Source of the DNA: Tetradesmus obliquus
Lineage: Eukaryota > Chlorophyta > Chlorophyceae > Sphaeropleales > Scenedesmaceae
Assembly (NCBI GenBank): GCA_030272155.1
Contig: CP126192.1
Location: 4,374,501 to 4,438,500 of the forward strand
Length of the DNA stretch: 64,000 nucleotides
Direction of reading: 5' to 3'
Part shown: in pieces, positions 1 through 64,000 of the stretch
How positions within the stretch are numbered: the stretch's first letter is position 1
Layout: each line of letters starts with the position of its first letter
Position numbers and translations under genes: made by a program
The notes under the pieces: generated by a model
What the model was told of the DNA's origin: nothing
The model's input: only the letters and a program-made list of their open reading frames with translations
The model's database searches: none

Positions 1-194
1 AGCCAGTTGCCAATGGCCCTGTTGCTGAAGCAGCTGCTGCGGGTGATGCTGCAGTACCACAAGCGGAGGACGCTGCAGCACGCAGCAGCCCAGTGCTGGT
101 GCAGCAATGCAAGCAGGAGCAGCAGCAGCCAGTGGAGTCAGCGCCAGACCAGCAGCAGCAGCAGCCTGAGCACCAGCCGCAAGCAACAGCTGTT

Positions 195-229
<35 letters not shown>

Positions 230-458
230 TGACATAAAGCAGGAGCAGCTGGAGCATCACGTCAAGGTGGAGCCGCAGATCAAGCAGGAGGCTGCAGAGC
301 AGCCAGTGCAGGTGAAGCAGGAACCTGACACAGCCGCGCTGCCCCTAGGTGCAGCTGGTGCCGCTGCAGCAGCTGCCACTGGCCCAGCTGAGCAGCAGCA
401 GCAGCAGCCAGAGCAGCCTGACACAAAGCCTGTTGCAGATACGCAGGCGCCGGCAGGC

Positions 459-490
<32 letters not shown>

Positions 491-3400
491 GCCAGCACCT
501 GCTGCTAGCTTAGGGCAGCCTGCCGCCAGCGTAAGTGTCAGTGGTGCAGCTGCTCCCTCTGCTGCCACAGCTGCTGCTGCTGCTGCCGGTAGGAAGCCGC
601 TCAAAATCAAAGTGAGGTTAGGTGGAGGCTTGCCCAGGCAGGACAGCACAGCAACGCAGCAGCCAGCTGCTGCAGAAGCAGCCGTTGCAGCAGCAGCTGG
701 GGCAGCAGCTAGAGCAGCAGCAGTAGCAACAGCTGCAGAGGCAGCAGCAGCTGGCACGGCAGCAGCAGGTGCAGTAGATGCTGCTGCTGCTGCTGCAGCC
801 TATTCAGGTGCTGTGCCTGGCATTGACCCAGCAGCCCTGGCAGCGGGTGCAATGGACCCCGCTGCTGCAGAAGCAGCAGGCTGGGCACACCCCGGCGCTG
901 CTGCTGCTGCTGCTACTGGCGGCCCCCCTCAGGGCCTCACCTTGGAGGCTGCTGCAGCTGCAGCGGCAGCAGCAGAAGCAGAGGATGCTAGAAAGCAGCC
1001 GGATCTCGGTATTGCTGACAGGCAGGAGCTGGCTTCCTCGCTGCTGCTGCGCGATGTGCACACTGCGCTGCTGCGCCTGGTGGATGGCTCTGCTGCAAAG
1101 CCTGGCAAGAAGCTGCTGCGGCAGCCGCTGGCTGCCAGGATGTGCCCCCCTGAGGGCCTGAAGCAGCAGGTGGTGGTGATGGGCCAGCCGCACTGGGCAT
1201 GCAGGGTGGGCTACGCGCTGACTGCTGCATGGGGTGTGGACAAGGCGGCGCTGGGCGTGGAGGTAGGTGTGGTGGCTCTGGCTGCGTGCGTGTTTTACTG
1301 TTATGCATCCTGCAGCCTGTTGTGATGTCGCATCCAGCTATGCAGATGTAGGTATCAGCTGTGATGCGCTGTTTCTGGTTTGGCTGGCGTGCACTCGATT
1401 GCCGCATGCACGCCGGCTGCTGTGCCTGTGCTCGCCTCGGTCCAGGTGTCGGGATTGTCAGCAAGCAAAGCACTTTCAGTCGGCAATGCACGCTTCTTCT
1501 CACTTGCCGCGTCACCCACTGCCCTGCTTGCTGCTGTTGGTGACTGCTGCATGCGCAGGCTGTGCTGCCGCAGCTCGTGTCGGGCGACTACGCCTCGCTG
1601 CCGCTGGCAGGCCGCATGGCGGTGCTGCGCTGCCTGCTGGAGCTGGCCCTGGCCTCAGAGACACTGCGGGCTCACCTGGACGCACGCATTGAGGCATACA
1701 CAGCACCCCGGCCCTTGCGATCTGACCTGTTCAGGGCCTTTGCAGGCGCCCTGACAGGCCCGCAGCAGCCAGGCCCTGGTAGGGGGCGGTGGGCAAGGCC
1801 GGGTGCTGGCGGCGGCGCTGCTGCTGGTGATGGTGGGCCGAGTGAGGACGACCGGCGTGCTGCTGCTGCTGCGAGTGACAGGGGCACTGCTGGGCGCATG
1901 CTGGAGGAGTGGATGGAGTGGCTGGCGCAGCAGGAGCAGCACAGGTGGGGAGAGGGGTGGGGGTGACGGGGGATCAGCAGTGACAGCAGGCGCAAGAGGG
2001 GGTGTAGGGCGCAGGAATGGATCAGAGGGCGCAGCTTGGTCCCAAGAAAGCAGCAGGAGATGGCCAGGTGGAGTACAACACCGTAACAGCCATGTGTTGG
2101 GACGCTTGCATGCAGCGGCTTGTGATCTGTGTCGGCCAGCAGTGGCAGCCGCAGCTGGTTTGCAGTGTGTGCACTCCATTTGCAGGTACGGTGGTGCTTC
2201 TGCGACCAACTGCATGCGTTGTCTGTTCTGCTGCTGCAGCATGGGCCTGCGTGTGCCGCTGGGCAACGACTGCCGTCAGCGCCGCTACTGGCTGCTGGGC
2301 GGCGTGGCTGGCGCGTGGCGGCTGTTCTGTGAGGAGGCGGACGGCGAGCTCTGGGTGAGGCTGCTGCTGCTGCTGCTGCTGGTAGTCCAACAACATGTTT
2401 ATGTTGTGCAGCTACGATGGTTTGCTTGCAGCTGGAATAGCAGCTTGGAAGCATTCTGTATGCTGTAAAGGCTGTTGCTCGCTTCCTGATGCATGCTTCA
2501 CCTGTATCACATGTGTTTAGAACTTGAAACCCTCAACTCCTGCTGCTACATGTGCCCTGCGCATGCTGCAGGGCTACTATGAGGGCGAGCAGCTGCTGCA
2601 CCTGACGCACTGGATCGCCTGCGCAGCCATTGAGGCGGAGCTGCCGCTGCTGCACACGCTGGCCACCATGCCCTGGCCCTACCGGCCCAACCTGGTGCTG
2701 CTGGGCGTCTCTGCTGCAGCAGCAGCAGCAGCCGCAGCAGCAGGCGCAGAGCCTCCTTCCACCCCTGGCAGTGTGGCCTACTGGGCGTCTGTAGCAACAG
2801 GCAATTCAGGCATTGGCTTTGGCGGGTATCATTACACACCTGCAGAGGCTGGGGTGGTGCCGCTTGGGCCGCAGCTGCTGCCTGGGCTGTGTGTGCCTGC
2901 TGCTGTGCAGCTGATGGGCCCCTGGGAGATGGCCAGGGCCAGGCCTGATGGCTACAGGGGGCTTGCTGCTCCGCTGCTGTATGGGGAGGCAGGTGAGGCG
3001 GCTGCTTGCGGCTAGGTAGTTTCCTGTCTTGCTTTGAAGCTGCAAGAGCATTTACAACGTAGTTGGCTGTTCTGTTGGTGTGTGCTGCTGCTTGGCGCAC
3101 TGCGACGTTGGCCATGGTGCACACTGGCATCAGCAAGTGCTGAACACGCACAACACCTCTCCTGCCCACCTGCCCGCATCCTGCTCTTCTGCTGTTCTTG
3201 TTCTTCTTCTGCTGCTGCTGCTACATCAGACGCGGTCGGCGGCTGCATGCTAGCCAGCAGCGAGGCGAGGCTCAGCTGGGGCCTGGCCGGGCTGCTCAGC
3301 GCTGCGCCCTTCTACGCGGCAGGCGCACAGGCGCTGCTGCAGCAGCTGGGGCCGGTCATGGAGCAGGCGCAGGTGAGGCTGCGGGTGGCTGGGGGAGTGG

Positions 3401-6063
3401 CGCGTGTTTGTCTGTGTTTGTGTGGTCGTGGTCGTGCTACGGTAAAGGCGAGCAGGGCGGGGGTTGCAGGGCGTGGGCTGCAGGCATGCTTTGTGGGGCA
3501 AATGGCATCTGGTGTTGCCGCTATGCTACTTGGATCAATGTTTCTGTCTACACTGCTTGTGCAAGTGGCAGCAGAACATCTCAATTTTATCAGGTAATGA
3601 CCATTCACGTCTGCATAGTAATTGTCCCGTGCTCTTTCCCGGCAGCGCCTGTTTCTCTTTGCCGCACACCCCAACTTCTGCCCATGCTGTTGTGCCCCCT
3701 CTACCACCTGCAGGCCGCATCCACATGCGCAGCCTACACCGCTGCACTGCTGGCGCTGGAGTCCCTGCTGTCTCAACCCGAGCTGCAGCCAGCGCCACTC
3801 AACAGCCAGTGGCAGGGCCAGTGGCAGCAGCGCTGGCGGCACAGCCTTGCTGCTGCTGGGCCTGGCAGCTGGGAGGCGCTGCTGCTGCACCTGGCGCTGC
3901 TTGGGCGGCACGTGGTGCACGGCGAGTGGCAGATTGGGCGGGAAGGCTTCATGCGGCTCGCTGCTGCCTGCAAGTGGGTGGCTGAGCACACTGCGGCTCC
4001 TATGTATAGTTTTTGGTTGCGAAAGCAGGCTAAGCAGCTGGTGCAAAACCATATGCTTGAATCTGAGATGATTGTGCTTGGTTGTAAGGCTGTGTCTACC
4101 CACCACACTTTGTTAAGCCCACCCTCGACTCACTGCTTGCTTGCGGCATACAGTGAGCTCGAGGGCACGTGACTGCCGCTCCTGAGCATTCTTGTTCTGC
4201 GCTGCTAGTTTGCGTAGTGTGAAACGAATGCATGTGTCATGCTTCTTTTGCTGCCGCTGCAGGTGCCCGCTGCGCTTCCCAGGCATAGGCGAGGAGTGGA
4301 TGCTGGCGCGCACGCCGCTGCTGCAGCACATCTACAAGTACAGGCAGCTGCCGCCCGCAGCAACCGCGCCGCTGCCGCCGCCTGCTGCAGAGCTGGGCGC
4401 AGCCGCAGACGCTGTGCGCAAGCTGCCGCCTGTCTGCTGCTATAAGGTTGTGGGCGTGGCATTTTGTGCATACCCAATGCCTGAGGCACTGAAGAAGCAG
4501 GCGCAGCCACCAGTGGATGAGTCAGCTGCTGCTGCAGCAGCAGCAGCCATGGCAGGTGCTCTGGGGGAGCATGATGCGCTGATGACAGAAGCAGACGAAG
4601 CAGAGGCAGCAGCACTGCTAAGCGATGGTGTCGGCCCAGCATCTGGCGGTATCGCTGCCGCTGCTGCTGCTGCATTGGGTGACGCCAAGCACAACAGCAT
4701 TGCTGCTGTGTTTGATGATGATGACATTGGAGGCTTGCTGGACTTTGATGTGGATGAGCTGATCAATGATGTGGGGGCACTGGACCACCACCACAGTGGT
4801 GCCAGCAGGCTCCCTTCGCTGCAGCTGCCGCCGCTGCCTCCGGAGCTGCAGCAGCAGGCTGTGCCACACAGCACAGCTATTGCTGCTGGGGGTGATAGTG
4901 CGGCAGCAGCGCCAGCAGCTGCAGGTGACACGGCAGCGTCCCTGGCAGCGCAGCTGCAGCAGCAGCTGAGCAGTGCAGAGCCGCCGGTGCCTGGCAGCAC
5001 TGAGGGTGGCAAGGTGCTGTTTAGGCCGCCATGCATGTGGGCGCTCATGAGCCCAGTCACCCGCAACAGCAGCAGCAACGGCAACGGCAACGGCACTGCT
5101 GCTGCTGCTGCTGCTGCTGGCGATGGCAGCTACGGTGGATCTTTCCTCCCCAGCCACTACCATCAGCCAGGGCAACAAGATGCAGCAGCAGCAGCAGCAG
5201 CAGGCGGGCAGCAGCAGCGGCCGTTCATAGCAGTGCCGTTCCACATTGACTGCTTCCTGCCAGAGTTCCTGGTGTCACCTGCTGCGTACGAGGCTGGTGT
5301 GAGACACAGCTGGCTGCCCGGGGACAGGTTCAGGACCTACAGCGGGGCACAGCAGCAGCAGCAGCACCAGGTGCGGCGACAGTTTGGGCAGCAAGGCACC
5401 GGGACCTGCAACAATGTTTAATGGCAGTTGTTGCTGATGGCAGGCTCCGCATGTCTGTGCCACATGCAGCACCTGTGTTGTGCAGCCCTGCTGCACTCGG
5501 CCCGACAACGGCTGTGACTTTAGCATGCGCTGTCCCTGCTGCACTTCAAGGAAGGGCTGGCTCTTGTTGTCCCTGTAGCTCCCCTGCTGACGATGCTGCT
5601 GCTGCTGCAGGGCCCGAAGGGCGCGCCTCCCGCCCCGCGCGGCACCATCATGAGCGTGGACGAGTCCCCTGAGGATGAGGCCCCCGACCCCTGGGAGGCC
5701 ATCACCGTGCTGTGGGACAGCAACCAGGACAGCGCAGACCTGGAGCACAAGGTGCGAGGGAGGGCGTGTTGACAGCATGGCCAGTGCCAGCAAATCGCAT
5801 GCATGTGCTGTGGGACAGCAGCAAGGACAGCGCAGACGTTGAGCACAAGGTGCGGAGGGGGCACATGTCTGGCAGCAGGTGGACGGCTTGGATGGCGGCT
5901 GGCACATTCAATGCACCAAGTTGTTGCAAAGCAGAATGGCACATTGTTGCAGGAGCTGTTGGGTTGGTACGGATGCCGGCTGCAGCAGTGCAGCCTGATG
6001 AACAAAGAGTGCTGGGATTACCTTGTCATGCACCAGCTAGACGCTGCAGTTCTAACCTTACAC

Positions 6064-6097
<34 letters not shown>

Positions 6098-8586
6098 CAG
6101 GTATCTCCCTGGGAGATCCAGCCCGACCAGGACGACGCAGCACATGCAGCAGACACCGCCCGCACAGCAGCACACGAGCCAGCCGGCTCAGAGTCAACGC
6201 AGCAGCAGGGCGGCGGCGGCCTGGCGGGCGATGCAGACTCCTCAGCAGCAGCGCAGCGTGCAGCGCGGCGGCGTGCCAGCAGAGCTATTGACATCAGCAG
6301 CTTGATTGGTGCTGTTGATAACGAAGATGATGAATACAACCCCTTGGCTGACGGCAACTCCTCAGACTCGGATTGCGGCGGCAGGCGGCGCAAGGGCAGG
6401 GGCCGTGGCGGCGCTGGCGGCGGGGTGACTTGGGGTGGCGACCGGGGCCCGAAAGGCAGCAAGCGCGGCAGGGGCAGCGATGATGAGGACTTCCGGGCGT
6501 CAGACGGGCAGGCCCCGAGTGGCAAGCGTGGTGGCAGGGCTGGTGGGGTTTCCCGGGGCGGTGCTGCTGCTGGCCCTGGGGTGCAGCAGTGGGGACCGGA
6601 GCAGATCCGGCAGCAGCAGGGCGCGCACCTGGCACTGAAGCAGCAGCAGATGTTGGCGGCGATGCTGGCGGGTAACCAGGCGGCGCTGGCGGCGCTGCTC
6701 AACGTGCCGCCCACTGCACCCATCCATGACCAGCCACTGCCCACGCCACTCAAGCCGGTGAGGCCGCGCTGCTGCTGTGTGCGCTGCGTTGCCAAACATG
6801 CTGTGCTTGATTTGGTGTACAGTGTGGGCTTTGCCATTCGTACTGCTGCACTGTGAGCAGCATGATTGCCTACATGTGCTTGCGTGCTTGCCAAGCTGCA
6901 AGCAGTGCAGCTGTGCTTCACTACAGCACAACGTACAATGACATGCAAATACATATCTGCTGGCATATTTCTCCTTGCCTTCTTGCTCAGTGGGCCACTA
7001 AACGTTGCCATCTTTGCCCAGGTCTTGGCTTACTGTGTGTTGTGCTGCTCCACCCACTCCTCACCCCTGCAGGACTGCCTGGCTGCGCTGCCGTGCCGCA
7101 CCAGCTTCATCACGCTGGTGGCAGACTACAGCATCAGCCTGAAAGGCCAGTTTGCGCCGCCTATGTGGAACGGCCGAGAGCTGGACCTGTACTCGGTGAG
7201 GGGCAGGGGCTGTACAAAGAGCTGCTGCAGGGGTGCTGGGAGGATTTAAACCTGGCATTCGCTGCCTGCAGCGACAAACGAGCCCAGCTCATCCTGATGT
7301 GGCCAGCACTGTAAAGGAAACCTGCTCTCACCACTGATGTATGTCTCTGCTGCCGCCTGCTGCAGCTGTTCATGGTGGTCAACGTGCGAGGCGGCTACGA
7401 GGCCGTCTGCCGCACCAACCGCTGGCCCGATGTGTGCCGCGCCATGAGCTGCTTCAAGGACCCCACAGCAGCAGACGGCATGCGCACCAGCTACGAGAAG
7501 TGCCTCGTGGAGTTTGAGCAGTACGTGCGGCGCGGCGGCTGGGAGCAGGACCGGCAGACAGCACGCCGGCCCCAGGCGCTGAAAGAGGACACTGCTGCTG
7601 CGTTTGAGCAGGTGATGCGGGCCGGCAAGGCCGCAGCGGCAGCGCCGCCGCCGCCGCCGCCACCGCCTGCTGCACCTTCTGCAAGCATGGGGCAGCGGCC
7701 TCAGCTTGTGGCGCTTCCTGCAAACTTGGCGCAGAGCCTGCCTGGCTTGGGGCAGCCTGGCGGGCCTGCTATTGTTGGGCTGAACCCTGCTGGGCAGATC
7801 ATTGTGTCTGCGACAGCGCAGCAGATGCAGGCCATGCAGATGCAGCTGCGCATGCAGTCCCAGCAGCAAAAGCAGCAGCAGGCGCTGCTGCTTGCGCAGC
7901 AGGGCAAGGCGGCAGTGCCTGCTGCTGGTGCGCCTGTGGTGGTGCCAGCAGGGCCTGCTGCAGCAGGGGCAGCAGCAGCAGTGCAGGCACAGCAGGCGCT
8001 GCTGAGGCAGCAGCTGCTGCAGCAGGCACAGCTACAAGCTGCTGCAGCAGCAGGCGGTGGAGGTGTGCCAGTTGTCCCAGCAGCTGCAGCGGCTGCTGGC
8101 GCCCCCGCTGCCAATCCGCAGCTGCAGGCGCTGCTGCAGCAGCAGCTTCAAAAGGCAGCTGCAGCGCGAGGTGCCGCACCAGGTGCTGTGCCTGCTCTGT
8201 CTGGAGGCCTGACCCTGCAGCAGCTACTGCAGCAACAGCAGCAGCTCAAGCCGGGCGGTGTTGTTGCTGCGCCTCGTCCAGTGGGCGCAGCGGTTGTGTC
8301 GTTGCCAAAAGGGATTGCACCCGGGCAAGGCGCAGCACTGCCTCGTGCGGCTGTGATGGCACCTGTGCCTGCGCCTGTAGCAGCACTTCCTGCGGGCGCA
8401 GCCGCAGGAGGCGCAGTTGGTGCACCAGCAGCAGCAGTGCCTGCAGGTGCGGCACAAGCTGCGGCAGCGGCGGCTGCTGCAGCTGCAGCAGCGGCGGCAG
8501 CTAAGGCAGCAGGAGCTTCCTCCAGTGCCCACGCCCTGGCTGGTACTGGCAGCCTCAACTTTTCATCCTTGCTGGATGATTTGTGA
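1..8586 (+). CDS. DDT-WHIM-ARID chromatin protein, 5' end outside the window
   Basis: Probable nuclear chromatin regulator. About 1,945 residues lie in the window; the frame is open at base 3, so the start is upstream. Proposed exons: 3-1262, 1559-1944, 2240-2354 (or from 2186), 2572-2992, 3230-3372, 3714-3973, 4263-5370, 5611-5751, 6101-6757, 7073-7195, 7366-8586; all phases join. The first exon is Gln/Ala-rich, then shows a DDT-like end (LLLRDVHTALLRLVDG). Exon 2 carries a WHIM1-like helix (DYASLPLAGRMAVLRCLLEL), and exons 3-4 a WHIM2/WSD motif (RVPLGNDCRQRRYW). Exons 8-9 carry a BRWD-like piece (ITVLWD, then VSPWEI), followed by acidic and RGG-rich sequence. Exons 10-11 hold an ARID domain (ELDLYS, then LFMVVNVRGGYEAVCRTNRW). 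The C-terminus is poly-Q/A and ends in LDDL. DDT-WHIM proteins usually partner ISWI remodellers and ARID binds DNA; a remodeller-accessory role is inferred. Confidence 0.85.
5707..5855 (+). repeat. Direct duplication of an exon end plus splice donor
   Basis: About 51 bases at 5707-5757 (end of the exon encoding VLWDSNQDSADLEHK plus its GTGCGA donor) recur at 5805-5855 with a few changes and a GTGCGG donor. The spacing is 98 bases, not a multiple of three. Reading on past the first donor meets a stop quickly, so the second copy looks like a decoy donor inside the intron. Confidence 0.8.
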
Positions 8587-8642
8587 CCGGGTGATTCGTG
8601 TCTGAGACCTGCCAGGTAGCAATAGCTCTTGCCTAGCTCTGA

Positions 8643-8647
8643 TGTAA
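8643..8647 (+). terminator. Candidate TGTAA poly(A) signal of the ARID gene
   Basis: TGTAA lies 57 bases after the stop codon at 8584-8586. This is the usual chlorophyte polyadenylation signal. Confidence 0.5.
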
Positions 8648-9916
8648 GGATTGTTGGGAAGGGGTGTTTGAGCAAAGTAGACTTAATCACTGAATTGATT
8701 GCCACGTTTTCGGTGTATGGTGTGCACGAGGCCTCTTTGAGCAATCAGGCCACTACCACAACCTGATGAAAGCGCAGGCTTGTGCCTGTTGGCGGCGGCC
8801 AGCCAATCTGGCTGATTGTGTGTCACAGTTGTGCCCTATGAGCCTGTGTGTGGCTTGATAGTCGAGCGACGCTCATGACGCGTACCATCATGATGCCAGC
8901 TGTGTAACATTGTCCGGCTAGTACCCCTGCCCATGTCCAACTCTGCAAGTGCTGGTAAGATCCTCTAGAGGATCTCGCTGATGACGAACCGTCGGGAAGG
9001 TTTGCATTGAGCCTGGTCCGACTCTTCTGCATGGAAGCAGCACATGTGCCTTGTTCAAACGTCTGACTGTTACGGCTGTGCTTCACGGTAAAAGGTGATG
9101 GCAGACATATGGGTGTAAGGCTGTATATGTACAGTGTGAAGAGGCTCCAACGCATGCAATTAGACAAACAATGCAGTTGAGGTGAAAGCACTGCTGGATA
9201 CGTTGAGCCCATCAACGGCAAAAGCGCACCCGGGGCATCAACATCTACACTGCTTGTCAGCCTCTTAGGTGCTTGTGAGCGGACATCAGGCTTGTTGAGA
9301 TGGTAGGCACAATACAGTTTGTTACAACCACATGCTTGACTGCATTCCACCGCAATCCGTCAGCTCTGTCATCACAACGACGAGAACAATGCTAGCTCAC
9401 AGATTGTCACGATTGCAGCCAAGACACATCACCATGAGCACTGGCCGATACTGTCGCACGGGTGCAGCATCACCCGACAGCAACAGCATCGGACACAGTC
9501 TCATCACCTTGTGCCCTGATCGACCTCCACACCACGAGCACAATACCCTTACACAACCATGCTGCACGCACGTCATACTGTCACAACACAAACACCCGCA
9601 CGCGTGAGTTGAACACATACATAACTCCTAACTGACCCACCCGCCACCACTCAACGGCCCACACTGATGTGCCCAGCCCCATGCTGCACAATCCTAGTGG
9701 CCCTGGCCCTGACCCACTGAACAAGAAATGTCCTGCCCAGGCAATGTCCCCATGCACTCACACAAGGGAACATAAGCTAGAGCCACGCACCTTAAGCTGA
9801 ACGCTGCATGCAGCTGCTTGCAGCCCCGCCACGAAAGCAACACAACCGGGAAAAGCCAGCAGCAGCTGGCACAGCAACATGTAAGCGCATGTGCGCTGGT
9901 GAACCATTCCTGCTGC

Positions 9917-10024
9917 TCTGCCAAGCTGGAGCCGCTGCTTCAACTGCTGCTTGTCAAAGCTGCGGTGTGCTCTGCCAAGTTGGAGCCGCTGCTTCAACTG
10001 CTGCTTGTCAATGCTGCGGTGTGT
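9917..10024. repeat. Two tandem copies of a 54-bp unit
   Basis: Units at 9917-9970 and 9971-10024, each starting TCTGCCAAG and ending GCTGCGGTGTG, differ at only about three positions. They lie 93 bases beyond the ARF1 stop, probably inside its 3' UTR. Confidence 0.9.
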
Positions 10025-10116
10025 TCAGCATTGCTTGGTACGCACTGCATGCCCAGCTGCCGCCAATGGCCAGCTGCCAGTGCGGCAGCTGCCACGCTGC
10101 TTGCTGCACTGCTGTA

Positions 10117-11527
<1,411 letters not shown>

Positions 11528-11944
11528 GTCGACTAGTTTTCTATTTTCTGTCTAAAACTACGTCTAGGCGTGGATACGCCGATGTATGCCCCTGGCACCG
11601 TCTGTTGCTCAGCAGGACTGCGTCAAGCGTGTGCACGCAAACAATATCGTAGACGGCGCGAAGGCGGTGGGATACGATTGTGCATGCAAGCGTGCCTCGA
11701 GGCTGAAGAACGCAAGAAGAAGAACAGCAGGGGTTTTTAGTTTTGGGGGTTTGTCTATGGCTATCCATTAGTAGGCCAAAACGACGGTTTCAGACGGCGC
11801 AAGACATATAAAGATCGTCAGCGCGCGGTCAACACCAGCCTGTGTAGTGCCAAATCACTACAGCAGAAGAGGTCCCGGGTCAAAGCCTGCCTGGCCCCGT
11901 TTGGGTGCCAGGCACACGCCGCAAGGGCATGCCAAGGGCAGGAT
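11528..11944. promoter_or_regulatory. Shared divergent promoter, ARF1 / TBC1D22-like
   Basis: 417 bases separate the ARF1 start (minus) from the TBC start (plus). No convincing ORF lies between them. The interval must hold both promoters and both 5' UTRs. Confidence 0.6.
11807..11813 (+). promoter_or_regulatory. Candidate TATA box of the TBC gene
   Basis: TATAAAG, 132 bases upstream of the proposed ATG at 11945. The transcription start is not visible, so this rests on the motif and its distance. Confidence 0.35.
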
Positions 11945-14900
11945 ATGAGTAACGAGCAGCGCAGTGGCCGAGAGGTCATTGAGAACGGGCTCAAGAACCT
12001 GGGCAGGTGTGTGCCTGTGCTGCTGCTGTAATAATCTGAACCATATCGTGCATCATCCACCGATGTAGGGCAGCGAAAGCCATGTCATTCAATGCAAGCA
12101 AAGTGTCTGCTGAGCTCAAGCATCTCAGCTTTGCGGGTGGCGGTGCTGCTGAAGTTTATCATCTGCAAGCACATGCACGGCACCAGCGTAGCCTGTCCCT
12201 GTGTGTTGCTGCAGCTTTCTCAAGGGAAGAGGCTCCACGGGTCTGCCTGGCAAAGCAAGGCTTAACTGGCCATCAGCCCAGCAGCAGCAACAGCAGCAGC
12301 AGCAGGGGGGAGCTGTTGGCACATCTCAGCATGGCACCAGCACCAGTGCCCTGCCTGAGCAGCTGTTGTACCAGCAGCTGCCACGAAGCAGCAGTCCAGT
12401 AGGCCAGGACCGGCAACGTCAGGTACATTAATCAGCTCTTGTACACACTGCCTTTCAGCTGCTGCTTACAGCATGCATCAGCAATCAGCAGCTGGTCAGC
12501 TTGCAAACACCATCTACCCGGTTGCTGAGGGGCGTGCAAGTGCAATGCTGTGCCTAGCTCAAGTGCCTACCATACCAAACATAGCACGGATGGCAGCAAC
12601 ATTGCATTGCCTGCTGGGTGTTGTAGTTGCTGCATGTGACATGCAAGCAAACCCGCATGCCACATGAGCACTCTTCATATTCTTGCAGGGTTCGCCAGGT
12701 CCATCCACCTCATCAGCTGTGGCTGCTGCAGGAGCGTTAGCAGCAGGCAGCAATGAGGACATAGAGGCTAGCATCAGGCAGCTAGAGCTGCAGGGGCGGC
12801 CTGCTGGCGAGGCAGACGCTAGCGGCTGCAGCAGCAGCGGGGCAGGAGCGGCTGCAGCAGGCAGCAGTGCTGCCAGCTCAGACGCTGGTGTGCCTCAGAG
12901 CCGAGCGTCCTCGTCAATACGCGTGGCAAAGTTTCACAAAGTGCTGAACGAGCCGCTGGTGAGCAGCAGATCATGTTCCTTGGTAGGCAGGCAGCTATCC
13001 TGCAAGTGCCAGTGGTCCTGCAAGCCCCAGTGGAGCCCCGGTGCACAGGCACTGCTGTCAGCACAGAGGCCATGCAGAGCAACAGCAAGCCGTTACGTGC
13101 CCAGGCGTTATACACATTCCAGCACTCCCCTTTGTGCTGCTGCGCAGCTGCATGTTCGCTCAGCATTGATCATAGTTCCGCTGTGTGGGTGCTTGCTGCG
13201 CTTGCTGCTGCCAGGTTGACCTTGATGCACTGAGGGAGCTGTCATGGAGCGGCATACCGCAGGAGCTGAGGCCTGTGTGCTGGAGGTTGCTGCTGGGGTA
13301 CCTGCCGCCGAACAAGTGCGCTGGCAGTAGTGTCCCAGTTGTGTTTGACTTGTTGCACTACCATGTCACGGCAGCCTTTGAGGCGTGTTGCGGGGCTGCT
13401 GTTGTCAGTTCGTATGCTGAGCTTCTTACCGAATGGCCAGCTAGAAGGTAACAGCACATGCAGACGAGGGCTGCCGCGGCAGTCCACAGCAAAGACAGCA
13501 ACAATGTATATACTGTTTCTACCACTGCTGCTGCAGGAGCCGGCAGGCATCTGTGCTTGCACGCAAGCGTCGTGAGTATTTGGACATGGTGCCAGAGTTC
13601 TACGACATTGAGAATGACCAGCGCACTGAGGAGGAGGTTGGCGCCCTGCGGCAGGTGCGATCCAGCGCTGCAGCCATGTGGCTGAATGATGCAGTAGCGG
13701 CTACATGTGGTGCGTTGTGTGCTTGTCAGTAGTCTGCTGCAACAGGTGTGCAGGATGCTTGAGCAACTGCTTTCAGTCTCTGATCTGGGTAGTACGCAGT
13801 GCGTCGGAGGTGATGCTGGTTGCAGCGCTCAGCTCTGAGAGCTGTCTTGGCTGGGATGCGTGTCTGCTGTAGGTGAGCGTTGACGTGCCGCGCACGGCGC
13901 CCAACGTGTCGTTCTTCCACGAGCCAGTGATACAGAAGAGCCTAGAGCGCATGCTATACATCTGGGGCATACGGTGAGACTGGCGCAGGCAGGCAGCACG
14001 CGTTGTATGAACAGGAATCGCGCCACTTGCGGTCAGCATTGCCAGGCTGCCAGAATCAACAACAGTGAACATGTAAATGCACAATGACAGAAACTCAACG
14101 TAATTTGCCATTGTTGACTATGGCGTGTTGCTGCTGTCAACTGTGCAGGCACCCTGCCAGCGGCTACGTGCAGGGCATGAACGACCTGGTCACTCCTTTC
14201 CTGGCTGTGTTCCTGTCTGAGGCGCTGCCGGGGCCCATGGACAGCTGGACGCCAGACAGCCTCACAGAGGTGAGGCGGCGCAGCCCACATGCAGCATTCA
14301 GCAGGTTTGCCTGAACACTCCTGTCCTGCTCCTACCTTTTAACTTGCCGTCGTCCTGTCAAAATCTGGTAACCGCATGGTGTGTGCACTGCATGCTTTGC
14401 ACCTAACCTGCCTGCTGCTTCTTGCCTGCCGCTGCCACGTGCCCTGCTCAGGGCATCATGCTGGACGTGGAGGCTGACTGCTACTGGTGCCTGAGCAAGC
14501 TGCTGGAGGGCATCCAGGACCACTACACCTACGCGCAGCCAGGCATCCAGCGCACCGTGTTCAGGGTCAAGGAGCTCATCAGGTGCCGAGCAGTGAAAGT
14601 GTGCACTGATTGTTGGCAGCCGCTGGTCAGGGACAGTGATAGGTTTGGGCAGCTCGACAGGCTGCAGCTGCACAGTGTGTGGGTGGGGGTGGGTGGGGGT
14701 GTGGGTGGGTGTGGGTGGGTGGGGGTGGGTGGGGGTGGGTGTGTGTGGGGGTGTGTGGGGGTGTGTGGGGGTGGGGTGTGTGGGTGGGTGTGGTGTGTGT
14801 GGTGTGTGTGGTGTGTGTGTGTGTCGACTTGGACGGAAGGCGCTAGCAGCTGCTGCGTACCTGGAGCATGTGTCGCGCCAACCAGTTTTGGTGCTTGTCC

Positions 14901-15571
14901 CTGGATATCTGTCTCACGTGTCATGTGCTGCTCTCCCCTGTGCTGTCGCTGAATGCTGTGGCTGGCAGCAAGAACAATGCAGCCATCGTGGACCACCTGG
15001 ACCGCGAGGGCATCGACTTCCTGCAGTTTGCCTTCCGCTGGGTCAACTGCATCCTCATCCGCGAGGTGCCCTTTGGCGCAGCGATCCGGCTGTGGGACAC
15101 CTACCTGGCTGAGGGCGGCAAGTTCAGCGACTTCCTGGTGAGGGTTCTGCTGCTGGGGTGTGGGAGGCCTGAGTTTGTGCGGGCAGGCTGGTAGCGAAGC
15201 GAAGAGGGTGTCGGGCGTAGCAGCAGCAGGATTGATAGCTGCAACTGACTCAGCTGCTGCGGGTACTTGGCACCTTCTGTTGCTGGCCAGCAGTCACCAC
15301 GTGTCAGCGCATCCCACTGCCTTGCTTGTTTGCGATACTCAGATAGTTTGTGTGACCTGCGTGCTGCCGCTGCCGCCAGGTGTACGTGTGCGCGGCGTTC
15401 CTGGCGTGCTGGCAGAAGGACATCCTGGGGCTGGAGTTCCAGGAGCTGATGATGTTCCTGCAGAAGCTGCCCACGCAGGACTGGCAGGAGCTGCAGATCG
15501 AGAGCGTGCTGTCCAACGCGTACGTGCTCAGGAACACCTGGGGCAATGCGCAGAGCCACCTGCACATGTGA
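11945..15571 (+). CDS. TBC1D22-type Rab GTPase-activating protein
   Basis: Stimulates GTP hydrolysis on Rab proteins in membrane traffic (family includes yeast Gyp1 and animal TBC1D22). Exons: 11945-12006, 12215-12422, 12689-12958, 13215-13315, 13537-13654, 13873-13973, 14149-14269, 14452-14582, 14969-15137, 15380-15571; 490 residues. The N-terminal ~180 residues are low-complexity Gln/Ser/Ala. The TBC domain follows from LSWSGIPQELRPVCWRLLLG. Both catalytic fingers are present: the Arg finger in VDVPRTAPN and the Gln finger in SGYVQGMNDLVTPF. Also seen are WCLSKLLEGIQDHYTYAQPG and FLQFAFRWVNCILIREVP, as in TBC1D22. The start MSNEQRSGREVIENGLK has no homology support and is the least certain part. 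Confidence 0.93.
14675..14824 (+). repeat. Pure G/T tract inside a TBC intron
   Basis: About 150 bases composed almost only of G and T, in runs such as GGGTGGGGGTGGGTG, then shading into TGTG repeats. It lies in the intron 14583-14968. Many G3+ runs with 1-3 base spacers give strong G-quadruplex potential on the coding strand and in the pre-mRNA. Confidence 0.9.
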
Positions 15572-15995
15572 CCGCGTGTGGCGGTTCTGCGCTGCCCGGT
15601 GCAGACACATGCCTGGCTGATGTGTGTGCTGGCGCTGCAAGCAGCAGGCGTTCCACAGCATGGACTCAGCTGTTGGAAGCAGCTGCTGGACAGAAGTTGA
15701 CGCAACTGGTGGTGGTGTGGTTGCATGAGAAGCTAGATTGTGCTTTGGGGGTTTGTATATCAGGCGTGTTTCTTTATCCAGCAGTTCAGGAAGGGGCAAG
15801 CGTTCAAAGGATTAGCTTCTGCATGCTACTAGCAGGTTTGCAAAGGTTGGACAGCGGCTCAAGTTCAAGCAATTGCTAGTAGACCAGACACTGCAACTCT
15901 TGGTTCAGCAGAGCCTGCAGATCTCTGGGTTGCGTTTCATCTGCAAGCGGCAATGGCAGCTTCAATTGGCATACTCAACCAGCTATTCGTATAGC

Positions 15996-16000
15996 TGTAA
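15996..16000 (+). terminator. Candidate TGTAA poly(A) signal of the TBC gene
   Basis: TGTAA lies 425 bases after the stop at 15569-15571. This implies a long 3' UTR, so the call is moderate. Confidence 0.35.
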
Positions 16001-16552
16001 GCATAGTGCATGGGTGCTTTTGGTGGTGGTGCTGCGCAGCACCATTGCATACAATCGAGGCATGTAGGCAGGCACAACAGGCTTTAGGTTATGTTGTCCC
16101 GACAATGTTGGCGTGAAATGGATTGTGTGCTGGGGCGCTAGGGTGCCATGGCAACTGCTACTGTTCAGTACACATATATGGTCCGCAGGCTCTGGCACCA
16201 CTGGCTGCTCCTTTTCGGCCAGGTTGAATGCAGTGGCAGCAGCGCTGTCAGCTGTTTGCAAATATTGTTCCCCTGGCTATGAATGCGTCCTAACATTTGG
16301 CAGCATGCATGCTGTTCGTGACGTCAACAGCTGATGTGTCCAGGCTAATTTCGGTTTGATGGTTCAATTTCTTGATGGCTGGGCCTACACGGATTTGAGC
16401 ACCAGGTCATTCTATGCGGCTTCCTGTGGCTCATTGGCAGCAGCTGTAACTGGGCTGCAACAAGGCTGAGCTTCCATGCCGGGGACCGCTGAGCGCTGGC
16501 CAGGCATATGCACGGGTGGGGTGACACAGGTGGCAAGTTTCGGGCTGATCAT

Positions 16553-16571
16553 CAAAAGGATTATCCTTTTG
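16553..16571. repeat. Short perfect hairpin
   Basis: Arms CAAAAGGA (16553-16560) and TCCTTTTG (16564-16571) around TTA. Confidence 0.7.
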
Positions 16572-16652
16572 TCGACTGATGTACGCTGTAACCTTTAACC
16601 ATGGCGGTGCGCCCCCAGGAGCAGTGCTCCATTGACTTTTGACGGAGTTCAA

Positions 16653-16671
16653 AGTTGACCGCTGGTCAACT
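16653..16671. repeat. Short perfect hairpin
   Basis: Arms AGTTGACC (16653-16660) and GGTCAACT (16664-16671) around three bases. It sits 82 bases from the hairpin at 16553. Confidence 0.7.
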
Positions 16672-16810
16672 GGCAGTCGCCCCAACCCAGGCCGGGTTGG
16701 GCTGACCGGCTGAGTGCTGTCCGCCTCAAGCACTGCATCTGGTCGCACCACTCAAACTCTGAAAGGGAAACTTGCTAGGCTTTATCGCGCACGCTCCTTG
16801 CTTTTGTCAG

Positions 16811-16815
16811 TTACA
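16811..16815 (-). terminator. Candidate TGTAA poly(A) signal of PRPS13
   Basis: TTACA on the plus strand reads TGTAA on the minus strand, 91 bases beyond the PRPS13 stop. Confidence 0.5.
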
Positions 16816-16905
16816 CAAACGCACCCTTCCACACCAACCCACCCACTACTTGAACATCATGAACCAACCTCCCGCAAAAGTACCCCCAAGCTGCTGCTGC
16901 GCTGT

Positions 16906-18882
<1,977 letters not shown>

Positions 18883-18929
18883 CTTGCCGGCTGCTGCTAT
18901 CCCTGCTGCAACCCACAGTGCCCTGTCAG

Positions 18930-18935
18930 TTTATA
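18930..18935 (-). promoter_or_regulatory. Candidate TATA box of PRPS13
   Basis: TATAAA on the minus strand, 48 bases upstream of the proposed PRPS13 ATG. Motif and distance only. Confidence 0.35.
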
Positions 18936-19122
18936 TCGTCACCCGACACGACAATGAAAGCCGCTGCTGAGCCAATGTGGTTGCAATGGACACTATGCTC
19001 GAGTGCACCGGGTGGTTCAGGTCCTGGTGCTGTGGAGCTCGCTGCAGGCTGCAACAGTATAATGTAATAAAGGTGACGGTATTTTAGCTTTTGTCCGTGT
19101 TGGTTGTCGACTGCGTGCCCTT

Positions 19123-19467
19123 ATGCAACACTCTCTCGCTGCTATTCCCCAGGCTGTGCTGGCGCTCAAGACTGTTCACAAGCTGCCAGTAACACGATCA
19201 AAAGTATATTTTACCTTAACTGACGTCATTAACCACCTGCTTCAATCTTATCAAGGGTGCTGGCCGTTGAATGAAGCAATTCACTTAAAAAATCCCGCTT
19301 CCATTACGCTTCCACACCAACTGTTGGCAAATGACCTTCCACCTGACACATCAGCACTGATATGCGTGCCAATCAAACCTGTCAAATACCCTATTGATTT
19401 GTATTTAAAAAAGAGTGAAGAATTGAGTACGTGCTGCATCGTGGAGAGTAGTGAAGCAGTACAGTGA
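19123..19467 (+). CDS. Unrecognised 114-codon ORF of AT-rich composition
   Basis: ATG to TGA with no CAG runs, unlike nearly every other frame here. Codons are AT-rich (for example VYFTLTDVINHLL and PIDLYLKKSEEL). I recognise no domain. A good acceptor-like CCCCAG at 19147-19152 sits inside the start region, so the frame could be an exon beginning with AVLALKTVHK. It may also be a decayed or transferred fragment. No conserved neighbour supports it. Confidence 0.25.
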   Translation: MQHSLAAIPQAVLALKTVHKLPVTRSKVYFTLTDVINHLLQSYQGCWPLNEAIHLKNPASITLPHQLLANDLPPDTSALICVPIKPVKYPIDLYLKKSEELSTCCIVESSEAVQ

Positions 19468-20338
19468 ATCTCACCCTGCGCCTTCGAGACCCTCACCGCC
19501 ATCACAGCGCCTGTACTGGTGTCACCACCAACAAGTACCTTTGTTACGAAAGCACATATGCTGCATGCACGATACCTTGCAGTACTGTTTTGTGCACAGA
19601 GGCTGGAACCTGTTCGGTTCCCGGGTCGTGAGGGTGACTCAGCGACTGCTATGGCGTGTGCGTGATGCCAGCGTTGTCAGCAACAGGATTGATCAGGTCG
19701 GCAGATGTTCGTCGCAGCTTTTCAGCGAATGAAATGTCAGCTGATGGCAATGCCATCCCAACCATGAGTCAGTTTTTGCTGCTGGGACTTCTGGACGGTC
19801 GGTTTGACTGTGGTGGATGGTGCAATCTGTTCATGATGCAAGCTGCACTGGGGTTCAATACATGAGGCCTCCTTTGACAAACACCCGTCCTCTGCAAGCA
19901 CTCTGACTTCTAGACCTGGTCAGCCAGCAGCTGGCCCTGTGCCACCAGCAGCGCCACACACTGCTGTGCAGGCACCAGGATGCATATAAAATCACGATCG
20001 CAACAAGTATGTAAACGGCAGTGGTTGGAGTGTGGCTTTCAAGCGTGATTTCCTGCTGCTGCTGCTGTTGCTGCTGGCGGTCAAACGTACGATGCATGGG
20101 TCGCAGTCAAACAGCCAGCGTGCTCGGCCATCACAGTGACAACAAAGATTACTAGTTGCAGCACGTTTTGATCTAACCTCCCGTTTCGTGCGCAACCCTT
20201 GACGCTCGGCAGAGACCCACAGCAGGTCTGTGGTTTAGGGTCCCGTGGATCTGGTTGATGGCAAACTTCATTCTTCTTCCAAGCAGACGCTACTGAACAA
20301 GTGTGAGGTGTGCGTTTATCACAGCGAATCTCATCACA

Positions 20339-22162
20339 ATGGCAGTCTCCGTCGCACAGAAGGCAGGCCTCAGGCCTCTGGCCCGCAAGGTGGCCAAGAG
20401 CGCGTTCAGCGTTCGCCCCGCCAGGAGTCTGGTGATCAGGGCCGCTGGCGAGGCCAAGGTACAGCACGCTGGCCGACATGGGCTGCTGGCAGGATGCAGC
20501 GGGCAAGGATCCCTAGTCGGTGCCCTGGGCACAGCTCAGACGGACAGAGGTCCCCGATCATGCTATTAGCGGTGGCTTATGTTATGCGTTTGTTTTTCTG
20601 ATGCAGCCTTCCGCCATCCAGCCAGTGAATGGCGATCCATTCGTGGGTATGCTGGAGACCCCCGTCACCTCCACCCCAGAGGTGGCCAGCTACCTGAGCA
20701 ACCTGCCAGCATACCGCACTGGCGTTGCTCCTCTGCTGCGTGGTGTGGAGATTGGTCTGGCTCACGGCTTCTTCCTGCCAGGCCCCTTCATCAAGGTGAG
20801 GGGCGAGCCATGCATGGCGCGTGAGCAGCAACAGCAGTAACAGCAGCAGTGGAAGCAGCAGCGCTGGCCACATCCGCTCAGATTTGCAGCTGCAGTGGAA
20901 AGCTGAGCAGCTGCATGGAGCTGCTGGAGCCGCAAGACATGCTCAGCGCAGCTGATGCATGAGCAGCAGGCAGACGCAGGCAGTCTGCCTAGGTTGTTGG
21001 TGATGACAGCAGGGCAGCAGCGCTGGATCTAGCAGTGCTGGCCTCAGCTCAGCAGCAAGTGGCTTACCTGCAGCTGGACGGCAAGCCCGCAGCCAAACAC
21101 AAGCGTTTGCAGATGCGTTGGTGGTACAGCATGGTTGCAGATCTTGCCAGCTGGCGTCACAGTGCTTGTGCATCGCCAACAGATCAACGGACGGATCTTC
21201 AGCAGCAGCAGCAGCAGCACCCCGTCACAGCAGATGTTCCAGCAGTTGTGATGTCAGCAGCAGTGTCAGCTGCAACAGCCCTGGAGTTTGCGAACAGTGA
21301 CACCAGCAGCAGTAGCCACACAGCCATCAGCGGCAGCAGCCAAGTTCAGCATGGCATGGAGGCAGCAAAGCAGTCGGAGACAGGCAGACCTACACTGTCC
21401 TCAGCACAGCAGCATGGGGACCAAGTAATTGAAAGCAACCCAGTAGATGCAAGTCACATGTGTGTTCGTCAGATCTTACTGGCAAACGTCGGCACGGGAC
21501 TTGAATTGCCTTTTTCACACGTTTTGGCCTGCGCGCTGTCTGCCTGCTGCTGCAGCTGGGCCCTCTGCGCAACGTTGAGGGTGCTGCTGAGATTGCCGGC
21601 TGCCTGTCAGCCGCCGGCCTGGTGCTGATCCTGGCGCTGTGCCTGTCCATCTACGGCTCCGCCCAGTTCCAGGGCGCGCCCCCGCTGGGCGTGAAGACGC
21701 TGAGCGGCCGCAGCGTGCAGCGCGACCCACTGCAGACAGCCGACGGGTGAGTGCGGCAAGCAGTTGCGGCGCTTTCACAGTTGCGGCGGTGCAGATCGTA
21801 TTGCAGCAGCATTCAGAGCGCGTGCCAGCGGCAGCAGCTGCTACACAGCAGCTGACGGGGAGGAGTTGGGGCAGCTGCAGCAGGTGGCAGCATCTTGCAG
21901 CAGAAGCGCTCACACGGTCCAGGGTTGTCAGGTGCAGTCCTTCAGCAACTGAACGCATGCGATGCAGTTTAGGATGAGTTGGAAGCAGTGCCATATCCGG
22001 CCGCAATGGTCGACGGGCTGAACTGATGTTGCCGCGCCTGCCCCTGCTGCTATCGCTGCCTGCTGCAGCTGGAACGAGTTCTCCTCCGGCTTCACCGTGG
22101 GTGCCCTGTCCGGCGTGGCATGGGCATACGCCTGCACCCAGTTCCTGCCATACTACAGCTGA
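20339..22162 (+). CDS. PSAL: Photosystem I reaction-centre subunit XI (PsaL), precursor
   Basis: Thylakoid membrane subunit that binds chlorophyll and forms the PSI contact face used by PsaH/PsaO and LHCII. Exons: 20339-20458, 20607-20795, 21556-21746, 22069-22162; 197 residues. Exon 1 is the chloroplast transit peptide ([17 protein letters not shown]), with likely processing near RAAGEA. The mature chain has the family signatures [85 protein letters not shown] and the C-terminal [12 protein letters not shown], with hydrophobic membrane segments. Intron 2 is 760 bases and shows only spurious Gln/Ser-rich frames. It is a typical green-algal nuclear PSAL. Confidence 0.97.
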
Positions 22163-22313
22163 ACACCTGGCCTGCCAGCTGTCTCTTGACCCACAAGGTT
22201 GCTCTGCAGTGTAGTAGGCGGTAGGGGAGCGCTGCTCCGTGCGTCAGTTGTACAACATGTCACCCAGGCGATCTCCACACAGCAGCAAGGCTGTGTGTGG
22301 TTGCCGCGCCGGT

Positions 22314-22318
22314 TGTAA
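22314..22318 (+). terminator. Candidate TGTAA poly(A) signal of PSAL
   Basis: TGTAA, 152 bases after the PSAL stop. Confidence 0.45.
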
Positions 22319-23127
22319 CAAGCAGCAACATGGCAGGTGGCGAGCGCACGTCTTGGTTTGTCTGGATCGTGCTGTTTGGTGCCTTTCCTATGCTATGTCT
22401 CCGTGTGAAGCTGTGTTGAGCCAGAGCTTTGTATGCTGTGCGGCAGCGCAGCTGGTGATGCTGTTGTGAACGGTATGTTGTCTTCTATTGGGAGGTAGCC
22501 TCCACCAAGTAACTCATCATCACCATTGAATGTGAGTTCAACAAGTTGTGACACATTGTGACACACTGTTCAAACAGCAGCAGGGGCTCCGTGGTATCTG
22601 CAGAAATGACATGTGCAGGCTCAAATTTCGACAACACGTGGCAGGCCCACCAACAGATAAGTGCATGCTCCTCTGGAGCACTGCCGAAGGCTAGGCTCTA
22701 GCTCCAGCTGCAGTGGACTGCAGTGCATCACGCAACATGCAATTTTCCTGAACGCACGTAGTGGCACCTGAATGCCAGCGGCACACTGCGGCACGGCTGA
22801 CAGCTGCAGCTGCTTGGTGGGCTGATCACCTGCCAGTACAAAGAGTTGCAAGTGACACATTGCAGCAGGATGGCCTTCCAGGCCCTGGCCAACGGTTGGC
22901 AAAAGGACCTGGACAGCGGCTTACATCAAAGAGCACTGCTGACATCCCTGATCAACTAGTATGACTGAACTGTAAGTGACCCCCTCAGCGTAGTCCAGTG
23001 TCGTTAGCAGTTGAAGCCTCTTTCCTCGTTCAGATCATCAACAGCAGCACTTACACTACTCCATGAACCCTAGGTCTGCATACGGTTGACGGCATGAAAC
23101 AGAAATGATGAAAATGGATGAAGACTG

Positions 23128-23132
23128 TTACA
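23128..23132 (-). terminator. Candidate TGTAA poly(A) signal of the MATH-domain gene
   Basis: TTACA on the plus strand (TGTAA on minus), 118 bases beyond the stop at 23250. Confidence 0.45.
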
Positions 23133-23249
23133 CACACATCGCCAGTTTCGAAGCGCGAGACATGCTGAACCCAAAAGCCGTAGCCGCAACGGCAATGCGG
23201 CGGTTGGCAAGCTTCGGCGCCAGGGGCAGGCCCATGCCAGCCGCACTGG

Positions 23250-25540
23250 TCACTCAGAGCCGCTCAGCAGGTCGTCGATCATGTTCATGTGCACGAAGCC
23301 AGCCAGGTCCTCCAGCTGCCCGGCAGCAGCAGCAGCAGCGCCCCCAGCCTGCGCAGCATGCAGCCAAGGACAGCGCAACAGCAGGTACTTAGCAGGCACA
23401 TCACGCACAGTGACGCATGCGGTCAGAGTCCAGCAATGATTTGATGTGCGCTGTTGCAACGGGCTTTATATGATTGTGTGTGCTTCTTCGCTACTCCGCA
23501 GCACGCACGCTTGCTGCACAGCATGTGCAACACTGCAGCTTGCCGCCCCTCACCTTGCTGGGCGCAGGCAGCCCACCAAACATGGGCGGCGTGTCGGCAG
23601 CCATCTGGCTACCAAACCCTGCAAAGGAGTGCTGCTGCTGCTCCGCTGGCCCCAGCTTCGATTTGCTGCTGCTGCGCAGACCCACAGCTGCTGCTGCGCC
23701 TGCTGCTGCCATGTCACTGCTGCCGCCTGCAGCAGTGCTGTAAGATGGCGTCAGCTGCACAGGGCTGCCGTCCCCACACAGTGGTGAGCCACACTGCAGC
23801 GCTACTGCCCCTGCGATGCCGTTACCTAAGAAGCTGCCATGCCGTGTGGCTGCTGGTGATACGCGCAATGCAGCCAAGCCTGGCAAGGCCTCAGGCAGGC
23901 TGCTGCTCAGCACCTCGCAGCTGCTACTGCTCAGATGCGCGGCTCTACTGCTGAGCTCTGCGGCGCTGCTGCTACTGCCGCTGCCAGCCAGGCGCACTGT
24001 TGCGCTTGGTAGTGAGCCGCCGCTGCTGCTGGTATTGCTGCGCCGGTGCTGTTTGTCTGCCGCGACGCTACTACTGCTGCTGCTGTTGTCATTGCTGCTG
24101 CTGCCAGGTGCTGTGCTGGTGTCTATGCTGCTGGTGCTGCCCACAGGGCCTGGTGCACTGGCTGCAATGGAGCGGGGCAGGTCCCTAGGTGACACTGGCG
24201 CATCCATGCTGCTCATGCTGCCTGGCCCTGCAGCCTCCGCCAGCTGCATGGCAGGCAATGCACCTCCATCACTGCTGCTGCTGCTGCTGAACGCAAGTGG
24301 CAAGCCACATGTATGGCCGAGTTCACTGCTCCCAGCCGCTGGCTGCTCCCTCTGCTGCCGGCTCCTTGAATGGCTGCTGCTTGGTGTGCCTTCTGCTGCC
24401 ACTGCAGCAGTAGATATGCTGTCTGGCTCAATGCTATGGCTGCCGCCGCTACTGCTAGGTCTCAGCTGCGCCAGCTTGTGCTGTGCTGCAGCAACAGGCG
24501 TGGCAGGATCTGCAGCAGCAACGATGCTGCCACCGCCAGCGCTGTGGCAGCTGGCCCCTGGCCGCTGCTCAGGCCCAGCTGGCTCTGCTGGCTGCAGCAC
24601 AGCATGTTCAGCAGCTGTCCCAGCAGCAGCAGCACCACCACCACCACCAGCAGTGGAGTTACCACTAGCTGCTGCTGCAGCCCTGCCTGCCGCTGCTGTG
24701 CCTGCTGCTATGGCAGACCACGACGCAGGAGCGCCAGCATCACTCAGGTCTACAGAAGCCCCCCGCGACCTGCTGCTGCCTCTGCTGCCCCTATTGCTCA
24801 AGCCGCCACCATCAGCCGCGCCTGCTGCTGCAACTGCTGCAAATGACTTGGTATCAGCACTGCCGCCGCTGTGACTACCGCTGCTATTGCTGCTACCAGC
24901 AGCTGCTGCTGCAGCTGCGCGCCAGTCTGCTGCTTGCTTCCGCAGATCCTGCACCTGCTGGCCTTGCTGAGCAAGCTGCTGCTTCAGCTCTGCTGCCTCC
25001 TGGTCTCGCTGCGCCAGCAATGCATCCCTGTGCCTCACTGCAGCCTCCAGCACAGACACCTGCTGCTTCAGTGCTGCTGCCTGCTCCTGCAGCTCCCGCA
25101 GCTGCCGCTGCTGCTCCGCCATGGCTATGGCAGCAGCAGTGACCTCAGCAGGGGGTGGGGGGCGCATGCCTGCTACTGCTGCAGCATAGCCGATAGGTGT
25201 GCTCGTGCCGCTGCTGCAGCCGCTGCCTGCATTGGCCTGCCCATTGCAGCCACTGCTGTTTGGCTGCTGCTGCTGCTGCTGCTGCCGTGGAGGCTGGTTG
25301 TGCACGTTATGTGTTGCACCCCACCCACCCGCCCCGTGCTGCGACACTGCTGCAGTCTCTCTCTGCCGCTGCTGCTGCTGCCGTAGCACAGGCACGAAGC
25401 CTTTGCTGCTGCTACCAACGCTGCCACTGTCGCTGCCATCGTCACTGCCGCTGTCACTGTCCGCTGCGGAGGCAGGCCCAGCGCTGCTGCTGCTCATGTG
25501 CTGCGCCCAAGGCGCTGCTGCGCCTGACTGCTGCGAGCTG

Positions 25541-25575
<35 letters not shown>

Positions 25576-28500
25576 TGCCCGCAAGCCTGCTGCCAGCCTG
25601 TCATCACTCAAGCAGTGCTCCCCACTGAGAGCAATGGCCCTGCTGCTGCGTGCAACTGCAGCACCTGCTGCCGCTGCCTTCTTCGTCTGCTGCTGCTGCT
25701 CCTGCTGCTGCAGGCGTGCCGTTGCCTGTTCCTGCGGCTGCTGCTGCTCCCCGTGGCGCTCATGCTGCTGCTTGCTGTTCTCCGCTGCCTCTGCGTCCCG
25801 CTTTGACCGCTCAGCCTCCTGCATGCAGCAGCATCCCACAGCACGCAGGAACAGGCCGGGCAGCAGGCGTCGCCTTAGGGTGTGGGCTTGTGTGCTATAC
25901 GTCTATGCAATGCAATGATGTTCAGGGGATCCAGCTTCAGCTGCCCACCAGCAGCAACAGCACCAGCAGGACCACAACATGCTTAGATGCAACATGCAAT
26001 ACCGCTGTCAATAACCATCACCAGCAGCCTGCCACCAGCACCAGCAGCCTGCCACCAGCACCAGCAACCACCAGCAGCAGCAGCAGCGCCTGCAGCCCCT
26101 GCTCACCTTCTTGGCCTTCTGCCGCTCCCTCTTCTTGGCGCGCTTCTCCCGGTCTGCTGCAGCTCGTGCTGCTGCGCGTGCGTCTTGCAGCCGCCCCGCC
26201 GCCTCCTCCTCGGCAATAAGGTCAGCCATGCGCACCTCAGCCTGGTGGTGCCGGTACGCACGCTGCGCAAGCAGCAGCAGCAGCACACAGAAGAGCACAC
26301 ATATCAGCACGCGTTGAGCACTCAGCACAGACAGGCTAAGGAACACAGTAGCCGAAGCTGCACCACGCTACCTTGTGCAGCCAAGTGTGCATGGCTGAAT
26401 GCGGCAGCTGCATCAAACAGAGCGCCTGCGCCCTTCAAACCCCACCCCAGTCGCTGCCAGGCAACTGGTTTCTGCAAATTCAGTGTAGACCTCTCCCCGC
26501 CGGCCTGCTACCGCTGCACCCAGGGCTGCAAGCGATGCTGCAGCAAGCGCACCCAAATCTCCGCCCCACCCCCCTCACCTCCAGCTGCTCCGTGAAGATG
26601 TGTGCCAGCGCAAACATCTCCACGCTGCGCCGCCCCAGCTGCGCCAGCCGCGCCTCGTCGCGCTGCAGCGCGTCACGCCGCGCCTCGCTCAGCTCGTCAC
26701 ACCCGCCGGAGCGCAGCGACAGGCCCTCCGCGCCCAGCGGCAGCGGCTGCGTGAAGTGCACACATATACACACAGGAAGAGGCAGGAGGCAGGGGCAGGT
26801 GGTGAGTAAGGAAGGGAGGCAGGAACAACGATTGGCTGCAAAGCCGGGCGGTACAGCTGCTGTGGTGAGACACACTTGCCTGGCCTTCTGACATGCTGTC
26901 ACACATCCGAGCTCGTCCTGCACAGCTGCTCTTGCCCGTATGTTAAGCTACCCCCTGCCGCTTGCAGTGTGCCGCCACCCAACGCACATCCACACCGCAG
27001 CCGCTGCCCCACCTTGGCGTCGCGGCTGCTGGGCAGCCACTCCTCAGCCGCCAGCTGGCCGACCACTGCCAGCGCGTCAAGCGCAAAGCTGAAGCTGGCG
27101 CTGGCGCCGTCAATCACCACACAGGGGGGCGCAGATCCCTCCGGCAGGCCGCCCTGCAGCCAGCGCGGCAGCGCAGCACAGCATTTAATGATGGAGCTGA
27201 CACAGCTGAATGTGTATGTTGGGCACGCAGTGTAGCTTGAGCATGCAATCAAGCAAACTAGCGCAGAATATCACAACACACTATCAAGAGCAGCGGAGGT
27301 AGCAAGGCAAATGCATCAGCGGGCTTCCTTGCAGCCCGCATGTGCCGCAGACAGCTGTACAACTCCGTCCCAGCTGGACAGACACAGCGCATGCAACCAC
27401 GCCCTGCTGCCCAACCGCCGCACCTGCCCGCGCCCCAGCCGCTCCAGCTGCTTGCAGCCGCAGAACAGCGCGTCCATCACCAGGCTGCTGGTCACCTCCT
27501 TCTCGTTGAAGAACTGCCGCGCCAGGCCCTTAAGAATCGGCCCGCCCGGCACGCGCTGCGTCAGCTGCTGCTGCGCCTCACTGCTTAGGCTGCGCCACCA
27601 TGCTGCAAAGCCAGCAGCCTCAGCCCGCAGCCATGCCAGGCGCTGGCGGCGCTCCTCACAGAATCTGCGGCAGAGGGCTTCCACGTTGGTGAGGTACACG
27701 CGCACCAGCTCGCGCCGGTACTGCGCGTCCAGGCAGCGGAAGGGGCGGCAGGGCCGGTCGCTGCGGGATGCAGAGCGGGCAGCAGGGCGAGCGGCAGCAG
27801 AGACAGGCGAGTTGAGAGGCATGCACTGGTATGAATATCTGGTCCAAGCAAGCCCAAGGCGTGCCTGGCTGCTAATGAGTGCCGCGACAGCTATCTTGCA
27901 TGCTAATGCGGCTGCGACTGTTGTTGCCAGCTGCCGGCGCAAAACTGCCATAGTGCATGCATCTGCTCCTGCTGCTGCAGCAGCTGCTGTGTTCTGGGTG
28001 GGAACCTTGCCACGCAAGTACCGCCCATCCAGCTATCTCGCCCCATGCCACTGCCGCTTGCTTGCTGAGCTGCTGCTGCTTGTGGATGTGCAACCACACC
28101 GCTGCAGCCCGTGTTGCTGTCAGCCCTGCGCGTCTCTTGCAAAATAACCTAAACACTGCTGCTGCAGCTACCAAGCACCACTGTGGCTGCTGCTGCAACT
28201 GCTGCTGCAGCTGCTGCTGCTGCTGCGCCTGCCTGTCAAGCGCCGCCACTCACAGTATGACCTGCACCTGCGCCTTGATGAGCAGGCTGCCGCCCACGCT
28301 GAAGCCCCCCAGCACCTTGCCCCGCTCCATGAACTTCTTCCAGCCCCAGTCGTGCTCCTTCTTGCAGAAGCGGTGCAGCGTGTCTGGGGGCGCCAAACAG
28401 GAAAGTGCACATGCAGCAGATGTCAAGGAATGTTGTGTCTGTTACAAGCAGGCGGCTGCACAGCCGTCCAGTTTATGCACCTGCGGCTTGCCATGCTGCT

Positions 28501-28689
28501 GTTGTAGCGCAGGAACAACACCGGAGTTTACCCCGCAGCATCACCCTGACAGTAGAAAGCGCGTAATAGCCGTTCACCCCTGGCCAACAGACGCTGCTTG
28601 TGATGCCTCTAACACAGCTGCTGCTGCCGCTGCTGCAGTACCAGTGTCCGTTATTTTCAGCACCTGCAATGCTGCTGCTGCTACGCCTG

Positions 28690-28726
<37 letters not shown>

Positions 28727-29693
28727 GCCTCTCACCCGAGTACTTGCTCTTCTTGGGGTCCTTGTTGACCACTGCAATGGTGAACTGAGCAAAGTGGCTC
28801 CAGCCTGCACACGCACAGAACACGCCCTGTGAGACAGCTGGAGTTTGTGTCGGGCTGGAGAAGCACGTGGAACCGCTGCCTTGCAATAAACTCCAGCTGT
28901 CTGCTGCATCGCATCTGCTGCATGCTCCAGCTGCGCTGCAGAGCCAACCATCCGCCTGCCGCTGCTTGTGCTGTGCAGGGGCTGGCTGTGCTGCGTGCTA
29001 CCTGCAGCTGCGCACCTGGCAGCAGCTTGTCGTAGTCTGCCACACACAGGAACAGCGACAGGTGGTTGCACACATCACAGCCCTGCGGGTAGACCAGGAT
29101 GTACCTGCACAGCAACACAAACAGTAGCTCAGTGCAGAAGTGAGGCGAGCCTGCATGCCTGCGAGTGCCCTGCAAGCATTGCACAATGTATGTTCATTGC
29201 TGGGAATCAAGCGCACCACTTGTAGTCCCCAACTTCAAACTGGTGACTCCTGAGCTCCCGCTTGCTGATTTCTGCAAAGTTATCTATCCTCCAGGTGAAC
29301 TTGCCAAACAGCTGACCGGGGTGGGAGCCTGTGGGCAGCAACAGCACAACAGCAGTAGCAGCAGTGGGAAAGCAGCAAGAGGCAGCAGCAGAAGATGCAT
29401 GGCTACCATAAGACCACCTCAGACAGACTGCAAGCTGTTAAATATAGTGTTTGTGCGTGTGCTGCAACATGTCGGCAGGCAGTTCCCAAGCAGAAGTGTG
29501 GCACACCATGCTCCTCCTCCAGGAAGCCAGTAGGGCTGTCTGCTGCGCTAAGCTGATCGATAGGCGATCCCCAATCCGGTGCATCTGGTGTAACTGTAAG
29601 CGTGCCATCCGGATTTGCTGCTGCCCTGTCGTGAGCCTTTCCTCCACCTGCAGGCGCGAGAGTTTCAAGCAGCACCCTGCGGACGCTCGTCAT
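23250..29693 (-). CDS. MUSE13: MATH (TRAF-like) domain protein of the MUSE13/14 (TRAF1a/b) type
   Basis: In Arabidopsis these adaptors link SCF ubiquitin ligases to immune-receptor turnover and act in autophagy control; here the role is inferred. Exons: 29693-29507, 29328-29217, 29104-29016, 28804-28736, 28383-28254, 27760-27424, 27153-27013, 26746-26579, 26262-26107, 25818-23554, 23348-23250; 1,250 residues with continuous phase. The MATH domain spans about residues 65-195: LFGKFTWRIDNFAEISKREL, YILVYPQGCDVCNHLSLFL, GWSHFAQFTIAVVNKDPKKS, KKEHDWGWKKFME. Next come the plant-specific block PFRCLDAQYRRELVRVYLTN, EKEVTSSLVMDALF, LGRRSVEMFALAHIFTEQLE and a basic coiled coil rich in Lys/Arg/Glu. 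Exon 10 (2,265 nt) is mostly Ser/Gly/Ala/Gln low complexity with a short coiled coil. The C-terminus HMNMIDDLL resembles the land-plant ending. Confidence 0.93.
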
Positions 29694-30448
29694 TCCTCAT
29701 CCCCTCCTGTTATCGCACACAACACACACAGACGACTTCGTTTCGACAGCTCCAGCAGCACTGGACTACTGTTGTTGAGCGGGTGATCCTGTTACCCTGG
29801 GGTTGGGTCACTGAACCTGAAGGCTGAAGGTCAACACCACCGAGGTGGTGGTGAGCCTCACAGCTGGTCTTGTGATGCGCTGCATCACAACCCAACACAG
29901 TGAAGACGTATGTGACATGAGAGGGCACGCCTGTACTGCAGTACCTGCAGGTCTCACACAGCAGTTCTACAAGGGCCACACTGTGGCACTGGCTGTGACA
30001 GCCTAGCCTGACACGCTGTTGTAGTGCGCATCATGATGACAGGGGTGGTCCCTGATGGCACACGAGGTGGCATGCATGATTTGCACATCTGCACAGCCTA
30101 ACAGTCCCCAAACAGATGCAGCAGTGCACATCATGTGGTTCAATCAGCTGTGTGTGCCACAACCGCCAACACAACCATGGTGCAACTCGGGACTTATTTG
30201 ACCGGTACATACAATAGACTGTGCACAGTGCGTGCACAGCATGCCTCCAGAAGGTGCAGCCGCTGCTGTGCTGTGGCAGCCACCAGCAGCAGGCAACCCA
30301 TAACCTGCAAGCCCAAGCCAAGGGCATCTGCCATTGCCCTTGCTTGCAACCAACTGACGCAGCCCACTGGACTCCCAGCAACATGGTCAGCTTCATGACT
30401 TCCATCAGTTCCGACTGCTGTGGCTTCTACTGTGTCTGTTGGTAGTCA
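29694..30448. other. Intergenic region, recombinase A 3' side / MATH-domain gene 5' side
   Basis: 755 bases between two minus-strand genes, expected to hold the 3' UTR of recombinase A and the promoter of the MATH gene. A short inverted repeat CACCACC / GGTGGTG occurs at 29837-29852. No gene was seen. Confidence 0.5.
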
Positions 30449-33400
30449 TTAGTCGCCCTTCTTGCCCTGCCGTGCCAGCTGCTGCAGCAGCTGCTGCGCT
30501 GGCGCAACCTTCTGGTCTTTGCTGCGCCTGTCGTAGGTGCCGCGCTGCATCTCCAGCGAGTGGCCCATATACAGCGCCAGAGCCTCCAGCTCCGCCTCGC
30601 TGCGCCGCTGCATCCTGCACAGGCAGAGGCACACCACGGGATACAGCAATACTGCAGTGGCACAGCATTGAAAGGCTTGCATAGTGCAGCTGGCACCAGC
30701 AACCGCAGAGTAGCACTCATGAATCATGAGTCATGATGCAAGGGCATTACTGTGCAGTGCGGCTGAAAGCAATGTTGTGAGGCGAGCATGGGCGCGCCGG
30801 CGTCAGCAGCAGCAAGCGGAGGTTCACCTGAGGTGTGTGACGATCATGTCGCGCACCAGGTGCGGGTGCGTGGCCTTGCCCGTCAGCCGCAGCGCTGCTG
30901 ATTTGCACAAAAGGTACACAGCGCTCTCGTCAAGCGGCTGCCCAGTGCGCGGCTTGCAGAACAGCATGCTGGTCTTGGGGGCCAGCTCCTGCCGCCAGGT
31001 GCCTATGAAGGCCTCAAGCTCAGGGTAGATGAAGGGCGCGATCAGCAGCGGCGGCCTGTCGCCGTACTGCTTCCCTGTCTTGTAATCGGCTGCTGCATGC
31101 TTGATCACCCAGCTGCCGTCGGCCTGCTGCAGCAGCGTGCGGCCCACCTCCAGCTCACGCAGTGTGCGCTGCCGGTCAGGCACCACCGACAGGATGGCCA
31201 CGATCAGGTAGCGCTGCAGCGAGATTGCCACTTGGCTGCGGGGGCGCGGCTTGCCCGCCTCGGTGAGGCCTAGACGTTGCAACAGCAGCAGCAACAGCAT
31301 CAGCAGGATGAGTTGCACTCCTCCAGGCTCTCAAAAGCGAAGCCATGACAGAAGCCGCCTGGTGATGCTGTGCCTCATTACTCAGACATGAACCACCCCC
31401 ATACAATGTGGTACGCAGTGCAGTTGTGCGGAGGTTGGCGGCTGGAACCACTGAGGACGCTGCCCCCAGCCAGGCTCGTCAGACCAGTGCAGGCTTGCCA
31501 CACAAGTGCAGGCCTACCTGCACACTCTGCCCTGAGCGCTGACACCATCTTCAGGTAGTCAGGCCACTCCAGCCTGCAGACAGCAGGATGTGGGCATGCA
31601 GCAGGACCAATCCACTATCATGCATGACGCAATGCAAGGCCAAAGCATATTCTCAACAATAAAGCAAAGTTCACTTCTGCTTGCTTGAAGTTTGACCATT
31701 GAATATGGCATGCAGCAGGCGAGAGCATGCAGAGCACCAGTGTTGGCAAGCTCCAAAGACTGAGCACATTTGTACCTCCTAAGCCAGCTGCTGTCACCTG
31801 TGCTACATCTTTTGTCAACCGTTCTGTTGCTCACCACTTTTTGCTGTCATCAGCAACGCGCGCTGCACGGCCTGCTGCCTTGCTGGCTGTCCGCTGCATG
31901 GCGTTCAGCTCCTGCACCACTTCCAGGTCATGGTAGGGCCGCAGCTTGGTCTCAGCGCAGGGCTGGAGCACAGCAGCAGCAGTATGCACAGCGGCAGCAA
32001 CAGGGCGCAACAGCGGGTGTTCGTGTGGATGTCAAGGTAATGCCAATCACCTCATTGAGTAGATGCAGGATCAGCAGTCAGAAGCTTGTACACGCTTGCA
32101 GTGCTGGTGGCAGGGGAGGACGATGGTCACACCCAAACAGCTGCAGACAGCATTGCAGGCTGCGGTTGCTGACTATATGCACCACAGCGCGAGGGATGAA
32201 GCACGATGTTGCTGGCAGTCGTGTGGGTTTGCAGGGGGTGCCGCAGCATACCTTCGCCAAGTCGTGGTACAGGAAGCGAGCCACATGCACCACCGCCTTG
32301 ATCGCTATGGTAGCTGTGCTGCTAGCAGTGCCTCTCTCCTGCTGCCGCCAGTGCTGGTAGTCCATGAGCAGGCTGACACCCTCCCTGCCTGGCGATGGCA
32401 CCAGCGTGGCCAGGCGCAGCTGCTCCAGCGGCACGCCGCGCACATTATGAGCAAAGCCTAGCAGCAGCCTGCAACCCACACAGCAGCATGTAGCAGGATG
32501 GAGTTGCCTGTTTGACAGCACCTACATGTAGCTGCAGCTGTAGACTTGCCCACAAGGCATGGCATCTGCGTGTGCTTAAGATCACTCACAGCCAGTTGCA
32601 ACGCACATGTCATTATGTGAACCAGCAACCTCCACATTATGAGGCTGAATCCTGTCAGCAGGTGCTCAGGCACTGCCCTCCCCACCAGCTGAGATGGCTG
32701 ATGTTGGAGCAGCAACTCCTGCAACTGCCAAGAGTCATTCAATTGCAGCAGCAGCCTGCAAGGCTTACTTGACATAGTGCTTTGTCACTGAGCGGTACGT
32801 CACTGGCTGCAGCGGCTCCGACATCTGCCCAAAGAAGCGCGTGGTGCAGAAGCGCTCCAGTGCAGCCAGCTCAGCCTGCAGGCTCGAGGGCATATGCGCC
32901 TCCTGCACAGGTGGTGATGCCAGGCAGACGCAGGGCACCCAACGATGAGCCCAGCAGCTGGTGCAGCCCACACGTGACATGCGCGTGCATTGAGCATTGC
33001 TTGTAAAAGGCGGCATGATTGGCCAGAGAGGACAGCCATAAGTGCTTGCAGGACACCATACTAGGAGCCCTAGACTCCCCACAGCAATTCCAAACAAGTA
33101 ACAAGTGTCACCTGCAAGCTGTAAGGCTCCAGACTTTGCAGTGGGCTGCTCCTGACACGTGTCTTCTGTATGCTGCTGAGCGGTTGCTGATATGCGGGCA
33201 TGCGCCGCTGCATGATGTCAATCAACTCTTGCTGTGCGGTCGGTTGCTGCTGTGCCTGCTGCCCCTGCCGCTGCAGCTGCTGCCTGAGGATGAACGCGAG
33301 CTTGGCAGGCACATCCACCAGCTCCAGCTCTTCCTGCACGCATCACATGAGCGCAAATGTCAGTTGTTTGCAGATGCCAGTTGATCATTCCAGCAACGGT

Positions 33401-33986
33401 GGAAACCCACTAGTGCTTCTGCGGGGATTGGGATTGTTGGCAGCACTCACTTCAGATGAGCCGAGCTTGCTTGGAAAGAGGGACACCTCTTACTACGCAG
33501 TGGTGTTGATGAAGCAGTGCTGCACAGGGAGGCTGTTGAAAAGCCTGTCTGCTGTGATAACTGTGCTTGCTGCCAACAGAATTCAGAGCACACACACCTG
33601 TGACATGGCAGCCACATCGCCAGCAGTGTTGTACAGGTTGGCTCGCAGTCGCTGCACCTGCAGTGGTTCATGAGCATGTCAAGCTGAAAGCCCATGCAGG
33701 AAGTATAGCGTTAGAACACCATGTTTTCACTCACCAGTTGTACTTCTGCAGGACCAGGCGCGCGCCCTGCCTTCGCAAGCGCTGCTGCAACTGCTGCTTC
33801 TACATCTGTATCAGGCTCGATACACACAGTCACCCCTTCAGTGCCGCTGGTGCTGAACTGATTTAAGCTATGCGTTCTTGCTGGCAGGCACGGCACGTGG
33901 TGAATGCTGGACAGCTGCCCAAGGATCTGACTTGAGGCATGCACCCACTGCCTGCTGACTCTCAGGTGTCTGAAGACAGCCTGCAT
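30449..33986 (-). CDS. Tyrosine recombinase (phage-integrase fold), copy A, organelle-targeting-like N-terminus
   Basis: Predicted site-specific DNA recombinase. Exons: 33986-33735, 33657-33598, 33333-33112, 32902-32769, 32468-32252, 31962-31835, 31573-31518, 31269-30828, 30614-30449; 558 residues. The first ~47 residues (MQAVFRHLRVSRQWVHASSQ...) are basic and hydroxylated with no acid, like a mitochondrial or plastid presequence. The middle holds a helical region that may be the core-binding domain (RGVPLEQLRLATLVPSPGRE, LLMDYQHWRQQ). The catalytic domain has a candidate box I Arg (VPDRQRTLRELEVG), a beta-hairpin Lys (DYKTGKQYGDR), HxxR in HPHLVRDMIVTHLR, and GHS plus the Tyr nucleophile in MGHSLEMQRGTYDRRS. 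Nothing in the catalytic set looks lost. Host role is unknown. It may be a domesticated Crypton-like recombinase; no terminal repeats or partner element genes were seen. Confidence 0.85.
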
Positions 33987-34243
33987 TGCGGTGGCCCCCC
34001 TGGGGGGTATAGACCCGTGACAGCGTAACTATAGGTATCAGCACTACATTTATTTAGATTAGCGCTGTTTTGGCTGGGGTGGGATAGAGCTTGCTGCGTG
34101 GAGCTCAGCCCTGCACTCTACTGGTACTGGCAGTTGCTCTCGAGTCTACTTGCATGCAACAACACAGTAGAACAGTAACTCGAGTAAATTTATGATCAAA
34201 GAGTCTGCGTAGTCGAGGCGCCCATGCCTAGGCGGTCGATGAA

Positions 34244-34300
34244 CCTTCAAGGCCGTTTGAAGGCCCAATGGGCGTATGGAAGACAGACGGCCGTTTGAAG
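34244..34300. repeat. Palindrome with direct repeat upstream of recombinase A
   Basis: CCTTCAA (34244-34250) and TTGAAGG (34257-34263) form an inverted pair. GGCCGTTTGAAG begins at 34251 (as GGCCGTTTGAAGG) and recurs at 34289-34300. The block lies about 260-315 bases upstream of the copy A start codon. Confidence 0.65.
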
Positions 34301-34326
34301 CTCAAACCACAAAATCACAGTTTCCC

Positions 34327-34331
34327 TTACA
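34327..34331 (-). terminator. Candidate TGTAA poly(A) signal of recombinase B
   Basis: TTACA on plus reads TGTAA on minus, about 270 bases beyond the copy B stop. Confidence 0.35.
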
Positions 34332-34602
34332 AGAGTCGACTTTGTTCTGAAAGGTTCCAGATCAAAACGTCGACAGCATGAACTGGGTGCAGCAAAGGTT
34401 GCTGCCAGCGCAGCGTATGCAAGTGCACTCTATGCGTACTATCCAGTCCAGCAGGCTGATCATGACCACCACAGGACCCCACCAACCTCGTCCGATCCTT
34501 CATGGAACTCAGTGCAACCGTGAATGAGTAGTCCCCTGCCTGCACCGCACAACGTAAGCTTGACTGTGCTGGCTAGCACATGCCATCTACAAGGCACCCT
34601 TG

Positions 34603-37600
34603 TCACAGATCACCGGCAAGCTCAAGCATCAGATCCACGGCTGGCTGCACCTTCTGCGCCTTAGTGCGCCTGTCGTATGTGCCTCGCTGCTCCTTCACAC
34701 TGTGGCCCATCAGCAGCGCAAGCGACTCCATGTCCTGCTCGCTAGCGCCCGACTCCCTGCAGTGCAGCACAGCGCAGTAGCACCAGGCGGCACGGGGCGT
34801 GTACACAACGAAGTGTGCCGCACACGCATTTAAATTCACATTTGGATGCACATTATGCCACCAACAAGCACATGACGCGCCAAGCTGAAGCCTGCATCCC
34901 TGATGCTGTGCATCAGGCTCACCTGAGGTGTGTGACGATCATATCGCGCACCAGGTGCGGATGCGTGGCCTTGCCCGTCAGCCGCAGCGCCGCCTTCTTG
35001 AATACATCAGTCACTGCGTCGACGTCTAGTGCCTCTCCGCTGCGCGGCTTGCAGAACAGCATGCTGGTCTTGGGGGCCAGCTCCTGCCGCCAGGTGCCTA
35101 TGAAGGCCTCAAGCTCAGGGTAGATGAAGGGCGCGATCAGCAGCGGCGGCCTGTCACCATACTTCTTCCCTGTCTTGTAGTCGGCTGCTGCATGCTTGAT
35201 CACCCAGCTGCCGTCGGCCTGCTGCAGCAGCGTGCGGCCCACCTCCAGCTCGCGCAGCGTGCGCTGCCGGTCAGGCACCACCGACAGGATGGCCACAATC
35301 AGGTAGCGCTGCAGCGAGCAGGCCACTTCGCGACGCACGCGCGGCTGGCCAGTAGCAGTCAGCCCTGCAGTTCAGCGGCATCGCTGCAATTGGCATGTTG
35401 TCCATAGCCCGTGTGTGTGTGCTGCTAACCCACTCATGCTCTGGCATGCACACACGAGCGACACATGCAATTGTGTAAACCAGGCACGCCCACATGCGGG
35501 CGCCTTGCACTTTGCTCTGTCTGTTATCGCACCTGCACACTCTGCACGAAGCGCCTGCACAAAGCTGGTGAACTCGTCCCACTGCAGCCACTTCTTGGAC
35601 TCGTCTGCTACCAGAGGAGCGTGTGCTGCTGCTTTGTGCGCATTGCGCAGCATCAGTGCCAGCTCCTGCATCACACCCAAGTCTCTGTACGGTGGCTTGG
35701 CCGAGGGCTGCAGCACACGGGGCGTGAAGTTTTAATACGGAGGAATGCAGGAGAGTGCATTGTTGATCAGGGATGTGTCAAGGCAACCAGTTGCTGGCAT
35801 GGCTTGTTCAGCGTGCTGTCATCCGCAGGAGCTGCATGAGGCTGCTGTTTTGGCTGCCTTGAGAGTGCAGCAACTTGCAATGGCATAGTACCTGAAGCAG
35901 TGCAATGCGCCACTCACACTCGACTGCTCGTGGTACAGGAGGCGTGCTGCCACGATGGTTGCCTTAATCGGCAGCAAGTGGCTGCGTGCTGTGACACCCT
36001 TCTGCTGCCGCCAGTGCTGGTAGTCCATGAGCAGGCTGACGCCCTCCCTGCCTGGCGATGGCACCAGCGTGGCCAGGCGCAGCTGCTCCAGCGGCACGCC
36101 GCGCTCAGTGTGAGCCCAGCCCAGCATCCTCCTGCAAGTTCAGGCGGAGGATGGACGTTGGTGGTGGCGTGGCATGCAGCACATATCAGACAAGCACGAA
36201 AATGACTATGAAGTAGCTGCTCCTGGCCTCTCTACACAACTGGAATCACACCACTGAATCTGCATCGCTGTGCTTGCCACAGCCATGGGCATAGAGCCAG
36301 CTGCTGCTGGTGCTGGAGTCATCCGCGCCAGACAATACTGGTAACCCTGCTTACCACAGCTCCTCTCTGTAGACGTTGAAGGACACCGGCCGCAAGGGCT
36401 CCACGCGCTGCCCGTAGAAGGTGCCGCAGCAGAACCGCTCTAGCTGGCTGAGCTCCTCCCGCAGCGCTGCCGACAGCTGCTCGTCCTGCAAGGGCAGGTG
36501 TGTCATGTGAGTTTCAGGAGCCAGCCCAGTACCACAAACAGCACCTACTTTGTATCGTGGTACTCTATGTGCAGACTGGAAACACTCCGGGAACACTGTT
36601 GTAGCCGCTAACGCCACGCGACCCATGTCAACAAGCGGATGAACGGACTGCTGTCCGTAGTTGCAGCCACAAGATGCCTGAGCATTCACAGCTTCCCGCA
36701 AGTTGCAGCAAATGTTCAAGCCCCAGCAGCTGTTGAACCAATTGCAAGGGCCGCACCTTCAATGCATATGGCTTGACCGCTTTCTTGCTTGTGACCTGCA
36801 CGCGCGTACTGCCAGCGCTGTTTGTGCCCACAAAGTTGCGCGGCATGCGCCGCTGCATGATGTCTGGATGCAGCTCCTGCCCAGCAGCTGATGTCGTGGC
36901 ATCGACCTCGCCTGTTGCATCGCCCTGCTGCAGCTCAACAGCGGCACTGCCTGCTGCAGTAGTGGCTGCCAGCTCGCTGCTCGCCCTGTCCTCCAAGCTG
37001 TCTGCTGCTGCAGCTGAAGCAGCAGCAGCTGCTGCGCTGTCGGCCGCAACCATCGCCTTGACCATGGCCCAGACCCTGACAGGTATTTGCATCTGCTGCA
37101 GCTCCTCCTGCACAACATCATTGGAGCATGCTGAGGTGGCAAGCTTGCAGCAATGAAACATGTGCTGGTTCTTATTGATACGATAGTGCATTCATGCTGT
37201 ACACATGCCTTCCAAGTCCAACACGATAAGAAACCCCATGCAACACGCAGCAGGCGCACGACAAGCACCAACACTGACGTGTTGATGACAGCAGGCACAC
37301 GTACCTTTGACATCTGAGCAACATCGCCTGCAGTGCTGTACCAGTTGCTCCGTAACTGTTCACTCTGCAAACACCAAGCAGACAACGCCACAAGTGAAAC
37401 TGTATCAAGCAGCACGCGTCGTCAGCATGCACCAATTGTTGCAGACACAACCACTTTGATTTGCAGCACCCACCAGGTGCTCTGCATTCTTGAGGGAGAG
37501 GCCTGCAGCATCTGCAGCTGCTTCCAAGGCAGTGTTGATGTCTGTTTCTGGGGCTACAGCAACGACATGCTTGCCAGAAGCTTTAGTGCTGACTCGCCTT

Positions 37601-37698
37601 GCTGACCGCTGCTGCAACAACAGCACGCCATGCTGCAGCAGGGCGACCTGCTGTGCATATATGCTGTGCAGCCTTGGGCAGCAGCTACGAAGCAGCAT
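34603..37698 (-). CDS. Tyrosine recombinase (phage-integrase fold), copy B, organelle-targeting-like N-terminus
   Basis: Tandem paralogue of copy A in the same orientation. Exons: 37698-37474, 37364-37305, 37107-36757, 36485-36355, 36131-35918, 35707-35533, 35364-34923, 34756-34603; 583 residues, all phases consistent. The start at 37698 is the first ATG in a frame open further upstream. The N-terminus (MLLRSCCPRLHSIYAQQ...RSARRVSTKAS) is basic and acid-free for about 50 residues. Exon 3 carries a long Ala/Ser-rich insert absent from copy A. The catalytic set is complete: VPDRQRTLRELEVG, DYKTGKKYGDR, HPHLVRDMIVTHLR and MGHSVKEQRGTYDRRT. The copy A intron between KKW and LEW is absent here (KKWLQW is read in one exon). 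The catalytic exon is the same length (442 nt) as in copy A and almost identical to it. Confidence 0.85.
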
Positions 37699-39094
37699 AC
37701 GCTGCTTACACAAGCGTGTCAGGGGCAGCCCAAAACAGAGATTGATGGGGTTGCAGTACACAGGTGGTGACAGCTGAATTCAAAGTGCTCTGGCTGCAAC
37801 CGATCCTGAGTAGCAGCGTCGAGCTTGCAGACTATTACTGCACCACTACGTATCACGAGTTTTCAAAATCCCTTGCGTAGACCACCTGCACCGTGTCAAA
37901 ACCAGGGAGTGTAGGTGTTTATCCGATAGACCGTCTGCCGATAGACCGTTTTCCTGCTTAAACCGCCCTTTTGGCTGTGCAAACGACCGTCTACCTCACT
38001 GAGAACGCTGCCCTGTATACCATTTACCGGCTTAGACCGCCCTGTGGCCCTTGCAATCTAGGGAGACGGTCTACTGGAAAAATACTGTACTTCACTTTTC
38101 AACATGACACCTTGTCAGAGGATCGTCAGACGATCCAAGCGCTCCTCAGCCACGGCGTTGCGTTGAGTATAAAGTTCAGTTCGCTTACCTTTGGTTAAGT
38201 CGCCGATGGTGTTGCGCCCTGCCCTGGCTGACCCCACTCCGTTAGGCTCAGGCGCAAGTGCCTGGCCCAGTGCTGCGCTATGTGTGCAGCGTTGCGGTGG
38301 CGTACTGTGTCTACACGTGCCACTTGGTATGTCCACAGCATCATGCTGATTTGAGTGAACGCTCTAGGCTTGCCTGCCACACAGGCCGTGCGGACAGTGT
38401 ACCAAGTGTGCATCATGCAGTGCACAGACAACACTGCACTTGGGCTGACCACTGACTGTGTATGTAGCTTTGCCGGGTTGCTAGCGTCCCATTCGTTTGC
38501 ATTGAATGAGTTGCTGATTCAGTTGCATGGAAGAGATTTCTGATGCGCTGACAACAGCTGCCTAAGTTTGCAGTGATCGGTGTGACAGGTCAACAAGCAG
38601 CTCTCACCGTTTGCTGAGTGTACGGTTGCTGCTTGCAGTGCACTTATCGCCCCTGTTGCACAATGCTATGCCAGTTGGGCGGCTGGTACTGACTGTAGGC
38701 ATGCTATGAGAGGTGAATGGCTGCTGCTGCTGCAGAGATACACACTGCTCAGCATGCTGCTTCACTCCCAGCAGCTGCCCGCCTGTCATGTTTGCCGAAG
38801 CGTTGCCGGCTGCCCGCCATTCTTACGCTGCCCAGTTTGGCAGCTACTGCTCCTGCACTAGACATGCCGCCATGCTGTGCCTATATTCTGCGCCAACTGG
38901 TGCTGCACCATGCAGGGCCTGTTGACTGCTGTGCGGTGCTGCAGGACGCACACAGCTGCTGAGTACAGGCCATGCAGCTGTCCGATTTGTTGCTGCCTTG
39001 CTGTCTAGCATACCCATGCAGCATACAGGCTGTCGCAGTGTGTTTGCCTATGCATGTGCTGCCTGCGTCCATTGCGTTGTGCCAGCTGCTAGTT
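37699..39094. other. Upstream region of recombinase B
   Basis: 1.4 kb with the promoter of copy B and the repeat cluster at 37925-38073. The stretch near 37.8-38.2 kb is less CAG-rich than the rest. Short frames here have no domain signal. Confidence 0.5.
37925..38073. repeat. Direct and inverted GACCGTCT-type repeats upstream of recombinase B
   Basis: GATAGACCGT occurs at 37925 and again at 37940. GACCGTCTAC lies at 37985-37994. AGACGGTCTA at 38064-38073 is the exact reverse complement of TAGACCGTCT at 37927-37936. The block is about 230-375 bases upstream of the copy B start. Confidence 0.75.
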
Positions 39095-39541
39095 TCAGTG
39101 CATTGCTGCCACAGCTGACACGCTGCTGAAACTGTGTGCGCTGCAAACACATCCCGCCTTGCACTGGCCCATGCTCGAGCTGATACAGCTGTTCACGCCG
39201 ATACACTGCCCACGGTTCTTACATGTGCCGAGCTGGTGATTGCTGTTGCATGCTGTTGCTGCTGCTGCTGCCACAAAGCATTTTGCTGCAGTAAGCGCCA
39301 GTTGCTGCTGCACTGGTCTTGCCAGTTGCTGCTGGCGTTGCTGCAGGTCTGGCGGCATCTGCACCTGCGGCAGCTGTATCTGCGGCACTGCTGTTGCTGC
39401 TGCTTGCTGCTGCCGCCTCTGCTGTTGCTGCGCCGTTGCAGGTGCCGCTGACTTGAACTTTCCTACAGCAGCAGCCAGGCAGGCTGGAAGAACCGTAAGA
39501 CAGGAGGCGGCCCAGACACGGATAAGAGATATAAGGACCAT
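39095..39541 (-). CDS. Possible small secreted Gln-rich, Cys-rich protein
   Basis: Single-exon ATG frame of 148 residues. The N-terminus MVLISLIRVWAASCLTVLPA and following LAAAVG look like a signal peptide. A Gln/Ala linker follows. The C-terminal part has eight cysteines in a compact array (CNSNHQLGTCKNRGQC, then CISSSMGQCKAGCVC), somewhat like an EGF or knottin spacing. I do not recognise a family. Caution: its ATG overlaps a TGTAA that would serve as the RPL9 poly(A) signal, so it may only be RPL9 downstream sequence. Confidence 0.3.
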   Translation of the reverse strand: MVLISLIRVWAASCLTVLPACLAAAVGKFKSAAPATAQQQQRRQQQAAATAVPQIQLPQVQMPPDLQQRQQQLARPVQQQLALTAAKCFVAAAAATACNSNHQLGTCKNRGQCIGVNSCISSSMGQCKAGCVCSAHSFSSVSAVAAMH

Positions 39542-39545
39542 TACA
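39541..39545 (-). terminator. Candidate TGTAA poly(A) signal of RPL9
   Basis: TTACA on plus, TGTAA on minus, 170 bases beyond the RPL9 stop. Confidence 0.45.
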
Positions 39546-39714
39546 GCACACTAAACAGGCAACACTGTGCACGGCCAAGCCGCACATGCAGGCCACAGCT
39601 GCCAGCTGCAGCTGCGCGCTGCATGTGCCGCCCCCGCCCTGCTGCAGCAGCTCAGGCCGCCGCTGCTGCCGCCCGGGCTGCCGCCACTGGCGTTGCCGCT
39701 GCCGCCGCTGCTGC

Positions 39715-40472
39715 TCACTCGCCCTTGACCAGCAGGCCGCTCTCGCTGACGTAGATGCCGTCCAGGAACTTCCTGATGTCCTTGTTCTTCACCAGGCACT
39801 GCTGGTGGATGAGCGCGGTGGAGCGGGAGACATTCTCGATGTCGTTGCCATGCAGGATGAGCTCGTCCTTGACGGCGTCGCTGCGCTTGATGGTCACGCC
39901 TGGCAGCATGACCACGTTGCGCACGCGCTTCTCGCCCAGGAAGTTGCGGATCTCCACGCGGCCGCCCTTGTCCTCAATGTTGATGTTGATGGGGAAGTGC
40001 GCGTACACCAGGCGCATCTTGTACTCGAAGCCCTTGGTCACGCCGGTGATCAGGTTCTGCACGTGGCTGCAGGCTGTGCGGATGGCGGCCAGGCGCTTCT
40101 TCTTGCCAAAGTGGCACTCCACCTTGAGCTTCTTCTCACCCTCCTCCTCAAACAGGTACATGTCCACTGCCAGGTGCTTGAAGTCGCGCTGCAGCACGCC
40201 GCGGGGGCCCTTCACGCGCACAGCCCTGGCCTTGACCTCGATCTGCACCCCTGCAGGAGCCAGGCAGGCACAGCAACCAGCAGCAGTCGTGCTTCAGCAG
40301 CAGCAGAGCGGGTGAGAGCAGCCTGCAGGCCTCCAGGGCTATGAAGCTGATTTAATAGTTTATGACATACATTACAAAACATAGATCAAGGCTGTCACAG
40401 TGTAGGCAGCTCAGTTTGGCCAAACGCACCCTCGGGGATGGTGACGGTCCCGTTTGACACAAGGAGCTTCAT
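39715..40472 (-). CDS. RPL9: 60S ribosomal protein L9 (uL6), cytosolic
   Basis: Large-subunit protein near the factor-binding site. Two exons, 40472-40430 and 40250-39715, give 192 residues, the usual eukaryotic length. Exon 1 encodes [14 protein letters not shown]. Exon 2 has [69 protein letters not shown] and [15 protein letters not shown], all typical of eukaryotic uL6. The codons are strongly biased to C/G at third positions, as expected for a highly expressed gene. It is divergent from SF3B1. Confidence 0.97.
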
Positions 40473-40861
40473 TTTTGCTAGCTGCTTGAAGACTCCAGCA
40501 GTGTGAACGTGCCAAAGAGGCCCAAAGAGGAAGAGCAGGGAGCAGTCTGCAACCATATCATTCTGAGCAGCCACCTGTTGTGCCCTAACCCGCGAGTTCT
40601 GGCAGGGCCACTTCGGACTGGTTAACATATTTTCGAGTTGACTAACGGTCGTTAAGAAAGTTTAGGAGGAAGGTTACGCTGCGTTTGCTGTTTCATCGGA
40701 CACCTACTCTGAAGCACTCACCACCATCAACCCGTGCACTCGCCGAGGTATCCAGCCGATCACTACTGCAGACAGGGAACATCTAGCGTGCCCCTGCGGG
40801 GCCTGCTTGTGCTGCTTGCTCGATCACCTGCAGCAGCAGCAGGGAGCAGTGCTGGGCCAGC
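40473..40861. promoter_or_regulatory. Shared divergent promoter, RPL9 / SF3B1
   Basis: 389 bases between two outward-facing start codons. No TATA box is obvious and no ORF lies between. Confidence 0.6.
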
Positions 40862-43800
40862 ATGGCAGAGAATGGGGAGGCAAATGGGCAGCAGTTTGAC
40901 TCCCACCTGTATGGAGGGGGCAACATTTCGGGCTATAACACATCCATCCCGCTAGATGAGGAGGATGAGGAGAATGAGCCCACTATGGCACCCAGGTGCG
41001 TGCATGCAGCTGCTTGCTGCTCTGTGCTGCTTTCATGCCTCATCTGACCCATGCAGGCCCTGCACGCAACATAAATATGGTGGTGGTTGCTTACTATGTT
41101 AAGTTGTGCGCTGCAGTGCTGCCCAGCTGCATCAGCTGAAGTACGGTGCACCTGATCCAGATGGGGAGGAGGATGAAGAGGTGTGTGCACAGGCAGCAGT
41201 GCCGTGCTCCAGCGCAGCCCGTGCATGGCCACAACAGCTGTGTACGAGCTAGGACAGGCAGATGCAGCACCTGTTTGCTGGCGGGCTTATCCGCTGTGGC
41301 GGCAGCTTTGCAGTGTCAGAGCTGTTGGTGGAAGATTGAACACAGGCATGCAGTACAGTACCCAGCCAGGTACTGGCAGTGCATGTAGCAGTGCGGATCA
41401 CCCAGAGCGGCCACTTTGACCAGCTGCCTGCACCGATACGTATTGGCGCTGCTGTAGCAGCAGGCATTATTGGTGTTGCATGCTGCAGTTCCTGTCCCGT
41501 ATGTATGCATGTATGCTGCTTGCTGCTGCTTGCGTTTGCCGTTCTGCTTGCGCTCAGCCCTGCTGCCACTGTCCTGCAACATGTTGCTGCAATCCCCTCA
41601 TGTGTTCGTTCTGCTTTGACACTGTGCAGCCGAGCGGCTTCACCAAGCCCAAGCGCATCGCAGACAGGGAAGATGACTACAAGAAGCGGCGCCTGGGGCG
41701 GCAGCTGTCACCAGAGCGCAATGACGCTTTCACCATGGGTGATAAGACGCCAGACGCGCGCGTGCGCACGTACGCAGACGTCATGCGGGAGCAGATGCTG
41801 CAGCGCGAGCAGGCCAACACCATCCAGAACATCCTGGACAAGCAGAAGGAGCAGCAGGAGGCAGGCGGGGCGGAGGCAGCAGCAGCAGCACCTGCAGCAG
41901 CAGGTGTGGGGCAGAAGCGGCGAAATCGCTGGGACCAAAGCGCAGGCGAAGGGTGAGCTGGGCTGTGACACACAGCAGCGGAAAGGACAGCCGCGGCAGT
42001 GCCTTCGGTACGGCAGCGCATGTGGCATGCTGCTGCAGCAGTGTAGCACACCTCAACAGTTGTTCAATGCAGTGATTGCTGTTGTTTCCCGCTGTTGTTT
42101 TGCACAGAGGCAGTAGCTTAGCCTGGCTACGACGACATAGACAGATTGCTCGCACTCATCGTAGTTTTTGCATCCACTGCTGCTGCCTCTGCCGGTGCTT
42201 CGGGTACCCCTTGCAGCAAGCGGCCAAAGGCTGACGGTGGCTCTGACTGGGACTCAGTGGAGGCCACGCCAGCAGCAGCCAACCGCTGGGATGCCACGCC
42301 AGGCAGTGCACTGGGCGGGGCCACGCCAGGCCCCAACACCTGGGACGCCACACCAGGAGCAGCAGCAGCAGCAGCAGGCGGCAGCAGGTGGGATGCCACG
42401 CCGGGTGCAAACCTGGGTGGTGCCACACCAGCGGCGCGGCGCAACAGATGGGATGAGACGCCAGCAGCGGTGAGTGCGGCTGGCGGTGCATGCGGAGCAG
42501 ACTCTGCAATTGGGTCGCCTGTGTGTATAACGACACCTTGCAAGTTGCTGGCTGTGTAGATCTTTGAAACGGCTGGTGGCCCTGGAGCAGCAGCAGTGCG
42601 GGAATTCCAGGAATTGAGATCCTGCCAATGTCAGTACTTGCTCGTCTCACGGTTGGATGTTGTGCTTGCAGGACATGGGCGCATCAGCCACGCCAGCAGC
42701 CAAGAAGCGCTCACGCTGGGATGAAACCCCAGCGCCAGGCGCAGCAGCAGCAGCCTTCGGCACGACGCCGTCAGCCATCGGCGGCGCATTTGGCGCCACG
42801 CCCGCCTTCACACCCGGCGGTGCAGCGGGGCTGGAGACGCCTGCCGTGCCCGGCATGGTGGGCGCGCCCGGCGGCATGACGCCCGACCAGTGGCACGCTG
42901 ACAAGGCGGCGCGTGAGATGTACGAGCGCAACAGGCCGCTGAGCGACGAGGAGCTGGACGCGATGCTGCCTGGAGCTGAGCAGGTGAGCCGGGCTGCAGG
43001 GGTCGGCGCCAGGCTGGGGCTGAGTGGGAGTGGCAGCAGCAGTTGCATTGGCAGCATCTGCAGTGGGTTGTGGTGCTAGCATTGGCGAGCTATTTGGCAT
43101 ATGCGGCATGGCGCCAGGAGCCGCATGTAACCACCCTCTCCTTTAACAATGTTGCTGTTTGAGGGAGTAGCTGGGTACGCTAGATTTGTGCGTGCCTGCT
43201 GCAAGGTTGGCATAGAATATGCTGCTGCTGCCCTCTGATGTGTGTCAACAGCTGCGACCAGCGTTGCCATTGCATATACCTACGCCCGTGCCTGCTGCCA
43301 CTTCACCGATTACACATCTCGCCCGCTGCCTGCCTGCTGTCGCCACCCGCAGGGCTACAAGGTGCTGCCGCCACCAGCAGGCTACCAGCCCATCTACACG
43401 CCTGCGCGCAAGCTCATGGCAACACCCACGCCCGGCATGTTTGGCGGGGTGCCAGGCACGCCCATGTACAGCATCCCTAGCGAGACAGAGGGCCTGAAGC
43501 AGGTGTACGGCGGCGCTGAGATGCCTGAGGGGCTGCCTGAGCTGAAACCAGAGGACCAGGCGGTGAGGCGCTGCTGCTGCTGCTGTTAGCGCTGACTGGC
43601 TCTTAGTGCTGGCTGGTTGGGACCTTGGTGCTGGCTGAGGCATTTGTGCATTGTGGTCGACTGCCCTTTGCAGTCAACATATGTGCTGCGTCTGCCAGTT
43701 AGCTGTGGCTGTATGCATGTGCTGCTGAGCAGGGGAATCATTGTGCTGCAACCAGTGCTGCACCTGGCATGCCTTGGTTTCACTCTACCGCCCTGCGTGT

Positions 43801-46800
43801 GCCTCGTTCCCTGCCGCCCTGCTACCTGTGTTCCCGCCAGATCTTTGGCAAGCTGATGGAGGCTGTGGATGAGGCTGAGCTGTCAGCTGAGGAGGCCAAG
43901 GAGCGTAAGATCATGAAGCTGCTGCTCAAGGTCAAGAACGGCACGCCGCCGCAGCGCAAGAGCGCGCTGCGCCAGCTCACTGAGAAGGCGCGTGACTTTG
44001 GCGCCAAGGCGCTGTTTGACCAGATCCTGCCGCTGCTGATGACGCCCACGCTGGAGGACCAGGAGCGCCACCTGCTGGTCAAGGTCATCGACAGGTGCGG
44101 GCGGCGCACCGTGCTTGCTTGCATATGCCCTGGCAGTATCTGCTGCTCCTACTGCCGCCTGGCATTTGCCATTTGTTCTTGCAGCCCCCCATTGCAGCTG
44201 CTGGAATGGCGAAACAAATCAGGCAATTCAGGCATGCTGCTTCATGCACTGTGCTCACTACCACTGTGCTCTCCTCCCGGCGCTGCCTCCCCCCCTTCCC
44301 AACCCAACCCAGGATCCTGTATAAGCTGGACGAGCTTGTGCGGCCGTACGTGCACAAGATCCTGGTGGTCATCGAGCCGCTGCTGATTGACGAGGACTAC
44401 TACGCACGCGTGGAGGGCCGCGAGATCATCGCCAACCTGGCCAAGGCCGCGGGCCTGGCGCAGATGATCGCCGCGATGCGCCCAGACATCGACAACATCG
44501 ATGAGTACGTGCGCAACACCACGGCGCGCGCGTTCAGGTGAGCGGGCGCTGCACTGCGGGTGCGCTGTGGGCATGTGGCCGGCGGCATGCTGCGCTGCGT
44601 TGCCTGCCATGACTTGTGTTTGTCACTGCGGCCGTTTGGTTTCTTTGTGGATGCCAAAGGTTGTTGAGCGGCGCAGATGCTCCTACTGGGATGCTGACGT
44701 GCCACATCCTGCTCTGCTCTGCCTGCTTCCCTCCTGCCCGCGTGCTGCTGTGCCCCTGCCTGCAGCGTGGTGGCGAGCGCGCTGGGCATCCCCGCGCTGC
44801 TGCCCTTCCTCAAGGCGGTGTGCCTGAGCAAGAAGAGCTGGCAGGCGCGCCACACGGGCATCAAGATCGTGCAGCAGATCGCCATCCTGATGGGCTGCGC
44901 CGTGCTGCCGCACCTCAAAGCGCTGGTGGACATCATCAAGCACGGGCTCAAGGACGAGAACCAGAAGGTGCGGCTGGGCGGGGCGGCAGGGGCGTGTGGG
45001 GGGGTTGCTGTGCCGAGGAGTGTGTTGCTGGCTGCTGCGGCTACTGGTCATGGAGGCATGTGCCACCGGCATGCTTGAGCGGCCTCGCTTTTCTGTGCAC
45101 CTGTTCTGCTCCATGTTGCTGAAGCAGCTTGCTAGCAATGGAGCTGCTACTGCTGCCACTGCAACTGTCACTGAACATGCTGCTGCCTCCCCGCTCCCCC
45201 GTCCCCGCTTGCCGCCTCCCACCTGCAGGTGAAGACCATCACCAGCCTGAGCCTGGCGGCGCTGGCTGAGGCGGCCTCGCCCTACGGCATCGAGTCCTTT
45301 GACGACGTGCTTGAGCCGCTGTGGCGAGGCATCCGCAGCCTGCGCGGCAAGGTGCTGGCGGCCTTCCTCAAGTGCATCGGCTTCATTATCCCGCTCATGG
45401 ACGCGGAGCACGCGTTCTATTATACCAGGGAGGTCATGGTGGTGCTCAAGCGCGAGTTCGCGACGCCAGACGAGGAGATGAAGAAGATTGTGCTCAAGGT
45501 GGGCCGGGGGCCCAGAGGACCAGGGGTGCAGGGCGCACTGCGTGTGGGAAGGGCGGGGACGGGTTGGGGAATTGTAGGAGGGAGGATGGGTGAGCGACAT
45601 GCTGAGGCAGCAGGTGTAACGACCGCGGGTTGTGGACTGCTGGCGGCATGGAGGAAAGGATAGTCATGTTTATGTCTGTGCGAGCCTGCTTGCTGGGGCT
45701 ACGTCATGGCTACGTATTTGGCATTTGAGTGCTCAGCAAATGGCTGTCAATTTGGCATGTACTGTGTGTTTTACCCAAATACTCTGGTTGACGCTGTGCA
45801 CTTGCACTGCCCTTGCACTGTCGTGGCTCACTGCTGCAGGTGGTGCAGCAGTGCGTGGGCACTGAGGGCGTGGAGCCGGAGTACATCAAGACGGAGGTGC
45901 TGCCCGAGTTCTTCCGCTGCTTCTGGCAGCGGCGCATGGCGCTGGACAGGCGCAACTACAGGGCGCTGGTGGAGACCACCGTGGCACTGGCCAACAAGGT
46001 GCGGGGGGAGGAGACAACAGCGAGGCTTCATTGCACTGTGGACTGTTGATGCTGGAGAGAATGTCTGCTGTGATACGTGCTGTGGTAGAGGGGCCTGTTG
46101 CAGGTGCACGTGCCACACATACGCACATGCAAGACACTAGCAGTGTGCTCCACACGCCTGTCTTTGCTCATGTGTACTACATGGTCACCCATGTGGCTGC
46201 CCAGCGCCATGCTTGCTGCGCCCGCCACTTAATGCCGCTGCACTTACGCACTGCTGTGTACGGCTGCTGGCTGTCATGTCCTGCCCGCCCCCTGGCTGCA
46301 GGTGGGTGTGAGTGAGATCGTGGGGCGTGTGGTGGAGGACCTCAAGGATGAGGCTGAGCCCTACAGGCGCATGGTGATGGAGACCATCGACAAGGTGGTG
46401 TCCGCGCTGGGCGCTGCCGACATCGATGCGCGGCTGGAGGAGCTGCTGGTGGACGGCATCCTGTACGCCTTCCAGGAGCAGGTGCGGCGGCCAGGGCTGA
46501 GGGGCCGGGCATCTTGCTGCAGATGTTCTGTTGTGTAGAATAGTTGTGGAGGTGTGCAGCCCTCTGTTGGGTGGAAGGGTAGTTTCAGCAGATTTCAGCA
46601 GATTGTGACCGTGTGTGCACAATCGTGGTGCGGCGCATGCTGGTGCTCAGCAACAGTGCTGGTTGGTCTTGCTTACTGCACTACTGCACGGTTTGGTTGT
46701 GCTCTTTCCTTCAATTTGTCTTGGTCATAGCTTGCAGCTGCCTGCCAGTGTTTCACATGTCTCACTCACATGCCTGCCTTCACTGCCCGGCCTGCAGGTG

Positions 46801-49320
46801 GGCGACGACGCGAACGTGATGCTCAACGGCTTCGGCACCGTGGTCAACGCCCTGGGGCGCCGCGCCAAGCCCTACCTGCCTCAGATTTGCGGCACCATCA
46901 AGTGGCGGCTCAACAACAAGGCCGCCAAGATCAGGCAGCAGGCCGCTGATCTCATCGCGCGCATCGCGCCCGTGCTCAAGGCCTGCGAGGAGGAGCAGCT
47001 GCTGGGGCACCTGGGCGTGGTGCTGTACGAGTACCTGGGAGAGGAGGTGAGGGGGGCAGGTGGCGGGCCTGGGTGGCTGGTGTTGGGGTGCTGTACGAGT
47101 ACCTGGGAGAGGAGGTGAGGGCGGCTGGGGAAGGGATGCTGGGCCAGCACTATGGACAGCACCAAGCGCAGGGCACAGCTGTGCAGCGGGTGGCGGCGTG
47201 ATGTCGCAGCGCTGCCACTGCAGCAGTAATCGTGTCTGCAGCTGCGTACATTGAGGGTACTGCCAGGTTCGGGTGCACAGCGCAACACGCAGGGCTGCTT
47301 TGAGAAGATGCTGGCGACAGTGTTCTGTCATGTGTGGCGCCGGCAACCTGCTCACCTGCCCCTGCCTTGCCTCTTCACCTGCACCCTCGCAGTACCCCGA
47401 GGTGCTGGGCAGCATCCTGGGCGCCCTGAAGGGCGTGGTCAACGTGATCGGCATGAGCCGCATGACGCCGCCCATCAAGGAGCTGCTGCCTCGCCTCACG
47501 CCCATCCTCAAGAACAGGTGCGGGGGCGCGCTGCAGCAGCTGGCAGAGGTACAGCTGTGCAACATGCTGATGTACAGTAGTGCAGTGAGTACTTTTTGTC
47601 GACTGCATATTTGATTATGTGGATGCCTGCTGGGTCTTGTGCTCACTGACGGCTTGCTGTTGCTCCCCCCTGCCACTCTCCCCCAAACACACACTCCCTT
47701 TGCAGGCACGAGAAGGTGCAGGAGAACTGCATCGACCTGGTGGGACGCATCGCAGACCGCGGCGCGGAGTACGTGCCTGCGCGCGAGTGGATGCGCATCT
47801 GCTTCGAGCTGCTGGACATGCTCAAGGCGCACAAGAAGGCCATCCGGCGCGCCACCGTCAACACCTTTGGCTACATCGCCAAGGCCATCGGCCCGCAGGA
47901 CGTGCTGGTCACGCTGCTGAACAACCTCAAGGTGCAGGAGCGCCAGAACCGCGTGTGCACCACGGTGGCGATTGCGATTGTGGCGGAGACGTGCGCGCCC
48001 TTCACGGTGCTGCCGGCGCTCATGAACGAGTACAGGGTGCCCGAGCTCAACGTGCAGAACGGTGAGGCGCGGGCCAGGTGGCTGGTCAGCTGGTCAGCTG
48101 GGGTGTGTGGCTGTACTGGCATGGGTGGGGGTGAATGGGTGCAATAAGCTGGTTTGGGAGCAATGATGCTACATGCTTCATCAGGGAGTGTTGCAGATTA
48201 AGCAGTGGCATGAAGAAAGCAGCGGCAGTATGCATGTTCAACAGCATGTTGCGGGTTGTTGTATGCACCTCTGCTGTCAGCGCACCTCACCATGTCTCTG
48301 CTGCCGTGCTGCCGCTGCGGCTGCTGCTGCTGTCTGCAGGCGTGCTGAAGGCGCTGTCATTCATGTTTGAGTACATCGGGGAGATGGGCAAGGACTACAT
48401 CTACGCGGTCACGCCGCTGCTGCAGGTAAGGCGGCAGGAAAGTGGCCAGGGCAGGGTGCTCAGGCTGGATTGCAGGCTGTTGCAGTGTGGCAGAGCTGCC
48501 AGGGGTGCAGTTTGCGACTAAGCTAAGGACAGCATGCTTGCTACACCATGCGCACACAGTGAGCCAGGGCGATGATGTGAGAAACAGCAGCACGCCATGC
48601 TCTGAAGTGCAGTATCTGACGTTGTGCCACTCTTTATTTGCACCCACCCAGGACGCGCTGTCGGACCGCGACCTGGTGCACCGGCAGACCGCTGCCAGCG
48701 TGGTGCAGCACATGGCCATGGGCGTGCCTGGGCTGGGCTGCGAGGACGCGCTGCTGCACCTGCTCAACTACGTGTGGCCCAACGTGTTTGAGGACAGCCC
48801 GCACCTCATCAACGGCGTCATGGGCGCCATCGACGGCTGCAGGCTCAGCCTGGGGCCCTGCGTGGTGCTGCACTACACGCTGCAGGTGCGGGGGTGGGGG
48901 TTGGGGCGTGCACCATGTGATGCTTGAGTTGAGGTTCAGGTGTCACTGGCAGCAGTGGGGTGAAAGGAGGGCTGCATGTCCAGCATTCGTTGCCGGCTGC
49001 AGCATGCCTGCTTCCTGCGTTTAATTCAGCTGCTATTTGTACTGTACTGCGCACCCAGCAGCAGCACCCTGTCTTCAAATGATATCTGACTAGCCGGTGA
49101 TTGGACCATCAACTCTGCCTGCCTGTGCATCCGCCTCGTCCTGCCACCCGTGCAGGGCCTGTTCCACCCTGCGCGCAAGGTGCGCCAGACGTACTGGAAG
49201 GTGTACAACAACCTGTACATCGGCGCGCAGGACGCGCTGGTGGCGTTTGCGCCGCGCTTCCCCGACAGCGAGGACGGCGCCAACACCTACAGCCGCCACG
49301 AGCTGGACCTGCTGCTGTGA
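40862..49320 (+). CDS. SF3B1: Splicing factor 3B subunit 1 (SF3b155), U2 snRNP
   Basis: HEAT-repeat scaffold that clamps the intron branch helix in U2 snRNP. Eighteen exons: 40862-40995, 41117-41180, 41630-41952, 42217-42469, 42672-42983, 43353-43562, 43841-44094, 44313-44537, 44766-44967, 45229-45498, 45840-45998, 46302-46481, 46798-47046, 47393-47517, 47706-48061, 48340-48425, 48652-48885, 49156-49320; 1,266 residues (human 1,304). The N-terminal third holds repeated Trp motifs of the ULM type ([35 protein letters not shown]). Then come [20 protein letters not shown] and [15 protein letters not shown], followed by HEAT repeats. Positions hit in human disease are conserved: Arg in TTARAF, His and Lys in [10 protein letters not shown], and Lys700 in NQKVKTI, whose codon 44965-44967 ends an exon. 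The stop follows HELDLLL. Confidence 0.98.
47022..47117 (+). repeat. Direct duplication of an SF3B1 exon end plus splice donor
   Basis: About 28 bases ending exon 13 (encoding LYEYLGEE) with the donor GAG|GTGAGG at 47022-47050 recur exactly 68 bases downstream at about 47090-47117. Use of the second donor would shift the reading frame. Confidence 0.85.
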
Positions 49321-50581
49321 GGCGGGACTGGACGGGGCGGGGCTGGCGTGATGGCGTTTGGTGCTGCTAGATTAGCGAAGCTGGCAACGGTCTGATGCAG
49401 AGGTCTTGTGGCTTGTGCGCGTTGCGTTTTGATGGGCGTGCCTCTGGTGGTTGCCATGTTCTTGCAGGTTAGTGGCTGCGCATGGTGGTTGGTAGGGTAG
49501 GCAGGTTTGGGGCAAGGGTGTGGGGTCAGCTGGTTTGAGGTGTTTGGCTGTTGATGTTCAGATGCAAATTGCTGCTACAGGTGTTGCTGTGCAGCAGGAG
49601 TTTGTTTGTACATGCAGGTGTAGCCTTGGAGTGCATTTAGAGTGGGGAGCGTTTTACTGTGCTTCAAGCAGGGCTTGGGGCGCCGCCGGTACTTCAAGTA
49701 CTCGAGTTGTGCTGGCTTTGCAGAGAGAACCTGGTTTGTGTTCTAAGCGCGCTGTGCTCACAGGGGTTGCAAGGTAGCTGGCTGAGTAGTCCAGGACCTT
49801 GCAGGTGCTTGTGTGCTCGAGGCCGCTGCACCAGCCACATCTTACTGGAAGTTGATGCCTGTTGAAAGCTGAAGCTGGTGGCTTTTCCCAGCTTGTTAAT
49901 GTGGCACCAGGAGCATGGGTATCCAGCCTGCCTGATGGTGCAGCATGCGTCGCTGCTGCTGTTTATAGCTCAGCGCGCGTCTTACAAGTATGGGCAGCTG
50001 TTGTTGTGGAAGTTGCTGTCATGTCCAAAGGTGCATGGTGGCATGTGGCATCGTCATGCAAGCATGCTGTCACCAGCAGGCATGGTGCAGAACCCTGCAC
50101 TCCGGCACCAGCTGCAATGGAGCAGGTGTTGATGGCTTGCACTGATGTGGAGCGTGCTGGTGGCAGATAACCCATGTTTCAGTGCTTTGTCTCTGTCTGG
50201 GACTGCCAGTCGCACAGATGTTCATGACAACGCTCAGTTGGGGCTCAGTGTCGGGAAGGTCGACTATCAACACGTGGTCTTTGGTGTCAGACACGGCCAC
50301 GATTTTGCTGCTGTTAACACTTTGAACTTTGACAGTTACACTGTATCCCGTGCTGCCTCGCCTATTCCAACCTCCGGCAGTACTTTCCCGGTTGATGTCT
50401 TGGCGCTTCACGCAGGAGAGACACGTAAAGCAACCTTTTGCACTTTGAAACCTCCAACGCGTGCAGTATCAAGCATTTGTGAGACAGAGATGCCAGGCAA
50501 CCTACCTGTTGGGTGCTGCTGCTGTTGCTGCTGAAGCAACCAGCAGCTGGTGCCGTTGACAGCAACCATCAGTGATTCTGC
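49321..50581. other. Intergenic region after SF3B1
   Basis: About 1.26 kb, including the SF3B1 3' UTR. No family signal in any frame and no TGTAA close to the stop. Confidence 0.5.
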
Positions 50582-51387
50582 ATGGGTCGTTTAGTTAGCC
50601 AGTGGGCGAATGGATACCTTGAGCGTGAGGGGCTGGCACGGCTGACCATCAGCATCCTGGTCATCACAACAGCGGGTTGCTTAGCGTACACATGGGGCTA
50701 TGCAGAGGTTGGTGCTTCCCCTGTGATGAGGAAGATGCGTAACATGCAGACACAGACTGCAGCAGTTCAGGATGGTCGAGGACTCAACAGATGTATGCTT
50801 ACATGAGCGCTAGCATGCACGTGCCTCAGTGACCAGTACACATTGACTAGCCATTGACTAACAGCAGTTTCGCAGCACTTGTAGTTCATATCATTTTGCA
50901 GCTTGATGTGTGTCTTGATTGCTTGACTGTGTCGCAATATACCCTATGCGTCTCATTGCTGCTCCTGCGCGCAGCAGGAGTTCATCACCTCTCCTGAGGA
51001 AGTGTGCTGGTGTGCTTGGTCTAGGCATGTAACTTCAGCCTTGCTGCGCCTGCCACTGTGCCGTGTTGCATGCAGGGCGTGCACAACACAAGAACTGTGC
51101 TTGCAGCCAGCAGCAAAGCTGCTACGCCATTGGTGCTGCAGCAACACTCAGTGGTCCTGCAACCACCGCTGCCAGCAGCAGACGGCAGCAGTGGCAATGG
51201 CACCGTGATAACAGCTAAGAAGGTCCACAGGCGGCGACCACAAAAGCCTGCGACCGACATGCCGGTGCTGCCGCAAGGAGATGCACCAGCATCATCAACG
51301 TCGAAACAGCAGCAGCAGCAGCAGCAACAGACACAGGAACCAGCAGCAAGTCAAGGCAGTACTGATGCTGCTGCAGGCGGGCATTGA
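50582..51387 (+). CDS. Tentative small single-pass membrane protein
   Basis: ATG at 50582 opens MGRLVSQWANGYLEREGLAR, then a hydrophobic stretch LTISILVITTAGCLAYTWGY that fits one membrane helix. A later frame, 51076-51387, is entered after an AG and runs GVHNTRTVLAASSKAATP, a basic KKVHRRRPQK, a poly-Q run and a stop. A small exon encoding QEFITSPEE (50974-51000) with a GTGTGC donor could join them in phase 0. The first donor is unclear (after YAE at GTTGGT, or after QTAA at GTTCAG). No family recognised; the gene model is provisional. Confidence 0.35.
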
Positions 51388-52791
51388 GTGGTGCAAGCAG
51401 CAGCAGTACACACCTGCTAACACCTGTGTTAGCAGTACAGCAGCTGAGACGCTGCAGCTGCATGCTTGGGCGCGGCATGTTGCATGGCTCAGCCAGTACG
51501 GTGTGGTGTATGCGATGGTGGTGGTGATCATCAATCAAGTGCATAGCAGCTGGCACGCAGCGCTGACGTGTTCACACTCAGTGGCTGTGCCATGCCATGG
51601 TTAATGCTCTGTCTACACGACGGGATTGTGTTGCATCGATTCAGCATGAAAGTTACTTGATGATGCTTGTTGCAGATGGCCAGGCGTGTCAAATATCATA
51701 ATGTGACATTTGAGGGCAACATGCATTGCTGAAGGGTGACGATGCTGTGGGAAAGCAAGTTACCCGTTAAAGTTGACGTGTCATCGACGGTGCTGATGCT
51801 GAAATTCAACTCCATAAAATTAAGTAATGCCTGGCTTCGGACACTTGCAACAGAGGCGCCGCGCCTCATCAGCACAGTGCTGTTAATAACGGTAACCTTG
51901 GGCTCCGTAATGATAGGCATGCCATCATGGCATGATGCAGTCTACAACGGTTACAAACATGGTTGATAACGGCCCAACATTCACTGAGGTGGCACCTGGG
52001 GTTGTGCGCCAGGCACATGTAGGCCTGGAGTCTGCAACCATCATCATCATCATCATGTTACCATTTAAGCCATAGCAACGTCGCCATGGACCTGGAGTCT
52101 GCAACCATGTTGCTGGTGCATCATGAAGGCTTTTGTTGCCCACCACTACCACATTCGCAACAAGTGGGAGACATGGCCATCGCAGCGGTCGGCTCACCAA
52201 ACTCTCTGTCAACACCCATGCTGCACGGCTTGTTGAGCGACAAGCTATGGCAGTCCCTCAGATGCACAAAATTGAAGCACGTGCATAGATGATGAACACA
52301 ACGCCGGAGTTGTGCCACTGCATGATGCGTGCCACGGCCAGAAAACACAGGAGATGTTCTGCGCATTTGCCATATGCGTTGACTGGCAGCCAAGGGACAC
52401 CCAGATGATCCAGCTGGTGCAGCCTGATTGCGTTGCTTGCAACATGAGAGTAAAAGTCATTGTGCTTGCAACAGGGAAAAAATCAGGAGAGCACAGACAG
52501 GATCAGGAAAATCCCTGCCAAGCCTTGTCTGATACAGCTGACGAGCTGAAGAGGCGTGGCCAAATAACACAAAGCTGACACGGCTGGTGTTGCGTATATA
52601 AACATTCTCAGCTTGCTATGAAGTACTACTAGTAATTAAGTCCTCTGACATAAAGCACGATCACGGTGTACACCTGCCTCCACCCCGGCATGCACCACTA
52701 ATTGACATTAAGCAATGAACCAGCTGATCCTAGCAAACTACAACAAGCGGCTCCAGCTGCTGGAGACTCGCAGGCTTTGTAGCCAACGCTG
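51388..52791. other. Intergenic region before the PP7 3' end
   Basis: 1.4 kb with lower CAG density and more A+T than the neighbouring genes. A minus frame at 51696-51920 reads repeated NST / NFSIST-type stretches that faintly resemble beta-helix surface proteins. It is short and isolated, so no gene is called. The direct repeat at 52024/52091 lies here. Confidence 0.4.
52024..52108. repeat. Short direct repeat, 67-base spacing
   Basis: CCTGGAGTCTGCAACCAT occurs at 52024-52041 and 52091-52108, with CATCATCAT repeats between. Confidence 0.75.
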
Positions 52792-55700
52792 CTATTGTGC
52801 TCCAGCACCCTGCTCAGTGCGGCTCTTCTTGGAGCTGCGGGCCGCGCTAGGCGAGTGGGCCGCCTGCTGCAGCGGATGCGACTGGCAGCCATCTGCTGCT
52901 GCTGCTGCTGCTGCTTTCTGTTGCTGCTGCTCCTGCTGCGGTTTGTCGTGCGCAGCTGCTGCTACTTGCTGCTTACTGTTGCTGATGCCTGCTGCTGCCA
53001 CAGGTGATGCCTGCTCTGTGTCGCTGCTGTGGTGCTCCAGCTCCCGCCCCATGCTCTCTGTGGACTCCTCACTGTCAGCAGCGCCGCCCGCTGTGTCGTA
53101 GTAGGGCGCAGCCTGCAGCAGGAGCAGCACCAGGCAGCCGCCAGCACAACAACCTTTTCAAGATACTAACAATGCCAGTACAGGTCTAACAGCAAGGCAC
53201 AGTACCACTCTGCACTGAAAGTGTACTCCTATTCTGCATCAAGTGCTTGCAAACCCTGCTCCAATGCAGCAGCTGCTTGGAGTAAGCCACGTCCACCTCC
53301 CCAGCCCTGTGCAAAACAAGGGTCTGCCCACTCACCTCTGGCCGTGGCAGCACCGCCTCGAAGCTCTCCACTGCTGGTGTGGCGTAGTCGGGGGCTGACA
53401 GGTGCAGCACTGCCGCCCTGTTGTGGTAGCGCTCCTCGCCCTCAGCAGCAAACTGGACACGGTGCCATTGACGCAGGAAAGTTGCAAATTGCAGCACAGC
53501 CAGCGTCAGCATCACGACTTGCAGGCGCTACGCGGTGACTGTAGCAGTCATGGAGCAACAAAGGCTGACAAGTGGAGCAATTGATTTCATGCGCACTTCC
53601 CGACACACGTGCCTGCACATTTGCATGCACACAAACGCACGCGTCCCCTGCATGCTCAGGTGCACGTGCCCAGCCGCACCTGTGGGTAGTCTGGGGCAGA
53701 GAACAGCGTCACAAGCTTGCCGCCTGTGGACAGCAGTGCAGCAGTAGGCATAAGCAACGTAGGTAAACACACCTCCTCCAACAGCCAAGCTCACGTGCAT
53801 CTCTCCTGAAATATGCAACAGAGTGTAAAGCTGCGCACATTGTTTGCTAGGTCATTCCCCAAGCCAACCGGCGTCTTTGCTGTTGCCACAAACTTGTCCA
53901 GCCTTGGGGCAATCACTGGGTGTGGCGCTGTTCACCGCGTAGCAGCTGTCCACATGTGCTGCTACTAGCGGCACTGGAAGTAAAGTGCCCGCATGCCGCA
54001 TCACTCACTGGGTGTCTCATGGTCCACTGAGTAGCCGCTGCCCACGCTGGGCATCTTGTGCTCCGTGGCGCGCTTGTGGCGCGCATCCGGGCCCTCGTGC
54101 GACCTGATGATCAGCCGCAGCCCGTTCTGGGACAGGAAGCGCTACAGGCAGCACCAGCAACATACATGCCTGATTAACGAGCACCAGCAGGCTTGGGTGC
54201 AACCTGTGCTGCTGATGACATCCTGAACCTTGCTGTGGATTCCTTGCTGATACACGCCCTGCACAGTCAAAGGGCTGTCACGCTGTACGTGTAGCACAGC
54301 GCCCCGTAATGGCAGTGCAATGTCTGTTGTACCGCAGCCAGTGCTGTTGCAGCGGCTGCTCACCTCTGTCACATCCGGGCCAAACACCTGGCCAACCCCG
54401 CGCAGCATGTTGTGCCCCATGCCTGCCGTGGGTGAGGGGTCGCTCCACACCAGGTCGCTGGCGATGAGCTGCGCCAGGGAATGGTCTGGATCAGGGTCCA
54501 CACCTGCACACAACAGCATGCACCACTCATAAGAACAATCAGCAGTGGCAGTCCTCACAGGCTCACCACATGACAGCCAGATTGAATGCAAGCCTAGGAT
54601 TTGCCGCCAGGTGAACAAAGGCTATCCACTGACTGTCTTCAAGCATGCCGTCCGATGCAACAACAGCTTCTAGCTCACAATCTGTTGCTGGTTGACCAGG
54701 CCCGCCAGCGCGCAGCGGGGCTGGTGAACACAGTGCTCACCTCCCTTGCCAGCAGCCCTGAGGTCGTCCAGCGTGCCCAGCTCCAGAGAGTCCTCTGCAC
54801 AGCAAGCAGCAGCAGCAGCGCCACAAAACTATGAGCTTTACAGGCGATAGAGACAGACGCTGCTGCTGCATGCGCTCTGCGATAAGCGTCAGCTCACCAT
54901 CGATGTCCTGAATGCACCTGGGGCGCGGCTGCCCCTTGGTCTTGGCTGGAGGCGCCCTGAACAGGCCGCCATGCAGGATGAGCACCTTGGCCTCCACCAG
55001 CGCAGCCAGTGGCAGGTGTGAGAACAGCCGCAGCATGTTCTTGTAGATGGTCTGCAGGTGCACAGAGCCACACGCATGTGTCAGGTCTCCGGCAGTAGTA
55101 GCAGCAGCTGCATGGGCAGGTTTGCAGGAGGAGCCACAGGGATACCACTGCGATGAATGGCAGGGCTGCCGAATTCAGCACTGCAGCAGCACTCACGTCC
55201 TACAACAGATGTGGTTGCTGGCATGACAGCCAGAGTGTTCTGGCAGCTGCACCCCTTCGTCACCAGCTGTGCATCTGTGCGCTCACCTTGCCTGCAGCAC
55301 CGTACTTAGCCATGACCTCAGCAAAGAAGCCGTAGTGCTTGGTGCAGTAGGCGCCCTCGTGGTTGCTGCAGTACACAGCAGCGCATGTGGTGCAGCAGAT
55401 CATCATTCTCGCAAGCACCCAGCGCTGTGAAAGACCTCACCAACAGTGCAGCTGCCTTGTCTGCCACGACATATGTTCTCGGTACAAAGCTGCTTCTGGC
55501 TGCTACCACACACTGGTAACCAGTGAGGCTGTGACCAGCTGCCTTGCGCAGCAGACAGCACCAAGCTGTCGACACAGTCCTCCAGCCAGGCATGCAGGCG
55601 CGCCTCTCACCCTCTCAGCAGGTACACGTTGCGTGGCAGCGCCCACTTCCAGGCAGCCAGCAGCAGCAGCGTCTCCACGCCCCAGGCCCCCCTGTCCACG

Positions 55701-56559
55701 TAGTCACCATTGAAGATGAATATGCGCTCAGCTGACGGCTGGCCAAACAGGTCAAACCTGCAGCGGCAGCAGCAGCATCACGTTTTATGCCAGGGCCATG
55801 TGCTTGGTACATCTTCTAACGCAAGGCCATGCAGACTCTTTTACAGCAAGCGGCATACGGGACAGCATGGCGTTGCTCTGGCCACTCATGAAACTGCCAC
55901 TTTGACAAAAGGCAGGCCTGGTAAGGGCAGGGCAGATGAGCATCAGGCTTGTAACATCTTGCAGGAACAGGTCCAGATGCACTTGCTGCCTTCGTTGCTG
56001 CTGTTGCTGACCTGGCTGGTGTGCTTGTGTCCTTAAGTATTATACACTTCTGACTGTGGCATAACTGCTGTTGCCGAAGTCGGCATGTGTGCTTTGCACC
56101 TGGGTACTCACAAGCGGCAGAGGTCGATGTACTGCCCGTGAGTATCACCCACGACAGTGACACGCTGCTGTGACACAGAGGGCTGGACCTGCAGGAAAGT
56201 GCAGCAGAAGCAGCAGCAGCAGCAGCAGCAGGCAGCCCTAGATGAAAAAGGTTCTGAACATGGACTTTTGTCCCCTGCCTGCAAAATTGTATCATCATCG
56301 GCCGAGTTCTTCAGCATTAGTGGCCGCCCACCTCCAGCAGCGTTGGCTCAGCATCAAGTATGTTGGAGACCTTGGTCAATATCTGTGTTACTAGCTTGGC
56401 CGGCACCACCTGGCTCAGTGCACCCACACTCTTCCAGGATGCGTCAAGCATGCTCTGCTGCAGCTGCTTCACAAAGTCTACGCTAGGCTTGCCCCCAGCA
56501 GGCAGTTGCAGGGGCTCCACAGTGCCTGCTGCTTCGGCTTCTGCACACTGGTCAGCCAT
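52792..56559 (-). CDS. PP7: Ser/Thr protein phosphatase PP7
   Basis: PPP-family metallophosphatase; plant PP7 is a calmodulin-binding, mainly nuclear enzyme linked to blue-light and heat signalling. Exons: 56559-56332, 56188-56112, 55757-55611, 55365-55287, 55051-54898, 54794-54741, 54503-54364, 54141-54009, 53723-53680, 53452-53336, 53112-52792; 497 residues. Metal and catalytic motifs are complete: [51 protein letters not shown] and [10 protein letters not shown]. The sequences around [22 protein letters not shown] and FEAVLPRP with PYYD match PP7 rather than PP5 or PP2B. Residues between HGGLFR and LGTLDDL form a basic insert in the place of the PP7 calmodulin-binding insert. The C-terminal ~90 residues are acidic then Gln/Ala-rich. 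It is divergent from VPS13. Confidence 0.95.
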
Positions 56560-57105
56560 GCCTACTGTTAATGATGTAGGCTTTGATATACTTGGGGTGT
56601 ACGTGAACAGGTGACGTGCAGGCAACGGCCAGAGAACAAGTCGTCAGCAGTGGCAATAGCCCAGGGGCACAACGACCGTCAAGCAGGCATGTCCATCAAC
56701 TGAAAGCAGTTCCAATGGCCGATCACGTGCCACATTTGCATATGTGTGCCGTGCCTTCTACAAGCACGAGACCAGCGTGGTTGTACTGCTGTGTCATCTG
56801 TCAGCAAAGCCCTACTCTTCCTTGTGGCTAACCAGCTGACTGAGTTTGGGATCTAGTGATGTCGAGGTCTGTAGATTGCAAATGCACGCTTTTTTGTTTG
56901 AGTTGAAGCACGGTCACTCCCTAGATTCTGAGTCACAACTGCACACGGTCTTTCTGCACCGATCTAGACGCACCTACGCACGCACATGGGGCATTTGGCC
57001 TAGACCTATGCTTTCTGTAAGGGCAGCAACATGCGCTCGGTCTGGCAGTGGCCAGAAGTAAAGCCAGGACAGTAGGGCAGCTGTTGCACCTGGCACCTGC
57101 CCACG
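56560..57105. promoter_or_regulatory. Shared divergent promoter, PP7 / VPS13
   Basis: 546 bases between outward-facing start codons. The part near 56.84-57.0 kb is less GC-rich. No clear TATA box and no supported ORF. Confidence 0.5.
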
Positions 57106-60100
57106 ATGTTTGAGGCTCAGGTGGTGGGGCTGCTGCAGCAGTTCCTGGGCAAGTATGTGTTCGGCCTGGATGCGGAGAGCCTCAAGATCAGCGTGTGGCG
57201 GGGTGATGTGGAGCTGCGCAACCTGCGGCTGAAGCCTGAAGCCCTGGAGGAGCTGCACCTGCCCATCACTGTCAAGTCGGGGCTGCTGGGGCGCCTCACA
57301 CTCAAGGTGGGCAGCAGCTGGGGTTTGTTTGATCACCAGGAAAAGCAGTGTGCAACCAAGCAGCGCACGATAGTTGCTTGGTTGGTAACAGCGTGCTGCA
57401 ATGGCGCCAATGTTAGCAGCGGAGTGTGTGGCCAACCTGCTGCAGGAGGGTTGTGCGCAGCCATCAGCTGTCCACAGCATATCACAGCAACATGCTTCTC
57501 TACAATTGCAGCTGTGTACAAGGTCGTGCTGGCTTCTGTTGCACCACATCGATGTGATTGATTGCTGCAGGTGCCGTGGTCCAACCTGGGCCAGCAGCCT
57601 GTGGTGGCTGAGCTGGACAGGCTGTTCCTGGTGGCGGGGCCCAAGGAAGACGACAGCAGCAGGCCGCAGGGCGCAGGCCAGACAGCAGCAGCCAGCAACC
57701 CTGAGGAGGCGGAGCGCACTGCAAAGAGCCAGCGCGTGGCAGCAGCAGAGGCAGCCTGGCTCAAGGTGGGTGGGGACGTGCAGCAGCTGTTTGATTGCTG
57801 GGGTACCGCTGCTTGCAGCGCTACTGGCAGGACTGTGTGCGTGCATGGGAAGCACCGGAAGCCTTTACCATGATTGCGCAGTTTGAGCAGACAGCGTAGG
57901 TATTATGAATGTTTGCTTTTGCTATGCAGCATGCAGGCACTGCCTGCAGCTGGCAAGCAACCTTTCTTGATGCAGTGCTGTTTTGTTATTGTGTAGCGGA
58001 TGCATGTGCTATCAAGCACCACTGCTGCAATGGTCAATGCCTTTCCTTATAGCCACTTGTTACCGCCATATTGTGCCACTTGCAGGATGTGGCGGACAAG
58101 GAGAGCAGTGCAGCTGAGGCAGCAGGGGCCAGCGGGGGCGCAGGCATGGGCAGCATGGTGGGGGGCCGGCTGTATGCGCTGCTGGACACCATCATAGGCA
58201 ACCTGCAGCTCAAGATAACAAACGTGCACGTGCGCTATGAGGACAGCGCCAGCAACCCAGGCCACAGCTTCTGCATCGGCGTGATGCTGCAGGAGATCAG
58301 CGCCACCACAGCCAACGATGACTGGCGCGCAGCGTTCGTCACGGCAGGCGGCCTGCTCACGCTGCGCAAGGTGGGTGGCACGGGCGGAGGGGGGCACAGC
58401 CTGTTGCGCTGGGCAGGCTGGCCCAGGCCTTGCTGCTGGGGCTGAGCAACTGCGGCATGCGCTGTGGTGTTGCTGTGGCGCGGCCGGGGCAGCCACAGCA
58501 GCAGCAGCAGCTGCATGTGCATGAGCACGAGCCAGCATTGCATGCTTGCGCTGCTACATCACTTATACATCATTTGCCATATGTGTCTGCTGCTTCAAAA
58601 TGCTCAGGTTTAGCAAACTGCTGTTAATGAGCTTTTCCTCCTGTGCCTGCCTGCCCTGCTGGCTTGCAGCTGGTGGAGCTCAAGTCGCTTGCTGTGTACT
58701 TTGACTGTGATGTTATCCTGGAAAAGCAGCCGCGAGGGGACCTCATCACGCCGCAGCGCTGGGACGAGCTCATGCTGCCACGCCAGCACATGCAGCAGCA
58801 GCAGCAGACACCGGCAAGCAGCCCCAAACCAGGCTGGATACTGTCATCGCAGCAGCAGGACCAGCAGCAACAGGGTGAAGTTACACAGCATCAGTTCCTG
58901 CTGTGCCCCGTTGACGGCAAGCTGCGCTATGTGCGACGCAAGCAGGCTGCGCGGCTGCTGGAGAGTGATGCGGGTCAGGAGATGCGCCTGCAGCTGCAGG
59001 ACATCAGCGTGCGCCTGCACCAGCTGCAGTACCAGAGCAGCCAGAAGCTGCTGCAGGAGTTTGACAGATACGCAGCCAGCGCGCCGCACCGCCACCTGCG
59101 CCCCCACTGCAGGCCACAGTCAGGTGTGAGGCTGCTGCTGATGATGCTGCTGCTGCTGCTGCTGTTTGTTTGGCTGCTGTCAAAAGCACACAAGAGCAGA
59201 TGAATGGGTTGCACACAGCGGCTGCTGCGCTCAGGCTGCATAACAGTAGTATATGCTCAAATGCGCAGTCAACGTGGTATAGAAAAGTCGGTTGCCATCA
59301 AACAGCGACTTCACAGCCCGTAGCTGGAACTGGTTGATGGCCGAGCTTCGCATATTCTTGACTTTCACCTGCTGTTGCTGCTGCCGCTGCTGTTGCTGCT
59401 CGCACTGTTGCAGCAGGCTCTTGTGCGCGGCTGTGGTGGCGCTACGCCATCACCGTGGTGGTGCGCCAGACCAAGAGCTACAGCACGCGCGCCTGGGACC
59501 AGGTGGCCATGGTGGCCAGCCACCACAGGGACTACGTGCCCGCCTACGTGCGCTGCCTGCAGGCCGGCAAGCAGGGCGGCGATGCTGCCATACGCAAGCT
59601 GGACGACCAGCTTGATGAGAGTGTCATCCTGCTGTTCAGGCGCATGGCGCACGCCAAGTACAACGCAGCCAAGAAGAAGTCGGCAGCGAGTGAGGCTGCA
59701 GGCAGGCAGCAGGCGGGGCAGCAGGGCTGGCTGGGCTGGCTGCGGGGCGGCGCGCAGCGGCCTGCACCGGCTGCGCCTGCCGGGCCTGCTGAGGGCGGCG
59801 CCGCTGAGGCTGCTGACACCGGCCTTGGCCCTGAGGAGTGGAACACACTGGAGCAGCTGGTGGCAGAGCAGGCGGTGAGTCCGGGGTTGTGTGCAAGCTG
59901 CCGTGGTTGTCCTGCACTTCAAGGCTGCTCTAGCAGAAGCCTGCTTCCATGCCCGGCAGCTGTTGCACTGCTTGATATATTGCAGCTGCAGAAATGTGCA
60001 TGCCTACCTGCGAACGCACCCAGCTGCTCCCTCTGCTGTGCTGACGGCTGCGTCTGCTGCTGCTGCTTCCCTGCATGTTGGTGCCAGGCGTCACTGGGTG

Positions 60101-62063
60101 GCGATGCTGTCGACACGCCCACCACCGTGGTCAGCGTGCTGCGGGTGGAGGTGGACACGCTGGCGCTGCAGCTGCAGGAGGGAGGGGGGCGCCTCATCAG
60201 CCAGGCGGCACTGCAGGGCGTGGACGCGCGCCTGGTGGCGTACCCCGTCACGCAGGACATACTGTTCGCAGTCGCCAAGGTAGGGCCCCCGCCTGCTGCC
60301 TGCATGCTGCTGACATGGCTTGGTTGGGCACCACGCAAGGCAGCTGCATTTGTGACTGCTGCAGTATGTGCTAATCTCCTGTGTGTGGCGCCTTTGGAGG
60401 GCAGCAGCTGATGCAAGTTCTGCGCTGCTCCTTGCCCTGCAGTTTGGCATCACCTCCTCCCACGGGCCCCTGATGAGCTCCGGCAGCCTGGCGGCAGCGC
60501 CGCACATCGCCAAGCCCGCAGCAGCGCTCACAGCCGGCGCAGCACACCACGCCATGTCGCTGCGGCTGCTGCGCAACCCCCAGGACGGCTCCTGCGACCT
60601 GTTAGTCCAACTAGCCGTTGCGCCCAGCTACGTGACATACAACCATGCTGCGCTGGCTGAGGTGGCTGGCTTCTTCCGGCCCGAGGAGGCGCTGGAGCTG
60701 AGCCGGCTGCAGGCGCAGGCCGCGGCGCGCACCGACAAGCTGCGGCACATGGCGCAGCTGCAACTGCGCGCGCTGAGCCAGCGCAGCGCTGAGGCGCGTC
60801 CCCGCATGCGGCTGGCCATGACGCTGCACGCGCCCAAGGTGGCGGTGCCAGGTGCGCAGCTGGCTGGCTGGCTGGCTGGCAGGCAGGCAGGTGTTGTAGG
60901 TCATGCATGCAGCCGCCATGCTCGGCGCTTCAGGGAGCACCAGGAGTGACATGCACTTGGCAGTTGTCACTGAAGACTTGAGGTATGCTGCACTCAGCTG
61001 CTGCTGCTGCTGCTTCTGCCTGGATTCTGCTGCTGTTGCTGCAGATGCCTCTGGCAACATCACGCTCATTGCCGACCTAGGTTGCTTCACAATACGCAGC
61101 AACCCTGCAGCCAGCAAGTCCATGTCAGCTGAGGAGGCTGCGCTGTACGAGCCGTTCGTGGCAAAAGTCGACCATGTGTCAGCGTACTTCCTGGACGGCA
61201 GCTTTGCCTGGCCCAGCAATGAGGAGCTGGCAGCAGCTGCAGCAGCAGAGCCGCCAGCCGAGGCGTTTGAGGCGGCGCAGCAGCAGCAGCAGCAGGCAGC
61301 AGGGCCTGGCGAGAGTGTGCTGCAGCGGCTGCTGGCGCGGCGTGCGCGCGTGGTGAGCCTGCTGGACAGGTTTGGGCTGGGGCTGGACCTGCAGGTGGCC
61401 ACCAGCGTGCACCCCAGGTGAGGGGCGGGGCGCATGTGGCGGCAGCGCGGGCATGACAACACATGATTGCAGCCTGTAGTGTTAGTGCTTCTGTTTGTGT
61501 TTGAGTGTCTTTAATTGTCAGCAGGGTGGTGCCCATATGGAGTGTGCAAGTGTCCTCTGCTGCATGCACAACCTCCCGCAAACACTCCGTCAGCAAGCAA
61601 CTGCCTTTCACTGACTCAATCATGCACTCGGTTAGGGTGCACGTGCTGAACTCAGGGGTGCTGCTGCTGCTGGTCCCGGTGGCGCAGGTTCCCAGTGGTG
61701 CGCCTGGCTGTAACTGCCAGCCCGCTCAAGCTGCACCTCAGCCCCTACCGCTACCAGCAGCTGATGATGGTGCTGCACTCCATCACGCCAGCAGCAACGC
61801 CAGCAGAGGCAGAGGCAGCAGCAGCAAGCGCGGCGGCGGCAGCAGCAGACAAGCCGCTGTGGCTGTCAGAGTCGGAGTACTCAGGGAAGGTGCGCTGTGA
61901 CGGCTGAGCATGTGCATCATGATCGCAGGATGATGCTATGGGTTTGCCTTCGCGTACACAGCACATTATGCTGCATTTCTTGCATACACCTGGTGCCGTG
62001 TGTACATCAATCAACACCCACTATACAACTGCTCCATCCAACATGCTGCCTTTTTCTACCTTG

Positions 62064-62096
<33 letters not shown>

Positions 62097-64000
62097 CGGC
62101 TGTGGCCAGGTGTCAGTGTTGACGTGGGAGGGCATGACCAGCAGTGTGGCCAAGTGGCAGGCGCACCGCTGGCTGCACGTATGGCGGGGGCGGCTGTACC
62201 TCACACCGGGCAGGGAGGACACGGAGCTGGTGTCCAGCACCGCCTACTGGATGGGCTACAGGGTGGTGGAGGTGCCGCCAGCGGTGAGGGGGGCGCCTGC
62301 GCTGTAACGCAGTGGACAGAAGAGTGACAGCCAGGGATGCTGTTGCAGGACAAGCGGCGGCAGTCGGGACATGAGCTGCACTTCATCGGAGCGTCTGGCC
62401 GTGCAGATGCTCCAGCAGCAGCACATGATCTCGCCCAAGCTGCTGCAACCTGCGCTCGGTTGGCTAGGACCTGTGTGCTGGTGCTCTGCAAGCTGCCTTA
62501 CGTGCTTGTTATGCTGGTCTGCTCTGCGCCTGTTCCAATGTGCAGTCTGTGGGCGGCTGCGACAACGTGGTGGCTGTGGTGCCCAAGGCGGTGCGGGCGG
62601 ATGCCGCCGCTGAGTGCCGCGACGCGGTGGTGCTGCGCGCGCCTCATGCGCTGGCTGCCAAGGAGCTGCGCAAGCGTCTGACCGCATCAGCCAGCCAGAT
62701 GGCTGCAGTGGCGGGGCTGCTGGAGGTGAGGGGCAGCAGCAGCACATAGGCTGGCAGTGGTTGAGTAGTTGGTGCGTGGTTCTGGCCATGAGAATGCAGC
62801 TGACATGTGGCTGGAGTGCGGTGGTGGTTCAAGGCGCGTGTCACCTTCACCGATGTCGAGCAGTATTATTGTTGTACAGGTGAAGTCAATGAGCGTGCAA
62901 TGCACAACATTGCGCAGCAGCTTGTGTGTGCGCCCCTGGTCACTCTCGTGAATGTGACCTGCTGCTCCTGCTGTGCCGCTCTGCTGCAGCTGGGTGACGC
63001 TGCGGAGCAAGACGCCGCTGTGGGCACCACCAAGGACGTGTTTGACGAGCTGTTCAGCCACCAGCTGCTGCTGCAGCTGTACGGCAGCATCAGCGAGGTC
63101 AGCCTGCTCATAGCGGGCAGGCAGCCGGTCTGCTGGTGGCCGCCCAGCGGCCTGGACGCCCTGCCCAGCACCAACAGCATCACCACGGCAGCAGGCTCTG
63201 CAGGCGGGCCTGGCAGTGCCAAGCAGCTGGCTAGCTTGCAGCCGGGGGATGCTGCACCACCTGATGGCCAGGGCCGTGAAACAGGCACACCTACGCCTCA
63301 GCCAGATGAAGGTCAGCAGCAGCAAATAAGTTCAGCACCCGCAGCCGGCGCAGCAGCTGCTGCGCTGCAGACAGTTGGCTCTGTTGGGGAGGCGCTGGGG
63401 CCCAGCAGCAGCAGCAGCGGGCCGCCCGCCATGCTTGTGGCGCTGGAGGATGAGGTGGACCTGGTGGCAGTAAAGTTCCAGGGTGCGCAGCTGGGCGTGC
63501 ACCTCGGTGGTGAGGGCTTTGTGGCTGAGGTGGCCATGGCTGCGCTGACCATGGACGACCTGCTGGTGGGGGCGCGCTGCCCGGGCAAGGCGCACATGGC
63601 TGAGTCCAGCATGGACTGGGAGCAGCAGCAGCAGCAGGAGCGGCAGCAGCAGCAGCAGGAGCGGCAGCAGCAGCAGCAGGAGGAGAAGCAGCAGCAGCAG
63701 GAGCGGCAGGCAGCAGCAGCGGCTGCTGCTGCTTCTGTTGATGCGCAGGCCGCAGGTGACGAGGGCGCTGCTGTGGGTGCGGAAGGTGAGGCTTGCATGT
63801 AGCTTGGTGGCTAGCGCACACAGACTATGTCAGCCACAGCATGACTGCAGCAGCCCTTGATGCAGCAGATGCAGCGATGTGTCTGTGCAGTGTCTGCTGG
63901 TTGCTGACAGTTGTGTGGGCATGCAGCAAGGTTTCCAACTACTACAATCCCCTTTCTAGAAGCCTCTGACCAGCTGCACTGCTGTGTATCTGCTGCCCTG
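57106..64000 (+). CDS. VPS13: VPS13 family bridge-type lipid-transfer protein, 3' end outside the window
   Basis: Forms a hydrophobic groove that moves phospholipids at membrane contact sites. Exons seen: 57106-57306, 57571-57765, 58086-58370, 58670-59123, 59414 (or 59417)-59874, 60088-60279, 60443-60851, 61045-61417, 61688-61889, 62110-62283, 62349-about 62480 (donor unclear), 62546-62725, 62990-about 63785; roughly 1,360 residues. The start is the chorein domain: MFEAQVVGLLQQFLGKYVFG, DAESLKISVWRGDVELRNL, LKPEAL, LPITVKSGLLGRLTLKVPW. VPS13 signatures follow: GNLQLKITNVHVRYED, WWRYAITVV, FDRYAAS. A stretch at 62110-62283 (RWLHVWRGRLYLTP) resembles a PH-type strand pattern. Low-complexity Gln/Ala linkers interrupt conserved blocks, and the last exon seen ends in Gln/Glu/Arg repeats. 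Confidence 0.95.

Follow-up and report, generated by a model that had tools for sequence, protein, structure and literature searches.

Two tandem recombinase genes

Positions 30449-37698 of the window, i.e. of the whole 64,000-nucleotide stretch of Tetradesmus obliquus DNA analysed here, harbour two tandem minus-strand genes, A and B, both of which encode spliced tyrosine recombinases according to models rebuilt base by base (Table 1). These models, with R-K-H-R-H-Y present in both genes, confirm the pair with complete catalytic sets that had been proposed in a preliminary description of the sequence, whose outer coordinates proved exact. Its count of seven to eight phase-consistent introns per gene likewise stands, as gene A contains eight and gene B seven, all of them (15/15) of the GT-AG type and with exon phases matching between the genes. 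At the core splice junctions (e.g. ECAG/LT, THLR/ and KKW/L, the stroke marking the junction) homologue sequences, judged by eye, continue free of gaps. Being spliced and situated on a contig of more than 4.4 Mb within a 104.66 Mb assembly, the genes are nuclear, not organelle-encoded.

Table 1. Positions of genes A and B and of their parts within the window
Feature	Position	Strand	Remarks
Gene A	30449-33986	minus	Spliced tyrosine recombinase, 558 aa, 9 exons; GT-AG introns, open frame, phases as in gene B
Gene A exons	33735-33986, 33598-33657, 33112-33333, 32769-32902, 32252-32468, 31835-31962, 31518-31573, 30828-31269, 30449-30614	minus	
Gene A leader, residues 1-50	33837-33986	minus	Basic, first acidic residue at 50; helical moment 0.531 over first 35 residues, shuffle p 0.046
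Gene A exon 2	33598-33657	minus	Part of conserved N-terminal helical (SAM-like) motif L..NLYNTAGDVA.MS; motif recurs in homologues
Gene A exon 5	32252-32468	minus	Core-binding domain, partly near-identical to gene B exon 5; repeat D3, 157 nt, 89%; codon windows 0.97 and 0.85 identical
Additional gene A intron	31574-31834	minus	No counterpart in gene B; rebuilt gene models
Gene A catalytic exon	30828-31269	minus	Box I R389 31172-31174, K420 31079-31081, H493 30860-30862, R496 30851-30853; conserved positions
Gene A last exon	30449-30614	minus	H522 30560-30562, nucleophile Y531 30533-30535
Gene B	34603-37698	minus	Spliced tyrosine recombinase, 583 aa, 8 exons; GT-AG introns, open frame
Gene B exons	37474-37698, 37305-37364, 36757-37107, 36355-36485, 35918-36131, 35533-35707, 34923-35364, 34603-34756	minus	
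Gene B leader, residues 1-50	37549-37698	minus	Basic, no D/E, includes RRVST; helical moment within shuffles (p 0.89); strict cleavage motif unmatched
Gene B exon 2	37305-37364	minus	Part of N-terminal helical (SAM-like) motif, LRSNWYSTAGDVAQMS; motif recurs in homologues
Gene B exon 5	35918-36131	minus	Conversion-tract partner of gene A exon 5; repeat D3, codon comparison
Gene B catalytic exon	34923-35364	minus	Box I R418 35267-35269, K449 35174-35176, H522 34955-34957, R525 34946-34948; conserved positions; conversion tract with gene A
Gene B last exon	34603-34756	minus	H551 34702-34704, nucleophile Y560 34675-34677

Catalytic residues and fold

The superfamily set R, K, H, R, H/W, Y is represented by R389, K420, H493, R496, H522 and Y531 in gene A and by R418, K449, H522, R525, H551 and Y560 in gene B. 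Each of the six gene B positions is kept in 217 to 220 rows of a 220-row alignment which comprises 218 database proteins plus genes A and B and of which at least six rows were later grouped with cyanobacterial sequences. Against the Pfam profile PF00589 gene B reaches an E value of 4.6e-4, scoring under the curated cut-off, while a sequence search of the PDB returned chance matches only, to designed and unrelated proteins. The recombinase fold expected in the preliminary description is found in the AlphaFold model of a 51% identical homologue, which is predicted to adopt the two-domain (core-binding plus catalytic) Cre/Xer fold and whose best matches among solved structures include XerA and XerH. 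The motif of gene B exon 2 corresponds to helices which the homologue model P0003 has within residues 3-47. As far as fold, active site and ancestry can be judged by computation, both genes are catalytically intact-looking.

Copy number and history of the pair

In the 104.66 Mb of the alga's own genome only two copies, genes A and B, were found (34/34 candidates scored); no terminal repeats surround the pair among the repeats listed, and the one flank checked, of 301 bases, is single copy. Hence, the pair is host-gene-like, in accordance with the preliminary description, and a fresh transposon insertion was rejected. A search of the same genome with the PF00589 profile missed the pair and found five other loci; the one examined, L002, contains a 352 aa ORF with HSLRRGGATWAV, which we take to be DIRS-like.

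Exons 5 and 7 of gene B differ from their gene A counterparts by dS values of 0.41 and 0.26, compared to 1.3 outside, which we read as a gene-conversion signature. The tree of the converted exons joins A with B (support 1.0) and the tree of the remaining exons puts B alongside other Sphaeropleales, at an ultrafast bootstrap of 76. As regards the age of the A/B duplication, the two sets of exons thus give conflicting placements of B.

Two other explanations may be weighed here. That the genes are recently inactivated or decaying and functionless is very improbable, since neither has lost any of the six catalytic residues or a splice site and dN is lower than dS outside the conversion tracts (0.558 versus 1.3, the latter near saturation). 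The preliminary description had named a domesticated Crypton-like origin as the main alternative, to which other eukaryotic transposons with a tyrosine recombinase may be added. Oomycetes and a diatom are among the reported sources of Cryptons, whose repeated domestication is also described (PMC3212892). Yet DUF3504 is absent from the Pfam matches of genes A and B and of 78 family members, a comparison made at the level of Pfam profiles. The full catalytic set is present here, whereas domesticated DUF3504 genes are described as having lost most of it (PMC3212892). Neither do two tandem copies, with one flank single copy and no terminal repeats among those listed, resemble a multi-copy mobile element. 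Because cyanobacterial enzymes (up to 38.8% identity), many of them plasmid recombinases, are the closest relatives found among prokaryotes, a Crypton-like origin is not supported and, already weakened, appears very improbable.

Family distribution and ancestry

The family to which genes A and B belong is common to green algae, diatoms, oomycetes and amoebae, so that a restriction to green algae is not supported. Its approximately 240 eukaryotic members, for the most part annotated as hypothetical where they are named, form one clade in the tree (242 sequences, support 0.98); the prasinophyte-like members fall into two divergent paralogue clades, the leaders of one being rich in S/T and R. All prokaryotic relatives, confirmed or named, are cyanobacterial, many residing on plasmids. 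In a first tree, with other cyanobacterial sequences as the root, the node uniting eukaryotes with the near-cyanobacterial sequences has a support of 1.0. The clade nearest to the eukaryotes, which is cyanobacterial, is supported at 0.756 in a further tree; cyanobacterial recombinases were the sole prokaryotic ones in these trees. Family matches at an E value of 1e-10 occur in 17/244 cyanobacterial genomes. Many of these are partial profile matches in frames of about 1200 aa, which may be other integrases.

A viral origin was considered and dismissed: 24 stretches in IMG/VR matched a pattern, none of which was confirmed, and phage records gave no match. In PHROGs only the general integrase family was matched, and weakly. 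A literature search at listing level retrieved no published description of the recombinase family. From its sequences, the family is an old eukaryotic group of tyrosine recombinases sharing ancestry with cyanobacterial, partly plasmid-borne, recombinases; the direction of gene transfer between cyanobacteria and eukaryotes is one that we infer.

Leaders and putative organelle targeting

The basic, acid-free N-termini noted in the preliminary description are indeed present, the first D/E being residue 50 in A and 51 in B. The organelle targeting deduced from them is supported at the level of the family, above all by plastid-type leaders in the diatom-like clade, but only weakly for the pair itself. 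The mitochondrial -3R cleavage motif RX(F/Y/L)↓(A/S/T)(S/T) is described as common, not obligatory, with -2R and no-R classes beside it (PMC4986872). In the form RX[FYL][AST][ST] it is found in neither leader (NQFST in A, RRVST in B), and an amphipathic moment above that of shuffled sequences is seen in the gene A leader (p 0.046), not in that of gene B (p 0.89).

Among the other green leaders the strict motif occurs in 6/54 (shuffle mean 2.44; 37 of 1000 shuffles reach 6), in the two prasinophyte-like paralogue groups in 0/11 and 0/5, in diatom-like leaders in 2/63 (shuffle mean 2.08) and in near-cyanobacterial ones in 1/21. A looser motif, which like the diatom leader rule was composed after the leaders had been seen, matches 19/54 of the other green leaders (shuffle mean 8.6, maximum 18), 7/11 of paralogue group 1 (shuffle mean 2.6, maximum 7), 0/5 of group 2, 0/4 oomycete and 5/63 diatom-like leaders (shuffle mean 4.9). 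Plastid-type leaders, consisting of a signal peptide plus F, are present in 22 of the 63 diatom-like members, about one third (shuffle maximum 9), and a hydrophobic-plus-F leader in 5/14 of a small leftover eukaryotic group (shuffle mean 0.8, maximum 5). The 54 green leaders divide into 18 short ones, 12 without anchor (gene A included) and 24 long ones; the long extensions are acid-poor and prefer arginine over lysine, although in only 12/24 do the first 40 residues include no more than one D/E. Long extensions outside the greens (n=2) contain 18% D/E, and the leaders of the cyanobacterial relatives are not acid-poor (on average 3.5 D/E among the first 30 residues). To the eye, leaders of oomycetes (e.g. 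MWRLARSTATGISRQWAIPRRFLSE) resemble mitochondrial ones, the loose motif being absent from all four.

We have discarded the strict motif as targeting evidence, weak as it is in the family and absent from the pair, and also the amphipathic helix as evidence for the pair, as it applies to the gene A leader only. Import into an organelle is probable on family-level grounds and, for A and B themselves, putative.

A candidate site in plasmid relatives

Three plasmids of the cyanobacterial relatives carry, upstream of the recombinase gene, a block GTCATAAATA-N11-TATTTATGAC that was considered as a candidate recombination site; its start lies 321-329 bases from the gene. The same block is present in a fourth, Nostoc commune HK-02 plasmid4, where no recombinase is annotated within 4 kb of it and tblastn gave no notable match (best E 0.13). 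The block might equally be an operator. Five matches to enterobacterial plasmids are chance-like (E 0.1-0.4), and with up to three mismatches the block occurs in 0/244 cyanobacterial genomes. As to the other 11 plasmid genes examined, three lack such an upstream inverted repeat and eight have different ones, some terminator-like by eye (the control being a simple 2-mer shuffle).

Proposed function and alternative explanations

Enzymes of the Cre/Xer type assemble as a tetramer on two sites and, by tyrosine attack and via a Holliday junction, bring about resolution or inversion. Judged from sequence and from the homologue model, we consider it rather probable that A and B are nuclear host recombinases of cyanobacterial-plasmid ancestry which are most likely imported into an organelle, the mitochondrion being slightly favoured over the plastid in this alga, and act on its DNA. 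They would likely operate in a Cre/Xer-like manner, four protomers gathering on two short inverted-repeat sites; the tyrosine, aided by R, K, H, R and H, would attack the DNA backbone, strands would be exchanged through a Holliday junction, and either two circles would be resolved or a segment inverted. In the organelle, the protein may thereby resolve or rearrange the DNA. The substrate, its DNA site and the resolution of organelle multimers as the actual task are conjecture.

It is not likely, though worth keeping in mind, that the enzyme works in the plastid of this alga, having come down from the ancestor of the plastid together with a cyanobacterial plasmid and been rerouted to mitochondria in plastid-less lineages. 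The cyanobacterial relatives, the plastid-type leaders of the diatom-like clade and the split of the prasinophyte-like members into two divergent paralogue clades (leaders rich in S/T and R in one of them) agree with this, whereas the A and B leaders are to the eye without clear transit-peptide character, the gene is present in Amoebozoa without plastids, and the nearest cyanobacterial clade is supported at 0.756 only. Less likely still is a domesticated enzyme which shares this ancestry and is engaged in nuclear work (e.g. on rDNA circles or in programmed rearrangements), its basic N-terminus being a disordered or nuclear-import tail. The missing strict motif in both leaders, the shuffle-like amphipathicity of the gene B leader and members (Monoraphidium, Raphidocelis, Chromochloris) with no leader in the gene model would fit such an enzyme; the diatom-like plastid-type leaders, well above the shuffle maximum, the acid-poor, arginine-preferring extensions of 24 green members and the oomycete leaders mentioned above argue against it.

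Extending the organelle reading to several supergroups is more tentative: a nuclear-encoded Cre/Xer analogue derived from a cyanobacterial plasmid might serve plastids in diatoms and, in green algae, oomycetes and amoebae, mitochondria (or both organelles, each through its own paralogue), carrying out multimer resolution or defined rearrangements at dif-like sites.

The resolution of organelle genome multimers is mostly discussed as homologous recombination. If a dedicated organelle recombinase exists, knockouts in algae and diatoms could put the multimer question to a direct test; eukaryotes would have recruited genes of cyanobacterial plasmids, and the family could provide organelle-active recombinases as tools. 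Site-specific recombinases are said to be rare in eukaryotes (PMC3466309); here a broadly distributed eukaryotic family retains an intact catalytic set.

Comparison with known systems

The cyanobacterial integrases (Nostoc HK-01 plasmid6 BBD63617, Aulosira, Nostoc C057, also Microcoleus and Coleofasciculus contigs; many plasmid-borne) form the clade closest to the eukaryotic family in the tree. Their identity of up to 38.8% extends over 79% of the Balamuthia member, and their rows retain the catalytic R, K, R, H and Y in 19/19 and the H of HxxR in 17/19 cases. Unlike A and B, they possess another N-terminal region, leaders which are not acid-poor, and no introns; 25/26 of the plasmid records are typed non-mobilizable. 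The dimer-resolution recombinases XerC, XerD and XerA share the fold and the catalytic set and give weak profile matches, whereas A and B are eukaryotic, nuclear-encoded and carry a long N-terminal extension. Six family members other than A and B, five of them from eukaryotes and one from a cyanobacterium, score 17-35 bits and so stay below the NCBIfam Xer equivalog cut-offs of 220-371. Phage P1 Cre shows about 14-16% identity in the structural alignments.

Compared by description, TyrC, encoded in the chloroplast genome of Heterosigma akashiwo, and the Prototheca and Chaetosphaeridium mitochondrial recombinases are also organelle-linked tyrosine recombinases. TyrC is described as organelle-encoded, 298-318 aa long and attributed to lateral transfer, and the monomerisation of multimers is raised as a possibility (PMC2410131). 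A and B, in contrast, are nuclear and spliced, while the TyrC-type gene lies in the organelle genome. Pf-Int of Plasmodium and other Apicomplexa, too, is a tyrosine recombinase from protists and may carry an apicoplast signal; by description, in the HxxR motif of the reported Apicomplexa the first H is replaced by Y (PMC3466309), a position that is H in 220/220 rows of the A/B family alignment. Cryptons and DUF3504 genes resemble the family as eukaryotic tyrosine recombinases with domestication events (PMC3212892), and by Pfam profiles and descriptions are set apart from A and B by their DUF3504 match and by the nearest relatives.

Gene structure, copy number and mobility

The preliminary description of two tandem, spliced tyrosine recombinase genes with complete catalytic sets is confirmed. 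Genes A and B are arranged head to tail, their introns are all of the GT-AG type with phases matching between the genes, each gene forms an open frame with a single terminal stop, and the set R, K, H, R, H and Y is complete in both. At the splice junctions of the core the sequences of homologues are, as judged by eye, continuous. The comparison with the Pfam Phage_integrase profile proposed there was successful in part: gene B is matched at E 4.6e-4, which lies below the curated cut-off, and the Pfam scan yields no match for gene A. Since the pair's own matches are slight, its identity is derived from the homologues, 46 of the 78 family members scanned matching PF00589 at E ≤0.01.

Recombinase genes of the pair (window coordinates) and other loci found in the same genome by the PF00589 profile
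Feature	Position	Strand	Details
Gene B	34603-37698	minus	8 exons, 583 residues
Gene A	30449-33986	minus	9 exons, 558 residues
L001	C1:3759817		Phage_integrase
L002	C3:8122070		Phage_integrase
L003	C3:4616292		Phage_integrase
L004	C3:2778510		Phage_integrase
L005	C17:2831792		Phage_integrase

Between the two genes dS amounts to 0.41 and 0.26 in exons 5 and 7 of gene B, compared with 1.3 in the remaining exons, and the tree of the converted exons conflicts with that of the other exons. Judged by these sequence comparisons, A and B seem to have become homogenised in the catalytic exon and in part of the core-binding exons and to have diverged in the leaders, i.e. the N-terminal stretches ahead of the recombinase core.

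The pair is not a mobile element. Within the assembly (104.66 Mb, 17 contigs) the gene B protein produces 13 matches, every one inside genes A and B (34 of 34 first-look candidates scored), a 301-base flank of the pair is single copy, and the nearby repeats, among those listed, are paralogous exons and trinucleotide runs. These results speak against mobility and against a location of the pair among many near-identical transposon copies; the earlier view of host-like genes instead of a fresh insertion holds. The PF00589 profile search of the genome missed the pair and located five further loci of another type, of which L002, the sole one read, harbours an ORF containing HSLRRGGATWAV with what we take to be a DIRS-like look.

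Distribution and origin of the family

Three protein searches, considered to the best 120 rows each (of 257, 374 and 134; about one quarter of the rows named), list members from green algae, Balamuthia, Acanthamoeba, diatoms and the oomycetes Aphanomyces, Achlya, Thraustotheca and Saprolegnia; the names in these rows include no land plants, animals, fungi or red algae, which is not proof of absence. Four diatom members (P0131, P0156, P0203, P0293) are CAMPEP entries from transcriptome collections and, therefore, some family members are transcribed.

The large tree comprises 329 of 332 sequences, P0098, P0268 and P0270 having been left out as too gappy. Each of the 40 named eukaryotic rows checked falls inside its eukaryotic clade (242 sequences, support 0.98), and the 13 named cyanobacterial rows checked all lie outside; in an earlier tree of 100 sequences this clade reaches 0.851 and the node uniting it with the near cyanobacterial sequences 1.0. 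Groups track organism groups (support: green 0.908, diatom-like 0.983, amoebae 0.987; the oomycete node is weak at 0.187), and genes A and B belong to a group, presumably Sphaeropleales, supported at 1.0. The catalytic positions are kept in 217 to 220 of 220 aligned rows, at least six of which were later placed with cyanobacterial sequences. Two paralogue clades of prasinophyte-like character, one with 26 and one with 11 members, which we take for Mamiellales, no row being so named, differ in leader style; at a guess, they possibly serve separate organelles, one each. The family member P0060 matches the SAM-domain families PF07647 and PF00536, and one member in the Pfam scan of 78 has such matches; they point to a SAM-like character of the N-terminal helical motif conserved across the family. 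In P0037 and P0127 the recombinase is annotated inside longer proteins, with saccharopine dehydrogenase and ankyrin/palmitoyltransferase, respectively, which are probably gene-model fusions.

Two short conserved patterns scanned against 84,980 prokaryotic species genomes matched 41 stretches, three of which could be confirmed, each in a bin labelled as cyanobacterial; locus L019 is surrounded by ORFs that look bacterial by eye. Matching plasmid records number 26, with 25 typed non-mobilizable and 20 of the 20 listed cyanobacterial. Geminocystis NIES-3709 carries a relative on five plasmids, and an annotated ParA lies nearby in 2 of 15 plasmid stretches viewed. With a cyanobacterial query, all named prokaryotes among the best 120 of 134 rows are cyanobacterial, and the phage records and viral contigs searched contain no relative. 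This distribution fits a putative plasmid-maintenance recombinase. A Crypton-like origin of the pair, considered initially as the main alternative, loses ground, the confirmed or named prokaryotic relatives being cyanobacterial and own-genome matches being confined to the pair. Because the cyanobacterial clade nearest to the eukaryotic one has a support of just 0.756 and amoebae without plastids possess a family gene, transfer may have gone in either direction and may or may not have accompanied the plastid.

Upstream of the recombinase gene in three Nostocales plasmids (stretches L026, L028, L039), a block GTCATAAATA-N11-TATTTATGAC begins at a distance of 321-329 bases; it is nearly invariant while the flanking DNA differs. 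Read as arms of 12-13 bases with a spacer of 5-7 bases, this inverted repeat resembles a tyrosine recombinase site and is a candidate recombination site or operator. A fourth plasmid, of MOBP type (L050, Nostoc commune HK-02 plasmid4), carries the same block with no annotated recombinase within 4 kb, and none of 244 cyanobacterial genomes contains it.

Leaders and organelle targeting

The leader tests were devised after inspection of the leaders, so that the significance they yield is too favourable. In the diatom-like clade, which takes in 10 of 10 named diatoms checked, 39 of 63 non-redundant members possess a strongly hydrophobic leader, followed in 22 by a small residue and F (300 shuffles: mean 3.7, maximum 9). 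Such leaders resemble the ASAFAP-type bipartite plastid signal (PMC4329603). Hydrophobic leaders occur in 1 of 54 other green members and 0 of 21 near cyanobacterial ones. Extensions of at least 35 residues are present in 24 of these 54 green members; they contain 5.7% D/E versus 12.7% in the remainder of the protein and three times as much R as K, and 12 of the 24 have at most one D/E within the first 40 residues. A looser mitochondrial motif is found in 19 of the 54 green leaders (shuffle mean 8.6, maximum 18) and in none of four oomycete leaders. The published mitochondrial -3R cleavage motif (PMC4986872) occurs in 6 of the 54 (shuffle mean 2.44) and is absent from the leaders of genes A and B. 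The organelle targeting put forward in the preliminary description gains support at the level of the family, by the plastid-type diatom-like leaders and the acid-poor green extensions. For the pair, mitochondrial import is judged somewhat more likely than plastid import. Among the matches listed from the open-licence full-text literature, none describes an organelle recombinase of this family that is encoded in the nucleus; the nearest published systems are the organelle-encoded TyrC (PMC2410131), Pf-Int (PMC3466309) and the Cryptons (PMC3212892).
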